A stretch of 64,000 nt of DNA from Anaerolineales bacterium. GTDB lineage: Bacteria > Chloroflexota > Anaerolineae > Anaerolineales > UBA4823. The notes under the pieces were generated by a model, which saw only the letters and a program-made list of their open reading frames with translations, did no database searches and was not told the DNA's origin. The stretch covers positions 1-64,000 of the forward strand of contig JAGUYW010000002.1 of NCBI GenBank assembly GCA_020061105.1. Reading direction: 5' to 3'. Shown one piece after another: positions 1 to 64,000 of the stretch. The first letter of the stretch is position 1; every line of letters begins with the position of its first letter. The position numbers and the translations under genes are program-made.

Positions 1-214
1 CGATCCTTGCCCGGGACTTCCGGATGGCGGCCAGCCCGTCGAACAGTTCGTTGATCAGGTTTGTCACCTCCTGAATTCTGGCTTCCGCCTCACGGGCCTC
101 CGCTTCACTGGCCTTGATCCTGCGGTCCTGAACTACGGTCACGTCGATGGACTCTTTCGCTTCCCCGATAGACACGGTGACCCGGTACCTTCCCGGTGCC
201 ACCCGCGCCCCGGC
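1..214 (-). CDS. Partial CDS, C-terminal part of a secreted BNR/sialidase-like or FnIII-like domain protein (truncated at both ends)
   Basis: Minus frame is open across 1-214 and reads ...AGARVAPGRYRVTVSIGEAKESIDVTVVQDRRIKASEAEAREAEARIQEVTNLINELFDGLAAIRKSRARI; the GxRVxPGxYxVxVxxGxxxxxxxxTVxxD pattern resembles C-termini of BNR/VPS10-type repeat proteins. Confidence 0.5.
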
Positions 215-1117
215 GAAGCCCTGGGCTGCCTGCGCGCCTGCACCCTGGAGAGCGGCTGCGGTACAACCCAGTTCTGCCGCACTTGCGGCGTCGTCAACGC
301 CATCCTGGCCAGCCAGGGCGGGCAGAGCGACACCCGCGAGTGCCGTATGCTGCGCGCCAACGGCGAAGCCCTCGACCTGCGCGTGACTGCCACCCCCCTC
401 ACTATCGGCAAGGAAGACTTCACCCTGTTCTCAGCGGTCGATATCGGTCACGAAAAGCGCCGCCGGGCGTTGGAGCGCATCTTCTTTCACGATGTGCTGA
501 ACACCGCCACCGGCATTTTGGGCTGGGCTGAGATGTTGAACACCGCCCGCCCCGAAGAACTACCCGAATTTCAAAGCACCATCCACAACCTGACTTCCCG
601 CCTGATCGACGAAGTTCACAATCAACAAACCTTGAGCGCCGCCGAGAGCAAGCAGCTGGTGGTACGCCCCGGCCCGATCGCCTCGCTCGACTTGCTGCAG
701 CGTTTGACGAGCAGCTACAGCAAGCACCCGGTCGCCCGCCAGCGCGCCATCCTGATCGCCCCTGACACCGAACAGGTCTGCCTGACCAGCGACGAGGGCT
801 TGCTGCTGCGCGTGCTCGGCAACATGTTGAAAAACGCCCTGGAGGCCTGCCAACCCGGCGAAACCGTCACCCTGGGCTGCCGGCGCATCGGGGACAGCTT
901 GGACTTTTGGGTGCACAACCCCAACCCGATGCCCGAAGAAGTGCAACTGCAGATCTTTCAACGCTCCTTCTCCACCAAGGGCGCCGGGCGCGGCCTGGGC
1001 GCCTACAGCATGCGCCTGCTGGGCGAACAATACCTGCAAAGCAAAGTCTATTTCACCTCCGACCCGCATGGAACCACCTTCAACCTGCGCTGCCCGATAA
1101 GCCTATCACTCCCCTAG
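206..1117 (+). CDS. Sensor histidine kinase with Cys-containing PAS-like region, 5'-truncated
   Basis: Frame of ORF 347..1117 continues upstream as RPGEALGCLRACTLESGCGTTQFCRTCGVVNAILASQGGQSDTRECRM; H-box-like FHDVLNTATGILG, N-box LGNMLKNALEA, G-box GAGRGLGAYSMRLLGE. Confidence 0.8.
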   Translation, partial: RPGEALGCLRACTLESGCGTTQFCRTCGVVNAILASQGGQSDTRECRMLRANGEALDLRVTATPLTIGKEDFTLFSAVDIGHEKRRRALERIFFHDVLNTATGILGWAEMLNTARPEELPEFQSTIHNLTSRLIDEVHNQQTLSAAESKQLVVRPGPIASLDLLQRLTSSYSKHPVARQRAILIAPDTEQVCLTSDEGLLLRVLGNMLKNALEACQPGETVTLGCRRIGDSLDFWVHNPNPMPEEVQLQIFQRSFSTKGAGRGLGAYSMRLLGEQYLQSKVYFTSDPHGTTFNLRCPISLSLP

Positions 1118-1119
1118 CC

Positions 1120-1647
1120 ATGACCACTGAACCCAAACCCAAAAAGACCCCTCCTGTCCCACCTCCAGACCCCATGCCGCCCAAGGCATTCAGCCCTTTG
1201 CTGCCGGGTGAATTTCGTAGCCAGATGATCACCGCGGTGGTTTTCTTACTGGGCGGTTTCTTGGGTCTCCTGGCGCGCATGGACTCCTATACCTTTGAAA
1301 CGATCGCCAATGATTATGGGGTCATGGTATGGTTGCTGACCTGCGGCTTTCCCATACTGTGGTTGGTCGCAATCATCCTGACTCTGAAAGCTGCCCGCCA
1401 TCGTCGCCAGACCATTCAATTCGATACGCAACGCCAGATGGTCAAAGGCGAGATCACCTATCTGTGGTCGGATAAATCGGAGGGTAAGAAATACTTTGCC
1501 GCCTATCTCTACCTGGATGGGCTGCAAGCCTACCAGCAAGTGCACCCGCGCACCTTCAAGCGCCTGCAGATCGGCGAGGCAGCGGTGGTGGAATACTTAC
1601 CAGACAAGCCGCAAGTATCGATCTTGAATTTGAATATTAAAAGCTGA
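1120..1647 (+). CDS. Membrane protein with two TM helices (DUF3592-like), hypothetical
   Basis: ATG at 1120 (MTTEPKPKKTPP...), two hydrophobic segments followed by a soluble beta-rich region. Confidence 0.6.
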   Translation: MTTEPKPKKTPPVPPPDPMPPKAFSPLLPGEFRSQMITAVVFLLGGFLGLLARMDSYTFETIANDYGVMVWLLTCGFPILWLVAIILTLKAARHRRQTIQFDTQRQMVKGEITYLWSDKSEGKKYFAAYLYLDGLQAYQQVHPRTFKRLQIGEAAVVEYLPDKPQVSILNLNIKS

Positions 1648-1662
1648 TGGATTGCTACCCGT

Positions 1663-2679
1663 CTATCGTCCGGCCAGGATGATAGACGCCCACAAACTGA
1701 CCCAGCGATCCGTCTCCTCCCCAGCGCCCATCTCCTTCCAGGTGCGCTGGCGGTAAGGGCTGCTGCCGCGCCAACGACCGTTTTTGCCGCGCTGCTGCGC
1801 CAGCCAATCCATCGCCGGCTGCGCCCCGGGGTGATCCAGAGCGCCTGATTCGTGCAGTACGCGCAAGGTAAACAGGATATCGGTCTGGTAGAACAAGGGG
1901 AAATTCAACTTGAACCACAGCGGGTGGATGCTCGCTCTCTCCGGTGTCGGGTAATCCGCCTGCGCCAACCTGCCTGCCTCGAGCAAAAATTCCACCCCGC
2001 TGCGGATGGCTTGCTGCACTTCCGGTGAACGCCCGGTTTCGGGCAGCTTCGCCAACCCCCATAACGCACGCGCCACACCCCAGGCGCACGGGTAGCCATA
2101 GTTGTATTCGCAGCGACAGCCATCGTTCATCACATCATGCACCAGGTATTCCACGATCGCCCCCTGGCGCTCGTCATCCAAACGCCCAGCGTGGGCGATG
2201 TAGCGCAGCATGTTGCCCCACAAACACGACCAGCCGCCGCGACCGCTCTGCCTGCGCCGCTGCATGTCTGAACCCAAGGCAGCGAGCATATACTCGACAC
2301 TGCGCGGGTAAGGCGAGTCCAGGTCGCTGGCGCGATAGGAGCCAACCAAAGCCAGCATCGCCTCCACCCCGCGCTGGAAGCGTGGATCGGCGCCGCCCAC
2401 CTCCAACTCTGCCAACAAGGTCATGCTCCAGTGGGTGCTTCGATACTTGGGTTGGTAATAGTTGTTCTCACCGCGCCAGGCGCCACTTTCAGATTGGTGG
2501 GATAGGATAGCCGGCGCCGGGCCTTGAGCCATAATCGCATTCCTGGCTGCCTGCACCTGTGGATCGTCGAGCGGCAGTTTTTGCAAATCGACCAGGGCGC
2601 GGTAGCGGATGGTGGGTGTTTCTGCAGCCAACAACCAGGGGATCAGGTCGCTATCGGGCATGGGGATCCATCCTTTCAA
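1663..2679 (-). CDS. Squalene cyclase/prenyltransferase-like alpha-alpha repeat protein
   Basis: 338 aa ORF; repeats such as LSHQSESGAWRG, GGWSCLWGNMLRYIAHAGRLDD, ALDHPGAQPAMDWLAQQRGKNGRW typical of terpenoid-cyclase-like toroids. Confidence 0.6.
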   Translation of the reverse strand: MKGWIPMPDSDLIPWLLAAETPTIRYRALVDLQKLPLDDPQVQAARNAIMAQGPAPAILSHQSESGAWRGENNYYQPKYRSTHWSMTLLAELEVGGADPRFQRGVEAMLALVGSYRASDLDSPYPRSVEYMLAALGSDMQRRRQSGRGGWSCLWGNMLRYIAHAGRLDDERQGAIVEYLVHDVMNDGCRCEYNYGYPCAWGVARALWGLAKLPETGRSPEVQQAIRSGVEFLLEAGRLAQADYPTPERASIHPLWFKLNFPLFYQTDILFTLRVLHESGALDHPGAQPAMDWLAQQRGKNGRWRGSSPYRQRTWKEMGAGEETDRWVSLWASIILAGR

Positions 2680-2711
2680 ATCCTTTTTTTATCTGGATTA
2701 TTTGCGTGACA

Positions 2712-2744
2712 GGTGCAAGGCATCAAAACCAGATGCCTTGCACC
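2712..2744. repeat. Perfect 13-bp-stem inverted repeat GGTGCAAGGCATC-AAAACCA-GATGCCTTGCACC
   Basis: Read directly; related element at 57409-57440. Confidence 0.8.
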
Positions 2745-2871
2745 CGGGAAGCTTGTCCTGCAAAAGCAAATGGGAGCCTGTAAGCATTGTACAACTGCTT
2801 ACCGACTCCCACAAGAGTAAATTTTGCCATTTTCAACCGCTCACCCCCTGGTTTCACTGTTTTTCTGCGGA

Positions 2872-4620
2872 TTACTCCAATAACCGGCCTTGTAAGGCCA
2901 ACTCCTCTTGATCTTGCATCCACGCCGCCAGTTCGGACGGGACAGGGGAAACGGGGTGCTGCCCGACTACCAACCGCCCGCTCTCATCGAGCCGTTCGGT
3001 GATGTTGGCCTGCAAGTTCTCGTCCAGGGCGGGGTAGTCTGAACGCTGGTGGGCGCCGCGGCTCTCGCGCCGCGCCAGCGCCCCCAGCAGGCTGGCCTTG
3101 GCAGCCAACAGCGAGCCGCGCAAATCCAGGGCGATGGCCAGGTCACGGTAGCCTTCGGCGTCCGGGCGCACATCCACGCTCCGGGCGGCCTCTTCCAATT
3201 CGGCGATGCGCTGCAAGCCTTGCTGCATGCGGGTTTCATCGCGCACCACCCCACAGGTCTCCCACATCGTATCGCGCAAGGCGCGCTGCAGCGGGCGGGC
3301 CAGTTCGTCACCCGGTTGAATCAGGCTGTCCAGTTCTTCGTGGGCGGCTTTCACCAGCGAATGACTGCGCAGTTGGGCGCTGATGCCGGATGAAAAGCGC
3401 GCCGCCGCTTGCCCGGCGCGCCGTCCAAAGACCAGGATCTCAGCCAGCGAGTTGCCGCCCAGGCGGTTGGCGCCGTGCACCCCGCAGGTCACTTCGCCGG
3501 CGGCGTACAAGCCCTGGATCTCGGTGGCGTGCGTCTCAGGCTCGACCACCACCCCGCCCATCGAATAGTGGGCAGTAGGGGCCACTTCCATAGCCTGGCG
3601 CGAGATATCCAGCATTTGCGTCTCCATGAATTGGCGGTACATGCGGGGGATTTTTTGCAAGATGAAGCTTTTTTCGCGGTGGCTGATATCCAGGAAAACG
3701 CCGCCGTGCGGCCCGCCGCGCCCTTCGATGATCTCGGTGTAATTGGCCAGCGCCACGCGGTCGCGGGTGGAAAGTTCCATGCGCTGCGGGTCGTAGCGGC
3801 TCATGAAGCGCTCGCCCAGGGCGTTGAACAGCCGCCCGCCTTCGCCGCGCACCGCCTCGGTCACCAGCACGCCCGCCATGTCCTCCGGGTAGACCATCCC
3901 GGTGGGATGAAACTGCACCAGTTCCATATCCGCCACGGCGCAGCCGGCTTGCAAGGCCAGGTACATGCCGTCGCCGGTGTTTTCGTCGCGGCGGGAGGAG
4001 CTGCGCCGCCAGATGCGGTTGTGGCCGCCGGCTGCCAGAATGACGGCGTCGGCGTAATAGACAGTGCGCTCGCCGCTGTGGATATCGAAAGCCATGGCTC
4101 CGAAACATACGCCCTCGTGCACCAAAAGACGCGAGACGTACTGGTGCTCGCGGATCGGGATGCGCAGTTCTTCCACCTTTTGCGCCAGCGTGTCGATGAT
4201 GGCGCGCCCGGTGTAATCAGCGGCGAAGCAGGTGCGGCGGTATTTGTGCGCCCCAAAAAAGCGCTGGTTGAGCGCGCCATCTGGGGTGCGGTCAAATTCG
4301 CAGCCCCATTCGGCCAGTTCGAGCACGGCTTGCGGGGCCTCGCGGGTTAAGATTTCGACGGTGTGCGGATCGGACAGAAAATAGCCCTCGTGCAGCGTGT
4401 CGGCAAAGTGCTGCTGCCAGCTATCTTGCGGGTCGACCGTACCCAGGGCGGCGTTGATGCCGCCGGCCGCCAGCACAGTGTGGGCGTCTTTGCGCATGCG
4501 CTTGCCCACGATCACCACTTCGCTGCCAGCCTGGTGAGCGGCGATCGCCGCTCGCAGCCCTGCCCCGCCAGAGCCGATCACCAGGATGTTGGTTACATTG
4601 GTACGATGAGCGTTGTCCAT
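2872..4620 (-). CDS. FAD-dependent succinate dehydrogenase/fumarate reductase or L-aspartate oxidase family flavoprotein
   Basis: ILVIGSGGAGLRAAIAAHQAG dinucleotide motif, HTVLAAGGINAALG, QFHPTGM, GLYAAGEVTCGVHGANRLGGNSLAEILVFGRRAG. Confidence 0.88.
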   Translation of the reverse strand: MDNAHRTNVTNILVIGSGGAGLRAAIAAHQAGSEVVIVGKRMRKDAHTVLAAGGINAALGTVDPQDSWQQHFADTLHEGYFLSDPHTVEILTREAPQAVLELAEWGCEFDRTPDGALNQRFFGAHKYRRTCFAADYTGRAIIDTLAQKVEELRIPIREHQYVSRLLVHEGVCFGAMAFDIHSGERTVYYADAVILAAGGHNRIWRRSSSRRDENTGDGMYLALQAGCAVADMELVQFHPTGMVYPEDMAGVLVTEAVRGEGGRLFNALGERFMSRYDPQRMELSTRDRVALANYTEIIEGRGGPHGGVFLDISHREKSFILQKIPRMYRQFMETQMLDISRQAMEVAPTAHYSMGGVVVEPETHATEIQGLYAAGEVTCGVHGANRLGGNSLAEILVFGRRAGQAAARFSSGISAQLRSHSLVKAAHEELDSLIQPGDELARPLQRALRDTMWETCGVVRDETRMQQGLQRIAELEEAARSVDVRPDAEGYRDLAIALDLRGSLLAAKASLLGALARRESRGAHQRSDYPALDENLQANITERLDESGRLVVGQHPVSPVPSELAAWMQDQEELALQGRLLE

Positions 4621-4633
4621 AATGGTCTCCTTT

Positions 4634-5113
4634 TCAAGGTTCCGGATCGATCCTGCCGCCGCGCACAGTAGCGCCCAAAACCAGCCCGGCGCCGATGATA
4701 GCCAGGTTTTTGATGATATACTGCCCTTCCAGCGTCAGTCCGTACGGAAAGACTGTCCACACAGCCTGCGGCAGAAACAAGAGCGGTGAAGTCGTGCCGA
4801 TCATTTGGGCAAACAACAGCAGCAAAGTCAGGCGCATGAACTTGCCGCTCAGCAGTCCGAGGCCGATGACGATTTCCCAGATCGCCAGCACGGGTTGGAA
4901 AATATCCGGATCGATGAACACAATCGTGCTGCGCACCAGGTCTTCAGCCGGGCTCAGCCCGGGAACCAGCTTGAGCGCCCCAAACCACACGAAGATCACC
5001 CCCAGACCAAGCCGCAAGACCAGCAAGCCGTACTGCGCCATCCAGCGTGTGATGCGCCGGTCGACCTGGTGAAATTTGCGCTCTAAAGCGTTGAAATAGG
5101 TTGTCAGTTTCAT
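4634..5113 (-). CDS. DoxX/DUF417-like membrane protein
   Basis: Four hydrophobic segments; [19 protein letters not shown]; ...[21 protein letters not shown]. Confidence 0.7.
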
Positions 5114-5375
5114 AAGATTCTCCTATCGGTAGGAACCATTATAATAAAGATATTGTAGATACATATTGTACCATTATTCACAATCATTGTAGCCATAATT
5201 CATGAGATGGCAATTAAGGGAAACCGAGAGTTCGCTTAATCCCCCTACCCTGATAGGCTATGCAAGTGCAAGGCGCCCGTAGCCGTGTCGCGTTTCGGCT
5301 TGTCTATCCCTCGCAAAGCCAAGCTGCTTTTTACCGCCCTGCTGCACCATCTGCTCTTCCCCGACACCCTGACAT

Positions 5376-6677
5376 TCATTTTCCGCCGATCGGCGGTTGA
5401 ACCGTAGAAGACCAGGCGTCTTTCTTTTCGGTAAGCAGCGGCAAAGTGAAGTAGAAGCGGCTGCCCTGCCCGGGGGCGCTTTCGACCGCCAGCTGCCCGC
5501 CATGCGCCTCGACAATGCCGCGGGCGATGGCTAAGCCCAAACCAGCCCCCCCCTTCTGGCGGCTGCCCGAATTATCCGCCCGGTAGAAGCGTTCGAAAAT
5601 ATATGGCCGGTCGCTGGCGGCGATGCCTTCGCCGCTATCGACCACTTCGACGCACACCTGGTTCTCTAGCGGAAAAGCGCGCAACTGCACATGACCGCCA
5701 GGCGGGGTATGGCGCAAAGCGTTGTGCACCAGGTTACTCAAGACGCGACCGATTTGCTGCACGTCGATCAAGATCCGGTCGCAGCTGGCGGCAATCGAGC
5801 CATTCAAATCAATCTGCTGGCGAGCAGCCATTTCAGAAAAACTTTCCAACGTATCCGAGAGCAAATCCGTCAAAGAAGCCGGTTCACGGTTCAATTTGAG
5901 GCCCCCGGCGTCGATTTGCGCCATCTGGAACAGGTCATCGATCAGAGCGGAAAGGTTGCGAATATCGCGTTGGGCAATCGCCAGGTAACGCTGCACGGTT
6001 TGAGGATCTTCCACCACCCCATCTGCCAGCGCCTCCACAATCGCCCGGATGGATGCCAGCGGGGTTTGCAGATCGTGGCTGACCCAGGCGATCAGCTCGC
6101 GCCGCAAATTATCTAGCTGGTTTTGCTTTTGGGCGGCCTCGTGCAGGCGCTCGGCCATCTGGTTGAAAGTTTGCGCCAGCGCGGCCAGCTCGTCTCGCCC
6201 GTTGAGTGGAACGCGCGCGGTCAGGTCTCCAGCCTGGATCTGCCGGGCAGCCTGGTCTAATCTTTCGATACGGTTGGTCAAGGCGGTGGAGAAAAAATAT
6301 CCCAACACCAGGGCAATGCCGGCGGCAAAGACCAGCAAGACGGTCGCCAGCAGCAGGTCGTGCTGGCTGGCAAACATCAGGCGCGCCGTCACCCAGACGT
6401 TGAAAAAGGTCAGCAGGCTAGCCAGAGCGTAACTGCCCAGCAAAGTCCAACGCAGGTTCGGGGAATGCTGGATCCAGTTCAAACGATAGGCGGCATACCC
6501 AGCCAGGGCGGAAATCAGCGCCGTGGCAGTCAGAAACAACGCCATCAGGCTGAGTTCGTGCATGGGCGGGTACATCAGCAGGTAGAAAAAACCCAATGAA
6601 AGCGCCAGGATGAGAAGAATCCCCAACAGGTAGCGCAGCGGCAGCGCCCAGCCGGGCTGGTTTGGCGTTGTTTGCAT
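5376..6677 (-). CDS. Sensor histidine kinase (TM-HAMP-HisKA-HATPase_c)
   Basis: HAMP region; WVSHDLQTPLASIRAIVEAL H-box; NLVHNALRHTPPGG; GAGLGLAIARGIVEAHGG. Confidence 0.93.
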   Translation of the reverse strand: MQTTPNQPGWALPLRYLLGILLILALSLGFFYLLMYPPMHELSLMALFLTATALISALAGYAAYRLNWIQHSPNLRWTLLGSYALASLLTFFNVWVTARLMFASQHDLLLATVLLVFAAGIALVLGYFFSTALTNRIERLDQAARQIQAGDLTARVPLNGRDELAALAQTFNQMAERLHEAAQKQNQLDNLRRELIAWVSHDLQTPLASIRAIVEALADGVVEDPQTVQRYLAIAQRDIRNLSALIDDLFQMAQIDAGGLKLNREPASLTDLLSDTLESFSEMAARQQIDLNGSIAASCDRILIDVQQIGRVLSNLVHNALRHTPPGGHVQLRAFPLENQVCVEVVDSGEGIAASDRPYIFERFYRADNSGSRQKGGAGLGLAIARGIVEAHGGQLAVESAPGQGSRFYFTLPLLTEKKDAWSSTVQPPIGGK

Positions 6678-6691
6678 TGCTCAGGCCTCCC

Positions 6692-7399
6692 TTATGGCTC
6701 GAATTTGTAGCCCACGCCCCACACAGTCAGTAAATGGCGCGGCTCAGATGGGTTGGCTTCGATTTTTTCACGCAGGCGGCGGATATGCACCGTCACTGTG
6801 CTCGGGTCAATGTAATCGGACAGGCCCCAGATCGATTCTAGCAGTTGGTCGCGGGTGAAAACTTGCCGCGGGTGGCGCGCCATCCACCACAGCATATCGA
6901 ACTCTTTTGCGGTCAGGAATTGCTCCTGCTCAGCAACGATCACCGTGCGCGAGAGCGGGTCGATGTGCAGATCCGTAAAGACCAGCGGCGTTTCGGCGCT
7001 ATCCTGGGCGCTCTTGTTCGCCCGGCGCAGCACCGCCCGCACCCGGCTGACCAGTTCCTGCGGACTGAACGGCTTGACGACGTAATCATCCGCCCCCATT
7101 TCAAGCCCGGCGATGCGGTCGCTCTCTTCGCGGCGGGCGGTGAGCATGATGATCGGCGTATCGCTGCGGTCGCGCAGCCAGCGCGTGAGCGCAAAGCCAT
7201 CCAACGAGGGCAGCATGATATCCAGCACTACCAGCGCCGGCATTTGGCGCTCCATGCCGTTCAAAGCCGCTTGACCATCATGATACACCTGCACCTGGTA
7301 GCCGGCTCTGCGCAAATACAGGCTGATCACCTCGGCAATGCTCGTTTCGTCTTCAACGACTGCAATCAATGTTCCTCGCATGATGCTTTCTCCCACCAC
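6692..7399 (-). CDS. OmpR/PhoB-family response regulator
   Basis: VVLDIMLPSLDGFALTRWLRDRS receiver; C-terminal wHTH with VTVHIRRLREKIE; adjacent to cognate kinase. Confidence 0.93.
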   Translation of the reverse strand: MVGESIMRGTLIAVVEDETSIAEVISLYLRRAGYQVQVYHDGQAALNGMERQMPALVVLDIMLPSLDGFALTRWLRDRSDTPIIMLTARREESDRIAGLEMGADDYVVKPFSPQELVSRVRAVLRRANKSAQDSAETPLVFTDLHIDPLSRTVIVAEQEQFLTAKEFDMLWWMARHPRQVFTRDQLLESIWGLSDYIDPSTVTVHIRRLREKIEANPSEPRHLLTVWGVGYKFEP

Positions 7400-7564
7400 A
7401 CATTATATCCGCTGCGACTGCTGCGTAGCCAAAAAATCTGTTACAGAATGCTTACAAAACCTCGCGTTCCATTCATGGTTTGGTAATGATTATGCTGTTC
7501 TTTTGTAAGAGGTTGTGGATAAGATAAGCGTATTCTATTCGATCCTAACAATTTGGAGGTAAAC

Positions 7565-8278
7565 ATGCAACCGCGAAAATTTTTGGTATTAACCCTGACG
7601 ATCCTGTCCCTGGTGATCTCTTCATGCAGCCCAGCAGCCGCGCCTGACAAGATGATGGACAAACCTGCAACAGAGGCGATGATGGAGAAGCCAGCCACAG
7701 AAGCTATGATGGAGAAACCAACCGAAGACGGCATGGCGAAAGAAATCATGGCGACCGAGGCGCCAGAGGCGATGATGGAAAAGCCGACCGAAGAAGCCAT
7801 GAAAGACGACGAGATGATGGTTGAGCTGCCGGCTTGGTTTAGCGCTGGCCTGGTCGATGTTCGCAACGGGCAGACTTTCACGATCAACGATCTCAAAGGC
7901 AAAGTGATCCTGGTCGAGATGCTGGCAATGTGGTGCTCCAACTGCCTGAAACAGCAGAAACAGGTGCTCGAACTACACCAGCTGCTCGGCGAGAAGGGCG
8001 ATTTTATCTCGATCGGCCTGGATATCGATGCGAACGAGGACGCCAACAGCTTGAAGGGCTACATCGAGCGCAACGGCTTCAACTGGGTGTACGCTGTATC
8101 GCCAGCTGAAGTATCGCGAGAAATCAGCAACCTGTACGGCGGGCAGTTCATCAACCCGCCCTCCACCCCGATGTTGATTATCGACCGGCATGGCAAGGCG
8201 CATATCCTGCCATTCGGTGTCAAGAGCGCTGCGCAGCTTCTCGAAGCGCTGAAACCCTTCTTGGAAGAAGACATGTAA
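7565..8278 (+). CDS. TlpA-like thioredoxin-fold lipoprotein with Met-rich tandem-repeat linker
   Basis: Start ATG 7565 after GGAGGT; lipobox VISSC; repeats ATEAMMEKP; MWCSNC active site. Confidence 0.85.
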   Translation: MQPRKFLVLTLTILSLVISSCSPAAAPDKMMDKPATEAMMEKPATEAMMEKPTEDGMAKEIMATEAPEAMMEKPTEEAMKDDEMMVELPAWFSAGLVDVRNGQTFTINDLKGKVILVEMLAMWCSNCLKQQKQVLELHQLLGEKGDFISIGLDIDANEDANSLKGYIERNGFNWVYAVSPAEVSREISNLYGGQFINPPSTPMLIIDRHGKAHILPFGVKSAAQLLEALKPFLEEDM

Positions 8279-8342
8279 GGCGCGGCAGCTATCCCTGATC
8301 CCCCACCACCTGGACATCTACTTCTCTCAAAAAGGCGCTTTC

Positions 8343-9020
8343 ATGACTCTCGATACGATAATTACTGCTCTGTCTTTGGGCTTACTGGCAACCACCAGCC
8401 CGTGTGTGCTGCCGCTCTACCCCGGCTTTCTGGCTTACCTTAGCGGTGGGCAGCAAGGCCTGGCGGAATCCCGGGCCCGGTATTTCCTGGGCGTCTTCGT
8501 GCTTTTGGGAGTGTTGGTGATGATGCTGGCGCTGGGCGGGCTGATTGCGCTGCTATCGATCTCGATTGGCAGCGCGCTCAGCCTGATCATCCCGCTCGCT
8601 GATCTGTTGATCATCGGCCTGGGGGCGCTGCTGCTGCTTGACAAAAACCCATTCAAAGCCCTGCCGCAAATCCAGGCGCCGGTATTCTCCAACCCTTTCC
8701 TGAACGCCTTTCTGTACGGATTGCTGTACGGGCCGATTGCGCTTCCGTGCTCCGGCCCGTTAGTGGTGGGCATCTTCGCCTTCTCGCTCACAGCCGGAGA
8801 AGCGCTGAGCAAACTATGGATTTTTCTGTGGTTTGGAGTTGGTTTTGGTCTGCCGCTGCTGGCGCTCTCGCTGCTTTCCGGCGCGCTGCAGCGCAGCATC
8901 ACGCGCCTGTTTGCCCGGCACAGCCGGGCGATCAACCTGATCGGCGGCGTGATCCTGGTAGGCGTGGGGGTTTTCGATCTGATCAACAACTGGGAACTGG
9001 TGCGCTCGTTCTTGGGGTAA
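8343..9020 (+). CDS. CcdA/DsbD-like thiol-disulfide interchange membrane protein
   Basis: SPCVLPLYPGFLAYLSG motif, multiple TM helices; adjacent to TlpA-like gene. Confidence 0.88.
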   Translation: MTLDTIITALSLGLLATTSPCVLPLYPGFLAYLSGGQQGLAESRARYFLGVFVLLGVLVMMLALGGLIALLSISIGSALSLIIPLADLLIIGLGALLLLDKNPFKALPQIQAPVFSNPFLNAFLYGLLYGPIALPCSGPLVVGIFAFSLTAGEALSKLWIFLWFGVGFGLPLLALSLLSGALQRSITRLFARHSRAINLIGGVILVGVGVFDLINNWELVRSFLG

Positions 9021-9074
9021 CATACTCCCCGGTTGGACTCCCGGGAGGAGTGCGGCCGGGGATGTGGGCTGCTT

Positions 9075-9476
9075 TTAGCGGGCTTTCACCTTCTTCCCCT
9101 TCCCCCTCTCCTCCGCCGCCTTTAAATTCTCCGCTACCCTGAACTTCACCATCTCACCGATCAACGCCAGCGGCAATGGCTGGTCGAGTGGAAATTGCAC
9201 CGAGCCTTTGGCGTTTTGATAGCCAGCTAACTCTTTCGCAAACGAGGCAATCCCGCTAGGCGTCGGGTAGAAGCCGATGTGCTTCTTGAAGGCCGCAAAA
9301 TGCACCAGGTTGCCGTGCAAGAAGAAAGTGGGCATCTGGTAGCTGATCTTCTCCTGCGCCTGGGGAGCGGCGACCTGGATGGCGGCGCGCATTTGCTGCA
9401 GCTTCACCTGCACATCTTCAGGAAAGCTGGCAATATATTCATCGATGGAAGTAAAGGTCGTTTTCGGATCGCTCAT
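9075..9476 (-). CDS. DUF1801 (YdhG-like) domain protein
   Basis: SIDEYIASFPEDVQVKLQQMRAAIQVAAPQAQEKISYQMPTFFLHGNLVHFAAFKKHIGFYPTP. Confidence 0.85.
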   Translation of the reverse strand: MSDPKTTFTSIDEYIASFPEDVQVKLQQMRAAIQVAAPQAQEKISYQMPTFFLHGNLVHFAAFKKHIGFYPTPSGIASFAKELAGYQNAKGSVQFPLDQPLPLALIGEMVKFRVAENLKAAEERGKGKKVKAR

Positions 9477-9480
9477 GGCA

Positions 9481-9834
9481 TCATTCCTCCGTGGAATAAG
9501 CTGCTCTTTCTTCGGCGGCGCTCAAAGCCAACCCACCTGGCTGCAACGGCCTGACTTCGATGTCCAGGCGCTCGCCCAGGGCGTCTTGCACCTTATCCAG
9601 GTCATACTGGGTTTGCAGGCCCAGCCAGAAACGCGCCGAATTGCCAAAGAAGCGTGCCAGGCGCAGGGCGGTATCGGCGGTGATGCTGCGCTTGCCCAAG
9701 ACGATCTCGTTAATGCGGCGCGGATGCACGCCGATGGCAAGCGCCAGGCGGCTCTGACTCATCCCCAAGGGTTTGAGAAATTCTTCCTGCAGTACTTCGC
9801 CAGGATGTACAGGGGTTAATATATCTGATTTCAT
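9481..9834 (-). CDS. higA: HigA-family antitoxin (XRE HTH)
   Basis: HPGEVLQEEFLKPLGMSQSRLALAIGVHPRRINEIVLGKRSITADTALRLARFFGNSARFWLGLQTQYDLD. Confidence 0.92.
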   Translation of the reverse strand: MKSDILTPVHPGEVLQEEFLKPLGMSQSRLALAIGVHPRRINEIVLGKRSITADTALRLARFFGNSARFWLGLQTQYDLDKVQDALGERLDIEVRPLQPGGLALSAAEERAAYSTEE

Positions 9835-9849
9835 ACCAACACCTACTTT

Positions 9850-10105
9850 CTAATGGTAATCTAAATCTCTACTTCGTACGCGCCATAGTCAATCCACTTG
9901 AAACATACCCGCCACTGGTCGTAATGCGAATGCTGTACTGCCCAGCGCAAGCGCCGCTCAGTTTCTCCAACCGGTTAGCAGGTGGGATTCTCAAATCAAG
10001 CAAAGATTGTGCGTTATCCAACATGCGCAATTCCGCAATGCGGCCTGTTGAATTTCGGCGGGCAGCTTGCGCGAGCGCTGGCGGTAGAAAATGTGGCGTG
10101 TTTCG
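9850..10105 (-). pseudogene. higB: Decayed HigB-family toxin
   Basis: Spliced across frames the minus strand reads CRETRHIFYRQRSRKLPAEIQQAALRK/LRMLDNAQSLLDLRIPPANRLEKLSGACAGQYSIRI/NDQWRVCFKWIDYGAYEVEI/VDYH*; each slash is a single-base lesion; no start codon evident. Confidence 0.85.
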
Positions 10106-10168
10106 CGGCAGCCCTGGCAGCCGTGTTTGGGATGTTTCTCTTGCAAGCGCCCTTTGGTTCTGGCCAAA

Positions 10169-11542
10169 TCAGGTCGATGCACCAACAATGCGTTCCGGAA
10201 GCATACGCATGCCATAACGCGGGTTGAGGGTGATGAGCGGGGCTGTGCCCACCCGCTGCCCTTGCGCCAGCGCCAGGCGATAGCGCTGGGCGACGGTGGC
10301 CAGGATTAACTGCCCTTCGGTCATGGCAAAATAATCGCCAATGCATTTGCGCGGACCAGTGCTGAAGGGCAGGTAGGCGAACTTATGACGCCGTTCCACT
10401 TCATCCTCCGTGAAGCGCAGCGGACGAAATTCGTGCGGCGCTTCCCACAGGCGTGGGTGGCGGTGCAGGGCGTACAGGATGATGTGAATCACGCTACCAG
10501 CCGGGATGGGATAGCCGGCCAGTTCGTCATCCTGGATGGCGCGGCGGGCAATGCTCCAGGCCGGCGGGTACAGGCGCAGCGCCTCCTGGAACACCATGCG
10601 GGTATAAGGCAGGCGCGGCAAGTCGTCCACTGCTGGCGGGCGGTCTCCCAATACACGCTGTACTTCTTCAGACAGGCTGGCGGCTTCTTGCGGGTGCTGC
10701 GAAAGCAAATAAAAGGTCCAGGTCAGGGCGTTGGCGGTGGTCTCGTGCCCTGCCAACAAGATCGTCATCAGTTCGTCGCGCAGTTGGCGGTCGCTCATAC
10801 CCTGGCCGGTCTGTTCGTCGCGAGCCTGCAAGAGCATGCTGAGCAAATCGTCATGCGCAGCCGGATGGGCGCGGCGCTGGGCGATGATCTCGGTCACCAG
10901 GGAATCCATGACCTGCAAGGCAGATTTGAACTGGCGATTGGCGCGCGTCGGCAGCCAGGGCAGCAGGATCGAGAATATATTCCCGAAGCCAAAACGGGCA
11001 TTGGCCTGCTTGAAGGCTTGCCCGAACTGGCTGGCTTCCGCCCCCAGGTCGACGCTGAGCAGCGCCTTGCCGACGATGGTAAGCGTCAGGCGCATCATCT
11101 CCTGGTCGATCGCCAGCGCCTGCCCACGCCCTACGCCAGGCTGCCAGCGTTCCAACATCGCCAATGTCTCACCCACCATCATCTCGCCCAGGGCGGCAAT
11201 GCGCTGGCGGTGGAAGGCTGGCTGCATCAAGCGCCGCTGGCGCAGCCAGGTCTCGCCGTCGCTGGTCAGCAACCCCTGCCCGACCAACGGGTAGAGCATC
11301 TGGTAATCGAGGGCCTGTTTATTATAATTACGGCTATTGGTTTGCAAAATGTGCTGCACGGCGTCTGGGTGGCTGACGAAGATCGACTCGCCTCCCACGA
11401 TGGTGATACGGGCAAGATCGCCATACTTTTCGATGACTTGCAAGCTATAAGCTAACGGATCGCGCTGGAAGGCGCCCAGGCTGCCAAAATACGGCAAGCC
11501 GGGGACGGCGGGGATGGTTTTAGTCGATGGTATCGTATTCAC
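10169..11542 (-). CDS. Cytochrome P450
   Basis: LAGHETTANALTW I-helix, EALRLYPP ExxR, FSTGPRKCIGDYFAMTEGQL heme-binding motif. Confidence 0.95.
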   Translation of the reverse strand: MNTIPSTKTIPAVPGLPYFGSLGAFQRDPLAYSLQVIEKYGDLARITIVGGESIFVSHPDAVQHILQTNSRNYNKQALDYQMLYPLVGQGLLTSDGETWLRQRRLMQPAFHRQRIAALGEMMVGETLAMLERWQPGVGRGQALAIDQEMMRLTLTIVGKALLSVDLGAEASQFGQAFKQANARFGFGNIFSILLPWLPTRANRQFKSALQVMDSLVTEIIAQRRAHPAAHDDLLSMLLQARDEQTGQGMSDRQLRDELMTILLAGHETTANALTWTFYLLSQHPQEAASLSEEVQRVLGDRPPAVDDLPRLPYTRMVFQEALRLYPPAWSIARRAIQDDELAGYPIPAGSVIHIILYALHRHPRLWEAPHEFRPLRFTEDEVERRHKFAYLPFSTGPRKCIGDYFAMTEGQLILATVAQRYRLALAQGQRVGTAPLITLNPRYGMRMLPERIVGAST

Positions 11543-11609
11543 AAAAAATGCCTAAGTACCTTTTTCGTCAACAATCCGATGCTTTCGCAATTTATCCCTC
11601 GCTGTAACA

Positions 11610-12377
11610 TTACAATCTCAGATACTGTGGCGCCTCAATATCTTCAAGAACCACCAGCACGCTTTCATCCAACTTGTGATGATCCACGACGATCTTGTTA
11701 AATCGCTTTTCAGGGGGAAGCGCAAGAAAGGCTTCTCGCACCCTGTTCAACGGCAGAACTAAGATTGAATTTTCGCGTCCCTTCCCATTTTCTACAGCGC
11801 GTTTCCCAAGCATTTCATCCGAAAACCGCTGACTTGTGTCAATCATGTTTTGACACAATCTCCCGTCAACGATCTCTACCTTGTAAATTCGATAGACACG
11901 AACGGTCGAAAAGCCGCGCGCATACCAATTTTCCGTCCACACGGGATGATCTTCAATGACAAATCCCACCGGTTGAACCGTGTATTGACTCGGCGTCAAC
12001 GCCACGCCCATCGTTTCTTCGAACTCCTCCACCAATTCACGGTCAGGCGCGGACTCAAGCTCGAGATCGGACGGATATTGAAGATGCTTCAGGCAATATT
12101 GCTTCACCGCTTCCCAATCGGACGGCTCGATCAATATCCGGAAATCCTGCTCGGACCTGGAACGAATGCTGTCAAATTGAATTTCTCCGACGATCTTTTC
12201 CAACAAGTTTGGTTTGAGTAGTTTTACTCCCCCACCAAACGGCTGGGCGCGGACGTTGACGCTTCCATCTTCTAACACAGTCGCCTTGCGTTCCAATGTC
12301 AGCATCACTGTCCCGGTTTCAGGGTGAGGAAAAACCACCTGGTTGTAGGTGGCAACGCTAACGCGCAGTTCGCTCAT
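11610..12377 (-). CDS. Hypothetical protein, overlapping (ATGA) the upstream STAND gene
   Basis: 255 aa ORF; start overlaps stop of 12374..15790. Confidence 0.6.
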   Translation of the reverse strand: MSELRVSVATYNQVVFPHPETGTVMLTLERKATVLEDGSVNVRAQPFGGGVKLLKPNLLEKIVGEIQFDSIRSRSEQDFRILIEPSDWEAVKQYCLKHLQYPSDLELESAPDRELVEEFEETMGVALTPSQYTVQPVGFVIEDHPVWTENWYARGFSTVRVYRIYKVEIVDGRLCQNMIDTSQRFSDEMLGKRAVENGKGRENSILVLPLNRVREAFLALPPEKRFNKIVVDHHKLDESVLVVLEDIEAPQYLRL

Positions 12378-15300
12378 TCGATTTCGGATGTAAATGCCAA
12401 TGCCTGTTCGAGAGTCATCGCCCCGCCTTTTTTCTGTGCTGCATCCAGTTCCGCCTCACCCAGCGCCGAGCGGATGAATTCCTGATTCGCTTCCACTTCC
12501 ACGCGATCGGCAGGCCACCACGCGCCGCCAGTCTCTTTCAACACCGAATCCGCCGCGCTGAGCATGACCGCGCCCCATTCGACTTGCCCCTGGCGCGCCT
12601 TCAAACTCGCCAGTCCTGCCATGCACTCTGCCATGCCGCGCCGGTTGCCCAACTGGCGAAACATCTTCAGACTTTTTCTGAATTGCGATTCCGCCTGTCC
12701 ATAGTCGCCTTCATGCTGAGCGATATATCCTAAACTATGGACGAAGCGCGCCCTGTCACCTTTATCGCCTGAATCGGGCAACAGCGCTTCACAATTATCG
12801 TAATATTTTCGCGCCAGGTCATACTGCCCCCGCGTGCGCGCTACTTCTCCAAGATTGTTCAAGGCAAAACTCAACAGCCAATGATCATTGATCTGGCGGG
12901 CTGCGGTTTCTGCTTTTGAATGATAGGCATGTGCTTTATCGAGATGTCCCAAACCAAGTTCGACGTTTCCCAAATGCACCTGCGTGAGGGCGTGGAAATA
13001 TGGATTATCGACTTCAAAGGATTGGCGTGCTTCTTCGAGCAATGGCTTGGCGGCGTCGTCCCTGCCCATGTTTAATAAAGCGATCCCATTCGCCATCTGC
13101 AGCATTGCCATCATATCTTCATCTTCCAGTTGCTGCTCGATAACGAGAGCAGCTTTTAACTTTGCCAGCGCGGTTTCCTGCTGACCTTGCCAGAGCGCCA
13201 TCAAGCCGCTGGATGCCAGAGCCATGACGCACATCGGTGGAGTGTTTTGAACCACGGGCAGCGCCAAAAACTTTTCAGCCCACTGCTGCCCTTCGATGAA
13301 ATACCCGCGACGGTACCAGAACCAGAATAGCATAAAGATGAGACCCATACCGAGTGGGATTCCCTGTGGCGCTGCCAGACTCCAATTAAGCGTGGCGCGA
13401 ATATTATCGATTTCTCGTTCGAACCACGTCAGCCAGTGATGAGATTTTGCCGAATAGATTTCCATCCCATGGTTGAGAATGATGTTCCCGAAATATTGCG
13501 CATGGCTTGCCTGTAAAGCTGGCGTTTCGCCGCTCTCAGCAAGACGTTCCATCGCGTAGGCGCGGATGATTTCCAACATCCCAAAGCGTAGCTCGCCGTT
13601 GACCTCTTCCTGGCGTAACAGGCTGTTATCCACGAGCGCGGTCAGTCCTTCCAGAATGTCGAACTTGTTATCCGTATTGCACACGGCTTCTGCGGCTTCG
13701 AACGTGAACCCGCCCACAAAGACGCTCAATCGTGCATACAACTTTTTCTCATCGTCGTTCAGCAAGCTGTAACTCCACTCGAGCGTGTTGCGGAGAGTCT
13801 GATGACGCGACGGCAGGTCGCGCGCGCCGCCTGTCAGGAGCTTCAGCTGGTCGTCGAGCCGTGAAAGGATTGCCTGCGGAGACAGCAGCTTGACGCGCGC
13901 GGCGGCGAGTTCAAGTGCGAGGGGCAGCCCATCGAGGCGGAGGCAGATCTCGGTCACGGAAGAGGCGTTTTCCTGTGTCAAGGCAAAGTTCGGTTGAGCG
14001 GCGCGGGCGCGTTCCACGAACAACTTTACGGACTCATATCCTGCCAAATCTTCGAGTGTCGATTCACGCTGTGGCATCTCCAGCGGCGGGACGGGGTATT
14101 CACGCTCACTTTGGATCTTTAGCACGATGCGGCTGCTGGTGATAATCTTCAATTGCGGCGCGGCGGCAAGCAGGTTGGCAACTACGGGCGCGGCAGAAAT
14201 GAGCTGCTCGAAATTATCGAGCACCAGCAGAAGTTTTTTGTCGCGCAGATAATCCTGGATGTTATCGAGCAGGGGGCGCCCGCCTTCGCGCACTTCGAGT
14301 TGCTGCGCCAGGCGCGCGATGAATTGATTCGCATCGGTGTCATCGGCAAGCGGGACGAAGAACGCGCCGTTCGGGAAATGCTCGAGCGACTCCTGCGCTG
14401 CCTGTAAGCTGAGCCGCGTTTTACCCGTACCGCCAGGTCCGATGAGCGTTATGAGCCGCACATCGGGTTTTAAGATCAACTCTTTCAGCGCAGCCAGTTG
14501 TGCGGCGCGTCCGATGAATGGCGTGGGTTGCGTAGGGAGATTATGTTGTGGTTTTTTCGTTGAGACGGAAACAGCCTGGTTCTCGTCATAGAGCAGTTCG
14601 ACGCTGGTTGGCCGTGGCAGTTTGAACACTGCAGCAAAGCGTTTGAGATTTACGGCGGCGTAGATCAGCCCCATAAGACGCTGCTCTTCAGGCAGACCCG
14701 GCTTGTGACAATATGCCAGACCTGAGGCGACTCCCGCCAGCCAATACTGCCCCCACAAGTCATCGTGCAGACTGGGATGGTTCGCCTGCACCCAATTTGA
14801 AAATTCGCCTCTCGCCGACTCGATCACTGCACTGACACCCGAGACTTCGATCGGCGCTTTATGCGGATCGGGAGCATCCGCAACGGCAAGCAACGACAGG
14901 AAGTTGACGCACTTCACGAACGAAACCTGAGACATTGCCAGCACGAGATACGACATCTCGAGATAGCGTTGGTCGTACAACAACGGCATGTTCTCTTTGA
15001 ACAACGCAAAATCGATGAGGTAATAACCCGCCAGAGTCTCTCCATCTTCTGCGAACTTGACCAGGATGTTATTCGTGTTCAAGTCGCCGTGAATGAAGCC
15101 CGTGGCGACATCCATGGCGCGGATGTTGCCCCACGGCTCGGTCTTGCGCCCATACAGCAAGGGATTCGGTAAAACATGTCCGTTTACAAGAAAACCAGCA
15201 ACATTTGCATTCGCCTTCCTTTGAATAAAGCGTTCGATGTTCCCACCTTCGTCCAACCGAAAACCAAGCCACTTCGCTAAAATCTTTTGCGGATGAACGG

Positions 15301-15790
15301 CTTGTTCGAAGGTCGAGCGTCCATTCCATTCGCTCTATAAAATCTTGTTCGTTACCGTGAAGATGGTTTTGAGCTGGCTTTGCCGTTCGTAGTTTGATAG
15401 CGGGCGATACTTTTGAAGCGACTCACCCGCGATGCGGTAAAAGATGGCAATCGCGCCTTCGTGCTCGATACGGTCGAAGATCAGTTCGGCGATGTGGGCG
15501 CGGGCGAATTCAGGCGCGGCTTTTTCCATCACGGTGTTGTGCCGCGTGCCTTCATCCGATTTGGCCTTCTTGCTTTTGCGGTCTAATTTGAGGATGCAAT
15601 GCTCGACACGCCTGGTCTCAGTCCATGCCACGCTAACAAGATAAACGACCGCGCCCGACCAGCCTCCCACCAACAATTGCAGGGGCGTGATGGCGACCTT
15701 GTTGGCTTCCTGTGCGAGCAGAATGACTTGCTGGTATTCTGCGGGCATGGTTTGAAAATCCTTGGCCAGTTCGGGCATGGCTGAATCCAT
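12374..15790 (-). pseudogene. Kinase-like (HGDxxxxN) + STAND/NB-ARC NTPase + TPR protein, interrupted by one in-frame TAG at 15335-15337
   Basis: ORFs 15335..15790 and 12374..15256 are in the same frame; FIHGDLNTNNILV...YYLIDFALF kinase-like signatures; Walker A LIGPGGTGKTRL; Walker B KLLLVLDNFEQL; C-terminal TPRs. Confidence 0.75.
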
Positions 15791-15823
15791 ATTATTAGAG
15801 TATACCCGATTCTTTGCAGATAA

Positions 15824-15955
15824 CTATGATTGGCGCTGTGTTTTCTTCAAAACCACCAGGTCTCGTTTGACCGTCCTGGCGCTCACCCCCAGTAAATCGG
15901 CCAGTTCTTGAACGGAAGGTTTGGCGCCCTGGCGCTGCAGGAAGGCGCGGCGCAT
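15824..15955 (-). CDS. Short ORF/fragment encoding an HTH domain
   Basis: MRRAFLQRQGAKPSVQELADLLGVSARTVKRDLVVLKKTQRQS*. Confidence 0.45.
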   Translation of the reverse strand: MRRAFLQRQGAKPSVQELADLLGVSARTVKRDLVVLKKTQRQS

Positions 15956-16009
15956 GTTGATGGGCTTGGGTCAGCTTATAATAACTAGAAAATTCGTTCG
16001 AAACGCCTC

Positions 16010-16038
16010 TTGATATATGTCACTATTTGACATATACT
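16010..16038 (+). promoter_or_regulatory. Sigma70-like promoter with embedded operator-like inverted repeat
   Basis: TTGATA (16010-16015) - 17 nt - TATACT (16033-16038); perfect inverted repeat TATATGTCA-CTATT-TGACATATA at 16014-16036. Confidence 0.65.
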
Positions 16039-16067
16039 GGGTATACAATTTCGAAAGTAGGTAACCG

Positions 16068-17036
16068 ATGACCAATCCTGCCACCCGACTGATCACCCTG
16101 ATCTTGCTCTTGCAGCGCCAACCCGGCCAGAAAGCCGCCGACCTGGCGCAGCGTTTGAGCGTGTCTGTGCGCACCTTGCACCGCTATCTGGCGATGCTGG
16201 ACGAAATGGGCGTGCCGGTGTATTCCGAGCGCGGCCCGCAAGGCGGTTTTTCGCTGGTGCGCGGCTATAAGCTGCCGCCGCTGGTCTTCACCCCCGAAGA
16301 AGCCAGCGCTGTGATGCTCGGCGCAGGCCTGGTAGGCGAGATGTGGGGGCAGCTGTACCGGGAGGCCGCCCAAGGCGCCCTGGCCAAGCTGGAAAATGTG
16401 CTGCCAAAAGAACAGTTGCAGGAGATCGCCTGGGCGCGGCGCGCCCTGGTGGTGGTGGATGTCAACCGCGCCGACCTGGGACTGCTGGCGCCGCGCCTGG
16501 AAAAGCTGCGCCAGGCGACGCGCGAAAACCGCCAGGTGCGCATGACCTACCACAGCGCCAGCCAGCCGCACGGCGTCTCGCGCCTGCTCGATCCATACGG
16601 ACTGGCGCATCGCGCCGGTTGGTGGTACGTGGCGGGTTACTGCCAGCTGCGCCAGGCAGTGCGCACCTTCCGCCTGGATCGCATCGCCGAACTGAGCTTG
16701 ACCGAACAACGCTTTACCCCACCGGCTGATTTCGATCTGCGCGCCTACATCAGCCAGGAATGGCAGAGCGAAGCGCCGGTACAGGTGCGCTTGCGGTTCG
16801 AGGCGCAATACGCCCACATCGCCCAATACAGCCGCGGCTACTGGGAAAGCTTCGAAGAGCAGGTCGATGGATCGATTATCGTAGCCTTCAGCGCTTCGGA
16901 CATGCAGTGGGCTGTGAGCAACGTTTTATCCTACGGCGCCGCCGTCATAGCGCTCGACCCGCCTGAAGTTCGCCAACAGGTGCATGCTGCGGCGCTGGCA
17001 ATTTCAAAATCATATGAGGAGCGAAACCATGAGTAA
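16068..17036 (+). CDS. HTH-WYL domain transcriptional regulator
   Basis: N-terminal HTH (GQKAADLAQRLSVSVRTLHRYLAMLDEMGVPVYSERGPQGGFSLVRGY), WYL-like core, C-terminal WCX-like region. Confidence 0.9.
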   Translation: MTNPATRLITLILLLQRQPGQKAADLAQRLSVSVRTLHRYLAMLDEMGVPVYSERGPQGGFSLVRGYKLPPLVFTPEEASAVMLGAGLVGEMWGQLYREAAQGALAKLENVLPKEQLQEIAWARRALVVVDVNRADLGLLAPRLEKLRQATRENRQVRMTYHSASQPHGVSRLLDPYGLAHRAGWWYVAGYCQLRQAVRTFRLDRIAELSLTEQRFTPPADFDLRAYISQEWQSEAPVQVRLRFEAQYAHIAQYSRGYWESFEEQVDGSIIVAFSASDMQWAVSNVLSYGAAVIALDPPEVRQQVHAAALAISKSYEERNHE

Positions 17037-17255
17037 CCTTGCGATTTGCCGCCATTCATCAACATTTCTCGAATTTACAAGCCTGCCTGGGGCTACAAGC
17101 TCCCAAAAAGGCGCATCCTGCCGCAGCGATCCCGCCCGCCGCCCATTGCGTTGCCCGTATAGAATGATTTCACGCTCCCCGCCTGTTTCCTGTCGCCAGG
17201 GCGAGAACAGCGCCAAGCAGCTCTTAAGAACCTTTTGCGCCTTCGTGATTCAAAT

Positions 17256-17482
17256 TCTTTATTTCACCACAAGGCGCCAAGAGCGCTAAGTAACCCTTAA
17301 TAACCTTTGTGTCCTGGCGTCTTTGCGTTGAAAAATTCCTAAAGCCAAGGCGCGTAGATCGCTCAGTGAACCTTTAACCTTTGCGTCTTAGCGTTGAAAA
17401 TTTCTTGAAACGCCAAGGCGCAAAGAGCGCTCAGTAAACCTTAAAATCCTTTGCGTCTTAGTATCTTTGCGTTGAAAAACAT
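17256..17482. repeat. Three imperfect tandem units of a palindrome-containing intergenic repeat
   Basis: Units share GCCAAGGCGC(A)AAGAGCGCT..AGT.AACC...CTTTGCGTCTTAG...TTTGCGTTGAAAA. Confidence 0.75.
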
Positions 17483-17513
17483 GCAGTAAATTTTTGATGA
17501 AAGGAAGCCAATC

Positions 17514-18140
17514 ATGAAACTCGACCTGAAAACCCTCTACAAACCGCTCTTCAGCGCCTCTGCCAAAGCTCCACAGTTGGTAGATGTGCCACCCCTCAAT
17601 TTCCTGCGCATCGACGGCGCCATTGAGACCGGCCACGCTCCCGGCGACTCGCCGCTGTTCAGCGAAAACCTGGCGGCGCTGTATGGGGCGTCTTACACCC
17701 TTAAGTTCATGCTCAAGCAGCGCCCTGAAAACCCGGTCGATTACCCGGTGATGGCGCTGGAAGGGCTGTGGTGGGTGGAGGATGGCCATTTCGATATCCA
17801 GATCAAAGACAACTGGCATTACACCGTGCAGATCATGCAGCCCGACCTGATTACCCAAGACCTGGTTGCCGAAGCGCTGGGAAAGCTGCGTAAGAAGAAG
17901 GGCGACCAGCCCGCCTTTGCCCGCCTGCGCCTGGAGACCTTCCACGAAGGGCTGGCGGTGCAGATGATGCATATCGGCCCATACGCCACGGAGCCCGCCA
18001 CGGTCGAGAAAATGGACGCCTTCATCCAGGCCCAAGGGCTGCACAAAAGCGGGCAGCACCACGAAATCTACCTGGGCGACCCGCTGCGCGCCGACCCCAC
18101 AAAACTCAAGACCATCTTGCGCCATCCGGTGACGAAGTGA
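17514..18140 (+). CDS. GyrI-like small-molecule-binding domain protein
   Basis: MKLDLKTLYKPLFSASAKAPQLVDVPPLNFLRIDGAIETG...FHEGLAVQMMHIGPYATEPATVEKMDAF...HHEIYLGDP. Confidence 0.85.
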   Translation: MKLDLKTLYKPLFSASAKAPQLVDVPPLNFLRIDGAIETGHAPGDSPLFSENLAALYGASYTLKFMLKQRPENPVDYPVMALEGLWWVEDGHFDIQIKDNWHYTVQIMQPDLITQDLVAEALGKLRKKKGDQPAFARLRLETFHEGLAVQMMHIGPYATEPATVEKMDAFIQAQGLHKSGQHHEIYLGDPLRADPTKLKTILRHPVTK

Positions 18141-18148
18141 GGCCTGCC

Positions 18149-18778
18149 ATGACTGTCCTCGACCAACTGGCTTGCTCGTTGAAGCGCCGCGATGAAGCCC
18201 CCAACCAGGCGCTGGCCCGCCGCCTGGCGAGCGAGCGCGACTGGGATGGCGTCGCCGAAATCGCCGCCAACCTGTCCAATCCCAACCCGGCTGTGCGGGC
18301 TGATTGCATCAAAGTATTGTATGAAACCGGCTACCTGGCGCCCGATTTGATTGCCCCCTACGCCCTGGATTTCGTCAAGCTGCTGAAAAGCCGCAACAAC
18401 CGCCTGGTGTGGGGCGGCATGATCGCCCTGGCAGTCGTCGCCCCGCTGGCTGCTGAAGCGCTCTACCTGCGCCTGGCTGACATCCAAAAAGCCTTCCAAA
18501 ACGGCTCGGTAATTACCCGTGACGCCGGTGTGCAAGCGCTGGCGAATATTGCCGCCGCCAACCCGACCTATAATGCCCACATCTTCCCCCAACTGCTCGA
18601 GCACCTGCGCTTCTGCCGTCCCAAAGAAGTGGCGCAGCACAGCGAGAAAACCCTGCCCGCTGTCAACGCGGATAACAAAAGCGCCTTCATTGCCGTTCTC
18701 GAAAAGCGTCTGGAAGACCTGCAAGGATCGCAAGTGGTGCGGGTCAAAAAGGTGCTTCGCCAGGCGCAGCAGAAGTGA
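18149..18778 (+). CDS. HEAT-repeat protein
   Basis: LSNPNPAVRADCIKVLYETGYLAPDLIAPYALDFVKLLKSRNNRLVWGGMIALAVVAPL; ANIAAANPTYNAHIFPQLLEHL. Confidence 0.7.
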   Translation: MTVLDQLACSLKRRDEAPNQALARRLASERDWDGVAEIAANLSNPNPAVRADCIKVLYETGYLAPDLIAPYALDFVKLLKSRNNRLVWGGMIALAVVAPLAAEALYLRLADIQKAFQNGSVITRDAGVQALANIAAANPTYNAHIFPQLLEHLRFCRPKEVAQHSEKTLPAVNADNKSAFIAVLEKRLEDLQGSQVVRVKKVLRQAQQK

Positions 18779-18894
18779 TGGATCTATTCTTGCAATATTT
18801 TACACAATAATTCATCGCAGGCACCTTTGCTGGTCTATCTTGTAGATCGGCAGAGCAATTCAACGCAATTCTGGGTATAATACTCCAAATTCCC

Positions 18895-20082
18895 ATGCCC
18901 AATAAAAATATCACCTTACTCGCCCTCAGCCAGGCCTTGACCTCCAGCGGCGCATCGATGCTGGTGTTCGTGGGCGGCATCACCGGCAGCCAGATCGCCC
19001 CCACCCCGGTGTTGGCAACCCTGCCGGTTTCGCTCATGATCGTTGGGGCGGCCTTGTCGACCATCCCGACCGCCCTGCTGCTAGGGCGCACCGGCCGGCG
19101 GCGCGGCTACATGCTCGGCTCAGGCCTGGGCGTGTTGGCGGCTTTGTTGGCTGCCCTGGCAGTCCACGCCGGCAATTTCGCCCTGTTTTGCACCGCCGCC
19201 TTGTTGATCGGCGCAGGGATGGCCTTCGTCTTGCAATACCGCTTTGGGGCCGCCGAGAGCGTGGCCGAAGAGAAATCCGGGCAGGCGGTTTCTACCGTAT
19301 TGCTGGGCGGCATCGCGGCGGGCTACCTTGGCCCAGAGATCGCCCGCCGCACCGTAGGGTTGTTCGGGCTGGAATCGTTCAGCGCCGCCTTCCTGATCCT
19401 GGCCGGTCTGTATGCAATCGCCATGGCGCTGCAATACACGCTAGACGAAATCGTTCCCCGCCAACAAACTTTCGACCAGCCGCCGCGCCCGCTGCGCCAG
19501 GTAGTTGTCCAACGCACTTACCTGGCAGCGGTCATGGCTGGCATGGTCGGCTACGCGGTGATGAGTTTTATTATGACCGCCACCCCGCTGCACATGCACA
19601 GCATGCAAGGCTTCTCGCTGGCAGACACTGCTTGGGTCATCCAAAGCCATATCATCGCCATGTACCTGCCTTCGTTGGTCACCGGCGCTTTGATCGCTCG
19701 TCTCGGGCTAGGGCGAGTGATGGCGGTTGGCGTCGTTTGTCTGTTAGCCACGGTTGCGATTGCCCTGGTTAACCCCCATCTACTCGGCTACTGGAGCGCC
19801 CTGGTGCTGCTCGGCGTCGGGTGGAACTTCCTGTTCGTGAGCGGCACGGTGCTGCTCACCCACACTTACCGCCCGGCCGAACGCTTCAAAGCCCAGGCAA
19901 TCAATGATTTCACCGTTTCCTCCATTCAAGCCTGCGCCTCGCTGGCAGCCGGCAGCGTGCTGTTCGCCGCCAACTGGCGCACCCTGTTGCTGCTCAACCT
20001 GCCGGCGCTATTGGCGATGAGTGTAGTGATTTTCTGGTCATGGAAACAGTTACAGAACCCGCTCGATGGCCACACGCTTTAG
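18895..20082 (+). CDS. MFS transporter
   Basis: About 12 hydrophobic segments; LLGRTGRRRGYMLGSGLG motif after TM2. Confidence 0.88.
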   Translation: MPNKNITLLALSQALTSSGASMLVFVGGITGSQIAPTPVLATLPVSLMIVGAALSTIPTALLLGRTGRRRGYMLGSGLGVLAALLAALAVHAGNFALFCTAALLIGAGMAFVLQYRFGAAESVAEEKSGQAVSTVLLGGIAAGYLGPEIARRTVGLFGLESFSAAFLILAGLYAIAMALQYTLDEIVPRQQTFDQPPRPLRQVVVQRTYLAAVMAGMVGYAVMSFIMTATPLHMHSMQGFSLADTAWVIQSHIIAMYLPSLVTGALIARLGLGRVMAVGVVCLLATVAIALVNPHLLGYWSALVLLGVGWNFLFVSGTVLLTHTYRPAERFKAQAINDFTVSSIQACASLAAGSVLFAANWRTLLLLNLPALLAMSVVIFWSWKQLQNPLDGHTL

Positions 20083-23000
20083 AAAAGCGTTTCTTGAAAT
20101 TCCCCAATTCTCGCATAATCTCCACTTTCTAAACCCATCTCTGCTTGCACCCGGCTAAGATAATACTTTTCTCCAATGAGCGCGAGAACCTGGCAAGCCT
20201 GTTGTAAATAAACCCTTCGCTGTGGATCTGAGATTGGGAGATGCCGCCCGATTTCATAGCAAATCCTTCCCTGATCATAGAGAATTTTCAGCCGCCTGGC
20301 GCATTCCAGACCTCTCTGCCATTCTCTAAAAGCCTGGCGATGTGCGCCTTCCAGCCAACGCCACAAGCCCAATTGCATCCAGTAACGCGCCAGGCCTGCT
20401 GGAATGCCACGCCCCTGGATGCGCATTGCCTTGAGCACCTGGCTGGCCTGGCGCAACAAGGCTTTACGCTCTGCGCTTGTGCTGCTGCCATCCAATTCCA
20501 CCAGCCCCAGGTATGTTTCGACCACTGCCGAGTATCCTTCGATGTTGGTAAAAACGGTGTGTGAAGAACGCTCGATCAACGCTGCCGCAGCATCGGCAGT
20601 TTGCCGGGCAGGTAAATACTCCTTGCGTCGCAGGTGGGCTACTGATAACAGCCCTCTGGCAGTGATGATGCCGGGCAGGTGTTCGATGCGAGTATTGATT
20701 TCCAGCAATTTTTGCAGGGTAGCCAGTGCACTTTCAATCTCTCCGCTCAGCAGTTCCAAGTAACCGCGTTCACCCAACACCCAGCCCTCTTGCAATAGAT
20801 CGCCGCTCTCGCGACTGGCAGCAAACAACACTTCCAGCAGGTCCGTCACGCGCCGGAAATTTCCCTGGGCGGAGGCAATCACGGCCTGCGGCATCACACA
20901 TTCCCCCCACTGCCGCAGATAGCCCATGCGCTCGAAAATTTGCGCTGCATGAGCCAGCGCCTGCCTGGCGCTTTCCCAACGACCCAAACCGATATCATAA
21001 ATCCCGGTTACCTGGAACACATAGGCGTGAGTCAGGGCGTCATCAACCTGCTGGGCAGTTTGCCGGGCCTGGCGGTAGTAATCACCAGCCAACCCGTGCA
21101 AGCCTAGCATGCCTGCGCCCAGGCAAAAATTTGCCTGCGTGCGCGCCTGTTCGGGTGAAGCCCCGCCGCCTTCAGCCAGGTTAAGCACTCGCAATGCATA
21201 GTAAAGGCTGGGGAGTCGCTGGTTGGAAATGTAACTCACTTCCACCAATTGCGCAAAGGCGCGTTCGGCAAGCTGGCGGTACTGCTCCGACCCGGACGCC
21301 CAGCGCTGTTTTACAGCTACCGGCAGTATGCGCAGCAAGACTTGAAGGCCGACCTGTCCAAACAGCGCCAGTGTCAGGCTGCCCGTAGTAGATGGTAGGC
21401 GCTGCCCGAGATGTTTCAGGGCGGTTTGGATTTGCTGTTTACCCTTTTCAACCCTCCCCAGGCTTAGATAAGCTTTTCCCAGGTTGTATTCCCAATTCAC
21501 ATGGGAATCATCATACTGGTTAGTTTGCCCGGCGCCTTTCTTCGGATCATCGATTGCATGCCTTTCCAAAACCAACTCGTAAAGCCAGGCTGCTTGCTGC
21601 GGCCGTCCCAGGAAATCATAGACGAGGCCTAGCCCTTCAACATATAGATCGATTTCACCGATATCACCGGGTTGGCGCAGCAGCCACTGCCAACTGGCCT
21701 GCAAATTATCGCTTTCCCTATCGAATTCAGCCAGGATTTCGGTGGGGCGTTCGCCGGTTTTCAGCGCCTGTTGCAGTGCGCCTTGCCGCTGGGCAGCGAA
21801 CACCTTGTAAAATTCGCTGTAGCGCCGCCGGGTAGCCTCGCATTCACCAGGCTGCTCGAACAACTTCGCTTCAGCATACTTCCGCAACAATTCGTGAATT
21901 TCGAAATATCCTTCAGCTTTACAGCGCAGTAATGATTGATCAGCGAATACTGAAAGCAGATGCGGAGTTGCTCCTGCAACCTGGCGTGCAGCTTCTAATG
22001 TAAAGCCACCCCGGAAGACCGAGAGGCTGGCCAGGACAGTACGCTCTTCGTCTTCCAATAATTTCCAGGAAGCATCGCAAACCGCTTGCAGGCTGCGATG
22101 CCGTTCGGGCAAATCGGGTTGTGAGGCGGCCAGGAACTTCAAGTCGCGTTCAATCTCCTGAGCAATCTCATGCGGCGAGAGCAAGCACAACCAGGAGGCT
22201 GCCAATTCAATCCCCAGCGGCAAACCATCGACAAGTTGGCACACCTGCACGATGGCCGGCCAATCCTTCGGACGATTCTTGATTTCCACCCCCTGGCGCC
22301 TGGCGACTTCATCGAAAAGCTGGATGGCGCTGAATTCCTCAAGATCGCTCCAGGATTTTTGGGTTCCTTTACCGGCCGGGTAATTCAAGCCGGGCAATGT
22401 GATGACGCGCTCGCCAGGCAGGTTCAACCGCTGGCGTGAAGTGACCAGCAGCTTGATTCCCGATGTGTGGTTCAAGATTTCTCCCAACACTGGCGCGGCC
22501 TGGATGTGATGCTCAAAATTATCCAGCACCAGCAGCATTTCTTTGTTGTGCAAGGCGTTTAAAAACTGCGCCTGAAATTCTCCGCGCCCGCGCAGGCTGA
22601 TGCCTAGCGCATTGGCAATGGCCGAGATCAGAAAATCGGGGGTATCGATTCCGGAGAGCGAGATGAAATGCGCCCCGTTCAGCCGCGCCCCGGCTTGCTT
22701 GCGTCCGGCCTGAATTGCCAGGCGGCTTTTACCAGTTCCGCCTGGGCCCACCAGGGTTAACAGGCGGCAATCGGTTTGCTCCAGGGCAGCCTCGACCTGG
22801 GCCAACTCTTCCAAGCGTCCGATGAAAGGCGTCGATAGAGAAGGGAAACCACTCGCCTCGCCAACCGCAGAAGTGGTTTCTGGCAACAGCTTTTCGCCTG
22901 TCAGGAGCTGCTCGTACAACGCCTGCATCTCATCCTCTGGCTCTGCTCCCAACTCCTGCGCCAAGAGATTGGCGCAGGCTTCATATTGCGCCAACGCTGC

Positions 23001-23693
23001 CCTGCGCTTCCCGCTCAGCGCCAGCGTACGCATCAACTGGTAATGCGCTTCTTCGCGCCAGGGATCGATCTGCAACTGCCGGCGGGCATAGCGCTGCGCT
23101 TGGGCATAATCCCCGCTGGTTTCCGCATGTTCAGCCAACACATACAGCGTCTCCAGCGCCTGGCTGCGCAGCGCTTCGCGCTGCACCAGCAGCCATTCTT
23201 CAAATGGTTGGCTATCCAGAAAGAAACCTTCCAGCAGTTCGCCGCGATAAAGCTCCACCGCCTGGGCCAGGCGCTTGGAGCATGCGTTACAGTCCACCAT
23301 TCGGACATGGCGGTGGGCGCGACATTCAGCCAGCAAGCCGGTAAAAATGGCGGTATCAACGCTAGCCAGGGGCGCATCCTGGCCTTCAGCGTGCAATGTA
23401 AACTGGATTGTCTTTGGGGTGACCTGTAAAACTGCCTGGGCAAGTCCCGCATCGGCATGCCCGAGGGCCGCACGCAGGCGGTGCAGCGCCAGGCGCAGGT
23501 TGTCGTGAGCTTTTTCGTCAGTCAATTCGGGCCAAAGCAGCCCAGCCAGGGCATCACGACGGTGAGGACGGTCAGAGCTGATCGCCAGGTATGCCAATAA
23601 AGCGCGTGTTTTGTCCGAGCGAAAGCCGGTAACAGGCGTATCTCCCAGAGTTACATGCAGCGGACCGAAGAGATTGAGTTTGAGATGCGGCAT
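20079..23693 (-). CDS. SARP/BTAD transcriptional activator + STAND ATPase + TPR regulator
   Basis: N-terminal LNLFGPLHVTLGDTPVTGFRSDKTRALLAYLA and BTAD; Walker A LVGPGGTGKSRLAIQ; LLVLDNFEHH; C-terminal TPRs. Confidence 0.9.
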   Translation of the reverse strand: MPHLKLNLFGPLHVTLGDTPVTGFRSDKTRALLAYLAISSDRPHRRDALAGLLWPELTDEKAHDNLRLALHRLRAALGHADAGLAQAVLQVTPKTIQFTLHAEGQDAPLASVDTAIFTGLLAECRAHRHVRMVDCNACSKRLAQAVELYRGELLEGFFLDSQPFEEWLLVQREALRSQALETLYVLAEHAETSGDYAQAQRYARRQLQIDPWREEAHYQLMRTLALSGKRRAALAQYEACANLLAQELGAEPEDEMQALYEQLLTGEKLLPETTSAVGEASGFPSLSTPFIGRLEELAQVEAALEQTDCRLLTLVGPGGTGKSRLAIQAGRKQAGARLNGAHFISLSGIDTPDFLISAIANALGISLRGRGEFQAQFLNALHNKEMLLVLDNFEHHIQAAPVLGEILNHTSGIKLLVTSRQRLNLPGERVITLPGLNYPAGKGTQKSWSDLEEFSAIQLFDEVARRQGVEIKNRPKDWPAIVQVCQLVDGLPLGIELAASWLCLLSPHEIAQEIERDLKFLAASQPDLPERHRSLQAVCDASWKLLEDEERTVLASLSVFRGGFTLEAARQVAGATPHLLSVFADQSLLRCKAEGYFEIHELLRKYAEAKLFEQPGECEATRRRYSEFYKVFAAQRQGALQQALKTGERPTEILAEFDRESDNLQASWQWLLRQPGDIGEIDLYVEGLGLVYDFLGRPQQAAWLYELVLERHAIDDPKKGAGQTNQYDDSHVNWEYNLGKAYLSLGRVEKGKQQIQTALKHLGQRLPSTTGSLTLALFGQVGLQVLLRILPVAVKQRWASGSEQYRQLAERAFAQLVEVSYISNQRLPSLYYALRVLNLAEGGGASPEQARTQANFCLGAGMLGLHGLAGDYYRQARQTAQQVDDALTHAYVFQVTGIYDIGLGRWESARQALAHAAQIFERMGYLRQWGECVMPQAVIASAQGNFRRVTDLLEVLFAASRESGDLLQEGWVLGERGYLELLSGEIESALATLQKLLEINTRIEHLPGIITARGLLSVAHLRRKEYLPARQTADAAAALIERSSHTVFTNIEGYSAVVETYLGLVELDGSSTSAERKALLRQASQVLKAMRIQGRGIPAGLARYWMQLGLWRWLEGAHRQAFREWQRGLECARRLKILYDQGRICYEIGRHLPISDPQRRVYLQQACQVLALIGEKYYLSRVQAEMGLESGDYARIGEFQETLF

Positions 23694-23815
23694 TATGCCC
23701 GGTTTGGATGGGTGGCAACGATTTGGTAACGCGGCCTATGGATAATATCATAGAGTTTTTGAGAAGTAAAGCACGCCCTTTCGGTGCTATCAATTAAGAA
23801 AGGACATCACAGCCT

Positions 23816-24025
23816 ATGGAAGAAACCCCTGAACAAAAAAATCAAACTCTGCAACGCCAATCCTATCTTCTTCGCCTGTGGGCAGTGCGAATTCAAGGCC
23901 AGGTGACCTGGCACGCCGCTCTGGTGAAAATCCCGCAAGGCGAAACGCAAGGCTTTACCGGTTTGGAAAGTCTGTTCGAATATCTAACAAACCAAACTGT
24001 AGCCATTGAGCTTCCAATCAAATAA
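23816..24025 (+). CDS. Small conserved-looking hypothetical protein
   Basis: 69 aa ORF MEETPEQKNQTLQRQSYLLRLWAVRIQGQVTWHAALVKIPQGETQGFTGLESLFEYLTNQTVAIELPIK immediately upstream of the CSLREA gene. Confidence 0.55.
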   Translation: MEETPEQKNQTLQRQSYLLRLWAVRIQGQVTWHAALVKIPQGETQGFTGLESLFEYLTNQTVAIELPIK

Positions 24026-24051
24026 ATGATGACAGAAAAAAAGGATTATTT

Positions 24052-27000
24052 ATGAACTCGAAAATACAATTCTCCAATCGTCTTACTCGACAGAAGATGC
24101 ATAAATTGAATACATTGTTTGGGCTGGCTTTGTTTCTAGGCTTGCTCCTGGCGTTGACGCTGGTCTTGCCGGCGCGTTCAGCGGCCTTTTCAACGTACGT
24201 GGTGAATACAACCAATGATGTGAATGACGGAAGCTGCAACAGCACTCACTGCTCATTGCGTGAGGCAATCAATGCCGCCAATAGCAACGCGGGTGCAGAT
24301 ACGATCACCTTCAACATCAGCGGCTGCAGCGGTGGGGTGTGCACCCTCCAGCCGACCAGCAATCTACCCACCCTTACAGATAGCGGCACAACCATCGATG
24401 CAACAACCTCAGCGAATTTCATTGAGATCAACGGCAGCAGCGCTGGCAGCGACGGGATCGGTTTAAAAATTACCTCATTCAATAACATCATCCGCGGCCT
24501 GGTGATTAACCGCTTTGCAAGCGCGGGCATCGAAATTACCGGCGCCGGCGTGACGGATAATATCATCGAAGGCAACAAAATTGGCACAGATCCCTCCGGA
24601 ACAATCGACCTCGGCAATGGCGACGGAATTCGTATCAAGAATAATGCCTCAAACAACCTGATCGGCGGCTCTACCACAGCCCAGCGCAACCTGATTTCGG
24701 GCAACAACGTGGGGGTTAAGATTAATGGCGGAAATTTAAACAGCGTCTCTGGCAACTACATCGGCGTGGATGCCAGCGGCGCACTGGCGCTGGGGAACAC
24801 ATTTCAGGGCATCCTGGTACAGGGCGACTCGGATGAAAATGTGATCGGAGGTGATACTACCAGCCAGCGCAATATTATCTCTGCGAATGAGGTGGGTGTA
24901 GAGGTTTCCGGCTCGAGTGCAAGGAGGAATATCATTGGCGCGAATTATATTGGCGTGAGCGCCAACGGGACAGGGGATTTGGGAAATGCGCTGTATGGCG
25001 TTGCGCTGAAGGATGGTGCGCATCACAATACGATTGGCGGCAACACCGGCTCGCCGCGCAATGTGATCTCGGGCAACGGCAGCCACGGCGTGTTTATCTC
25101 TGGAGATGGAACCGACAATAATGTGGTGGCGGGCAACTTAATCGGCGTTGACAGCACAGGCAGCACGGCGCTGAGCAACAATGGGAACGGGGTGATCATC
25201 CGGAACCAGGCTGAACTGAACACGATCGGCGGCGATACCAGCACCGAACGCAACGTGATCTCGGGCAACAGCGAGAATGGGGTGGAAATCTATTTGGATA
25301 GCCAATACAATCTGGTTACAGGTAACTATATCGGTTTGAATTGGAGTGGAACCGCCAGCCTGGGCAACACTCTGAATGGGATTTTGATTAGCGAAGGTTC
25401 GCATCACAATACCATCGGCGGCGATCGTGATCTGGGCCTGGGAAATGTGATCTCCAAGAACCTGGAGAATGGGATAATGATCACCGGCGCCGGCACAGAC
25501 AGTAATACGGTGGCGGGCAACTATATTGGGTTGAACCCGGCTGGCGCAACCTGGTTCGGCAATCATCTTAGCGGGATCAAAATCGAAGGCGGTGCCAGGT
25601 ACAATATCATTGGCGGCCTCCCATTGGATGGTTTTGGAAACGCCATCTCTTGCAATGAAGATTATGGAGTATTCATCAGCGGCAGCGCCACTGCCCAGAA
25701 CGAAGTACGCGGCAATATGATTGGCCTGACAGCAGATGGAAGCGGCGTTCAGGGGAATGGCATGCATGGAGTCTTTATCAACGACGCGCCCAATAATGTG
25801 ATCGGCGGCGCAAATTCCTTTCGCAACTGGATCTCAGGCAACGAAGGCAACGGCGTGACCATCAGTGGAGCAAATGCATCGGGCAACCTGGTAGCCGGAA
25901 ATACCATCGGCCTGGATATCCATGGCCTTTCGAGCCTGGGTAATGAGCAAAGAGGGGTGTTGATCTTCAATGGCGCTCACCATAACACGATTGGGACAGA
26001 AATCGGCGTTGGTGGACGGAATGTGATATCTGGCAATGCCTGGAGTGGTGTAGAAATCGAAGGCAGCGCCACCCATCACAACACGGTTGCTTCGAACTAC
26101 ATCGGCGTTGATTTAAGCGGCGAACATGACCGGGGCAATGGCGCGCATGGCGTATTCGTCAACGCGGCGGTGGATAACACCATCGGAGGGTCTACGCTCG
26201 GCGAAAGCAATTTGATCTCTGGCAACAGCTTGAACGGCGTGTATCTATACGCCGCAGTGGGTAATATCGTATCTGGCAACCTTATCGGCACAAAGTTATC
26301 TGGCGGCAGCCTGCCGAATGACGCCAACGGAATTACACTATCTGGCGGTGCAGCCAATAATGTGATTGGCGGCGACTCTGCTGGCGAGCGCAATACCATC
26401 TCTGGCAACGGTGGGGATGGCGTATCGATCTTCGGCAGCGGCACAGATAACAACACCATTTCTGGCAACTATATCGGTATTAGCGCCAACGGGATCAGCG
26501 CAAATGCCAATGGAGAAGATGGCATCTGGATCGGCGATCAGGCGTCTGGCAACCTCATCGGCGGCGATACAACAGAAGAGCGCAACGTCATCTCAGCCAA
26601 CAGTTGGAACGGCGTGGCTATCGCCAGCAGCGCCGACCTCAACACCGTCTCGGGAAACTATATCGGTGTTGGGGCAGACGGTGTAACCGGGCGTGGCAAT
26701 GGGCGCAATGGAGTATTAATCGAAGGTGCTTTAGATAACATCATCGGTGGAGATGTGATTGGCGAGCGCAATCTGATCTCGGGCAACGGCCAAAAAGGTG
26801 TGGCGATCCGTGGATCATCCGCCAGCGGCAACTCGGTTAGCGGCAATTTCATTGGCCTGGATAGCAGCGGCGCGCTTGCTTTGGGTAATTCCAACGGCGG
26901 GATCATGATCGATGCTGGCGCAAACGGCAACACCATTGGCGGCGATACTGCTGGCGAGGGCAATGTGATCTCCGGTAACCTGGGTGGAGGCGTGGTGATC

Positions 27001-28677
27001 AACGCCAGTGGAACGGTGAACAATATCATTTCGGGCAATTACATTGGAACCAACGCCAGCGGCGCGAGTGCAGCGGCGAATCTTCACGATGGTGTACATA
27101 TCCTGGCAGGCGCATCCCGAAATACCATTGGGGGTGATGCTCCTGGCGAGCGCAATGTGATCTCTGGCAACAGCCAGAATGGTATCTTGATCGATGACAG
27201 TGAGTCCACCAACAATGTTGTTTCGGGCAATTATATTGGTCTCAACGCAAGCGGGACGAATGCGCTGCCCAATGGAATGAACGGGGTCATGCTCAACAGC
27301 AGCGCCACGAACAATACCATTGGTGGGGATACAACCGGCGAACGCAATGTAATCTCTGGCAATTATGATGATGGCGTGCATATCGGCAGCCTCGCTACCA
27401 GCGGCAACATCGTTTCTGCTAATTTTATTGGAACAGACGCCGCTGGTACCGCCGCTAGACCCAACCTGGGTTATGGCGTCTGGATTGGCGATTCTGCCTC
27501 CGGCAACACCATCGGCGGCGATACACCCGGCGAGCGCAATGTGATTTCCGGGAACCACTTAGCAGGCGTGTTCATCCAAAGCGGTGCAAACCTGAACACA
27601 GTCTCAGGGAACTATGTCGGCGTGACTCCCGCTGGAAATGCCGCCCTTGGAAATTCAGCTGGTGGGATTAAGATTATGGATGCCAACGATAATTTGATTG
27701 GAGGCCGCGCGGCGGGACAGGGAAATGTCATCTCCGGTAATTCCAGCAATGGCGTATGGATCACCGGCAGCGCTGCAACCGGTAATACTTTGGCGGGTAA
27801 TTTAATCGGCCTGAGTTCGTCCGGCAGCGCTGTGATTCCAAACGGTGGCAATGGGGTTGTGATCAACAATGGCGCGCATGGCAATACAATCGGCGGCAGC
27901 CTGGTCGTTGACGCCAACTTTATATCAGGGAATACCCTGGCAGGCATCTACATCAGCGGCGTTAACTCCACTACAATCCAAAACAACTGTATCGGAACTG
28001 ATAATAAGTGCGCCGCCTCAGCCGGCAACGGCAGTCACGGCATCTCGATTACTGGCTCGGCAACCCTGAATACAGTAGGACCGTCCAATCTGATCGCTTA
28101 TAATGTTGGCAATGGCGTTCATATAAGCCAGAGCACTACCAAACAAAATCGCGTTACCCAAAACAGCATTTTTTCCAACGCCATGGGCATCGATCTGGTA
28201 GATGGCGCGAATGAAAACATCCCCGCTCCGGTGATCCAGAGAATTACAACGGGATTGGGAAATGTCGTGATCAGTGGTACAGCTTGTGCAGGTTGTCTGG
28301 TGGAGGTATTCAGCAATCCTAATGGGGACGGCGAAGGAAAAACATACCTGGGCGCTGCCACAGCCACAGGTGGATTATTCTCATTGACTATTTCCACCCT
28401 AAGCGCCCCAGTATTAACAGCGACAGCCTATGATCCACGCAGAGGCACTTCCGAGTTCTCAGGAACGTTCTTCGTGCCGGGTAAAAACATCTTCCTGCCG
28501 TTGATCAGCGCAGGAACTGAAAAGCCCAAAGAAGGCGCTCAGGCGCAGTCTTGCTTACCATCAACCCTGCATGGTTATGGCGCGACCAGCAATCTCGCCA
28601 TTTCCCCTCCGAACAAGCGCAGCGCGTTGCATCCAACACGGTCAACCACTTTTTCCCTTTCTGCGCTTACTGGATAA
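24052..28677 (+). CDS. CSLREA-domain secreted right-handed parallel beta-helix repeat protein
   Basis: Signal-like N-terminus; SHCSLREAINAANSNAGADTITF; many copies of GNYIG...GN..GV.I...A..NTIGGDTxGERNVISGN. Confidence 0.92.
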   Translation: MNSKIQFSNRLTRQKMHKLNTLFGLALFLGLLLALTLVLPARSAAFSTYVVNTTNDVNDGSCNSTHCSLREAINAANSNAGADTITFNISGCSGGVCTLQPTSNLPTLTDSGTTIDATTSANFIEINGSSAGSDGIGLKITSFNNIIRGLVINRFASAGIEITGAGVTDNIIEGNKIGTDPSGTIDLGNGDGIRIKNNASNNLIGGSTTAQRNLISGNNVGVKINGGNLNSVSGNYIGVDASGALALGNTFQGILVQGDSDENVIGGDTTSQRNIISANEVGVEVSGSSARRNIIGANYIGVSANGTGDLGNALYGVALKDGAHHNTIGGNTGSPRNVISGNGSHGVFISGDGTDNNVVAGNLIGVDSTGSTALSNNGNGVIIRNQAELNTIGGDTSTERNVISGNSENGVEIYLDSQYNLVTGNYIGLNWSGTASLGNTLNGILISEGSHHNTIGGDRDLGLGNVISKNLENGIMITGAGTDSNTVAGNYIGLNPAGATWFGNHLSGIKIEGGARYNIIGGLPLDGFGNAISCNEDYGVFISGSATAQNEVRGNMIGLTADGSGVQGNGMHGVFINDAPNNVIGGANSFRNWISGNEGNGVTISGANASGNLVAGNTIGLDIHGLSSLGNEQRGVLIFNGAHHNTIGTEIGVGGRNVISGNAWSGVEIEGSATHHNTVASNYIGVDLSGEHDRGNGAHGVFVNAAVDNTIGGSTLGESNLISGNSLNGVYLYAAVGNIVSGNLIGTKLSGGSLPNDANGITLSGGAANNVIGGDSAGERNTISGNGGDGVSIFGSGTDNNTISGNYIGISANGISANANGEDGIWIGDQASGNLIGGDTTEERNVISANSWNGVAIASSADLNTVSGNYIGVGADGVTGRGNGRNGVLIEGALDNIIGGDVIGERNLISGNGQKGVAIRGSSASGNSVSGNFIGLDSSGALALGNSNGGIMIDAGANGNTIGGDTAGEGNVISGNLGGGVVINASGTVNNIISGNYIGTNASGASAAANLHDGVHILAGASRNTIGGDAPGERNVISGNSQNGILIDDSESTNNVVSGNYIGLNASGTNALPNGMNGVMLNSSATNNTIGGDTTGERNVISGNYDDGVHIGSLATSGNIVSANFIGTDAAGTAARPNLGYGVWIGDSASGNTIGGDTPGERNVISGNHLAGVFIQSGANLNTVSGNYVGVTPAGNAALGNSAGGIKIMDANDNLIGGRAAGQGNVISGNSSNGVWITGSAATGNTLAGNLIGLSSSGSAVIPNGGNGVVINNGAHGNTIGGSLVVDANFISGNTLAGIYISGVNSTTIQNNCIGTDNKCAASAGNGSHGISITGSATLNTVGPSNLIAYNVGNGVHISQSTTKQNRVTQNSIFSNAMGIDLVDGANENIPAPVIQRITTGLGNVVISGTACAGCLVEVFSNPNGDGEGKTYLGAATATGGLFSLTISTLSAPVLTATAYDPRRGTSEFSGTFFVPGKNIFLPLISAGTEKPKEGAQAQSCLPSTLHGYGATSNLAISPPNKRSALHPTRSTTFSLSALTG

Positions 28678-28759
28678 TTCGCCCACTTAGAAGTCGAAGC
28701 GTCTAAAATCGCTCTCTGAATCGAGCATTCGAAGCGTTTCTACTTCTACTAATAAAAGC

Positions 28760-28793
28760 AGCAGGCGCAAAATCTGCGCCTGCTGTTTCTCTT
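28760..28793 (+). terminator. Intrinsic-terminator-like hairpin downstream of the beta-helix gene
   Basis: AGCAGGCGCA-AAATC-TGCGCCTGCT followed by GTTTCTCTTT. Confidence 0.7.
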
Positions 28794-28842
28794 TCGTTAT
28801 TTATCGTAGGCTGACAACCATCCGCCAGCTGGAAAGCCAAAC

Positions 28843-30075
28843 CTATCCGCAGCCGCCGCCGCTCTTATCGCGCTTGACCTCCAGCTTGATCTTGGGCGTG
28901 TAGTCGATTTTCCAATGGTGTGGATCGGGGAAGGAGGCCTCGTAGCGCGAGCCCAGGGCGGCTGGAAATTCGAAGCGAATGCGCTCTTCCCCGGGCAGGT
29001 TGGGCGTGGGCGTGATCTGCGGGTCGAAGGCCGAGAAGACCGCCAGCCAGTTATTGATCCCGCCTTCCAGGATGTACAGGTTGCTGACGCTTTCGGCAGT
29101 CAGCGTCTTCCAGGCCTGGGTAGCGGCGACTTCATCGTTGCTCATCAGCACTACCACCTGGTTGGGGATATAGCTGGCTTGCAACTCTTTGGCCAGGTCG
29201 AGCAGTCTGTCCATGGGTACGTTGCGCGCTCCTTCGATATGGAACAGGTTGTAGTCCGCTTCCGGGCGCACATCGATCATCACCAGCCGCAAGCCGTCAT
29301 CGCCGATGCTGTGCAGCAGTTCGCCGGGGTGAATTTGCACCTGGCGGATGAGCAGCGCCGCCTCCTTTTCCAGCGAAATACGGCCCCACTTTTCGGCTGT
29401 GCCAGCATCGCCGATGAACAGCACTACCAGCGCCCCAATGAACAGCGCCCCGGCTGCCGCCACGCGCAAACGCGGCTCTTTTTTCAGGTCGCGCTTGCCG
29501 ACGATACGCTCCAACTGCTCGGCGCCCCAGAACATGAACAGCGCCATCAGGATCACCCCTACCACCACCACGCCGGTCGGGACATTCAACCAGTCCTGGA
29601 TCGTCAGGCGCCCATAATCGCTGCTGTTCCACCAGGCCTCATACAACGGCACGGTCTCGCCGAACAGAAAGATGCCGGCCAGACCGCCCAAAACGAAAAA
29701 CAAACCGTCGATTTTGAAGGTTGCCATCGAGACCAGCGAGGTGCCCGGGCAAAAACCGCCAACAATGAAACCCACCCCCATGATCAAACCGCCAACGATG
29801 CCCGGCCACAGGTAGGTGGGGTTGACCCAGATCTGGTTGTAATCCAACACGCCCAGGCCGACCATGATAAAGATCAGCACCATCGCAACCACGATGGCGG
29901 TGAACATCACTTTCAGCACAGTCAGTTCGGTGAAGTAGAACTGCGCCGCCAGTTTCTTGGAATTGCCGAAGCCGGAAATTTCCAGGATATAACCAAAGGC
30001 AAAACCGATCAGGCCAAACACTACGAACATGAGCGGTTTGCCGAGCAAGGTTTCTAAAGGTAATGGGAAAGCCAT
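28843..30075 (-). CDS. YeeE/YedE transporter fused to a rhodanese-like domain
   Basis: GVGFIVGGFCPGTSLVSMATFKIDGLFFVLGGLAGIFLFGE; C-terminal MIDVRPEADYNLFHIEGARNVPMDRL...LYILEGGINNWL. Confidence 0.88.
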   Translation of the reverse strand: MAFPLPLETLLGKPLMFVVFGLIGFAFGYILEISGFGNSKKLAAQFYFTELTVLKVMFTAIVVAMVLIFIMVGLGVLDYNQIWVNPTYLWPGIVGGLIMGVGFIVGGFCPGTSLVSMATFKIDGLFFVLGGLAGIFLFGETVPLYEAWWNSSDYGRLTIQDWLNVPTGVVVVGVILMALFMFWGAEQLERIVGKRDLKKEPRLRVAAAGALFIGALVVLFIGDAGTAEKWGRISLEKEAALLIRQVQIHPGELLHSIGDDGLRLVMIDVRPEADYNLFHIEGARNVPMDRLLDLAKELQASYIPNQVVVLMSNDEVAATQAWKTLTAESVSNLYILEGGINNWLAVFSAFDPQITPTPNLPGEERIRFEFPAALGSRYEASFPDPHHWKIDYTPKIKLEVKRDKSGGGCG

Positions 30076-30084
30076 GGCAATCTC

Positions 30085-30654
30085 CTATCTCCACAACTTG
30101 CGCACGAAATACGCCAGGGCGTATGCGCCGGCAAAGACCGAAAACATGAAGACCCACGAGCCCAGCGAAAGCGTCGCCCCGCCGGAAAGGGCCTGCCCGC
30201 TGGTACAGCCACGCGCCAGGCGCGCCCCATAGCCCATAATCGCCCCGCCGCCAAAGGCAGCCAGCCAGCGCATGCGCACGGATATGTTGGGGCCTTTGTT
30301 GGTTTCCACTTTCAAGCGCCCGTTCATCCAGCCCGAAACAAACCCGCCGATGATCGTTCCAAATACCGCCGGCACAATCCAATCGTCCAGCGGGTTTTTA
30401 TCACCGCCCGCCATGCGCAGCAAATATGAATTGCGGTCGACATGATCTGGCGCGATCTGATCTTGCACCGCCACGATCATACGATTCAAGCCCCCCGAAG
30501 CGCCCAGGCCGTTGCCAGTCAGGAAAAAGGCCAGGAAGAGTAGAATTCCCAGCAATGCCCCGCCCAGGTAGGGGTGCACATAATCTTTTTCCGGGCGGCG
30601 CCAAAATGATTTTTTCTTTTGAGCAGGTGCTGCTACACTCATCGATACCTCCAA
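30085..30654 (-). CDS. YeeE/YedE-family membrane protein
   Basis: GGGAIMGYGARLARGCTSGQALSGGATLSLGSWVFMFSVFAGAY. Confidence 0.9.
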   Translation of the reverse strand: MEVSMSVAAPAQKKKSFWRRPEKDYVHPYLGGALLGILLFLAFFLTGNGLGASGGLNRMIVAVQDQIAPDHVDRNSYLLRMAGGDKNPLDDWIVPAVFGTIIGGFVSGWMNGRLKVETNKGPNISVRMRWLAAFGGGAIMGYGARLARGCTSGQALSGGATLSLGSWVFMFSVFAGAYALAYFVRKLWR

Positions 30655-30681
30655 TTTTTTTTCGCGGTTGGCCTTCGGCGA

Positions 30682-33585
30682 TCAGCTTTCGGCCTTTTGA
30701 TTTTCTGGGCCGGCGGCCAGCGGCTGGTTTGGGCTCTCAACATTGTCCAACGCTTCTGCAAGATCGTCCAGCGCCTCCTGCTCGACAGTTTGCGCCAGGG
30801 CCTCGCTTTCTGGTACAGCCAAACCTTCAATCTCGACTGTTTCGGGCTCAAGCCCGCTTTCGTAGCGCTCGCGTTCGATTTCAAGCTCTTCAGAGCTTTC
30901 GGCCGATCCAGGCATTTCGGCGCTCTCAGCCGTTTCAAGCTCGTGTTCGTCGCCTTCGTGTTCCACATCTTCCCAGCCATTCACCATGGCTTTGATTCCC
31001 GCCAATGGTTCATGTCCGGTAGTAGTCAGGTAAACATGCCCGACGATAAAAGAGCCAAACACCCAGGCCACCAGGCTGTGGAAGGGCGCCAGGAAAGGCA
31101 GCCCACCCAACATCCCAGCGATCGCAGGCCACTGCTGCACACCCCACATCAGCGCCCCCGTGATGATCTGCAAAGGTAGCAACACGTTCAGGATGCCAAA
31201 ATACGTGGCCTGCTGCAGTGGATTGAGTTTTTTCTCAGGCGTTTTCTCGAAGGGGTGTTCGCCCCCCTTAAAGATGCCTTGCAGGTAGAATTTGGCCTGC
31301 ACAATGGCCTGGTCGAAGAAACCATAGGGGCGCGGGATATACTGGCGAATTTCGCCGCTCACCAGGTGGTAGAACAATGACAGAAAGGCGTTGATTACCA
31401 GGATTGCTGCCAGCACATTGTGCAGCGTGACCATATAGCGGAAACTCAGCCAGCCGAACAGATCCGGACGGTGGATGATTAAGCCGGTAAACAGCAGCAG
31501 GGTGATGGTGAAGGTTTGCAGCCAGTGCCAGAAGCGTTCGTACACGTGATACATATACACCCGCTTCAGTTTCGGTTGGCGGCGCGGTTGGCGGATGGCG
31601 TTGTAGAAACGCAGCCCGCCATGCCCGGCGACTCCCATCAGCACGCCCACAAAGAACAAGGCGCCCAACCAGTCGATCCAATTGACCCGGTTGTGGCCGA
31701 AAACGTACAGGCCATGGTCACTGGTGATGGGTGAATAAACCAGCGCGCCATCCTGCACTGTCAATCCAGAGGATGGCGAGGCATTTAAGCCTTGCACAAA
31801 ATCTGGCGTCACCCCACCCGGCAAGTAATCCGATAGCGCCATCCCCGCCGCCAGGCGTGAGTTATCCGAGTGGCAGGCCTGGCAATCGCTGACCGCCCAT
31901 TCGCCGCGCGTCACATTGTGATTGATGCTGTAGGGTTGGATGCTGCCCTGGATGCGCGGGTTCGCCAGCCCCAGCGCCTGCAAACGCCCGGCAATCAAGG
32001 CTTGCTTCTCGGGAGTGTCCAGGCGCAGTTCGATCGACGAAAGCGCTCCGTCGGCGTTGGCGTCGAAGGCCTGCACAATCTCTGCGGGGTACTTCCCGCC
32101 TGGCAGCCAGGCCGCTTGCAAATCTTCCAGGCTCACCGGGCGTGTCCCGGCCGGTATGTCGTGCACCCACACCCAGGCGGCAATCAGGTTATACGGCGCC
32201 AACATGGTCTGCCCGTCGATATTACGGCGCTGCAGGGTGACCGGTTGGAAGCCGCTCACCAGGTCTTGCAGGCTGTCTCCCTGGCCTTCTACGCCGCGCA
32301 ACTGCCGCAGCGGCTGCCCGTCGGCTTGAAGAGATGTCCAATCCATTGCCTGGATGGCGAGGGCGTAAAGCTGCGGGATATGACAGGTTTCGCAGGCCAC
32401 GCTTTGCATGTGGCGTTCGACATACGGCAGCCAACTGCCGTGGTGGCTCGAGTCGTGGCAGCTATCACAGCGCCGCATGGTGCCTTTCAAATCGGCCGCC
32501 AGGTTGGTTTGGGCGCTCTGGCCGCGCGCAAAGTTGTGATCGGGCTTTTGTAGATACTCGCCAATCTCCAGGCGGCGTGGATCGAACTGCAAATGCCCCG
32601 GACGGCTCTCAGCGCTGGCCTGGTAATAGACCGGGTTGTTGAGCGAGAAGTGGCAATCGGTGCACTGCAAGCCGCGCTCAGCGTGGATATCCCACGAGCG
32701 CGCCAGGCTGGCTTTATTGGCCAGGTTCATGCCCGATTGATTAATGCGCTGACCGGCGATCACTTCGCCGGTGGTAGCGGTTTGCCAGTTGTCCAGCGAG
32801 ACGCCCACCAGGGTCAACGGTTGGGCCGGGTCGCTGTGGGTCACACCATGGCACTGGGCGCAGTTTTCGTTGCGCGGATCCTGGATTTTGACGAACTCCG
32901 CCAACAGTTCGCCGTTCTCGCCAAAGGCCGCCGGGTTGTAAGAATAGGCTGCGCCGCTGGCTTCAACCACCCCTGCTCCCAGCAATGTAGCCGTGCTGGC
33001 CCATTCGCCGCGCCCATCCTGGATGACCTGGATGCGAGCAGCATTGTTTGGGCTGGGCGTGTGGCAAAGGAAGCAGTTCATCTCCACTCCGCTGGCAACC
33101 GCCGGGCCGCCGCCCACCAGGCGAGCCGCGTTGAATTTCACCCACTCGGCCGCATCCAGGTCAACCTGGCTGTCACCGGCGGGCGTGAGATAGCGATAGG
33201 TCAGCGGGTTCCACTTGCCATACAACCCCGGGCTGGTATCCCAGGCCTGCCCGCCAGCGATCTGCCCGGGGGCGCTTTGCTCGCTCAGCCCCAGGTCGGC
33301 GTGAAAACTGCGGCTGGCGATGAATGCGGTATCGTGACACTGACCACAGGTTTGCATGGCAGAGATTGCCGCCCCGCTCTTCAGCACATGCTCCCCGTTC
33401 TGATCCAACAAGGCAAAGCTTGGGTGCAGCGGAGAGACCTGGGCGGGCTGCCCCGCCAGGCGCTTAGCCGAAACCGCCCCTACGCCCAGGGTGATGACCA
33501 ATGCTAAGGCCAACAAACCCAGAGCGCCCCAACGGGTGAAAATTATTTTTGGAAGGATTTTTTTAAAGTTTTTCATCTTGCCCAT
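30682..33585 (-). CDS. Heptaheme cytochrome c fused to a di-heme cytochrome b561-type membrane domain
   Basis: Seven CxxCH motifs (CGQCH, CFLCH, CAQCH, CTDCH, CDSCH, CETCH, CQACH), then VYERFWHWLQTFTITLLLFTGLIIH and TLHNVLAAILVINAFLSLFYHL TM segments; start taken as MGKMKNFKK. Confidence 0.88.
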   Translation of the reverse strand: MGKMKNFKKILPKIIFTRWGALGLLALALVITLGVGAVSAKRLAGQPAQVSPLHPSFALLDQNGEHVLKSGAAISAMQTCGQCHDTAFIASRSFHADLGLSEQSAPGQIAGGQAWDTSPGLYGKWNPLTYRYLTPAGDSQVDLDAAEWVKFNAARLVGGGPAVASGVEMNCFLCHTPSPNNAARIQVIQDGRGEWASTATLLGAGVVEASGAAYSYNPAAFGENGELLAEFVKIQDPRNENCAQCHGVTHSDPAQPLTLVGVSLDNWQTATTGEVIAGQRINQSGMNLANKASLARSWDIHAERGLQCTDCHFSLNNPVYYQASAESRPGHLQFDPRRLEIGEYLQKPDHNFARGQSAQTNLAADLKGTMRRCDSCHDSSHHGSWLPYVERHMQSVACETCHIPQLYALAIQAMDWTSLQADGQPLRQLRGVEGQGDSLQDLVSGFQPVTLQRRNIDGQTMLAPYNLIAAWVWVHDIPAGTRPVSLEDLQAAWLPGGKYPAEIVQAFDANADGALSSIELRLDTPEKQALIAGRLQALGLANPRIQGSIQPYSINHNVTRGEWAVSDCQACHSDNSRLAAGMALSDYLPGGVTPDFVQGLNASPSSGLTVQDGALVYSPITSDHGLYVFGHNRVNWIDWLGALFFVGVLMGVAGHGGLRFYNAIRQPRRQPKLKRVYMYHVYERFWHWLQTFTITLLLFTGLIIHRPDLFGWLSFRYMVTLHNVLAAILVINAFLSLFYHLVSGEIRQYIPRPYGFFDQAIVQAKFYLQGIFKGGEHPFEKTPEKKLNPLQQATYFGILNVLLPLQIITGALMWGVQQWPAIAGMLGGLPFLAPFHSLVAWVFGSFIVGHVYLTTTGHEPLAGIKAMVNGWEDVEHEGDEHELETAESAEMPGSAESSEELEIERERYESGLEPETVEIEGLAVPESEALAQTVEQEALDDLAEALDNVESPNQPLAAGPENQKAES

Positions 33586-33626
33586 CGTTCTTTGCAATCT
33601 GTGGAATCTGGCAAGGCCAGTCAAAA

Positions 33627-35087
33627 TCACTTCTGGACGGAAGTGGAGCTCTTGCCAAAACGCCCGCCCCAATTGAGTGGGTCGCCCGGGTAGCCCAAGG
33701 CTTGCCAGTCCAGCCGCCCTTCGGCGCTGTGGCAGGCTTCACACTGCAAGGATTTGTCCTTCGACTGCACCATGTGGGTGGTCGGCCAATACATCCAGGT
33801 CTCGGTGAAGCCATATTGCCCGCTGTACGCCAATCCCATCACCTCCTCGGCTAACCGGAAAGCGCGATCCCAATCGAAATGCGTCCAATATCCATCCACC
33901 CCGGCGGTAATCGGCGCCAGGATATAGTTATAACCCGTGTCGTAAGGCTGGTTGGCGACATGGATTTTGAAGGGGAAGATCTTGGCGCTGGGGTCTTTGA
34001 TATCGCCGGCTGGCAGGTTGATATAAGTCGGCCCATTCTCGGCGATCGGGTCGCCCAGGATGTAGCGATATTCAAGATTACCGTTGAACCAGGTGTAGGT
34101 AGGCAAAAACTTGCGTTCGTAGATAAATGTGCCCTTAATCTTCAAATACGTGTAATGATCTTCAGCGATATCCTGTCCAGCCGTCGACCAATCCCAATAG
34201 GTCTTGGTAGGGTCTTTCAGCGCCATCGATGGGATGTGGCAAGTTTGGCAAGCCACCGATTGCACGTGGGCGTTGATGCGCTGGTCGCTATGCGGCTGCT
34301 CGATATGGCAATCGGTGCAGGCAACCTGCTCTTGCGGGTCGATCACCATGTTATCCGCCACCATGCGCCCTCGGATGACATGATCTTTGGTGCGGTGGCA
34401 GTCGGTGCACAGGAAATCAGCCCGCCCCATGTGCACATCCAGGTTCTCGCTGGGGAAATACAAGCTTTCATCCAGGTCGCCGTGTTTGACGCCATTGCCG
34501 CCGCCGCCGTCGAAGTGACAGGCGCCGCAGTTATCACGCGTCGGGTTGCGCACGCTCTTCGCTGCCGCCAGCAAGTCGACGCCTTCTGCCGGTTCGCCAT
34601 ACTGGCCTTTGTAGTACACGTTCATGTCGGCGTGGCAGGCCAGGCAGTCCACATTGAGTTGGTTAGAAAAGTCGTAGTCGGCGCGTTCTTCCCACCCATA
34701 GCCAATATGGCAGGTCATGCATTGACGCTGGTTGCCCTGGGCGCTAATGCAGAAGTTATTGATCTGGTTCGCCTTACCGATCGTAACTGGCTCGTCGCGC
34801 CAGGCCACTTCGAAAGGCTCGCTTTCCCAGGTCCAGTGGGTGGTTTGCATAATCTGTCCAGCCGCCTCGGGATGGCATTCCAGGCAGGCCTGGGTGACCT
34901 GCTGGCCGGTCTCATATGGGCCGCGCATCAGGTCGGTATGCGGGGTATGCACTTGGCGGGCTGGCATAAAGGCCCGCGGCGTATCTTGGGCTTGCACCTG
35001 GCGCGGCCAAAAGATGATCACCGGAATGGCAATCACCAACAAGGTCAAGCCAAGCCCGATCAACCAGGTTGGAATCTTCTTCTTCAT
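33627..35087 (-). CDS. Octaheme cytochrome c, octaheme tetrathionate reductase (OTR)-like
   Basis: Eight CxxCH motifs (CLECH, CMTCH, CLACH, CGACH, CTDCH, CTDCH, CQTCH, CEACH); NNFCI...QCMTCHIGYGW; ATG at 35087 preceded by AGGAG. Confidence 0.85.
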   Translation of the reverse strand: MKKKIPTWLIGLGLTLLVIAIPVIIFWPRQVQAQDTPRAFMPARQVHTPHTDLMRGPYETGQQVTQACLECHPEAAGQIMQTTHWTWESEPFEVAWRDEPVTIGKANQINNFCISAQGNQRQCMTCHIGYGWEERADYDFSNQLNVDCLACHADMNVYYKGQYGEPAEGVDLLAAAKSVRNPTRDNCGACHFDGGGGNGVKHGDLDESLYFPSENLDVHMGRADFLCTDCHRTKDHVIRGRMVADNMVIDPQEQVACTDCHIEQPHSDQRINAHVQSVACQTCHIPSMALKDPTKTYWDWSTAGQDIAEDHYTYLKIKGTFIYERKFLPTYTWFNGNLEYRYILGDPIAENGPTYINLPAGDIKDPSAKIFPFKIHVANQPYDTGYNYILAPITAGVDGYWTHFDWDRAFRLAEEVMGLAYSGQYGFTETWMYWPTTHMVQSKDKSLQCEACHSAEGRLDWQALGYPGDPLNWGGRFGKSSTSVQK

Positions 35088-35147
35088 GAAAGCTCCTTGT
35101 GTTTTCAAGCTTTAATTGTCTGGCGGCGATTCCCGTCGCCCGGCAAT

Positions 35148-35477
35148 TTACCCCTCGATCAAGCTGGCGCGGTAGGCAATCCGGTCGCGCAAGACCGCTC
35201 CCAGCAGATCAAGCGCTTCGATCAGGCGCGGGTCGGTCAGGCGATAATTGACCGCCGGTCCCTGTCGCACAGGCTTTACAATGCCACAATCGCGCAGCAC
35301 CTTCAGGTGGCGTGACGCCGCTGGTTGGGTGATGCCCACCTCTTCCGCCAACTCAGAGACATTGATATCGTGTTCATTCAATAAATACAGCATCAAAATC
35401 CGCTTTGGGTCAGCCAAAGCGGCGCACATATCCGCATGCAGACGGTTGATTTCTTCGGTCAACGAATTTTTATCCAT
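35148..35477 (-). CDS. ArsR-family transcriptional regulator
   Basis: ALADPKRILMLYLLNEHDINVSELAEEVGITQPAASRHLKVLRDCGIVKPVRQGPAVNYRLTDPRLIEAL. Confidence 0.92.
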   Translation of the reverse strand: MDKNSLTEEINRLHADMCAALADPKRILMLYLLNEHDINVSELAEEVGITQPAASRHLKVLRDCGIVKPVRQGPAVNYRLTDPRLIEALDLLGAVLRDRIAYRASLIEG

Positions 35478-35620
35478 TTTGTTATCCCTTAAATGTGAGT
35501 ATGCACAATTTGTTATATATTGATATACACAATTAAACTACAATATCCTCCCTTGTATAGTGATAAATGTCACATGACATCTGTCATAATCCCGTTTACC
35601 TTGACACCCCATTTAAGTGA

Positions 35621-35965
35621 ATGTATTATTATCGCATGTCGATAACGAAATCCGATAAAATAACACGGAATTTCTTCTTGGGGTTCATCCGCCTGCATAT
35701 CCTGTTCCATGCCTCCCAGGAGCCGGTGTACGGGTTGGATATGATCCGTGAACTGGCTCGCCACGGTTACAACCTGAGTCCAGGTACGCTCTACCCCGTT
35801 TTTCACAGACTGGAAAGCGATGGCTTTTTGCAATCCGAGAAACGCGTGGTGGGCGGAAAAGTGCGCAAATATTACACCATCACCGCCGCCGGGAGACAGG
35901 CCCTATCCGAAGCCGAGATCAAAGCACGCGAACTGATTGGCGAATTGGATATCCAATCTGACTGA
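35621..35965 (+). CDS. PadR-family transcriptional regulator
   Basis: LGFIRLHILFHASQEPVYGLDMIRELARHGYNLSPGTLYPVFHRLESDGFLQSEKRVVGGKVRKYYTITAAGRQAL. Confidence 0.93.
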   Translation: MYYYRMSITKSDKITRNFFLGFIRLHILFHASQEPVYGLDMIRELARHGYNLSPGTLYPVFHRLESDGFLQSEKRVVGGKVRKYYTITAAGRQALSEAEIKARELIGELDIQSD

Positions 35966-36054
35966 TCAAGAAAGTTACCCTGCGGGTACTACAAATCATC
36001 GTGGGTGTGATGTTGATTTTCGTCGGGCTGGGAATGATTAGCCGACTTTTCTAA
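35962..36054 (+). CDS. Possible 30-aa single-TM micropeptide
   Basis: Overlaps PadR stop (CTGA); reads (M)IKKVTLRVLQIIVGVMLIFVGLGMISRLF*. Confidence 0.4.
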   Translation: MIKKVTLRVLQIIVGVMLIFVGLGMISRLF

Positions 36055-36061
36055 GTTTTTT

Positions 36062-36451
36062 ATGGAACACAAAAAGGCAAAAATGAGCAAACCTGCAAAG
36101 AAAAACGCCGTCTGCAACACCTGCACGATTCGCCTGGTGCAAATTGCTTACCAGCGCGCCCCTTGGTTTCGTCTGCTGCGAGAGCCGTTGAGAGGCGGCA
36201 TGCGCGTTCTGGCTTTTTTCCACCGCATTGACCCAGATGAGTATGAAGTGCGCACGGCTTCTTGCTATGGTTGTATGCGCTTCTACAAGGTAGCCTTGAA
36301 AGAAAAATCCGCCCTGTTCCGGTGGTTAAACGAGCGCGCCAACCCGCTCTTTGACGCCGTCCTGGAAAGCATCATCACGCCCCAAGAGCTTCAATTGGCG
36401 AAAGAGCACGCTCGAGCCGCAACAGCGGGAAAGTTGGACCCGCCAGTATAA
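36062..36451 (+). CDS. Hypothetical protein with two CxxC motifs
   Basis: CNTC and CYGC motifs; 129 aa ORF between padR-like and dsrE-like genes. Confidence 0.6.
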   Translation: MEHKKAKMSKPAKKNAVCNTCTIRLVQIAYQRAPWFRLLREPLRGGMRVLAFFHRIDPDEYEVRTASCYGCMRFYKVALKEKSALFRWLNERANPLFDAVLESIITPQELQLAKEHARAATAGKLDPPV

Positions 36452-36489
36452 ACAGCATCGAACAGGTCTTCACGATTATGGAGAGTAAA

Positions 36490-36837
36490 ATGAACTATTT
36501 GTTTGTCATCAACGATGGCCCGTACGGCAGCGAGCGCCCGTACAACGCCTTGCGCATGGCTTTGAACCTGGTCAAGGGCGAAAATATCAAAGTGCAAGTA
36601 TTCTTAATGGGCGACGGTGTGCAGTGCGCCGCGGCGCGCCAGAGCACTCCTGAAGGCTATTACAACATCGAACGTATGTTGAAATCGATCGCCCGGCGCG
36701 GCGAAGTAGCCACCTGAGGGACATGCGCCCAGGTTCGCGGGCTCGAGCCGCAATATTTGATCGAAGGTGTGCAGACCGGGACGATGGATTTATTGGGCGA
36801 TTGGAGTGTGGAAGCCGGGCAGATTGTGGTGTTTTAA
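36490..36837 (+). CDS. DsrE-family protein with in-frame TGA (36715-36717): candidate selenoprotein, otherwise a nonsense-mutated pseudogene
   Basis: MNYLFVINDGPYGSERPYNALRMALNLVKGENIKVQVFLMGDGVQCAAARQSTPEGYYNIERMLKSIARRGEVAT-TGA-GTCAQVRGLEPQYLIEGVQTGTMDLLGDWSVEAGQIVVF*; homology continues in the same frame after TGA. Confidence 0.8.
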
Positions 36838-36889
36838 GCTTCGTATCCGGGCGGGGATGGGCGCACGTTGTACGCCTATTCCCCTCGCC

Positions 36890-38236
36890 TCACCCCTGAC
36901 TGCAAAACTCACTCACCACCTGCCACAACGCCGGCAACCCACTGCGGATGGTGGCGACGGGGATGCGTTCGTCGTGGCCATGCGCCATCTTCATCAGCGG
37001 TATTTCCGGAGGTAAAATCCCCGGCGAGAAGCCGTACATTTTCATGCCTGTGCGGCTGTACATGCTGGCGTCGGTCGCTCCTGGCAGCATCGTTGGCATG
37101 ATATAGCCACCCGGGTCCATACGCTGCGTAGCCTGGGCCATCAGGCGATAAAGCGGTGTATCCATCGGCGCAGACGCTCCGGTCGATGAAGCAATCACTT
37201 CCAGCTTGATGTGTTCGCCCATCACCGCCTGGATTTCACGCATCGCATCCTGGGCGCTTTGACCAGGCAAGATGCGGCAGTCGAGCTTTGCCATCGCGCT
37301 GGAGGGAATCACGTTGGTCTGCGCGCCAGCCTGTAAAATTGTTGGGCTGACCGAATTGGTCAGCAAGGCGATAAACAGGCTGCGCTGCTCAGTGGGCAAG
37401 CGGCGCAGCAGCACGCCAGCCAGGGCAGGGTTGCGCAGCAGCCCAATCACTGTCCCGGTCGGAAATGGCTGGCTCTTCGACAGCGTCTCTAACATCGCCA
37501 GCACCGGCGGAGTCAGGTGCACCGGCAGATGGACAGCCCTGCGCAGCCGTTCAAGCGCCTGCGCCAGGCGCAGCACAGCATTTTCATCGTGTGGCATCGA
37601 GCCGTGCCCGGGTCGACCGTGAGCAGTTGCGTTCAGCCAGCAGACGGCCTTCTCGGCGGTTTGGATCGGATACAGGCGCGCCCCGCCCATGTGAAAAGTC
37701 AAACCGCCGCTCTCCGTGATCCCAAACTCGGCGTCGATTAACTCACGATGCTCATCAACCAGGAATTTCGACCCATACGTGAAGCCAACTTCCTCATCGG
37801 CAATCGCCGCCAGGACCAAGTCGCGCTTGAGCGGCAGTTTCTGGCGAAAGGCCAGCAGAAAAACTGCCAGGTAACTCGCCAGCAAGCCCTTCATATCCAA
37901 CGCCCCCCGTCCCCACACCTCGCCGTCGATGACTTCGCCGCCGAATGGGTCGTGCGTCCAATGCTCGCGATCCACCGCTACCACATCGACATGCCCGGAG
38001 AGCAGCAGCGGGCGCTGCGAGCCATCGCCCTTCAGCCGCGCCACCAGGCACGGGCGCTCGGGCAATTTTGCCACGATGGTGTAGACATCTTCTGGCACGC
38101 CAGCCGCCTGGAGTATTTCCTGAATCACCCGGATGGCGCGAATTTCGTTCCCCGGCGGGTTGACCGTCTCAGCCTGAATCAGGCGCGAGAGGTTCTTGAC
38201 AGTCTCGTCAGTTAGTTCATCCCAATTGATTTCCAT
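36890..38236 (-). CDS. M20-family metallopeptidase (ArgE/DapE-like)
   Basis: LLLSGHVDVVAVD, WGRGALDMKGLLASYL, IADEEVGFTYGSKFLV; start taken as MEINWDEL. Confidence 0.92.
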   Translation of the reverse strand: MEINWDELTDETVKNLSRLIQAETVNPPGNEIRAIRVIQEILQAAGVPEDVYTIVAKLPERPCLVARLKGDGSQRPLLLSGHVDVVAVDREHWTHDPFGGEVIDGEVWGRGALDMKGLLASYLAVFLLAFRQKLPLKRDLVLAAIADEEVGFTYGSKFLVDEHRELIDAEFGITESGGLTFHMGGARLYPIQTAEKAVCWLNATAHGRPGHGSMPHDENAVLRLAQALERLRRAVHLPVHLTPPVLAMLETLSKSQPFPTGTVIGLLRNPALAGVLLRRLPTEQRSLFIALLTNSVSPTILQAGAQTNVIPSSAMAKLDCRILPGQSAQDAMREIQAVMGEHIKLEVIASSTGASAPMDTPLYRLMAQATQRMDPGGYIMPTMLPGATDASMYSRTGMKMYGFSPGILPPEIPLMKMAHGHDERIPVATIRSGLPALWQVVSEFCSQG

Positions 38237-38460
38237 TTTGTTTTCTCCGCAAAGGCTATGTTTTATCGGCGGCTTGACGAATATCGACCTACCTGCGGCT
38301 GGCTCCGCAGCCACGACAGTCTCTTTGCTCATTATAATCCGTATCTAGCCGTTTGACAGTAGTGGCCTCAACTAACCCTTGACAAAATTACAAATAGGTT
38401 TATAATACAAAGTAATTTATGTTTCAAATAATTTTACTAATCGCCAAAATGGAGGGCGCG

Positions 38461-39060
38461 ATGAATAAAATCAAGCAGGTTCATTTCTTTGCCCAAAATT
38501 ACCCGCAATTGCAGGGTTTGCGCATGTTACCCCCAGCTTTATTGCTGCTATTGCTGACCATTTGGGCAAACCAGCAGCATGGGCCAGCAACCGATCTTTC
38601 CCTGCCGCTACTGTTGAGTGCAGGCTGCCTGCTTGTGTATATCGGCATCGACCAGTACTATAATCGCAGGTATGGCAAGGTCAAGCGCATCATCACGCGC
38701 CCCGAATGGTTAATTACTGCCGCCGGAGCGGTGCTGGCCTTAGCAGCCTTCATCCTCGATACAACGGATACTTTCATGATCAGCCTTCTTGGATTGGTTT
38801 TCGCAGGCGCCTTTGCAGCCACCGGTTTCTGGTACTGGCGCCCAGCAAGGCTTTTATTTGCCTTGAACATCGCCATCGCCATCCTGATTGGTGTGCTGAG
38901 CCTTTTGCCGCTGGTTGGAATTCAGGATTGGTGGCAGATCCTGGGGCTCAAACATTCCTTGCTGGCTTTCACGTTTTTATATGGCGTTTTCGGCTTATTG
39001 GCCGGCGTCATTGCGCACATGTACTTCATCCGGTCGCTGCCGGCTGCGGAGGCGAAATGA
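38461..39060 (+). CDS. Hypothetical multi-TM membrane protein
   Basis: ATG 38461 after GGAGGGCG; six hydrophobic segments. Confidence 0.65.
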   Translation: MNKIKQVHFFAQNYPQLQGLRMLPPALLLLLLTIWANQQHGPATDLSLPLLLSAGCLLVYIGIDQYYNRRYGKVKRIITRPEWLITAAGAVLALAAFILDTTDTFMISLLGLVFAGAFAATGFWYWRPARLLFALNIAIAILIGVLSLLPLVGIQDWWQILGLKHSLLAFTFLYGVFGLLAGVIAHMYFIRSLPAAEAK

Positions 39061-39380
39061 GCGAAGTATTCTCGCAAATTGCCAACCTGGATAAATTGCT
39101 GCACGAGCCCGCCCGCCTGTCTTTAATGACCGCCCTGGCGGCTTGCAAGAGCGCCGATTTTCTGGCCTTGCAGCGCCTGACCGGGCTGACCTCCGGTAAC
39201 CTTTCCGTTCACCTGTCGAAACTCGAAGAAGCCGGTCTGGTGGCGGTCGAGAAATCCTTTAAAGAGAAACGCCCCAACACCCAGGTCAGCATCACCGCCG
39301 AAGGCCGCCAGGTGATCGAAAATCACTGGCAGCAATTGGAAAACTTACGGCGCGACTCACAAAATTGGCGCCCGGATTAA
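39057..39380 (+). CDS. Winged-helix transcriptional regulator (ArsR/MarR-like)
   Basis: ATGA overlap with upstream gene; LHEPARLSLMTALAACKSADFLALQRLTGLTSGNLSVHLSKLEEAGLVAVEKSFKEKRPNTQVSITAEGRQ. Confidence 0.85.
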   Translation: MSEVFSQIANLDKLLHEPARLSLMTALAACKSADFLALQRLTGLTSGNLSVHLSKLEEAGLVAVEKSFKEKRPNTQVSITAEGRQVIENHWQQLENLRRDSQNWRPD

Positions 39381-39482
39381 AATCCCCGCATGGTTATTGT
39401 GACGCCTGACAGGTTACGGTAAAATAGTCACATGACCTGATGGTCTTCTGGCTACCAACCGCATGGTTGAATGGAGCGTTCG

Positions 39483-40067
39483 ATGACCGATCTTTTACTT
39501 CAAATCATATTCTTCAGCATTCCCTCGCTGATCTACCTGGCCGTTCAGCGCCGCCGCGCCCTGCCGTGGGGCGAAATCTTCAAGAACCTGGGCTGGCAGG
39601 CCTCCCCAGGGGTGTACTTTTTGTGGGCATTGGGGGTGGTCGCCGTCAGCGGTTTGTTGGGCTGGCTGGCCTACCAAATCATGCCGCCCGAGATTTTCGA
39701 GGATCCGGGCGTCAATGTCAGCGCCTACCAGGGGTGGAGCGCCGGGCTGAGTTCCTTCTTGCTGGTTTGGCTGCGCGAATCGATTTATATCGCCCTGGGC
39801 GAAGAAATATTCTTCCGTGGTTTCCTGGGCGGGATATTGAACCGGCGCTGCGGTTTTCTGAAAGGCAACCTGCTGCAAGCCCTGGCCTTCATGCTGCCGC
39901 ATTTGTTTTTGCTGCTGGTCAGCCTGCAGGTCTGGCCGATCTTGATCGTGCAATTCATCGCCGGTTGGCTGCTCGGCTGGCTGCGCTACCGCTCCGGCAG
40001 CATCTTACCCGGCTGGATCGCCCACAGTTTGGTGAACGCCCTGGGCGCCCTTGCGGTTATGACGTAA
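39483..40067 (+). CDS. CPBP-family intramembrane metalloprotease
   Basis: GEEIFFRGFLGGILNRR, HLFLLLVS, AHSLVNALG. Confidence 0.88.
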   Translation: MTDLLLQIIFFSIPSLIYLAVQRRRALPWGEIFKNLGWQASPGVYFLWALGVVAVSGLLGWLAYQIMPPEIFEDPGVNVSAYQGWSAGLSSFLLVWLRESIYIALGEEIFFRGFLGGILNRRCGFLKGNLLQALAFMLPHLFLLLVSLQVWPILIVQFIAGWLLGWLRYRSGSILPGWIAHSLVNALGALAVMT

Positions 40068-40098
40068 CCCGAACCAACTCCCCTGAAAGGAATACAGG

Positions 40099-40581
40099 AT
40101 GCCAACCTCAATATCGACTGCGGATTTGACTGAATTTCTACTCGCCGCCAAGCTGGCTACCTACGCTTCTCAGAATGCTGAAGCCAATGTCGCCCCGCTC
40201 TTACCAGGCTCGCGCCAGTTGGAATACCACCACGGCGATTTTCACTACCGTGACATTTACTTCGGCAGCGCCTTTTTCGCCGGTCAAGAGACTGTCTACC
40301 ACGATCAGACGCCGCTTTGGACGATGGTCTACGCAGGCGGTATGCTTGCCGAACCGGCAGCTCCAGAAATGGCCAGCCAGGTTTATGAATTTCTGCGCCT
40401 TGCCCTGCGCCAGGTCGAACCACAGCGTCCATTTCGCGGGCCGCGCCGTCTACAGCACGGCAGTTTTCTTTACGAAGACGAGAACGACGGCGATATTGAA
40501 CGCTTTTCCGGACGCGAGACCATCAGCCAGGATGGTCTGACGGTTTACCAGCTGCGCTACACCGGCGGCAGGATCGACTGA
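40099..40581 (+). CDS. DUF5680-like domain protein
   Basis: FLLAAKLATYA...GSRQLEYHHGDFHYRDIYFGSAFFAGQETVYHDQTPLWTMVYAGGM pattern. Confidence 0.75.
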   Translation: MPTSISTADLTEFLLAAKLATYASQNAEANVAPLLPGSRQLEYHHGDFHYRDIYFGSAFFAGQETVYHDQTPLWTMVYAGGMLAEPAAPEMASQVYEFLRLALRQVEPQRPFRGPRRLQHGSFLYEDENDGDIERFSGRETISQDGLTVYQLRYTGGRID

Positions 40582-40612
40582 GCTGGCGAAGATTCACCAG
40601 TGGAGGTTTGCA

Positions 40613-41149
40613 ATGAAAATTCGCGCCATCGCCATCTCAGGTGAAATCGCCTCCGGAAAGAGCGCCATTGCCGAGAAGCTCGCCGGCACATTAAATGGTT
40701 GGAAACTGCATACCGCCGGCCAAATTTACCGCGACTACTGCAAAACCCATCACATTCAATTCGCAGAAGCCCACGACCGCGTTCCCGACGAGGTCAACAG
40801 AATGATCGACGCCCAGCAGGGCGAGATCATCCAAACCCACTCCAACATCATCGCCGATGGCCGCCTCTCGGGCTGGCTGGGACGCGACCTGGCGGATGTT
40901 TTACGAGTGTTTTGCTACGCCGAGCCAGAAATCCGCGCCCAGAGACTCTCCAAACGTGACGGGATCCCCGTCGAAAAGGCCAGAGCCGAAATCTCTCTCC
41001 GTGAAGCACACGATATTGCTACCTTCCAGCATATCTACGGCATTCAAGATTACCGCGCTCCGGCCTTGTATCATTTACGACTGGATACTTCCTTCGCGAC
41101 CATTGAAGAAATGGCCAGGCATTTGAAAGAAGTGGTCGAAGCAGGCTAA
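40613..41149 (+). CDS. Cytidylate-kinase-like P-loop kinase
   Basis: IAISGEIASGKSAIAEKLA P-loop; IADGRLSGWLGR. Confidence 0.75.
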   Translation: MKIRAIAISGEIASGKSAIAEKLAGTLNGWKLHTAGQIYRDYCKTHHIQFAEAHDRVPDEVNRMIDAQQGEIIQTHSNIIADGRLSGWLGRDLADVLRVFCYAEPEIRAQRLSKRDGIPVEKARAEISLREAHDIATFQHIYGIQDYRAPALYHLRLDTSFATIEEMARHLKEVVEAG

Positions 41150-41275
41150 TTGTAATTACGAAAGGTCTGCGCCACTCCTGTGGTAGAATTTTCTCAGGCT
41201 TTCCCCACCAGGTTTTCACCAATGGCCTTCCCCTCTTATCCGCCCTTTTTTTGTTAGGCGCACCTGGAGGATGCC

Positions 41276-42658
41276 ATGAAAAAAACACATATCCTGACTG
41301 CATTGCTGGCGCTGGCTCTTTTTTTGACCGCCTGTTCTCTGCTGGCAAACCGCCAAAACGACTCCCCCGCCCCATCTGCTGAAGACGAAGAAACCATCCG
41401 CCCCATCCAACGCTCTTCGGCTGCGCCAGTGCAGTTTTGCCTTGACTCGCAGCCGCCTTTCGTGACGGATCTGGGCGTGAGGCAGGATGAGCGACTGCCC
41501 GAACCTGCCCCGCATGTCGCTTTCCGCGACTCTATTTACGGCGGCTGCCTGGTGCGGGTTACTAACCGCAAGACCGATCGTTCGCCAGGCGACCCTTCCC
41601 GGGGCCTGAAGAACGAATATTCGCGCCTGCAGGCCTTCAACGCTGATGGCAGCCTGATCATGGTATTGGCGACCGAGGCGCACCGTTATGTGTACGATGC
41701 TTCCACCTTAGAACGACTCGGCGAACTTCCGGCTATGAATGACCCGCGCTGGAGCAACCGCGACCCCAACCTGATCTACTACATCGGCGAACTGACCCTG
41801 ATGTCCTACAACCTGGCGACCGGCGAGCAGCGCCTGGTGCACGATTTCGCCCCCGATTTTCCCGGGCAGAACATCGTTGCAGTCTGGACGCGCTGGGAGG
41901 GCAGCCAGTCGCTGGACGACCGCTATTGGGCATTCATGGCTGAAGACCAGGATTGGTTGACAGTTGCTTTCGTGGTTTACGATCTGCAGCAGGATCGAAT
42001 CATCGCCCGGCGCCAGATTTCACCACCCGGCGATGTCGATAGCGTCACCATCAGCCCTTCCGGGGCTTACTTCCTGGCGCAGTTCGAATATTGCGAACAT
42101 GGCTCAATGGGCAGCCTGGAGCAGCCGTGCGGTTTGATGGTGTACGATCAGAGCTTACAGAATGGGCGTGGGCTGCTGCGCAACGTCGGCCATTCCGACC
42201 TGGCTCTGGACGAAAACGGCCGGGAAATCTTCTTCTACCAGGATATCGACACCGATCACGTCGCCATCCTCGACCTGCAAAGCGGGACGATCAGCAACCT
42301 GTTCCCGATCGACTTCACCTTTTGCAACGGCTGCGGAATGCACTTCTCCGGGTTGGGTTACCAGCTACCGGGCTGGGGGCTGATTTCTTATTTCGACGGC
42401 GACGCAGTGACGCACATGTGGATGGACGATCACATCTTTGCTGTGGAACTCAAACCCGGCGGTCGGGTGGTGCGCTTTGCCCAGCACCATTCACTGGTCG
42501 ACCCCAACCAGGAGCACGATTACTGGGCCGAGCCGCACGCCAGCGTCAACCGCGATTTCACCCGCATCCTGTTTACCAGCAATTGGGGACGCTCCGGCAC
42601 GGGCGAGGTAGAGATGTATATGATTGTGCTGCCGGTGAACTGGTTTCAAGCGCCATAG
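41276..42658 (+). CDS. Lipoprotein, beta-propeller-like, hypothetical
   Basis: Lipobox LFLTAC; WD40/TolB-like strand pattern. Confidence 0.6.
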   Translation: MKKTHILTALLALALFLTACSLLANRQNDSPAPSAEDEETIRPIQRSSAAPVQFCLDSQPPFVTDLGVRQDERLPEPAPHVAFRDSIYGGCLVRVTNRKTDRSPGDPSRGLKNEYSRLQAFNADGSLIMVLATEAHRYVYDASTLERLGELPAMNDPRWSNRDPNLIYYIGELTLMSYNLATGEQRLVHDFAPDFPGQNIVAVWTRWEGSQSLDDRYWAFMAEDQDWLTVAFVVYDLQQDRIIARRQISPPGDVDSVTISPSGAYFLAQFEYCEHGSMGSLEQPCGLMVYDQSLQNGRGLLRNVGHSDLALDENGREIFFYQDIDTDHVAILDLQSGTISNLFPIDFTFCNGCGMHFSGLGYQLPGWGLISYFDGDAVTHMWMDDHIFAVELKPGGRVVRFAQHHSLVDPNQEHDYWAEPHASVNRDFTRILFTSNWGRSGTGEVEMYMIVLPVNWFQAP

Positions 42659-42674
42659 GTAGGCGGCGTTGAAT

Positions 42675-44993
42675 TTAGGGTAATAGCAACATCAGCAGCA
42701 ATCCCTGTCCATTGCCAAACGCCACAATCAACCCCGCAAACACCACGGAGACCATGGTCATCAGCTTGATCAGGATGTTGAGCGACGGACCAGCGGTATC
42801 CTTGAAGGGATCGCCGACCGTGTCGCCGACCACCGCCGCCTTGTGAGCGTCGGAGCCTTTGCCGCCGTGCGCCCCGGCTTCGATGTATTTCTTGGCGTTA
42901 TCCCAGGCCCCGCCGGCGTTGGACATCATGATCGCCAGCGATAACCCGGCAGACAGGCCGCCCACCAGCAAGCCTAACACCCCCGCCACACCAAACACCA
43001 CCCCGATCAACACCGGCACCAAAATCGCTACCGCCGCCGGGCCGGTCATTTCGCGCTGCGCCCCGGCGGTGCTAATATCCACGCAGCGGGCGTAATCTGG
43101 CTTGGCTGTGCCTTCCAGGATGCCCGGAATCTCGCGGAACTGACGGCGCACTTCTTCCACCATCCCGCTGGCTGCCCGCCCCACCGCGCTCATCGTCATG
43201 GCCGAGAAGTAGAAAGCCGTAGCCACGCCAGTAAAGACGCCCACCAGCAAAGCTGGGTTGAGCAGGTTGGCGTTGTAGTAATCCATAAAATTGTTGACAT
43301 TCATCTCGGTCACTTTGATCCACACGCCGTCCACCAGCAGTTCTTCGATGCCGCGCAGTTCGTGCAGCACCAGGCGAATTTCTTCCAGGTAAGCCGCCAG
43401 CAGCGCCATGGCGGTCAGGGCTGCTGAACCGATGGCAAAACCTTTGCCAATCGCCGCTGTGGTGTTGCCCACTGCATCCAACTGATCGGTGCGGTGGCGC
43501 ACAATCGGGTCGAGCTTGGACATTTCAGCGTTGCCGCCAGCGTTATCGGCGATCGGGCCATAAGCGTCAGTCGCCAGGGTGAAACCGAGCGTCGAGAGCA
43601 TGCTGACCGCCGCCAGGCCGACCCCGTACAGTCCCATCAAAATGTTGGTTGCCCCACCTGCCGCGTAAAAACTGACCACAATGCCAACCACCACTGCTGC
43701 CACGGGTAGACCGCCCGAGCGCATGCCCACCGCCAGCCCTTCGATCAGGGCGGTGGCGGCGCTGGTATTGGCCTGGTCGGCGATATAGCGGGTAGGCGTG
43801 AAAGCGTGCGAGGTGTAATATTCGGTCAGTTTACCGACCGCAATGCCCACCGCCAGGCCGCTGAGCACCACGAACCACAGCGACAGCCAGTTGGGCATGC
43901 CGAGCAGCATGAGAGCGGGCAACGAAACCACAGCAATGCCCAGCGAACTGAAATACAGGCCGCGGCTGAGGGCGCCGATCAATTCAGCCTGGCTGGCGTC
44001 CTCGCGGGCGCGCACCACATACAGCGCCAGGATCGAAAGCACGATACCGAGCGCCGCCAGTACAATCGGGGCAGAGATATAAATCATGCCCATTTCGAGG
44101 GGCGTTTTATCTCCCAGCAGTTCGGCGGCCTTGAAACCCACCGCCGCCACGCCCAGGGCGGAAGTCGCCAGGATTGACCCGGCGTAAGATTCATACAGGT
44201 CAGCGCCCATGCCCGCCACATCGCCGACGTTATCGCCCACGTTATCGGCGATCGTGGCCGGGTTGCGCGGGTCGTCTTCAGGGATATTGGCTTCCACTTT
44301 GCCGACCAGGTCGGCGCCGATATCGGCAGCCTTGGTGTAGATGCCGCCGCCTACCCGGGCAAACAGCGCCTGGGTCGAAGCGCCCATACCGAAGCTGAGC
44401 ATGATGGCGGTGATCTGCGGCAGCGGGTTGGCTGCCACGCTGATGAAGTTGTCGGGAAAAATGATCGGGAAGAGGTTATAGAGCAGCAGGAACCACACCG
44501 TGATATCCAGCAAAGCAAAGCCGACCACCACCATCCCCATCACCGCCCCACCGCGCAGCGCCACCTGTAAAGCGCTGTTCAGGCTCTTCGTGGCAGCAAA
44601 GGTGGTGCGCGCTGAAGCATTGGTAGCGGCCTTCATGCCGATGAAGCCGCACAAACCGGAGAACAACCCGCCGGTCAGGAAAGCATACGGCACAATCGGG
44701 TTTTGCAATTTGAAAAATGATAAAACCAGGAACAGGATGAACAAAGCGGCAAAGACCAAAATCACCACTTTGTACTGCCGCTTGAGATACGCCATGGCGC
44801 CCTCCCGCACCGCCTGGGCGATCTCCTGCATGCGCTCGTTGCCTTCGCTCAGCTTCATCAGCTGACGGTAAAAATACCAGGCAAAAAAGAGCGCAATGAT
44901 GGCAGTAATCGGACCCAGCCACCATAACAGCGGCAGCCCCGGTCTCTCCACGCCCAAACTGGACTCAAGCGGGAACAACAACACTTCGAGCAT
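42675..44993 (-). CDS. hppA: Membrane-bound H+/Na+-translocating pyrophosphatase
   Basis: [11 protein letters not shown]-type motif ([47 protein letters not shown]); [36 protein letters not shown]. Confidence 0.97.
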
Positions 44994-45259
44994 TACTCTC
45001 CTCCTCAATGGAAAAAGCGAATAGTGTGCAAAGGATTTTCGCCCACGTCATGCGCGCCAAAATGGCGCCAACCCTTTGCAACGCCGGTGTGAACCCGTAT
45101 TTTACGGGCGCTTGCCGTTTGCGTCAAGCGTAACAAACGAAAATCGGCGATCTATTCACCTGGGATTAAGCATAGGCCCACGGAAAGCTATTCATGATCC
45201 TGATTCGGCGGTATAATAATTTTGTAATACGTTTTTTTACGATCAAGAAAGGTAAAACG

Positions 45260-45475
45260 ATGGACACTTCCGTGATCTCTTCCAAATATCAGGTCGTTAT
45301 CCCGCGAAAAATCCGCGAGAAATTCAACATAAAACCTGGACAAAGAGTTCTTTTCATCCCCTACCAGAAAAGCTTGCGCCTGGTTATCGTTCCCAGCATC
45401 GATGAGGCTTATGGAATGTTAACTGGGATGAATACAGAAAATTTGCGCGAAGAAGTGGATGAAGAGCGATGTTAA
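45260..45475 (+). CDS. AbrB/MazE/VapB-type antitoxin
   Basis: MDTSVISSKYQVVIPRKIREKFNIKPGQRVLFI. Confidence 0.88.
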   Translation: MDTSVISSKYQVVIPRKIREKFNIKPGQRVLFIPYQKSLRLVIVPSIDEAYGMLTGMNTENLREEVDEERC

Positions 45476-45843
45476 ACTTAATTGACTCTTCTGGTTGGGT
45501 AGAGTATTTAACCAAAGGAAAAAACGGTCCAGTTTATTTTCCAATCATCCAGGATACAGCCAATTTAATCGTCCCAACAATCGTCATCTATGAAGTCTTC
45601 AAACGGGTGGCATCTCAATTTGGAATAGAAACTGCTCTTGAAGCAACAGGAGTGCTTTCTTCTGGAAAGGAAGCCGTAATCGATCGTACAATAGCCATCG
45701 ACGCAGCCAAAATATCTCTTGATTTCAAGCTGGCAATGGCAGACAGCCTGATCCTGGCAACTGCCCAAGCATATGATGCGATATTATGGACTCAGGATGC
45801 ACACTTCAAAGATTTTCCAGGCGTGCGTTACTTTGAGAAATGA
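45469..45843 (+). CDS. PIN-domain toxin (VapC-like)
   Basis: MLNLIDSSGWVEYL...ADSLILATAQAYDAILWTQDAHFKDFPGVRYF; overlaps antitoxin. Confidence 0.9.
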   Translation: MLNLIDSSGWVEYLTKGKNGPVYFPIIQDTANLIVPTIVIYEVFKRVASQFGIETALEATGVLSSGKEAVIDRTIAIDAAKISLDFKLAMADSLILATAQAYDAILWTQDAHFKDFPGVRYFEK

Positions 45844-45875
45844 TCGGTTACAAAAAATTAAGGTAAAAAACCAAC

Positions 45876-46694
45876 ATGAACGACGACCTGAGCGATATCG
45901 TTGACTTTTACAACAGCGAACTCGAGCACGAACACACCCGCCTGGAACGCCACCAGCTTGAGTATGAACTGACCTGGCGCTACCTGGAGCGCTACCTGCC
46001 CGAGCGCGGTTCGATCCTGGAGATCGGCGCTGCGACGGGAGTCTACACCGTGGAACTGGCCCGGCGCGGCTACCAGGTTACGGCGGTGGATATGACCGAA
46101 AAATTATTGCAGCGCTGCCGGGAAAACCTGTCCGCCCACGGCATGCAAAACCAGGCGCGCCTGGTCATTGCAGATGTTCGACAATTGGATCAGTTTGTAG
46201 CGGACGAATATGACGCAGCCTTACTGATGGGGCCGCTCTATCACCTGGTGCTGGAAGTCGATCGCAAAACCGCGCTGGGACAGGTGTACGAACGCCTGCG
46301 CCCCGGCGGGCTGATCTTCAGCGCATTCATCAGCCGTTACGGCATCCTGGGCGACCTGATGAAGAAAATGCCGGAATGGATCGAAAACCAGGCCGAAGTG
46401 TGGTCGGTGCTGGAACTGGGCAGAGATCCTGAGAACCCCCGCAAAGGCGCCTTCCGGGGCTATTTCGCCGACCCGGCTGAGGTCGCCCCGCTGCATGAAA
46501 GCGCCGGTTTCGAGACGCTCGTGCTGGCGGCGGTCGAACCCGCCATTTCGGCCGACGACGAAAGCTACAACCAGCTTTACGGCGCGCGCCGCCGCCTGTG
46601 GCTCGACCTGCTCTACAAAATCAGCGCCCAACCTTCCTCGCTGGGCGCCTCCAGGCATTTGTTATATATCGGGAAAAAACCAATCACAGGATAA
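45876..46694 (+). CDS. Class I SAM-dependent methyltransferase
   Basis: ILEIGAATGVYTVELARRGYQVTAVDMTEKLL; LLMGPLYHL. Confidence 0.9.
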   Translation: MNDDLSDIVDFYNSELEHEHTRLERHQLEYELTWRYLERYLPERGSILEIGAATGVYTVELARRGYQVTAVDMTEKLLQRCRENLSAHGMQNQARLVIADVRQLDQFVADEYDAALLMGPLYHLVLEVDRKTALGQVYERLRPGGLIFSAFISRYGILGDLMKKMPEWIENQAEVWSVLELGRDPENPRKGAFRGYFADPAEVAPLHESAGFETLVLAAVEPAISADDESYNQLYGARRRLWLDLLYKISAQPSSLGASRHLLYIGKKPITG

Positions 46695-46838
46695 ACAGGA
46701 TGAAGGGGATATTTAGGATTTTATTAAAATCCTGTTTATCCCTGAAATCCTATCCATCCTGTTATGGTTTTCTTTATTGGTTCCGCGCTTATTAAATCCT
46801 GTGTATCCAACTCATCCTATCCATCCTGTAAAGGTTTT
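46689..46838. repeat. Intergenic inverted/direct repeat cluster (ATCCTATCCATCCTGT type)
   Basis: GGATAAACAGGAT / ATCCTGTTTATCC inverted arms; direct repeats of ATCCTATCCATCCTGTWAWGGTTTT. Confidence 0.75.
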
Positions 46839-47864
46839 TTAATTGACTCCACGCTGGCGCGGGTCGAAGGCGTCGCGCAAGCCGTCTCCCAGGAAGTTGA
46901 AGGCAAACATGGTGATCGCCAGGGCCAGGGCCGGGAAGATGACCTGGTTCGGGTAGGTGCGCAGCACCGTCGCCCCGTCGGCTATCATCGAACCCCAGGA
47001 GGGCGTGGGCGGGTTGACCCCCAGCCCGATGAAGGAAAGGAAAGCCTCCAGCGTGATGTAACTCGGAATGGCCAGTGTCTCAGCCACCACCAGCGGGCCG
47101 AGGATATTGGGCAAGATATGGCGGAACATGATGCGGGCCGGGCTGGCGCCGATGGTCTGCGCCGCTTCGACGAACTCCTTCTGCCGTACCGAAAGCACCT
47201 GCCCGCGCGCCAGGCGCGCCATCGTCTCCCAGGCTGTCAGGCCGATGCCAATAAAGATGAACAGCATCCCACCCATGCGGGCGTCCATCTGCGCCAGGGA
47301 GTACGCCAGGGTGCCCGGTTCGAGCTTGGCAAAAGAGAAACGAAAGAAAGTCAGCAGCAAGATCACGAATAACAACGTTGGGAAGGCATACAGCACATCC
47401 ACAATGCGCATCATCAGGTTGTCGACCCACCCGCCGAAGTAACCGGAGATGCTGCCGTATACCACGCCAATGATCAGGCTGATCAGTGGGCCGATCAGCG
47501 CCACCGTCAGCGAGATGCGCGCCCCATAGACGATGCGGCTGAACAGGTCACGCCCGACATAATCCGCCCCCAACGGGTAAAGACTGGTTTCTTTGACATA
47601 ACCCTTCATCACCGGGAAGATCGCCAACACCCAGCCCGGGGATTTGTTTTGATCGGTCAGGGTCTGCTGGTCGTATGGATAGGGGGCGATCAGCGGCGCA
47701 AAAGCAGCCATCAGGTATAGGACCAGGATGATGACCCCACCCATCACCGCCGCCCGGTTGCGCAGCAAGCGCTTGAAGGCGTCAGCCGTCAGGCTCTCGC
47801 CTTTGTGGTTCTTTTTCTCTGCCAGCGAGAGCACGCCCGTTTTACTTAAAGTTGTGGCAGCCAT
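46839..47864 (-). CDS. ABC transporter permease, DppC/OppC type
   Basis: PYPYDQQTL, GADYVGRDLFSRIVYGARISL, EAFLSFIGLGVNPPTPSWGSMIADG. Confidence 0.94.
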   Translation of the reverse strand: MAATTLSKTGVLSLAEKKNHKGESLTADAFKRLLRNRAAVMGGVIILVLYLMAAFAPLIAPYPYDQQTLTDQNKSPGWVLAIFPVMKGYVKETSLYPLGADYVGRDLFSRIVYGARISLTVALIGPLISLIIGVVYGSISGYFGGWVDNLMMRIVDVLYAFPTLLFVILLLTFFRFSFAKLEPGTLAYSLAQMDARMGGMLFIFIGIGLTAWETMARLARGQVLSVRQKEFVEAAQTIGASPARIMFRHILPNILGPLVVAETLAIPSYITLEAFLSFIGLGVNPPTPSWGSMIADGATVLRTYPNQVIFPALALAITMFAFNFLGDGLRDAFDPRQRGVN

Positions 47865-47882
47865 GCTTTACTCCTTTCACGC

Positions 47883-48938
47883 TCATTCGTAACTGATGCG
47901 CGGATCCAGAAATCCGTAGAAAATATCCACCAGCAGGTTGGCGAGCACCAGCACCACTGCATACAGCAAGATGGTGCCCATAATCACCGGATAGTCGCGG
48001 TTGGTAATACTGGTGACGAAATAGCGCCCCATGCCGGGGATGCCAAAGGTCTGTTCGGTCACAAACGTGCCGGTCACCAGGGCGGCAAACATCGGCCCCA
48101 GGATGGTAACCACCGGCACGAGCGAGTTCTTCAGCGCGTGGCGCAGCAGGATGACTTGCTCGCGCACGCCTTTGGCGCGGGCGGTGCGGATATAATCCTC
48201 GCGGATCACCTGCAGCAGGCTGGCGCGCGTCAGGCGGGCGATAATGGCCGAACTGCCCAGACCGAGCGCGAAAGCCGGCATGATGGCGTACTTGAAGAAG
48301 TCCCAACTCATCTGCCGGGGCAAGAAGAAGTACACGTAGGGCGGTTTCGCGCCCCAACCGCTGGCCGGCAGCCACCTCAGCGTCACCGCGAAGATCCAGA
48401 TCAAAATCGGCCCCAGCACAATGACCGGCACTGAGACGCCAAAGATCGCCACGCTCATCCCCAGGTAATCCAGGATGCTGTTCTGCTTGAGCGCCGCCAG
48501 GATGCCCAGCGGCAGCCCGATCAGGAGCGCCACGCATAACGCCATGAGACCCAATTGGATCGAGATCGGCAGCTGGTCGCGAAAGATTTCATTCACAGTG
48601 CGGCTGCGGGCGGCGTAGGACGGGCCGAAGTTCATCCAGCGCAGCCACAACGAACCCATTTTTACATTGATCAGGAAATCATCTTGCAGCGAGTTGCTGG
48701 GCGCCTGGGTGGTCAGGCGCGGAACCATGACATCGTACAGGTAGCGTACATATTGAACCGGCAGTGGATCGTCCAGGTGGTAATACTTCTCCAGGTTTTG
48801 GATCACCGTAGCCGGGAGCGCCTTTTCCCGGGTAAATGGACCGCCCGGGATGGTGTGCATCAACCCGAAGGTGATAGCCGAGACAGTCAGGACAACAGCG
48901 ATCATATAAATCAAACGGCGGGTGATATAACGAGCCAT
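47883..48938 (-). CDS. ABC transporter permease, DppB/OppB type
   Basis: MARYITRRLIYMIAVVLTVSAITFGLMHTIPGGPF; RTARAKGVREQVILLRHALKNSLVPVVTILG. Confidence 0.94.
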   Translation of the reverse strand: MARYITRRLIYMIAVVLTVSAITFGLMHTIPGGPFTREKALPATVIQNLEKYYHLDDPLPVQYVRYLYDVMVPRLTTQAPSNSLQDDFLINVKMGSLWLRWMNFGPSYAARSRTVNEIFRDQLPISIQLGLMALCVALLIGLPLGILAALKQNSILDYLGMSVAIFGVSVPVIVLGPILIWIFAVTLRWLPASGWGAKPPYVYFFLPRQMSWDFFKYAIMPAFALGLGSSAIIARLTRASLLQVIREDYIRTARAKGVREQVILLRHALKNSLVPVVTILGPMFAALVTGTFVTEQTFGIPGMGRYFVTSITNRDYPVIMGTILLYAVVLVLANLLVDIFYGFLDPRISYE

Positions 48939-49024
48939 AGCGCGCCTCCTTCGTTTCGTTCAGGGCATTCCTGCCCCGGCCAGGCCAGCACCGGGACAGG
49001 AATGGGTCAATGATCAGTCGACTT

Positions 49025-50851
49025 CTAGCGAATGTACCACTTCTCAACGTGCTCATGCCCGGTGTTGGAGTACGTGCGTACCACGTGCGGGCGGGTGCAG
49101 TTGGTGCGGGTGAACCAGTAGAGCGGGATGATGACTGCCTCATCCCATACCAGCAGTTGCTCGATCTGGGCGTATAACTCGATGCGCTTCTGGGGGTCCA
49201 TTTCTTGGGCAGCCAAGACCGTCAGTTCTTCGAACTTTTCGTTGTACCAGTTTACGCCGCCAAAGACATTGCCAGTATCATCCAGCGGGTTGTTGTTGCC
49301 GCCGGCAGCGAAGTTCTCGCGGGCGAAGTTGTTGGCGTCCGGGTAGTCCTGGCCCCAGGTCAGGCGGAACATTTGCGGGGTGTCGAGGCTCTTGATGTAC
49401 GGCAGGTAAGCTTTCCAGTCCATCGATTGCAGCTTGACTTCCAGGCCTAACACATCCTTCCACATTTGCTGGATGGCTTCCAGGATCCTCTGGTGTTGAG
49501 TAGAGGTGTTGTAGTACAGCGTGATATCAACCTCTGCCCGCGTCAGACCTTTCTCTTTCAGGTATTCTTCCAAAACCTGGCGCGCCAGGTCGGGGTTGTA
49601 TTTCACTCCCAGGTCTGGGTAATCTTTCAACAGCGGGCAAGCCACCAGCCCGGGGCGGCAGAACCACTGGGCGGGTTCCTGGTTTTGCTTGGTGACGTTA
49701 TCGATCAGGCTCTGACGATCGACCGCCATGGAAAGCGCCCTGCGTACGCGCACATCATCCACAAACTTGGCCTTGGTGTTGAAGCCCAGGAAGTAGGTGC
49801 CCAGGTCCGGTTGGTTGGTCAGTTCCTGTGAGAGCACCGGGTCGGCTTTGATGCGATCCATATCGGTCACGGGCACGCGCAGCGCCACATCCATGTTGCC
49901 AGATTCGTATTCTGCGAAAGCCACAGCGTCATCCAACATCATCCAGACCACTTCGTCGATCTGCGGCTGGGGCACAGACTCGCTGCCAGGCCAGTAGGGA
50001 TTCTTGATGATCGTGACATAAGAGTCGTGAATCCATTCTTTCATCGTGTAAGGGCCGTAGCTCTGGAAAAGTCCGGTTTCGGTCCAGCGCTCGCCGCGCC
50101 CTTCGGTACAATCATCGCCTTCGATGATCCACTGCGGCTGGGCATTGGCAATCCACAAGCCGGCGATATTGGGATTGTAAGCCACTGGATACAGGAATTT
50201 CATCTCAAAGGTCCACTCATCCAGGGCTTTGACAGCCACTGTGCTCGGATCTTCGGTCTCACCCGAGTTGAACGCCAAGGCGCCTTCAATGGCATTATCG
50301 AGCACGAAGGCGTAGGGCGAGGCTGTTGCTGGGGTTAAGGTGCGCAGCACGCCGTATTCAAAATCGTAAGCTGTCACCATGCGATCGGCGCCCTCGCAGT
50401 TTTGCACCTTGACCACCTGGCCTGAGACGGCGTCGAATTTTACCCACGGCACGTCCTGGCGCAGATGGAAGGTGTAAACCAGGCCGTCTGCACTGATGTC
50501 CCAGCTTTCGGCCATACCGGGTTCGACCTTGATGGTCTCCTCGTTCAAGCGCGTCAGCCCGACAAAAGTCTCTTCCAAGATCTGGATTGAGCTGGTATCT
50601 TCCGCCAGGCCAGGATCCAGGGTGGGCACATCGCCCGGCCCCAGGCTGAGGGTGATGGACTTGACGGGTTGATCTTGCGGTTCGGGCGTGGCGATCACTT
50701 CGACCACGCGCGTCTCGATGACGGTCTTGCCTTCTTTCTCGACCACCTGGGTTACGACGATGGTCTGAGGTTCGACCGTCTGGGCGCAAGCTGAGAGCAG
50801 CATGCTCGCCAGGATCAACAGGCTAATCAGGGTGGAAATTTTACTTTTCAT
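49025..50851 (-). CDS. Extracellular solute-binding protein family 5
   Basis: Lipobox [49 protein letters not shown]. Confidence 0.94.
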
Positions 50852-50954
50852 TTGTAGCTCCTTCTTTGTAAGTGAATTTTGGATAGATCATTTTTGAAAG
50901 TGGTTGGTTGCTGTGGATTAAGTTCATCTATAGGGCTTCCTCCAATGGATTTTT

Positions 50955-51938
50955 TCAAACCAGATGACAGGCTACCTGGTGGCCTGAGCCAACATCGCGC
51001 ATTTCTGGCCGGCAAGCCTTGCAAATATCTTGCGCCAGAGGGCAGCGCGTGCGGAACCGGCAGCCTTCCGGCGGGTTGACCGGCGACGGCACATCCCCTT
51101 CCAGGATCATGCAGCGGCGCTGGCGTTCAGCCTTCGGGTCGGGGATCGGCACGGCTGAGAGCAGCGCCTGGGTGTAGGGGTGCAGCGGGTAGTGGTACAG
51201 TTCATCGCGCTCGGAAAGCTCGACGATCCCGCCCAGGTACATCACCGCAATGCGATTGCTGATATGCCGCACCATCGAGAGATCGTGGGCAATGAAAATA
51301 TAGGCCAGGTTGAACTCGGCCTGCAAATCCTCCAGCAAATTGACAATCTGCGCCTGGATCGAGACATCCAAGGCCGAAATCGGCTCGTCGCAAATCACCA
51401 GCGAAGGCTGCAAGGCCAGGGCGCGGGCGACGCCGATGCGCTGGCGCTGGCCGCCCGAAAATTCATGCGGGTAGCGTCCGGCAAAAGCCGGGTTCAGCCC
51501 CACCAGATTGAGCAGGTTTTCGACCCACTCTTGCAGTTCCTTGCCGCTCGCCACTTTGAAAATCACCAGCGGCTCGGAGATGGTCTCGCCCACTGTAAGG
51601 CGCGGATTCAGGCTGGCGTAAGGATCCTGGAAGATCATCTGCATTTTGCGGCGCATCTTGCGCAGCGTTTTGGCATCCAGGGTGGTCAGATCCTGGCCTT
51701 CAAAGTACACGTGCCCGGAGGTCGGGCGCTGGAGTTGCAAGATGGCGCGCCCGGTGGTGGATTTTCCGCAGCCGCTTTCGCCCACCAAACCGAGCGTCTC
51801 GCCACGCCGGATATCGAAACTGACGCCATCCACGGCATGCACGGCGCCCACCTGCTTTTGCACCAGGATACCGCGCCGGATAGGGAAGTGTTTCACCAGG
51901 TTTTCGACCTGCAGCAGGTCTGAATTTCCGCTTTTCAT
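50955..51938 (-). CDS. Oligopeptide ABC transporter ATPase, OppF type
   Basis: [36 protein letters not shown]-terminal oligo_HPY-like RCPLAQDIC. Confidence 0.94.
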
Positions 51939-52924
51939 GATCGCTCCTTCTTCGAATACGGGTCCACCCAGCAGGCTGCGGTGTGGTCAACCCCCACCGA
52001 GGTCAGTTTGGGGTTGTCAGCCCAGCAAATTTCGCCCGCCAGTTCGCAGCGCTGCGCAAAGGGGCAGGCGGTTGGCTTGCTGGTCAGCACCGGCGGAGCG
52101 CCTTCAATCGAGACCAGCCGCCGCCGTCCGGTTTCATCCAGGCGCGGCAGGCTGCCCAACAGCCCGATGGTGTAGGGGTGTTGCGGGTTCTCGAACAGCG
52201 TATCCACGCTGCCCTGCTCGATAATCCTGCCGCCGTACATCACGGCGATGCGCTGCGCCAGCCCTGCCACCACCCCCAGGTCGTGGGTGATCCAGATGAT
52301 GGCGCTGCCGAATTCGTCACGCAAGCGCCGCACCAGGTCGACAATTTGGGCCTGGATGGTGACATCCAGGGCGGTCGTCGGTTCGTCGGCAATCAAAATC
52401 TTGGGGCTGCAAGCCAGCGCCATAGCGATCATCACCCGCTGGCGCATGCCGCCGGAAAACTGGTGCGGGTAATCGCCCAGGTGGGCGTTGGCGTCATAAA
52501 TGCCCACCAGGCGCAGCAGATCGGCAGCTTTCAACATGGCTTCTTTCCAATTCATCCCTTTGTGCGTCACCAGCGGTTCTGCCACCTGCTTGCCGACAGT
52601 GAGCACCGGGTTGAGCGAGGTCATCGGGTCCTGGAAGATCATGGCAATTTGCGAGCCGCGCACGCTGCGGATCTCGCTCTCGCTCATTTTGAGCAGGTCC
52701 ACGCCGTCGTACAGCGCCTGGCCTTGCACAATCTCGCCGGGCGGGGTCGGGATCAGGCGCAAGATCGACATCATCGCCACGCTTTTGCCGCAACCGCTCT
52801 CGCCCACAATCCCCAGCACCTCGCCTTCCTGCATACTGAAAGACACCCCGTTGACAGCATAAACCGTGGCAGCCGGGGTGACGAAGCGAGTTTCCAAACC
52901 TGAGACAGTCAATAAATCGGGCAT
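51935..52924 (-). CDS. Oligopeptide ABC transporter ATPase, OppD type
   Basis: [53 protein letters not shown]. Confidence 0.94.
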
Positions 52925-53043
52925 GATCCTTTTCCTTCCTGCTCCTTGCATCCCGGAGGGCAACCTCCACCCTCCGGGCGCCATCAAGGAGGAGAGACAA
53001 GCGTTTCTTTACGATATTCATTATAGAAAAGAGGGGAATGAAA

Positions 53044-53067
53044 CACACCCCATGATCATGGGGTGTG
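53044..53067. repeat. Perfect 24-bp palindrome CACACCCCATGATCATGGGGTGTG
   Basis: Read directly; upstream of oppD-like gene. Confidence 0.8.
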
Positions 53068-53337
53068 GTATGGGGGTGGGTATGGGGTTATAATTAACTT
53101 CAAAATTTGACCAATCTACCGGATTCCAAGCGCCTGAGTCATGCTAGGACCTGGTTACCAGGTCTACCAGGCGTCGTTTTTGTGGTATTATTCACAAACC
53201 ATCTTCGAGTAAACGCTGCACAGGCGCGACGCTTCTGATTCGATGCGTTATCCCTGCCAAGTAATACCATCAAAGATCGAAAAAAGGACCGCCTATTTCC
53301 AAAAGAACGACCCGTTCGATCAATCGATAACAATTTT

Positions 53338-53456
53338 TTCTCCGAGCCAGCCAGCCTAAAGTGTTCACCATGGTTGAGCGGCCGCTCAAGGGCAGGGATG
53401 GAAACGTCCTTACCTCCCGAATCCCGGCGCATGCCGGGAGGAATTGGAAAGGAGAA
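53338..53456 (+). promoter_or_regulatory. Probable molybdenum-cofactor (Moco RNA motif) riboswitch aptamer
   Basis: P1 TTCTCC...GGAGAA; conserved-looking CTCCGAGCC...GAGCGGCCGCTCAAGGGCAGGGATGGAAACGTCC...CCTCCCG..CGGGAGGAATTGGAAAGGAG; upstream of FmdE/MoeA cassette. Confidence 0.78.
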
Positions 53457-53474
53457 CAGTGACAGATCGATTCT

Positions 53475-53505
53475 GCTCGCCTGTTTCCTTCCTGGCGAGT
53501 TTTTT
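53475..53505 (+). terminator. Intrinsic terminator downstream of the riboswitch
   Basis: CTCGCC-TGTTTCCTTCCT-GGCGAG-TTTTTT. Confidence 0.78.
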
Positions 53506-53518
53506 GTTCGACCAGGAA

Positions 53519-54043
53519 GTGAACCAAAAACTATTCATCATCACCGGCCCAATCGGCGCCGGTAAAACCAGCTGGTGCCTGCAGTTGATCCGTGAAGCGC
53601 AGGCCAGCGGGTTGCTCCCTTGCGGGCTGGTCTCGCCGGCGGTCTTCGAAGCGGGCGCCAAAACCGGCATCGACCTGGTGGATGTGTCGTCGGGTGAAAG
53701 GCGCCGCCTGGCGGTGCGGCGCGCCGCCCAAGAAACCGAGGCGCCTGCTGGTCTGGCTACCCAATCCTGGCGCTTCGACGAGTCGGTGGTGACCTGGGGC
53801 AACCAGGCTCTCAGCCAATTGCAAAACCCCCGCCTGCTAATTCTCGACGAACTCGGCCCTCTGGAGCTTTTGGAGCAAGCCGGGTTGGTCGCCGGCCTGA
53901 AAGTCATCGACAGCCGCCACTATGACCTGGCTTGCGTGGTGATCCGCCCCAGCCTGCTGCCCACCGCCCTGAAACGCTGGCCGTGGGCAGAAACCCTATC
54001 TATCCCCACCCTCCACACAGCTTACGCGGAGCGGGAAGCATGA
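53519..54043 (+). CDS. THEP1-like nucleoside-triphosphatase (P-loop)
   Basis: LFIITGPIGAGKTSWCLQLIREA; RLLILDELGPLELL; start uncertain (TTG 53444 in ORF track, GTG 53519 likely). Confidence 0.8.
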   Translation: MNQKLFIITGPIGAGKTSWCLQLIREAQASGLLPCGLVSPAVFEAGAKTGIDLVDVSSGERRRLAVRRAAQETEAPAGLATQSWRFDESVVTWGNQALSQLQNPRLLILDELGPLELLEQAGLVAGLKVIDSRHYDLACVVIRPSLLPTALKRWPWAETLSIPTLHTAYAEREA

Positions 54044-55515
54044 TCCACATCCGCGACCTCAACGTTCATTACGGCGACATCCCGGCCCTGCAGGATATCT
54101 CGCTGCAGGTTGCCCCCGGCGAGTGCCTGCTGGTGACTGGGCCTTCTGGCTGCGGCAAGAGCACCCTGGGACGCGTCCTGGGCGGGTTGATCCCGCATGC
54201 TATTCCGGCTCAGCTCACCGGCCAGGTGGAAGTCGCCGGATTATCCCTGCAGTCGCATTCCATCCCCGAGATCGCCCAGAAGGTCGGGATGGTCTTCCAG
54301 CGCCCGGCCTCCCAGCTTTTTCATTTGCATGTCGAAGACGAAGTCGCTTTCGGCCCGCGCAACCTGGGGCTGGAGGAAGAAGAAGTCAGCCAGCGCGTCG
54401 AATGGGCTTTGCAAACTACCGGCCTGGTTCCCCTGCGCCAGGCCAGGCCCTCCCAGCTCTCCGGCGGGCAGAAGCAGTGCCTGGCGATCGCCGCCGCCCT
54501 GGCCATGCGCCCCCAGGTGTTGGTGCTGGATGAACCCACCGCCTCCCTGGACGTGCCCAACACCCGGCGGGTGATCGACACCCTGACAAATTTACGCGCC
54601 GAACACGGCGTCACAATTATCCTCATCGAACACCGTCTGGCAGAAGCCGCCCAGTTGGCCAACCGGGTGGTGATCATGGAAGCCGGTCGCATCGTCGCCA
54701 GCGGCCCGCCCCAGGATGTATTTGCCGATCGAGCGCTGCGCGAGCGCCTGGGCCTGCGCCGCCCGACCGAAGAACCCTCCATCTCCTGGAGTTCGCTGAT
54801 CCGGCGCAACGGCTCCGGCCAGCCAACCGAGCAGCCCTTGCTTTCCTTCGAAGCCGTTTCTGCCGGTTTCAACGGCCATGCTGTCATTCACGAGATCGAT
54901 CTGCAGCTCTACCCGGGCGAATTTACCGCCCTGGTGGGCGATAACGGCGCCGGTAAGTCCACCCTGGCCATGGTAGCTGCCGGACTGATCAAGCCGCAAA
55001 GCGGCCGGCTGCGCTTTCTCGACGGTGTGCGGCCTCGCCCCGGCCTGGATGTGGCCTTGCTCTTTCAAGACCCGCAAGAGCAGTTGTTTACCGACTCGGT
55101 GGATGAAGAAGTGGCCTTTGGGGCAGAAAACTACGACGCTTTCGACCCAGATACCCATCGCCGCATCCTGCAAGAAGCCGACTTGTTGGAGCTGCGCCAG
55201 CGCCGCCCGCAAGTCCTCTCCGTAGGCCAGCAGCAGCGCACCGCCCTGGCGTCCTGCCTCAGCTTGCGCCCGCGCCTGCTGATCCTGGACGAGCCGACCC
55301 TGGGACAGGATTGGGGTCACCTGCAACGCCTGATGGATTACCTGCGCCTGCTGAACCAGATGGGAACCACCATTTTGCTGATCTCTCACGACTATAAATT
55401 GGTGCATCACTATGCTCACCGCGTCATCCTGCTGAAAGACGGGCGCATCGAGCAGATTGGAAAAATCGATCACTCACCTCAATTGGAGGCTACTTATGAA
55501 ACTCTCAACGCGTGA
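54040..55515 (+). CDS. ECF transporter duplicated ATPase (EcfA-EcfA')
   Basis: Two ABC domains: [16 protein letters not shown] / [17 protein letters not shown] and [17 protein letters not shown] / [21 protein letters not shown] overlap with upstream gene. Confidence 0.92.
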
Positions 55516-56104
55516 ACTGGCGACCCTGGCTGTTTTCGGGGCTTTATGGGGGCTGGTCGAAGCCAGCTTGGGTTCGGTGCTCAAATCGCTGAATATCCCG
55601 CTCAGCGGCGTCTTCCTGGCCGCCATCGGGCTGATCATCGCCCTGGTAGGCCGGGTGTTCGTGCCCAAACGCGGTTCGACGCTCTTCATCGGCGTGCTGG
55701 CAACCCTGATCAAGCTATTCAGCCTGGGCGGCGTCATCATCGGCCCGATGGTTGGCATCCTGACCGAAGCCATCCTGGCGGAAATTGTGCTCTCGCTGGC
55801 CGGAAAGCCGCGCCGTCCGGCCCTGGTGCTGGCCGGGGCGCTGGGCGTGGCCTGGGTCATGCTGCAGCCCTTCGTCACCGGGCCGCTGCTGTTTGGGCGC
55901 ACGGCCTTCGTGGTCTGGCTAGATTTGCTCGATCGCGGCAGCCAGCTGCTCGGCCTGGATGTCACCGCAGCCATCTGGATCGTGCTGGCGCTGCTCGCCA
56001 TCCACCTGGCGATCGGCGGGCTGGCAGGCTGGTTTAGCTGGGATATCGCCCGCTTGCTGCAGGCGCGCCAGGGCAGATCCATCCCTCAAACACTCGAATC
56101 ATAA
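55496..56104 (+). CDS. Putative ECF substrate-binding (S) component, membrane protein
   Basis: About six TM segments; [54 protein letters not shown]; located between EcfA- and EcfT-like genes; RBS TTGGAGG. Confidence 0.75.
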   Translation: MKLSTRELATLAVFGALWGLVEASLGSVLKSLNIPLSGVFLAAIGLIIALVGRVFVPKRGSTLFIGVLATLIKLFSLGGVIIGPMVGILTEAILAEIVLSLAGKPRRPALVLAGALGVAWVMLQPFVTGPLLFGRTAFVVWLDLLDRGSQLLGLDVTAAIWIVLALLAIHLAIGGLAGWFSWDIARLLQARQGRSIPQTLES

Positions 56105-56183
56105 ATAGCTTTCACTGGCTTACAACTCAACAGTCAAAACAACCAAAAATCACAATACTTTATCGATACAAGGAAACATAAAC

Positions 56184-56636
56184 TTGAAACACATTTCAAA
56201 ACTCCTCCTGATCTTCATCGCCATCTCCCTGGCAGCTTGCAGCGCTGCCAGCCAGCCGGCTGCCTTTGAGCCAGGATCAACTTTACTGGTTTCGGGTGGC
56301 GAAATCAAAAAATCCTACAGCCGCGCCGACCTGGAAGCCCTGCCTGCCAGCCAGGCCGATTTCCTGGACGTGACTTACCGCGGGGTTGTGCTGTCGGTCT
56401 TACTCCAGGACGCCGGTTTCGATCCGCAGCAGGTCAAAGCCGTCAAAGCCGTCGCCAACGATGGCTTCACGGTCAATTATGACCCTGCCCAGTTCTTACG
56501 CCCAGATTTTCTGGTAGCCTACGCCCAGGCCAACGGGGAACTGACCGACAAAGACGGCCTTTTCCGGATTGTGCTGCCGGGGGCGGAGGGCAAGCAGAAT
56601 GTGCGCATGTTGGTCGAAGTACAAGTGATCCAATAA
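56184..56636 (+). CDS. Lipoprotein with molybdopterin-oxidoreductase-like (Oxidored_molyb-like) domain
   Basis: Lipobox ISLAAC; SRADLEALPASQADFLDVTYRGVVLSVLLQDAGFDPQQVKAVKAVANDGFTVNYDPAQFLRPDFLVAYAQANGELTDKDG...RMLVEVQVIQ. Confidence 0.72.
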   Translation: MKHISKLLLIFIAISLAACSAASQPAAFEPGSTLLVSGGEIKKSYSRADLEALPASQADFLDVTYRGVVLSVLLQDAGFDPQQVKAVKAVANDGFTVNYDPAQFLRPDFLVAYAQANGELTDKDGLFRIVLPGAEGKQNVRMLVEVQVIQ

Positions 56637-57367
56637 TGGCGACCCACAGCCTTTCGCAAAGCATTTCCCAACCTCGTCCGGCGCCCAGGCTGGGCATGCT
56701 GGGCTACCTGGCGATCTTTGCCGCCTCGCTGGCGGCGGTGATGGCAGTTCCCCCCAGGGTTTTGCCGTGGAGCGCCGGGTTGTGTTTGCTGGTGGCGGCG
56801 CTGGTGTACCCGAGCGCCTTTCGCCGCCTGATGCGCCTGCGTTGGCTGGTGATGATCGCTCTCTTGGCGCTGCCGGCGGTCTTTTTCGTGGGAGAGGTCG
56901 ATCGCAGCCTGGCAGGCATCCCAGTCTCGTCGGAGGGGCTGCAAACCGGCTTCCAGATCGTGGTGCGGATTGTGGTGGTCTTGATCGCCGTCGATGGCCT
57001 GACCTCCTCGGTGGATATCGCCTCGGTAGCCGGGCTGCTCGAGAAGGCCGGCCTGCACGGGCTGGGTTTTTCGATCGGGGTGGCGCTCAACCTGCTGCCA
57101 TCTTTGCAGCAATCGGCCTTGAATGCCTGGCGCAGCCTGTGGATGCGCGGCGGCTTGAGAAAGCGGCGCTGGCGCAGCCTGACCTTCCTGTCCGTGACGA
57201 TCGTCTCCAACGCCCTGAGCCGCGCCGAAGAAATCGCCCTGGCGGCGGAGGCGCGCGCCTTTTCTCCGCAGCGCGCCCGCCGCCTGCCGGTCGTGACCGG
57301 GCGCTTCGATCCGCTCGTCCTGGTTGTGTCTTTGATCGCGATCGTGGTCGCGATAATGATCGTGTAG
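56636..57367 (+). CDS. ECF transporter transmembrane component EcfT (CbiQ-like)
   Basis: TM-rich, conserved coupling region SLWMRGGLRKRRWRSLTFLSVTIVSNALSRAEEIALAAEARAF. Confidence 0.87.
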   Translation: MATHSLSQSISQPRPAPRLGMLGYLAIFAASLAAVMAVPPRVLPWSAGLCLLVAALVYPSAFRRLMRLRWLVMIALLALPAVFFVGEVDRSLAGIPVSSEGLQTGFQIVVRIVVVLIAVDGLTSSVDIASVAGLLEKAGLHGLGFSIGVALNLLPSLQQSALNAWRSLWMRGGLRKRRWRSLTFLSVTIVSNALSRAEEIALAAEARAFSPQRARRLPVVTGRFDPLVLVVSLIAIVVAIMIV

Positions 57368-57408
57368 GCGCGATGGCCTGGTCTGGTTTGACCAATGTTT
57401 TTGTAACC

Positions 57409-57440
57409 GGTGCAAGGCGCCGAAATCAGGCGCCTTGCAC
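57409..57440. repeat. Inverted repeat GTGCAAGGCGCC-GAAATCA-GGCGCCTTGCAC, relative of 2712-2744
   Basis: Read directly; flanks also similar (TTTTTGTAACCGG vs TTTGCGTGACAGG). Confidence 0.8.
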
Positions 57441-57476
57441 AGCAAAAAATCAAAATGAAAAAGGTGCTCCTTACTG

Positions 57477-58166
57477 ATGGAAGATTTAGCCAAATTCTTA
57501 CAACTTTGCGCTGCCCGCTATCCGCATCTCTGCCCGCGCCAGGTGCTTGGAATACGTATCGCTATGTTGGCCGGAAAGATTCTCAACCTGGATCTACCGC
57601 AAACCGGTAAACGCTTGTTTGCCTTCATGGAATGCGACGGGTGCGGCATGGGCGGCGTGGCCGTTGCCAGCGGTTGCGCGGTGGAACACCGCACCATGCG
57701 GGTCTTGGATTATGGTAAGCTGGCAGCGACCTTTGTCGATACCCAAACCGGGCAATGCGTGCGCATCCGGCCTCACCCGGGTTGCCGCCAGGCTGCCGAA
57801 GAGCTTTTTCCCGCCGAGCCATCCCGCTGGCACAGCCAGCTGCGAGGTTACCAGGCGCTGCCCGACGAGACCTTGCTGATCGTCCAACCCGTAGCGCTGA
57901 ACATCTCGATAAAGAAAATCATCAGCCAACCCGGCCTGCGGGCGCTGTGCGAGTGCTGTGGTGAAGAAATCAGCAACCAGCGCGAGATCACCTGGAACGG
58001 GCATACCCTGTGCCGCTCCTGCGCCGGGGATAAATATTACTGCCCCATAGCCGGGGAGGCCGGTTCAAACATCAAGAATACCAGGCTGCCGGTGGTGGGG
58101 CGAACTTCGAATTCAGCCGTGAATTTACGTCGCCGATTTTCGCCTCGTATGCTGCAAAGGGAGTAA
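57477..58166 (+). CDS. FmdE-family protein (formylmethanofuran dehydrogenase subunit E-like)
   Basis: HLCPRQVLGIRIAMLAGKIL; AFMECDGCGMGGVAVASGCAVEHRTMRVLDYGKLAATFVDT; C-terminal zinc ribbon CECCGEEI...CRSCAGDKYYCPI. Confidence 0.9.
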   Translation: MEDLAKFLQLCAARYPHLCPRQVLGIRIAMLAGKILNLDLPQTGKRLFAFMECDGCGMGGVAVASGCAVEHRTMRVLDYGKLAATFVDTQTGQCVRIRPHPGCRQAAEELFPAEPSRWHSQLRGYQALPDETLLIVQPVALNISIKKIISQPGLRALCECCGEEISNQREITWNGHTLCRSCAGDKYYCPIAGEAGSNIKNTRLPVVGRTSNSAVNLRRRFSPRMLQRE

Positions 58167-58239
58167 AATAGGGATGCACAAGGCGCAGCGCCTGATCTTC
58201 AACGCAGCCCTGTAACCATAAAAAAAGATTGGAAATCAA

Positions 58240-59439
58240 ATGATCTCATTCGAAAAAGCCTACCACTTATCGTTAGAAAATGTCCAAACCCTGGAGACAG
58301 AACTTGTCGGCCTAGTTGCTGCAGTCGGGCGATTACCTTCCATCGATCTACTGGCGTCGGTCGATTCCCCTTCGGTGGACGCCTCGCTGAAAGATGGCTA
58401 CGCCGTTCACTCAGACGACATTCATGACGCCCGCCCTGACCATCCGGTCGCCCTGCGCCTTGTTGGCGTGGCAGAAGCCGGCGGAAGCTGGCAGGGCGAA
58501 CTGCAGCACGGAGAAGCCTTGCGGATTCTGAGCGGCGCCCCACTCCCCACCGGCGCAGACGCCATCCTCACCGAAGAATTAGCCACCGAGCAAGCCGGCC
58601 AGGTCATCGCCACCGGCGACGCCCATGTCGGGCGGAATATTATCGCCAGGGCCAGCGATGTCCGGAAAGGGCAGGTGCTGGCTGCGGCGGGAGAGAAATT
58701 GCTGCCCAGTAAAGTAGGACTCTTAGCAGCCGGTGGCCTCGACATCGTGCCCGTCATCCGCCAGCCCCGGGTGGCAATCATCGCCACCGGCGACGAAGTG
58801 ATCTTTCCCGGGCAACCCTTGAAAATGGGCGGTCTGTACGCCAGCAATCTGGTAACCCTGGCAGCCTGGTGCGCCTGGTTCGGTTTTTCGGTCGAAACTT
58901 ACCTGGTTGGCGATGTGGAGAAGAACATCCGCGCTCAACTTCAACAATCCATCATCGAACACGATGTCATTCTGACCAGCGGCGGGGCCTGGAAGGGGGA
59001 GAAAGACCTGACTGTGCGCACGCTGGATGAGATGGGATGGCAAAAAATCTACCATCGCGTCAAAATGGGACCCGGAAAGGCGATTGGCTTCGGGATATTC
59101 CAGAACAAACCGGTCTTTTGCCTGCCTGGAGGCCCGCCCTCCAACCATATGGCCTTTCTGCAGCTGGCGCTCCCTGCCTTGCAAAAAATGGCCGGCTTCA
59201 AGCAGCCCGGCTTAGCGCATATCACCGCCAGGCTCTCTGAAACCATCAGCGGGCAAGTCGATTGGACGCAGTTCATCCATGGAAAATTGGTGGAACGCGA
59301 TGGGACAAAATGTTTTTACGCCCGCCAGCCTGCCAGCCGACTGCAAATGATCGCCCACACCGAAGCGCTCGCCATGATCCCTGAAGGCCAGGTCGAAATT
59401 CGCAAAGACAGCCTGGTTCAGGTGCAGGTCTTGATCTGA
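58240..59439 (+). CDS. moeA: Molybdopterin molybdenumtransferase
   Basis: DASLKDGYAVHSDD, LRILSGAPLPTGADAILTEE, VAIIATGDEVIFPGQPL, VILTSGGAWKGEKD, CLPGGPPSNHMAF. Confidence 0.93.
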   Translation: MISFEKAYHLSLENVQTLETELVGLVAAVGRLPSIDLLASVDSPSVDASLKDGYAVHSDDIHDARPDHPVALRLVGVAEAGGSWQGELQHGEALRILSGAPLPTGADAILTEELATEQAGQVIATGDAHVGRNIIARASDVRKGQVLAAAGEKLLPSKVGLLAAGGLDIVPVIRQPRVAIIATGDEVIFPGQPLKMGGLYASNLVTLAAWCAWFGFSVETYLVGDVEKNIRAQLQQSIIEHDVILTSGGAWKGEKDLTVRTLDEMGWQKIYHRVKMGPGKAIGFGIFQNKPVFCLPGGPPSNHMAFLQLALPALQKMAGFKQPGLAHITARLSETISGQVDWTQFIHGKLVERDGTKCFYARQPASRLQMIAHTEALAMIPEGQVEIRKDSLVQVQVLI

Positions 59440-59442
59440 GTG

Positions 59443-62151
59443 TTACAGCAACCCCAGCTCCCGGGCTGCGGCGGTCGCCTCCAGACCGCTGTGCACATTT
59501 AACTTCTGGTAGATATTCTTGATGTGCCACTGCACGGTGCTGACCGCCACCACCAGCTCGGCGGCAATGTCCTCGTAGGTCATCCCGGCGGCGATCAGGC
59601 GCAGCACCTGCAGCTCACGCTCGCTGAGCTGCTCCACCAGTCCAACCTGGTGGATGGGCGTAACTGGGCAGCCTTTCACAGCGCTGAAGGCTTTGCGCAA
59701 CCGGTAAACATATTCCTCCGAAAGCGGGCTTTTCCACTGGCGGCTGTTGGCGGCGTGCAGGTAAGCCAAGACGGCGGCCAGCGGCTGCCCCAGATCTACA
59801 AATATCCGCAGATACCCCTCCGGCTCGGCTAGAAGCAGCGCTTGCTCCAGGGTTTGCAGCGCCTGGCGAGTCTGGCCGCGGCGATGCTGCAGCAAGGCGC
59901 TCAAAGAAAGAATTTCGATCCGGCGCCCGTGCAATCCGTCCACCTGGGCGCGGCGGTCCAGTTGCTCAAGCAAACTTTGCGCTTCTGCCTGGCGATCCTG
60001 GGCGTAACATAAACGCGCAAATACCAGCAAGCTAGAAAGCGGCGCAACGTGCGATGATAAGTCACTTGCGCTAAAATCTGCCAGCCCGGCCTGCTGGCTC
60101 CAGTATTCCGCTGCCGCCAGGTCATTATTCTCCAGGCCGAGCCGCGCTCGCAAGGCATCGATGAAGGCGATATCCTGGGTATTGCGGCTGTGCAGGCAAA
60201 GTTGGCGCGCTTCGTGGATATACTCGAGAGCTATTTCAGGGTTGCTGCAAGCGTTTTCAAGCCGCGCCATCGCCAGGAAACCTTCCCGGATAAAGACAAA
60301 ATCGCCCCCCTGCTCTGCCAGCTTCAAGCCGCTTTCCAGGTTCTGGCGGGCTAACTCTAGCTTGTTCTGTTCGCGCAAAATATCACCGCTGCGGATCAGG
60401 TCGATACCCGCCAGGGCTGGCTCGGGATAAGCCTGAATGAACTGCGTCGCCTCAGCGAACATGCTCATCGCCACCCGCAATCGCCCTTGCTCCACGCGCA
60501 ACAAGCCCAATGAATTGACCCCTCCCAGGTAAGCCGCCAGGTTGTTAGCGATGCGCCCTTCTCGAATAGCCCACAGCAGGTCTTGCTCGGCTTGCTCGAA
60601 GCGCCCCTGCCCCAGGGCAATTTGCCCGCGGAACAATAAAGCCAGGCTGTGACGATCCAATTCTTCGGCGGGAATGCTCTGCAAAGCAAGCTCCAGGCTT
60701 TCCAGGGCTTTGTGCGGCTGGCTAAAGCGCAGCGCGCAAGCCCGCAGCAGATGGAGATTGCCCAGCGTCTCCTGGTGCGAATCTTCCTCGTCCTGGTAGA
60801 AACCAGAAGCCCGGCGCGCTTCCACAGCTTTTTGCGCGGCTTGCAGCAGCGGCTCTACTTTGTCGAATCGCCCCGCCGCTGTCAGCGACCAGGCGTAGCA
60901 CAGGCACAGGTCGGGCTGCGAGTGTAGATATTTCTCCGGCAGCGCTTTCATCCAACCCAACATAGCCGGCGCGGCGCTGTGTTCGAAGATTTTGTGGCGC
61001 AGCGGGTAGATCAGGCTGGCAGCGCGGTCATAATCACGCTGCAACAGGAAGTATTGCACGGCATCCCAGGTCAGTCCGTTGGTTTCGCACCAGTGGGCAG
61101 CGCGGTAATATAAGCTATCCACCTGTCCAGCGCGAGCTTGCACCAGCTTTTGCTGCAGAAACTCGGCCAACAGCGGGTGGTAACGATACCAGCAGTGATC
61201 CTGGTCGAGCGCTTCCAGGAACAGGTTGGCCTTTTCCAGCCTTTCCAGCATCTCTTGGCTGTCGCTGCGCCCGGTTACGGCGTTGCACAGGTAACCGTTC
61301 AGGCGCTTTAAGATGGATGTTTCCAGTAAAAACTGTTGGGCTTCCGGCGGCTGGCTGTTCAAGACCTGCTCCGCAAGGTAATCGCCGATCAAGCGGTTGG
61401 CGCCGGCAAAAAGGCGTACAAACTCCCCCGGGTTTGGGCTGCTTTGCAAAGCGTGGGCAGCCAGTTTCAGCCCAGTGATCCAGCCTTCAGTGCGCTCGTG
61501 CAGGATGTCAATGGCTTCACTCGAGAGCTTGACCTCTATTGCCAGGCGTAGATACTGGCGTGTTTCGTCAGGTGTGAAGCATAGATCACGGCTGCGCACT
61601 TCGATCATCTGGTCGCGGCTGCGCAAAGTGGTCAACGGCAGGTCAGGCTCGGCGCGGCTGATGATGACCAGGTGCATCTGCGGCGGCATGTGCCTGAGCA
61701 GCAGGTTCACGCCGCCCAGCACCGCTGGATCTGTGACCAGATGGTAATCGTCAATTACCAATGCAAAGGGACGTGGGAACTGCTGGGTGATGCACATCAC
61801 CAACGAGGTGACATCCTCCACAGTAGGTGCGCCTTGCCAGGCAGCCAACTCGGGAGCCCTGTGGCGGTTAAGAGAATTCAGCGCCTCACAGAAAGCGCTC
61901 CAAAAATAGGCCGGGTTGTTATCCTGCTCGTTCAGCGCCAACCAGGCCACCGGCGTCTTCTGGCCGCGGCTCGCCGAAACCGCCGCCGCCCATTCGCTGA
62001 CCAGGGTAGTTTTACCAAAACCCGACGGCGCGCAGACCAGCGCCAGGCGCATCTTCAGGCTTTCATCCAGGCGCGCCAGCAGACGCTTGCGCGAAATATG
62101 CCTGGCGGGGCGAGAAGGGATTTCGAATTTGGCAGCGAGCAGACTTGGCAT
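59443..62151 (-). CDS. MalT/LAL-type LuxR-family regulator
   Basis: SGFGKTTLVSEWAAA; ALVIDDYHLVTDP; TPRs; LSERELQVLRLIAAGMTYEDIAAELVVAVSTVQWHIKNIYQKL. Confidence 0.93.
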   Translation of the reverse strand: MPSLLAAKFEIPSRPARHISRKRLLARLDESLKMRLALVCAPSGFGKTTLVSEWAAAVSASRGQKTPVAWLALNEQDNNPAYFWSAFCEALNSLNRHRAPELAAWQGAPTVEDVTSLVMCITQQFPRPFALVIDDYHLVTDPAVLGGVNLLLRHMPPQMHLVIISRAEPDLPLTTLRSRDQMIEVRSRDLCFTPDETRQYLRLAIEVKLSSEAIDILHERTEGWITGLKLAAHALQSSPNPGEFVRLFAGANRLIGDYLAEQVLNSQPPEAQQFLLETSILKRLNGYLCNAVTGRSDSQEMLERLEKANLFLEALDQDHCWYRYHPLLAEFLQQKLVQARAGQVDSLYYRAAHWCETNGLTWDAVQYFLLQRDYDRAASLIYPLRHKIFEHSAAPAMLGWMKALPEKYLHSQPDLCLCYAWSLTAAGRFDKVEPLLQAAQKAVEARRASGFYQDEEDSHQETLGNLHLLRACALRFSQPHKALESLELALQSIPAEELDRHSLALLFRGQIALGQGRFEQAEQDLLWAIREGRIANNLAAYLGGVNSLGLLRVEQGRLRVAMSMFAEATQFIQAYPEPALAGIDLIRSGDILREQNKLELARQNLESGLKLAEQGGDFVFIREGFLAMARLENACSNPEIALEYIHEARQLCLHSRNTQDIAFIDALRARLGLENNDLAAAEYWSQQAGLADFSASDLSSHVAPLSSLLVFARLCYAQDRQAEAQSLLEQLDRRAQVDGLHGRRIEILSLSALLQHRRGQTRQALQTLEQALLLAEPEGYLRIFVDLGQPLAAVLAYLHAANSRQWKSPLSEEYVYRLRKAFSAVKGCPVTPIHQVGLVEQLSERELQVLRLIAAGMTYEDIAAELVVAVSTVQWHIKNIYQKLNVHSGLEATAAARELGLL

Positions 62152-62446
62152 GATGTTCTCTCTGTCGATGAAGTATTCGGTTACGGTTTATTATAGACCA
62201 AAATGTCGCCTGCGACATCCAACCTATGTAATAATATGTACACAAATACAGAAAAACTTTACCTACCGCAGCGGCGACCTGATGGCGAATGGGAATTTCA
62301 CCATCAACGCCGACCGGCTGTTCCAGGAGATGATACTTCATGCTACAAATGCTGCCGCGTCCCGAGCGGATTTATCCCCAGATCGAAGAACTGGCGCGGC
62401 GCATTGCCGCGCGCCTGCCATGAACCCAATTCCATAGAAAGGGTGT

Positions 62447-63376
62447 TTGCTGATGAACTTCACTGAACCGGCTGCCCTGGCTTACCTGGTTATTTACCTG
62501 GCTGCGCTGGTCGTTGCCATCTGGAAGCGGAAGACCTTCCCCTTGCAAGAGTCCATCATGGTGGTGGTAATCGTTGGCTTTGGGTTTACTGCCCTGGTGC
62601 ATTGGCTCTTTCCGGTCTCTACTGGCGCGCCATCCCCGGCGCCTGTCTCGACTTCCGAATTAACCTTCACGGTGCTGTACCTGGCGGGCATCGCCGCGCT
62701 GCTGGTTTTCCCGCGCCCGATGCCGGAAGAATGGAAGGGCGATTTTGTCAAGAAAAGGCTTGTAGACACGGTCTTCAAGCTTAGCTTCTTTGTCGTCGTG
62801 CCCCTGGCCGCCTTACGCCTGATCTGGCAGACCCCCTGGCAGAGCCTGGGATTTCGCGCTGGCAATATCGAGGCCATCTGGCTGCCTACCCTGCTGCTGT
62901 GCCTGGTCTTTGGCGCGTTCAACCTGCTGGCGGGCAGCAGCGCCGCGCCGGTGCGCAAAGGTCAGTACAACGCCGGGCAAATCGGGCTTGGTTTCGCTCT
63001 GGCGCTGGCGTGGAACTTGTTGGAGGTGGGCCTGGTGGAAGAGTTCTTCTTCCGCGCCTTCCTGCAAGGCCGCCTGACCAGTTTTTTGGGTTCGCCATTA
63101 TCAGGCGTGCTGATCGCCTCGCTGCTGTTCGGATTGGCGCACGCCCCCGGTATCTACCTGCGCAAGGGCGATCAGCACGGCCCCCTGGGCGAAAAACCCA
63201 GCCTGTTGAACGCCATTCTCTACACCATCCTGGTTCTCAGCCCGACCGGCTGGTTCATGGGATTACTCTACTGGCGCACCCAAAGCCTGCTGGCGCCTAT
63301 CCTGGTGCACGCCGTGGTCGATTCAGTGGCGCATTTGCCGTTGTTTATCGAGGGGGTGATGATTCACCGCTCGTAA
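62447..63376 (+). CDS. CPBP-family intramembrane metalloprotease
   Basis: LVEEFFFRAFLQGRLTSFLGSPLSGVLIASLLFGLAHAPGIYL; HAVVDSVAHL; start probably ATG 62453. Confidence 0.87.
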   Translation: MLMNFTEPAALAYLVIYLAALVVAIWKRKTFPLQESIMVVVIVGFGFTALVHWLFPVSTGAPSPAPVSTSELTFTVLYLAGIAALLVFPRPMPEEWKGDFVKKRLVDTVFKLSFFVVVPLAALRLIWQTPWQSLGFRAGNIEAIWLPTLLLCLVFGAFNLLAGSSAAPVRKGQYNAGQIGLGFALALAWNLLEVGLVEEFFFRAFLQGRLTSFLGSPLSGVLIASLLFGLAHAPGIYLRKGDQHGPLGEKPSLLNAILYTILVLSPTGWFMGLLYWRTQSLLAPILVHAVVDSVAHLPLFIEGVMIHRS

Positions 63377-63419
63377 AATCGCCGCATGGTTTTCCCGGGC
63401 AGGTGTTCATTCCAAGAGA

Positions 63420-63992
63420 TCATGATGGAGTCATATCAACTACCGCCTGGCGTATTGCACGCAAGTTTTCCAGGGGAGTGAGTAAAGGCACAGCGCACTC
63501 AGGACCGACAACAGCTACCCCTGCGGCAATGGCATACTTTGCCTGTAAATAAGCAGCTTCTGGTTTACCGTTTAAGAGCGTCTCGGGATTATTCACATTT
63601 CCTAATAAAGCCAAGCGCTGCCCGGCTGGCGCAGATGTATTGACTTTTTCAATAGCTTTTTTCGCATCTACCTTTGAGTCGAAGTGAAACCCATGAAATC
63701 CAGAAAAAGCAATATACTCAATGCGATCGAGGGTATTTCCACAGATATGTAGAACAAGCGGAAAGTTCAAGCGGCTGGTTAATTGCTTATGGAAAGGCAG
63801 CAGCAGATCGCGATACATTCTTCCGCTGACCAGGTCGCCGGTAGCGTGATCAGCTACACAGATTACATCTGCACCTGCAGCAATTTGCGCATTGGCAAAC
63901 AAAATCGTAACATCCATCAACCTTTCGAGGAATCGGTTTACCTTTTCCGGCTCCAGGATTGTTGCCATTAAGAAATCCTGGACCCCATGCAT
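63420..63992 (-). CDS. Uroporphyrinogen decarboxylase/corrinoid methyltransferase (MtaA/CmuA-like) family, partial at window edge
   Basis: FANAQIAAGADVICVADHATGDLVSGRMYRDLLLPFHKQL; LVLHICGNTLDRIEYIAFSGFHGFHFDSK; ALLGNVNNPETLLNGKPE. Confidence 0.88.
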   Translation of the reverse strand: MHGVQDFLMATILEPEKVNRFLERLMDVTILFANAQIAAGADVICVADHATGDLVSGRMYRDLLLPFHKQLTSRLNFPLVLHICGNTLDRIEYIAFSGFHGFHFDSKVDAKKAIEKVNTSAPAGQRLALLGNVNNPETLLNGKPEAAYLQAKYAIAAGVAVVGPECAVPLLTPLENLRAIRQAVVDMTPS

Positions 63993-64000
63993 ATGGTAGG

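Follow-up and report, generated by a model that had tools for sequence, protein, structure and literature searches.

In the window, the 64-kb stretch of Anaerolineales DNA analysed here, the sole Rfam match (cmscan) was the molybdenum/tungsten riboswitch RF01055, located ahead of genes that together would constitute an energy-coupling-factor (ECF) importer operon with late Mo/W-cofactor functions, controlled by a Moco-family riboswitch from which the P3 stem has apparently been lost. The features of the locus are as follows:

53328..53470 (+), RF01055 Molybdenum/Tungsten riboswitch (cmscan and our own covariance model)
53338..53343 (+), P1 5' strand TTCTCC, pairing with GGAGAA at 53451-53456
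53346..53356 (+), P2 5' strand, pairing with 53372-53382; three consecutive mid-stem mismatches
53383..53389 (+), residual P2-P4 linker CGCTCAA, P3 absent (P2 ends at 53382, P4 starts at 53390)
53390..53415 (+), P4 with GAAA tetraloop (Rfam match, covariation, folding)
53416-53417 with 53446-53447 (+), P5, CC paired with GG (Rfam match, folding)
53422..53439 (+), hairpin TCCCGGC-GCAT-GCCGGGA in the P5 loop (pairing probability 0.94-1.00)
53446..53459 (+), GGAAAGGAGAACAG: P1 3' strand, candidate Shine-Dalgarno and 5' half of a candidate antiterminator
53476..53505 (+), candidate intrinsic terminator, CTCGCC-12 nt-GGCGAG then TTTTTT (custom search)
53459..54043 (+), NTPase_1 (THEP1-like); start GTG 53459 (in frame with the P-loop) or GTG 53522
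54040..55515 (+), fused EcfA-EcfA' (TIGR04520, 369 bits, cutoff 315; TIGR04521, 360 bits, cutoff 330)
55496..56104 (+), ECF S component without a Pfam family; predicted fold like YkoE/RibU
56184..56636 (+), lipoprotein with a partial PF00174 (sulfite-oxidase) domain and PruR-like fold
56636..57367 (+), EcfT (PF02361)
57477..58166 (+), FmdE family protein with C4 zinc finger
58240..59439 (+), MoeA, molybdopterin molybdenumtransferase family

The RF01055 match was full length (model positions 1-135; 64.6 bits against a gathering threshold of 36; E = 3.1e-13). As a regex-based riboswitch classifier missed most members, a covariance model was built instead from relatives within the class, under which the window aptamer scored 88.4 bits; one seed row of this model was the window sequence with its P5-loop insert shortened by hand, and the unaltered sequence was used for all counts. 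Among 20 operon-linked riboswitches, 90.6% of pair cells were standard and two-sided changes occurred in 19 of 29 pairs, with comparable values across 107 riboswitches of the class (90.0%; 21 of 29). None of 500 shuffles reached the observed scores and slid structures collapsed, so that P1, P2, P4 and P5 are all supported by covariation, and every invariant core position of P1, P4 and P5 is retained in the window. The GNRA tetraloop on P4 is GAAA (53401-53404), its receptor in P2 is CCTAA...ATGG, and the operon itself supplies the link to Mo/W-cofactor genes through MoeA and FmdE. The initial annotation, which had proposed a Moco-family aptamer and a cmscan check against RF01055, was thus borne out by both the Rfam match and the covariation in relatives, the two results whose absence it had named as counter-evidence. 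The closing stem that it quoted (TTCTCC/GGAGAA) is P1, and its GAAA hairpin (AGGGATGGAAACGTCCTT, within about 53394-53411) is P4, a genuine part of the family. The element is certainly an ordinary RF01055 member, with an unusual deletion of P3.

On P3 itself that annotation was mistaken. It had read CCTCCCG (53413-53419) and CGGGAGG (53435-53441, with GAATTGGAAAGGAG next) as a P3-type hairpin spanning 53413-53441, and had taken the presence of P3 to indicate Moco rather than Tuco. These sequences exist, but P3 is positioned between P2 and the GAAA-capped P4 (Regulski 2008, PMC2408646), where the window has only 7 nt, and the hairpin therefore is not P3. It falls inside the variable P5 loop, with CCTCCC forming part of the conserved junction of P4 and P5, and the predicted base-pair probability of CCTCCCG with CGGGAGG was 0.00; the presence of P3 was rejected on the combined evidence of Rfam alignment, linker length and pairing probabilities. 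Among the 107 class riboswitches, the P2-P4 linker was 4-5 nt in 51 (mostly CGATA-like) and 8 nt in one, while in the remaining 55 it measured at least 19 nt, held one or two hairpins and often ended in CAA. The window's linker lies outside both groups: it carries no hairpin between P2 and P4, as in P3-lacking members, yet CGCTCAA is not of the CGATA type and its CAA end resembles that of many P3-bearing members. A two-hairpin version of P3 (GGACCCTGAGC...CTCAGGGGACAC...GTGTCGT) recurs in the class (L161, L231, L146, L193, L184) and was not found in the accessible portion of the 2008 paper.

All 14 other chloroflexotal riboswitches ahead of the same operon have P3, with linkers of 20-69 nt, one of the 14 (L097) being detected only with our own covariance model. 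In a tree of EcfAA' and S, the window falls within a seven-row clade (100/99) whose four riboswitch-bearing relatives (L097-L100) all have P3. Because the window is nested among P3-bearing sequences, P3 was probably lost on its own branch, unless the assembly is wrong, and the locus looks like a P3 deletion within a P3-bearing lineage. The riboswitch of the closest relative (L097:1042-1233) has neither the GAAA tetraloop nor the P2 receptor, and the operon is retained there. Elsewhere, P3-less and P3-bearing Moco riboswitches occur in tandem ahead of one operon (L171:5987-6404) or on the same contig (L151, L212).

The loss of P3 bears on which cofactor is sensed, since Regulski 2008 (PMC2408646) linked P3-lacking RNAs to Tuco. 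Tuco sensing by the window copy would also fit the three AOR genes of its genome (three AFOR_N matches), a tungsten-type gene content. Against this, the window's linker departs from the CGATA type seen in almost every P3-less member of the class, its orthologues carry P3, and among the 107 class riboswitches tungstate-transporter-like and moa/molybdoenzyme contexts could not be told apart by whether P3 was present. Genes resembling tupA/B (assigned from NCBIfam, with TupA-like scores below the equivalog cutoff) lay downstream of 15 of 52 P3-less and 13 of 55 P3-bearing riboswitches, and moaA/C downstream of 16 and 20, respectively, both about equal. What did differ was FmdE, found downstream of no P3-less and nine P3-bearing riboswitches, and EcfAA, downstream of 14 P3-less and three P3-bearing ones. 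Prediction of tungsten genes from P3 was therefore not supported for this class, the stem by itself is a poor indicator of the metal here, and the Moco/Tuco rule is not decisive for this locus; we regard Tuco sensing as a tenable but less probable account of the window copy. As a P3-deleted member of a P3-bearing orthologous set, it offers a natural test of the role of P3 in Moco/Tuco specificity, a question open since 2008.

It is quite unlikely that the stem is missing through an artefact of assembly or deletion, or that the aptamer is decaying and non-functional. Such a reading draws on a draft MAG source that is about 54% complete, on a perfect 16-nt palindrome (TTGAGCGGCCGCTCAA, 53374-53389) across the gap, on mismatches in P2, as a decaying copy might have, and on the relative L097, which lacks the loop and receptor; nevertheless, the invariant core of P1, P4 and P5 is kept in full at 88 bits. 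The palindrome takes in the 3' strand of P2 together with the linker that lacks P3, and can form a competing hairpin with a probability of about 0.2.

The sequence downstream of the aptamer offers two candidate routes to gene control. A terminator scan with a loop limit of 8 nt returned none on the forward strand, and the candidate at 53476-53505 was recovered by custom search. In the ligand-free minimum-energy fold, GGAAAGGAGAACAG, which contains the P1 3' strand, pairs with CTGTTTCCTTCC, and this pairing excludes the CTCGCC...GGCGAG-TTTTTT terminator. Terminators 3' of the aptamer were present in most of the 21 relatives tested, and the antiterminator outperformed shuffles in several (L074, L086, L231, L065); that of the window was weakly better than shuffles (p = 0.09). 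As GGAG precedes GTG 53459, a start in frame with the NTPase P-loop, masking of the Shine-Dalgarno by P1 is also possible, and both routes predict OFF with ligand. With cofactor plentiful, the aptamer would fold, P1 would close and the GGAAAGGAG strand would be sequestered, allowing the downstream terminator to form and masking the Shine-Dalgarno as well; with cofactor scarce, the released P1 strand would pair with the 5' side of the terminator and the operon would be transcribed. From this arrangement we infer the direction of switching, and consider the element likely to be an OFF switch. The riboswitch resembles the Moco RNAs of Regulski 2008 in its P1, P2, P4 and P5, its GAAA tetraloop and receptor, its Moco-gene context, a Shine-Dalgarno overlapping P1 and, as in some reported examples, a downstream terminator. 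It differs in the hairpin inserted in the P5 loop, in the deletion of P3 from an otherwise P3-bearing lineage, and in its control of an ECF importer operon, a context of which no description was found. From the putative Tuco variant, which shares the absence of P3 and would suit a genome with tungsten-type AOR genes, it is set apart by its CGCTCAA linker.

The operon brings together two ECF ATPase domains, EcfT and an S component, the full complement of an ECF transporter. Like the YkoE and RibU systems, it has fused ATPases scoring above curated cutoffs, EcfT and an S component of matching predicted fold; unlike them, the S component belongs to no Pfam or NCBIfam family and is linked to Mo/W-cofactor genes. 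Its AlphaFold model (pLDDT 88) matched the ECF S components 5edl (best), which we take to be the thiamine-related YkoE, and 5kbw, in structural comparisons with weak E-values. The lipoprotein model (pLDDT 86) matched the PruR pterin-binding proteins 7kom, 7kos and 7rkb as well as the sulfite-oxidase Moco domain, and the Mo-ligating Cys was absent from all 10 aligned members, leaving the lipobox Cys as the only one. It is thus PruR-like in its predicted model: secreted, about 150 residues long, and of sulfite-oxidase fold without the molybdenum-ligating Cys, as reported for PruR (PMC13259868). It differs in being a lipoprotein beside an ECF importer, whereas PruR is found beside the DcpA regulator.

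The S component was detected in 36 of 298 class genomes, 29 of which have RF01055, compared to 98 of the 262 genomes without S (p = 1e-6). Besides the window, the riboswitch stands ahead of this ECF operon in a further 14 chloroflexotal genomes, a Bacillota MAG and a WOR-3 MAG, with weak matches in Calditrichota and 'bin522'. Gene order varied, from riboswitch-NTPase-EcfAA'-S-lipoprotein-EcfT-MobB-MobA (L062) to riboswitch-MoeA-MobB-MobA-EcfAA'-S-lipoprotein-EcfT (L074), and an FmdE-MobB fusion occurred within the operon of L099. In L072, which is without a riboswitch, XdhC and a MOT1 molybdate transporter gene adjoin the ECF genes. Beyond the phylum, a P3-less riboswitch (83.8 bits) stands in front of EcfA-S-T-NTPase in the WOR-3 MAG (L129), with a TonB-dependent receptor next in line, weak riboswitches precede MobA and S in Calditrichota (L127, also with a TonB receptor) and 'bin522' (L128), and a TonB receptor lies upstream of S in Proteobacteria (L138); TonB-dependent receptors adjoin S in three other phyla. 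A near-complete operon with a 64%-identical S component was found in a MAG labelled Actinomycetales (L131), reflecting either transfer or mis-binning. Riboswitch-free ECF operons (L069, L072, L073, L082, L083, L092) have a PadR-like gene, recognised by eye, directly upstream of EcfAA', and this regulator perhaps substitutes for the riboswitch.

The window's genome encodes MoaC, MoaE and MoeA and can therefore make the cofactor, so that uptake would do no more than add to what it makes; for this organism, strict MPT auxotrophy is rejected. PF00384 enzymes were present in G298, G305, G302 and G304 and in the class members G100, G075 and G043, and MoaC, MoaE and MoeA gave no match in these seven genomes, absences that MAG incompleteness inflates. 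Formate dehydrogenase alpha exceeded the equivalog cutoff in G298 (WOR-3) and G305, and G100, G075 and G043 carry 8-11 AORs each. Two further genomes were discarded as clear cases, the strongest Mo-type enzyme of G300 best matching QrcB, a molybdopterin-binding-like subunit, and that of G307 being NuoG. A second family of ECF systems is found under riboswitches without P3; its S component (PF09819) is fused to PF00174, and in L096 the system is accompanied by a nucleotide-pyrophosphatase-family protein, TupBC, TupA-PF00174 and MoaA. TupA-like tungstate-binding proteins fused to PF00174 were observed at L233:2983-4344 and L096:2934-4220. Within the class, the second ECF family was encoded by seven of the eight genomes lacking MoaC and five of the 52 with it (p = 1.5e-5, relatedness ignored; the 60 genomes were selected on the presence of the S component or of the riboswitch). 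Those seven genomes represent six families, in four of which a MoaC-bearing relative is without the second ECF system. Incompleteness can yield single absences, but hardly this association.

From the operon content, predicted folds and genome correlations, we infer the ligand and the transport substrate, and give modest preference to a P3-lost RF01055 riboswitch, OFF with cofactor, that heads an ECF importer most likely of a Mo/W-pterin (Moco, Tuco or a direct precursor). The recurrence of MobA, MobB, MoeA, XdhC and MOT1 as neighbours argues for such import, and the TonB receptors together with the MoaC-absence association favour an organic Mo/W-pterin over a bare oxyanion. Free Moco is unstable, which speaks against its import as such. 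According to a published account, moreover, the PruR site probably has too little room for Moco (PMC13259868).

Import of molybdate or tungstate by the same riboswitch-controlled system is kept alive by the depletion of ModA and the TupA-PF00174 fusions, although we judge it unlikely. ModA was above cutoff in two of 33 S-component genomes, compared to nine of 27 riboswitch-bearing controls (p = 0.009), a depletion that would suit metal uptake by the ECF system; the PF00174 domain is fused to tungstate-binding proteins in L096 and L233, MOT1 stands beside the ECF genes of L072, and MoeA is within the operon. Conversely, the predicted fold of the S component resembles that of vitamin S components, the lipoprotein is of the pterin-binding type, and TonB receptors, found in three phyla, are unexpected for small oxyanions. 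Genomes with Mo/W enzymes and without MoaC, MoaE and MoeA would, moreover, gain nothing from metal alone. Import of another small molecule, such as a simple pterin or thiamine-like vitamin with an indirect link to Moco, is improbable: PruR proteins bind simple reduced pterins (PMC13259868) and the best fold match of the S component is 5edl, presumably YkoE, yet the riboswitch is found repeatedly, and in different phyla, with MoeA, MobA, MobB, FmdE and XdhC as partners.

Overall, the Mo/W-pterin importer that we favour is a credible and testable candidate for Mo/W-cofactor uptake. Neither an ECF-Moco link nor a bacterial Moco importer was found in the part of the open literature covered, and the novelty of the context is provisional to that extent. 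Cells are generally thought to be self-sufficient makers of the cofactor, with C. elegans the known exception, and the route of pterins across bacterial membranes is unknown (PMC9793310, PMC13259868). It is an evenly balanced proposition that riboswitch-controlled ECF operons with a PruR-like lipoprotein, with TonB receptors added in relatives belonging to other phyla, are bacterial importers of the Mo/W cofactor or a metal-pterin precursor, and allow some lineages to run molybdo- and tungstoenzymes with no molybdopterin synthesis of their own. A Moco/Tuco riboswitch ahead of an ECF importer, in genomes seemingly unable to build molybdopterin, provides concrete genes for tests of cofactor sharing and, if the proposition is true, the Mo/W cofactor would, like vitamin B12, be a metabolite that is traded.
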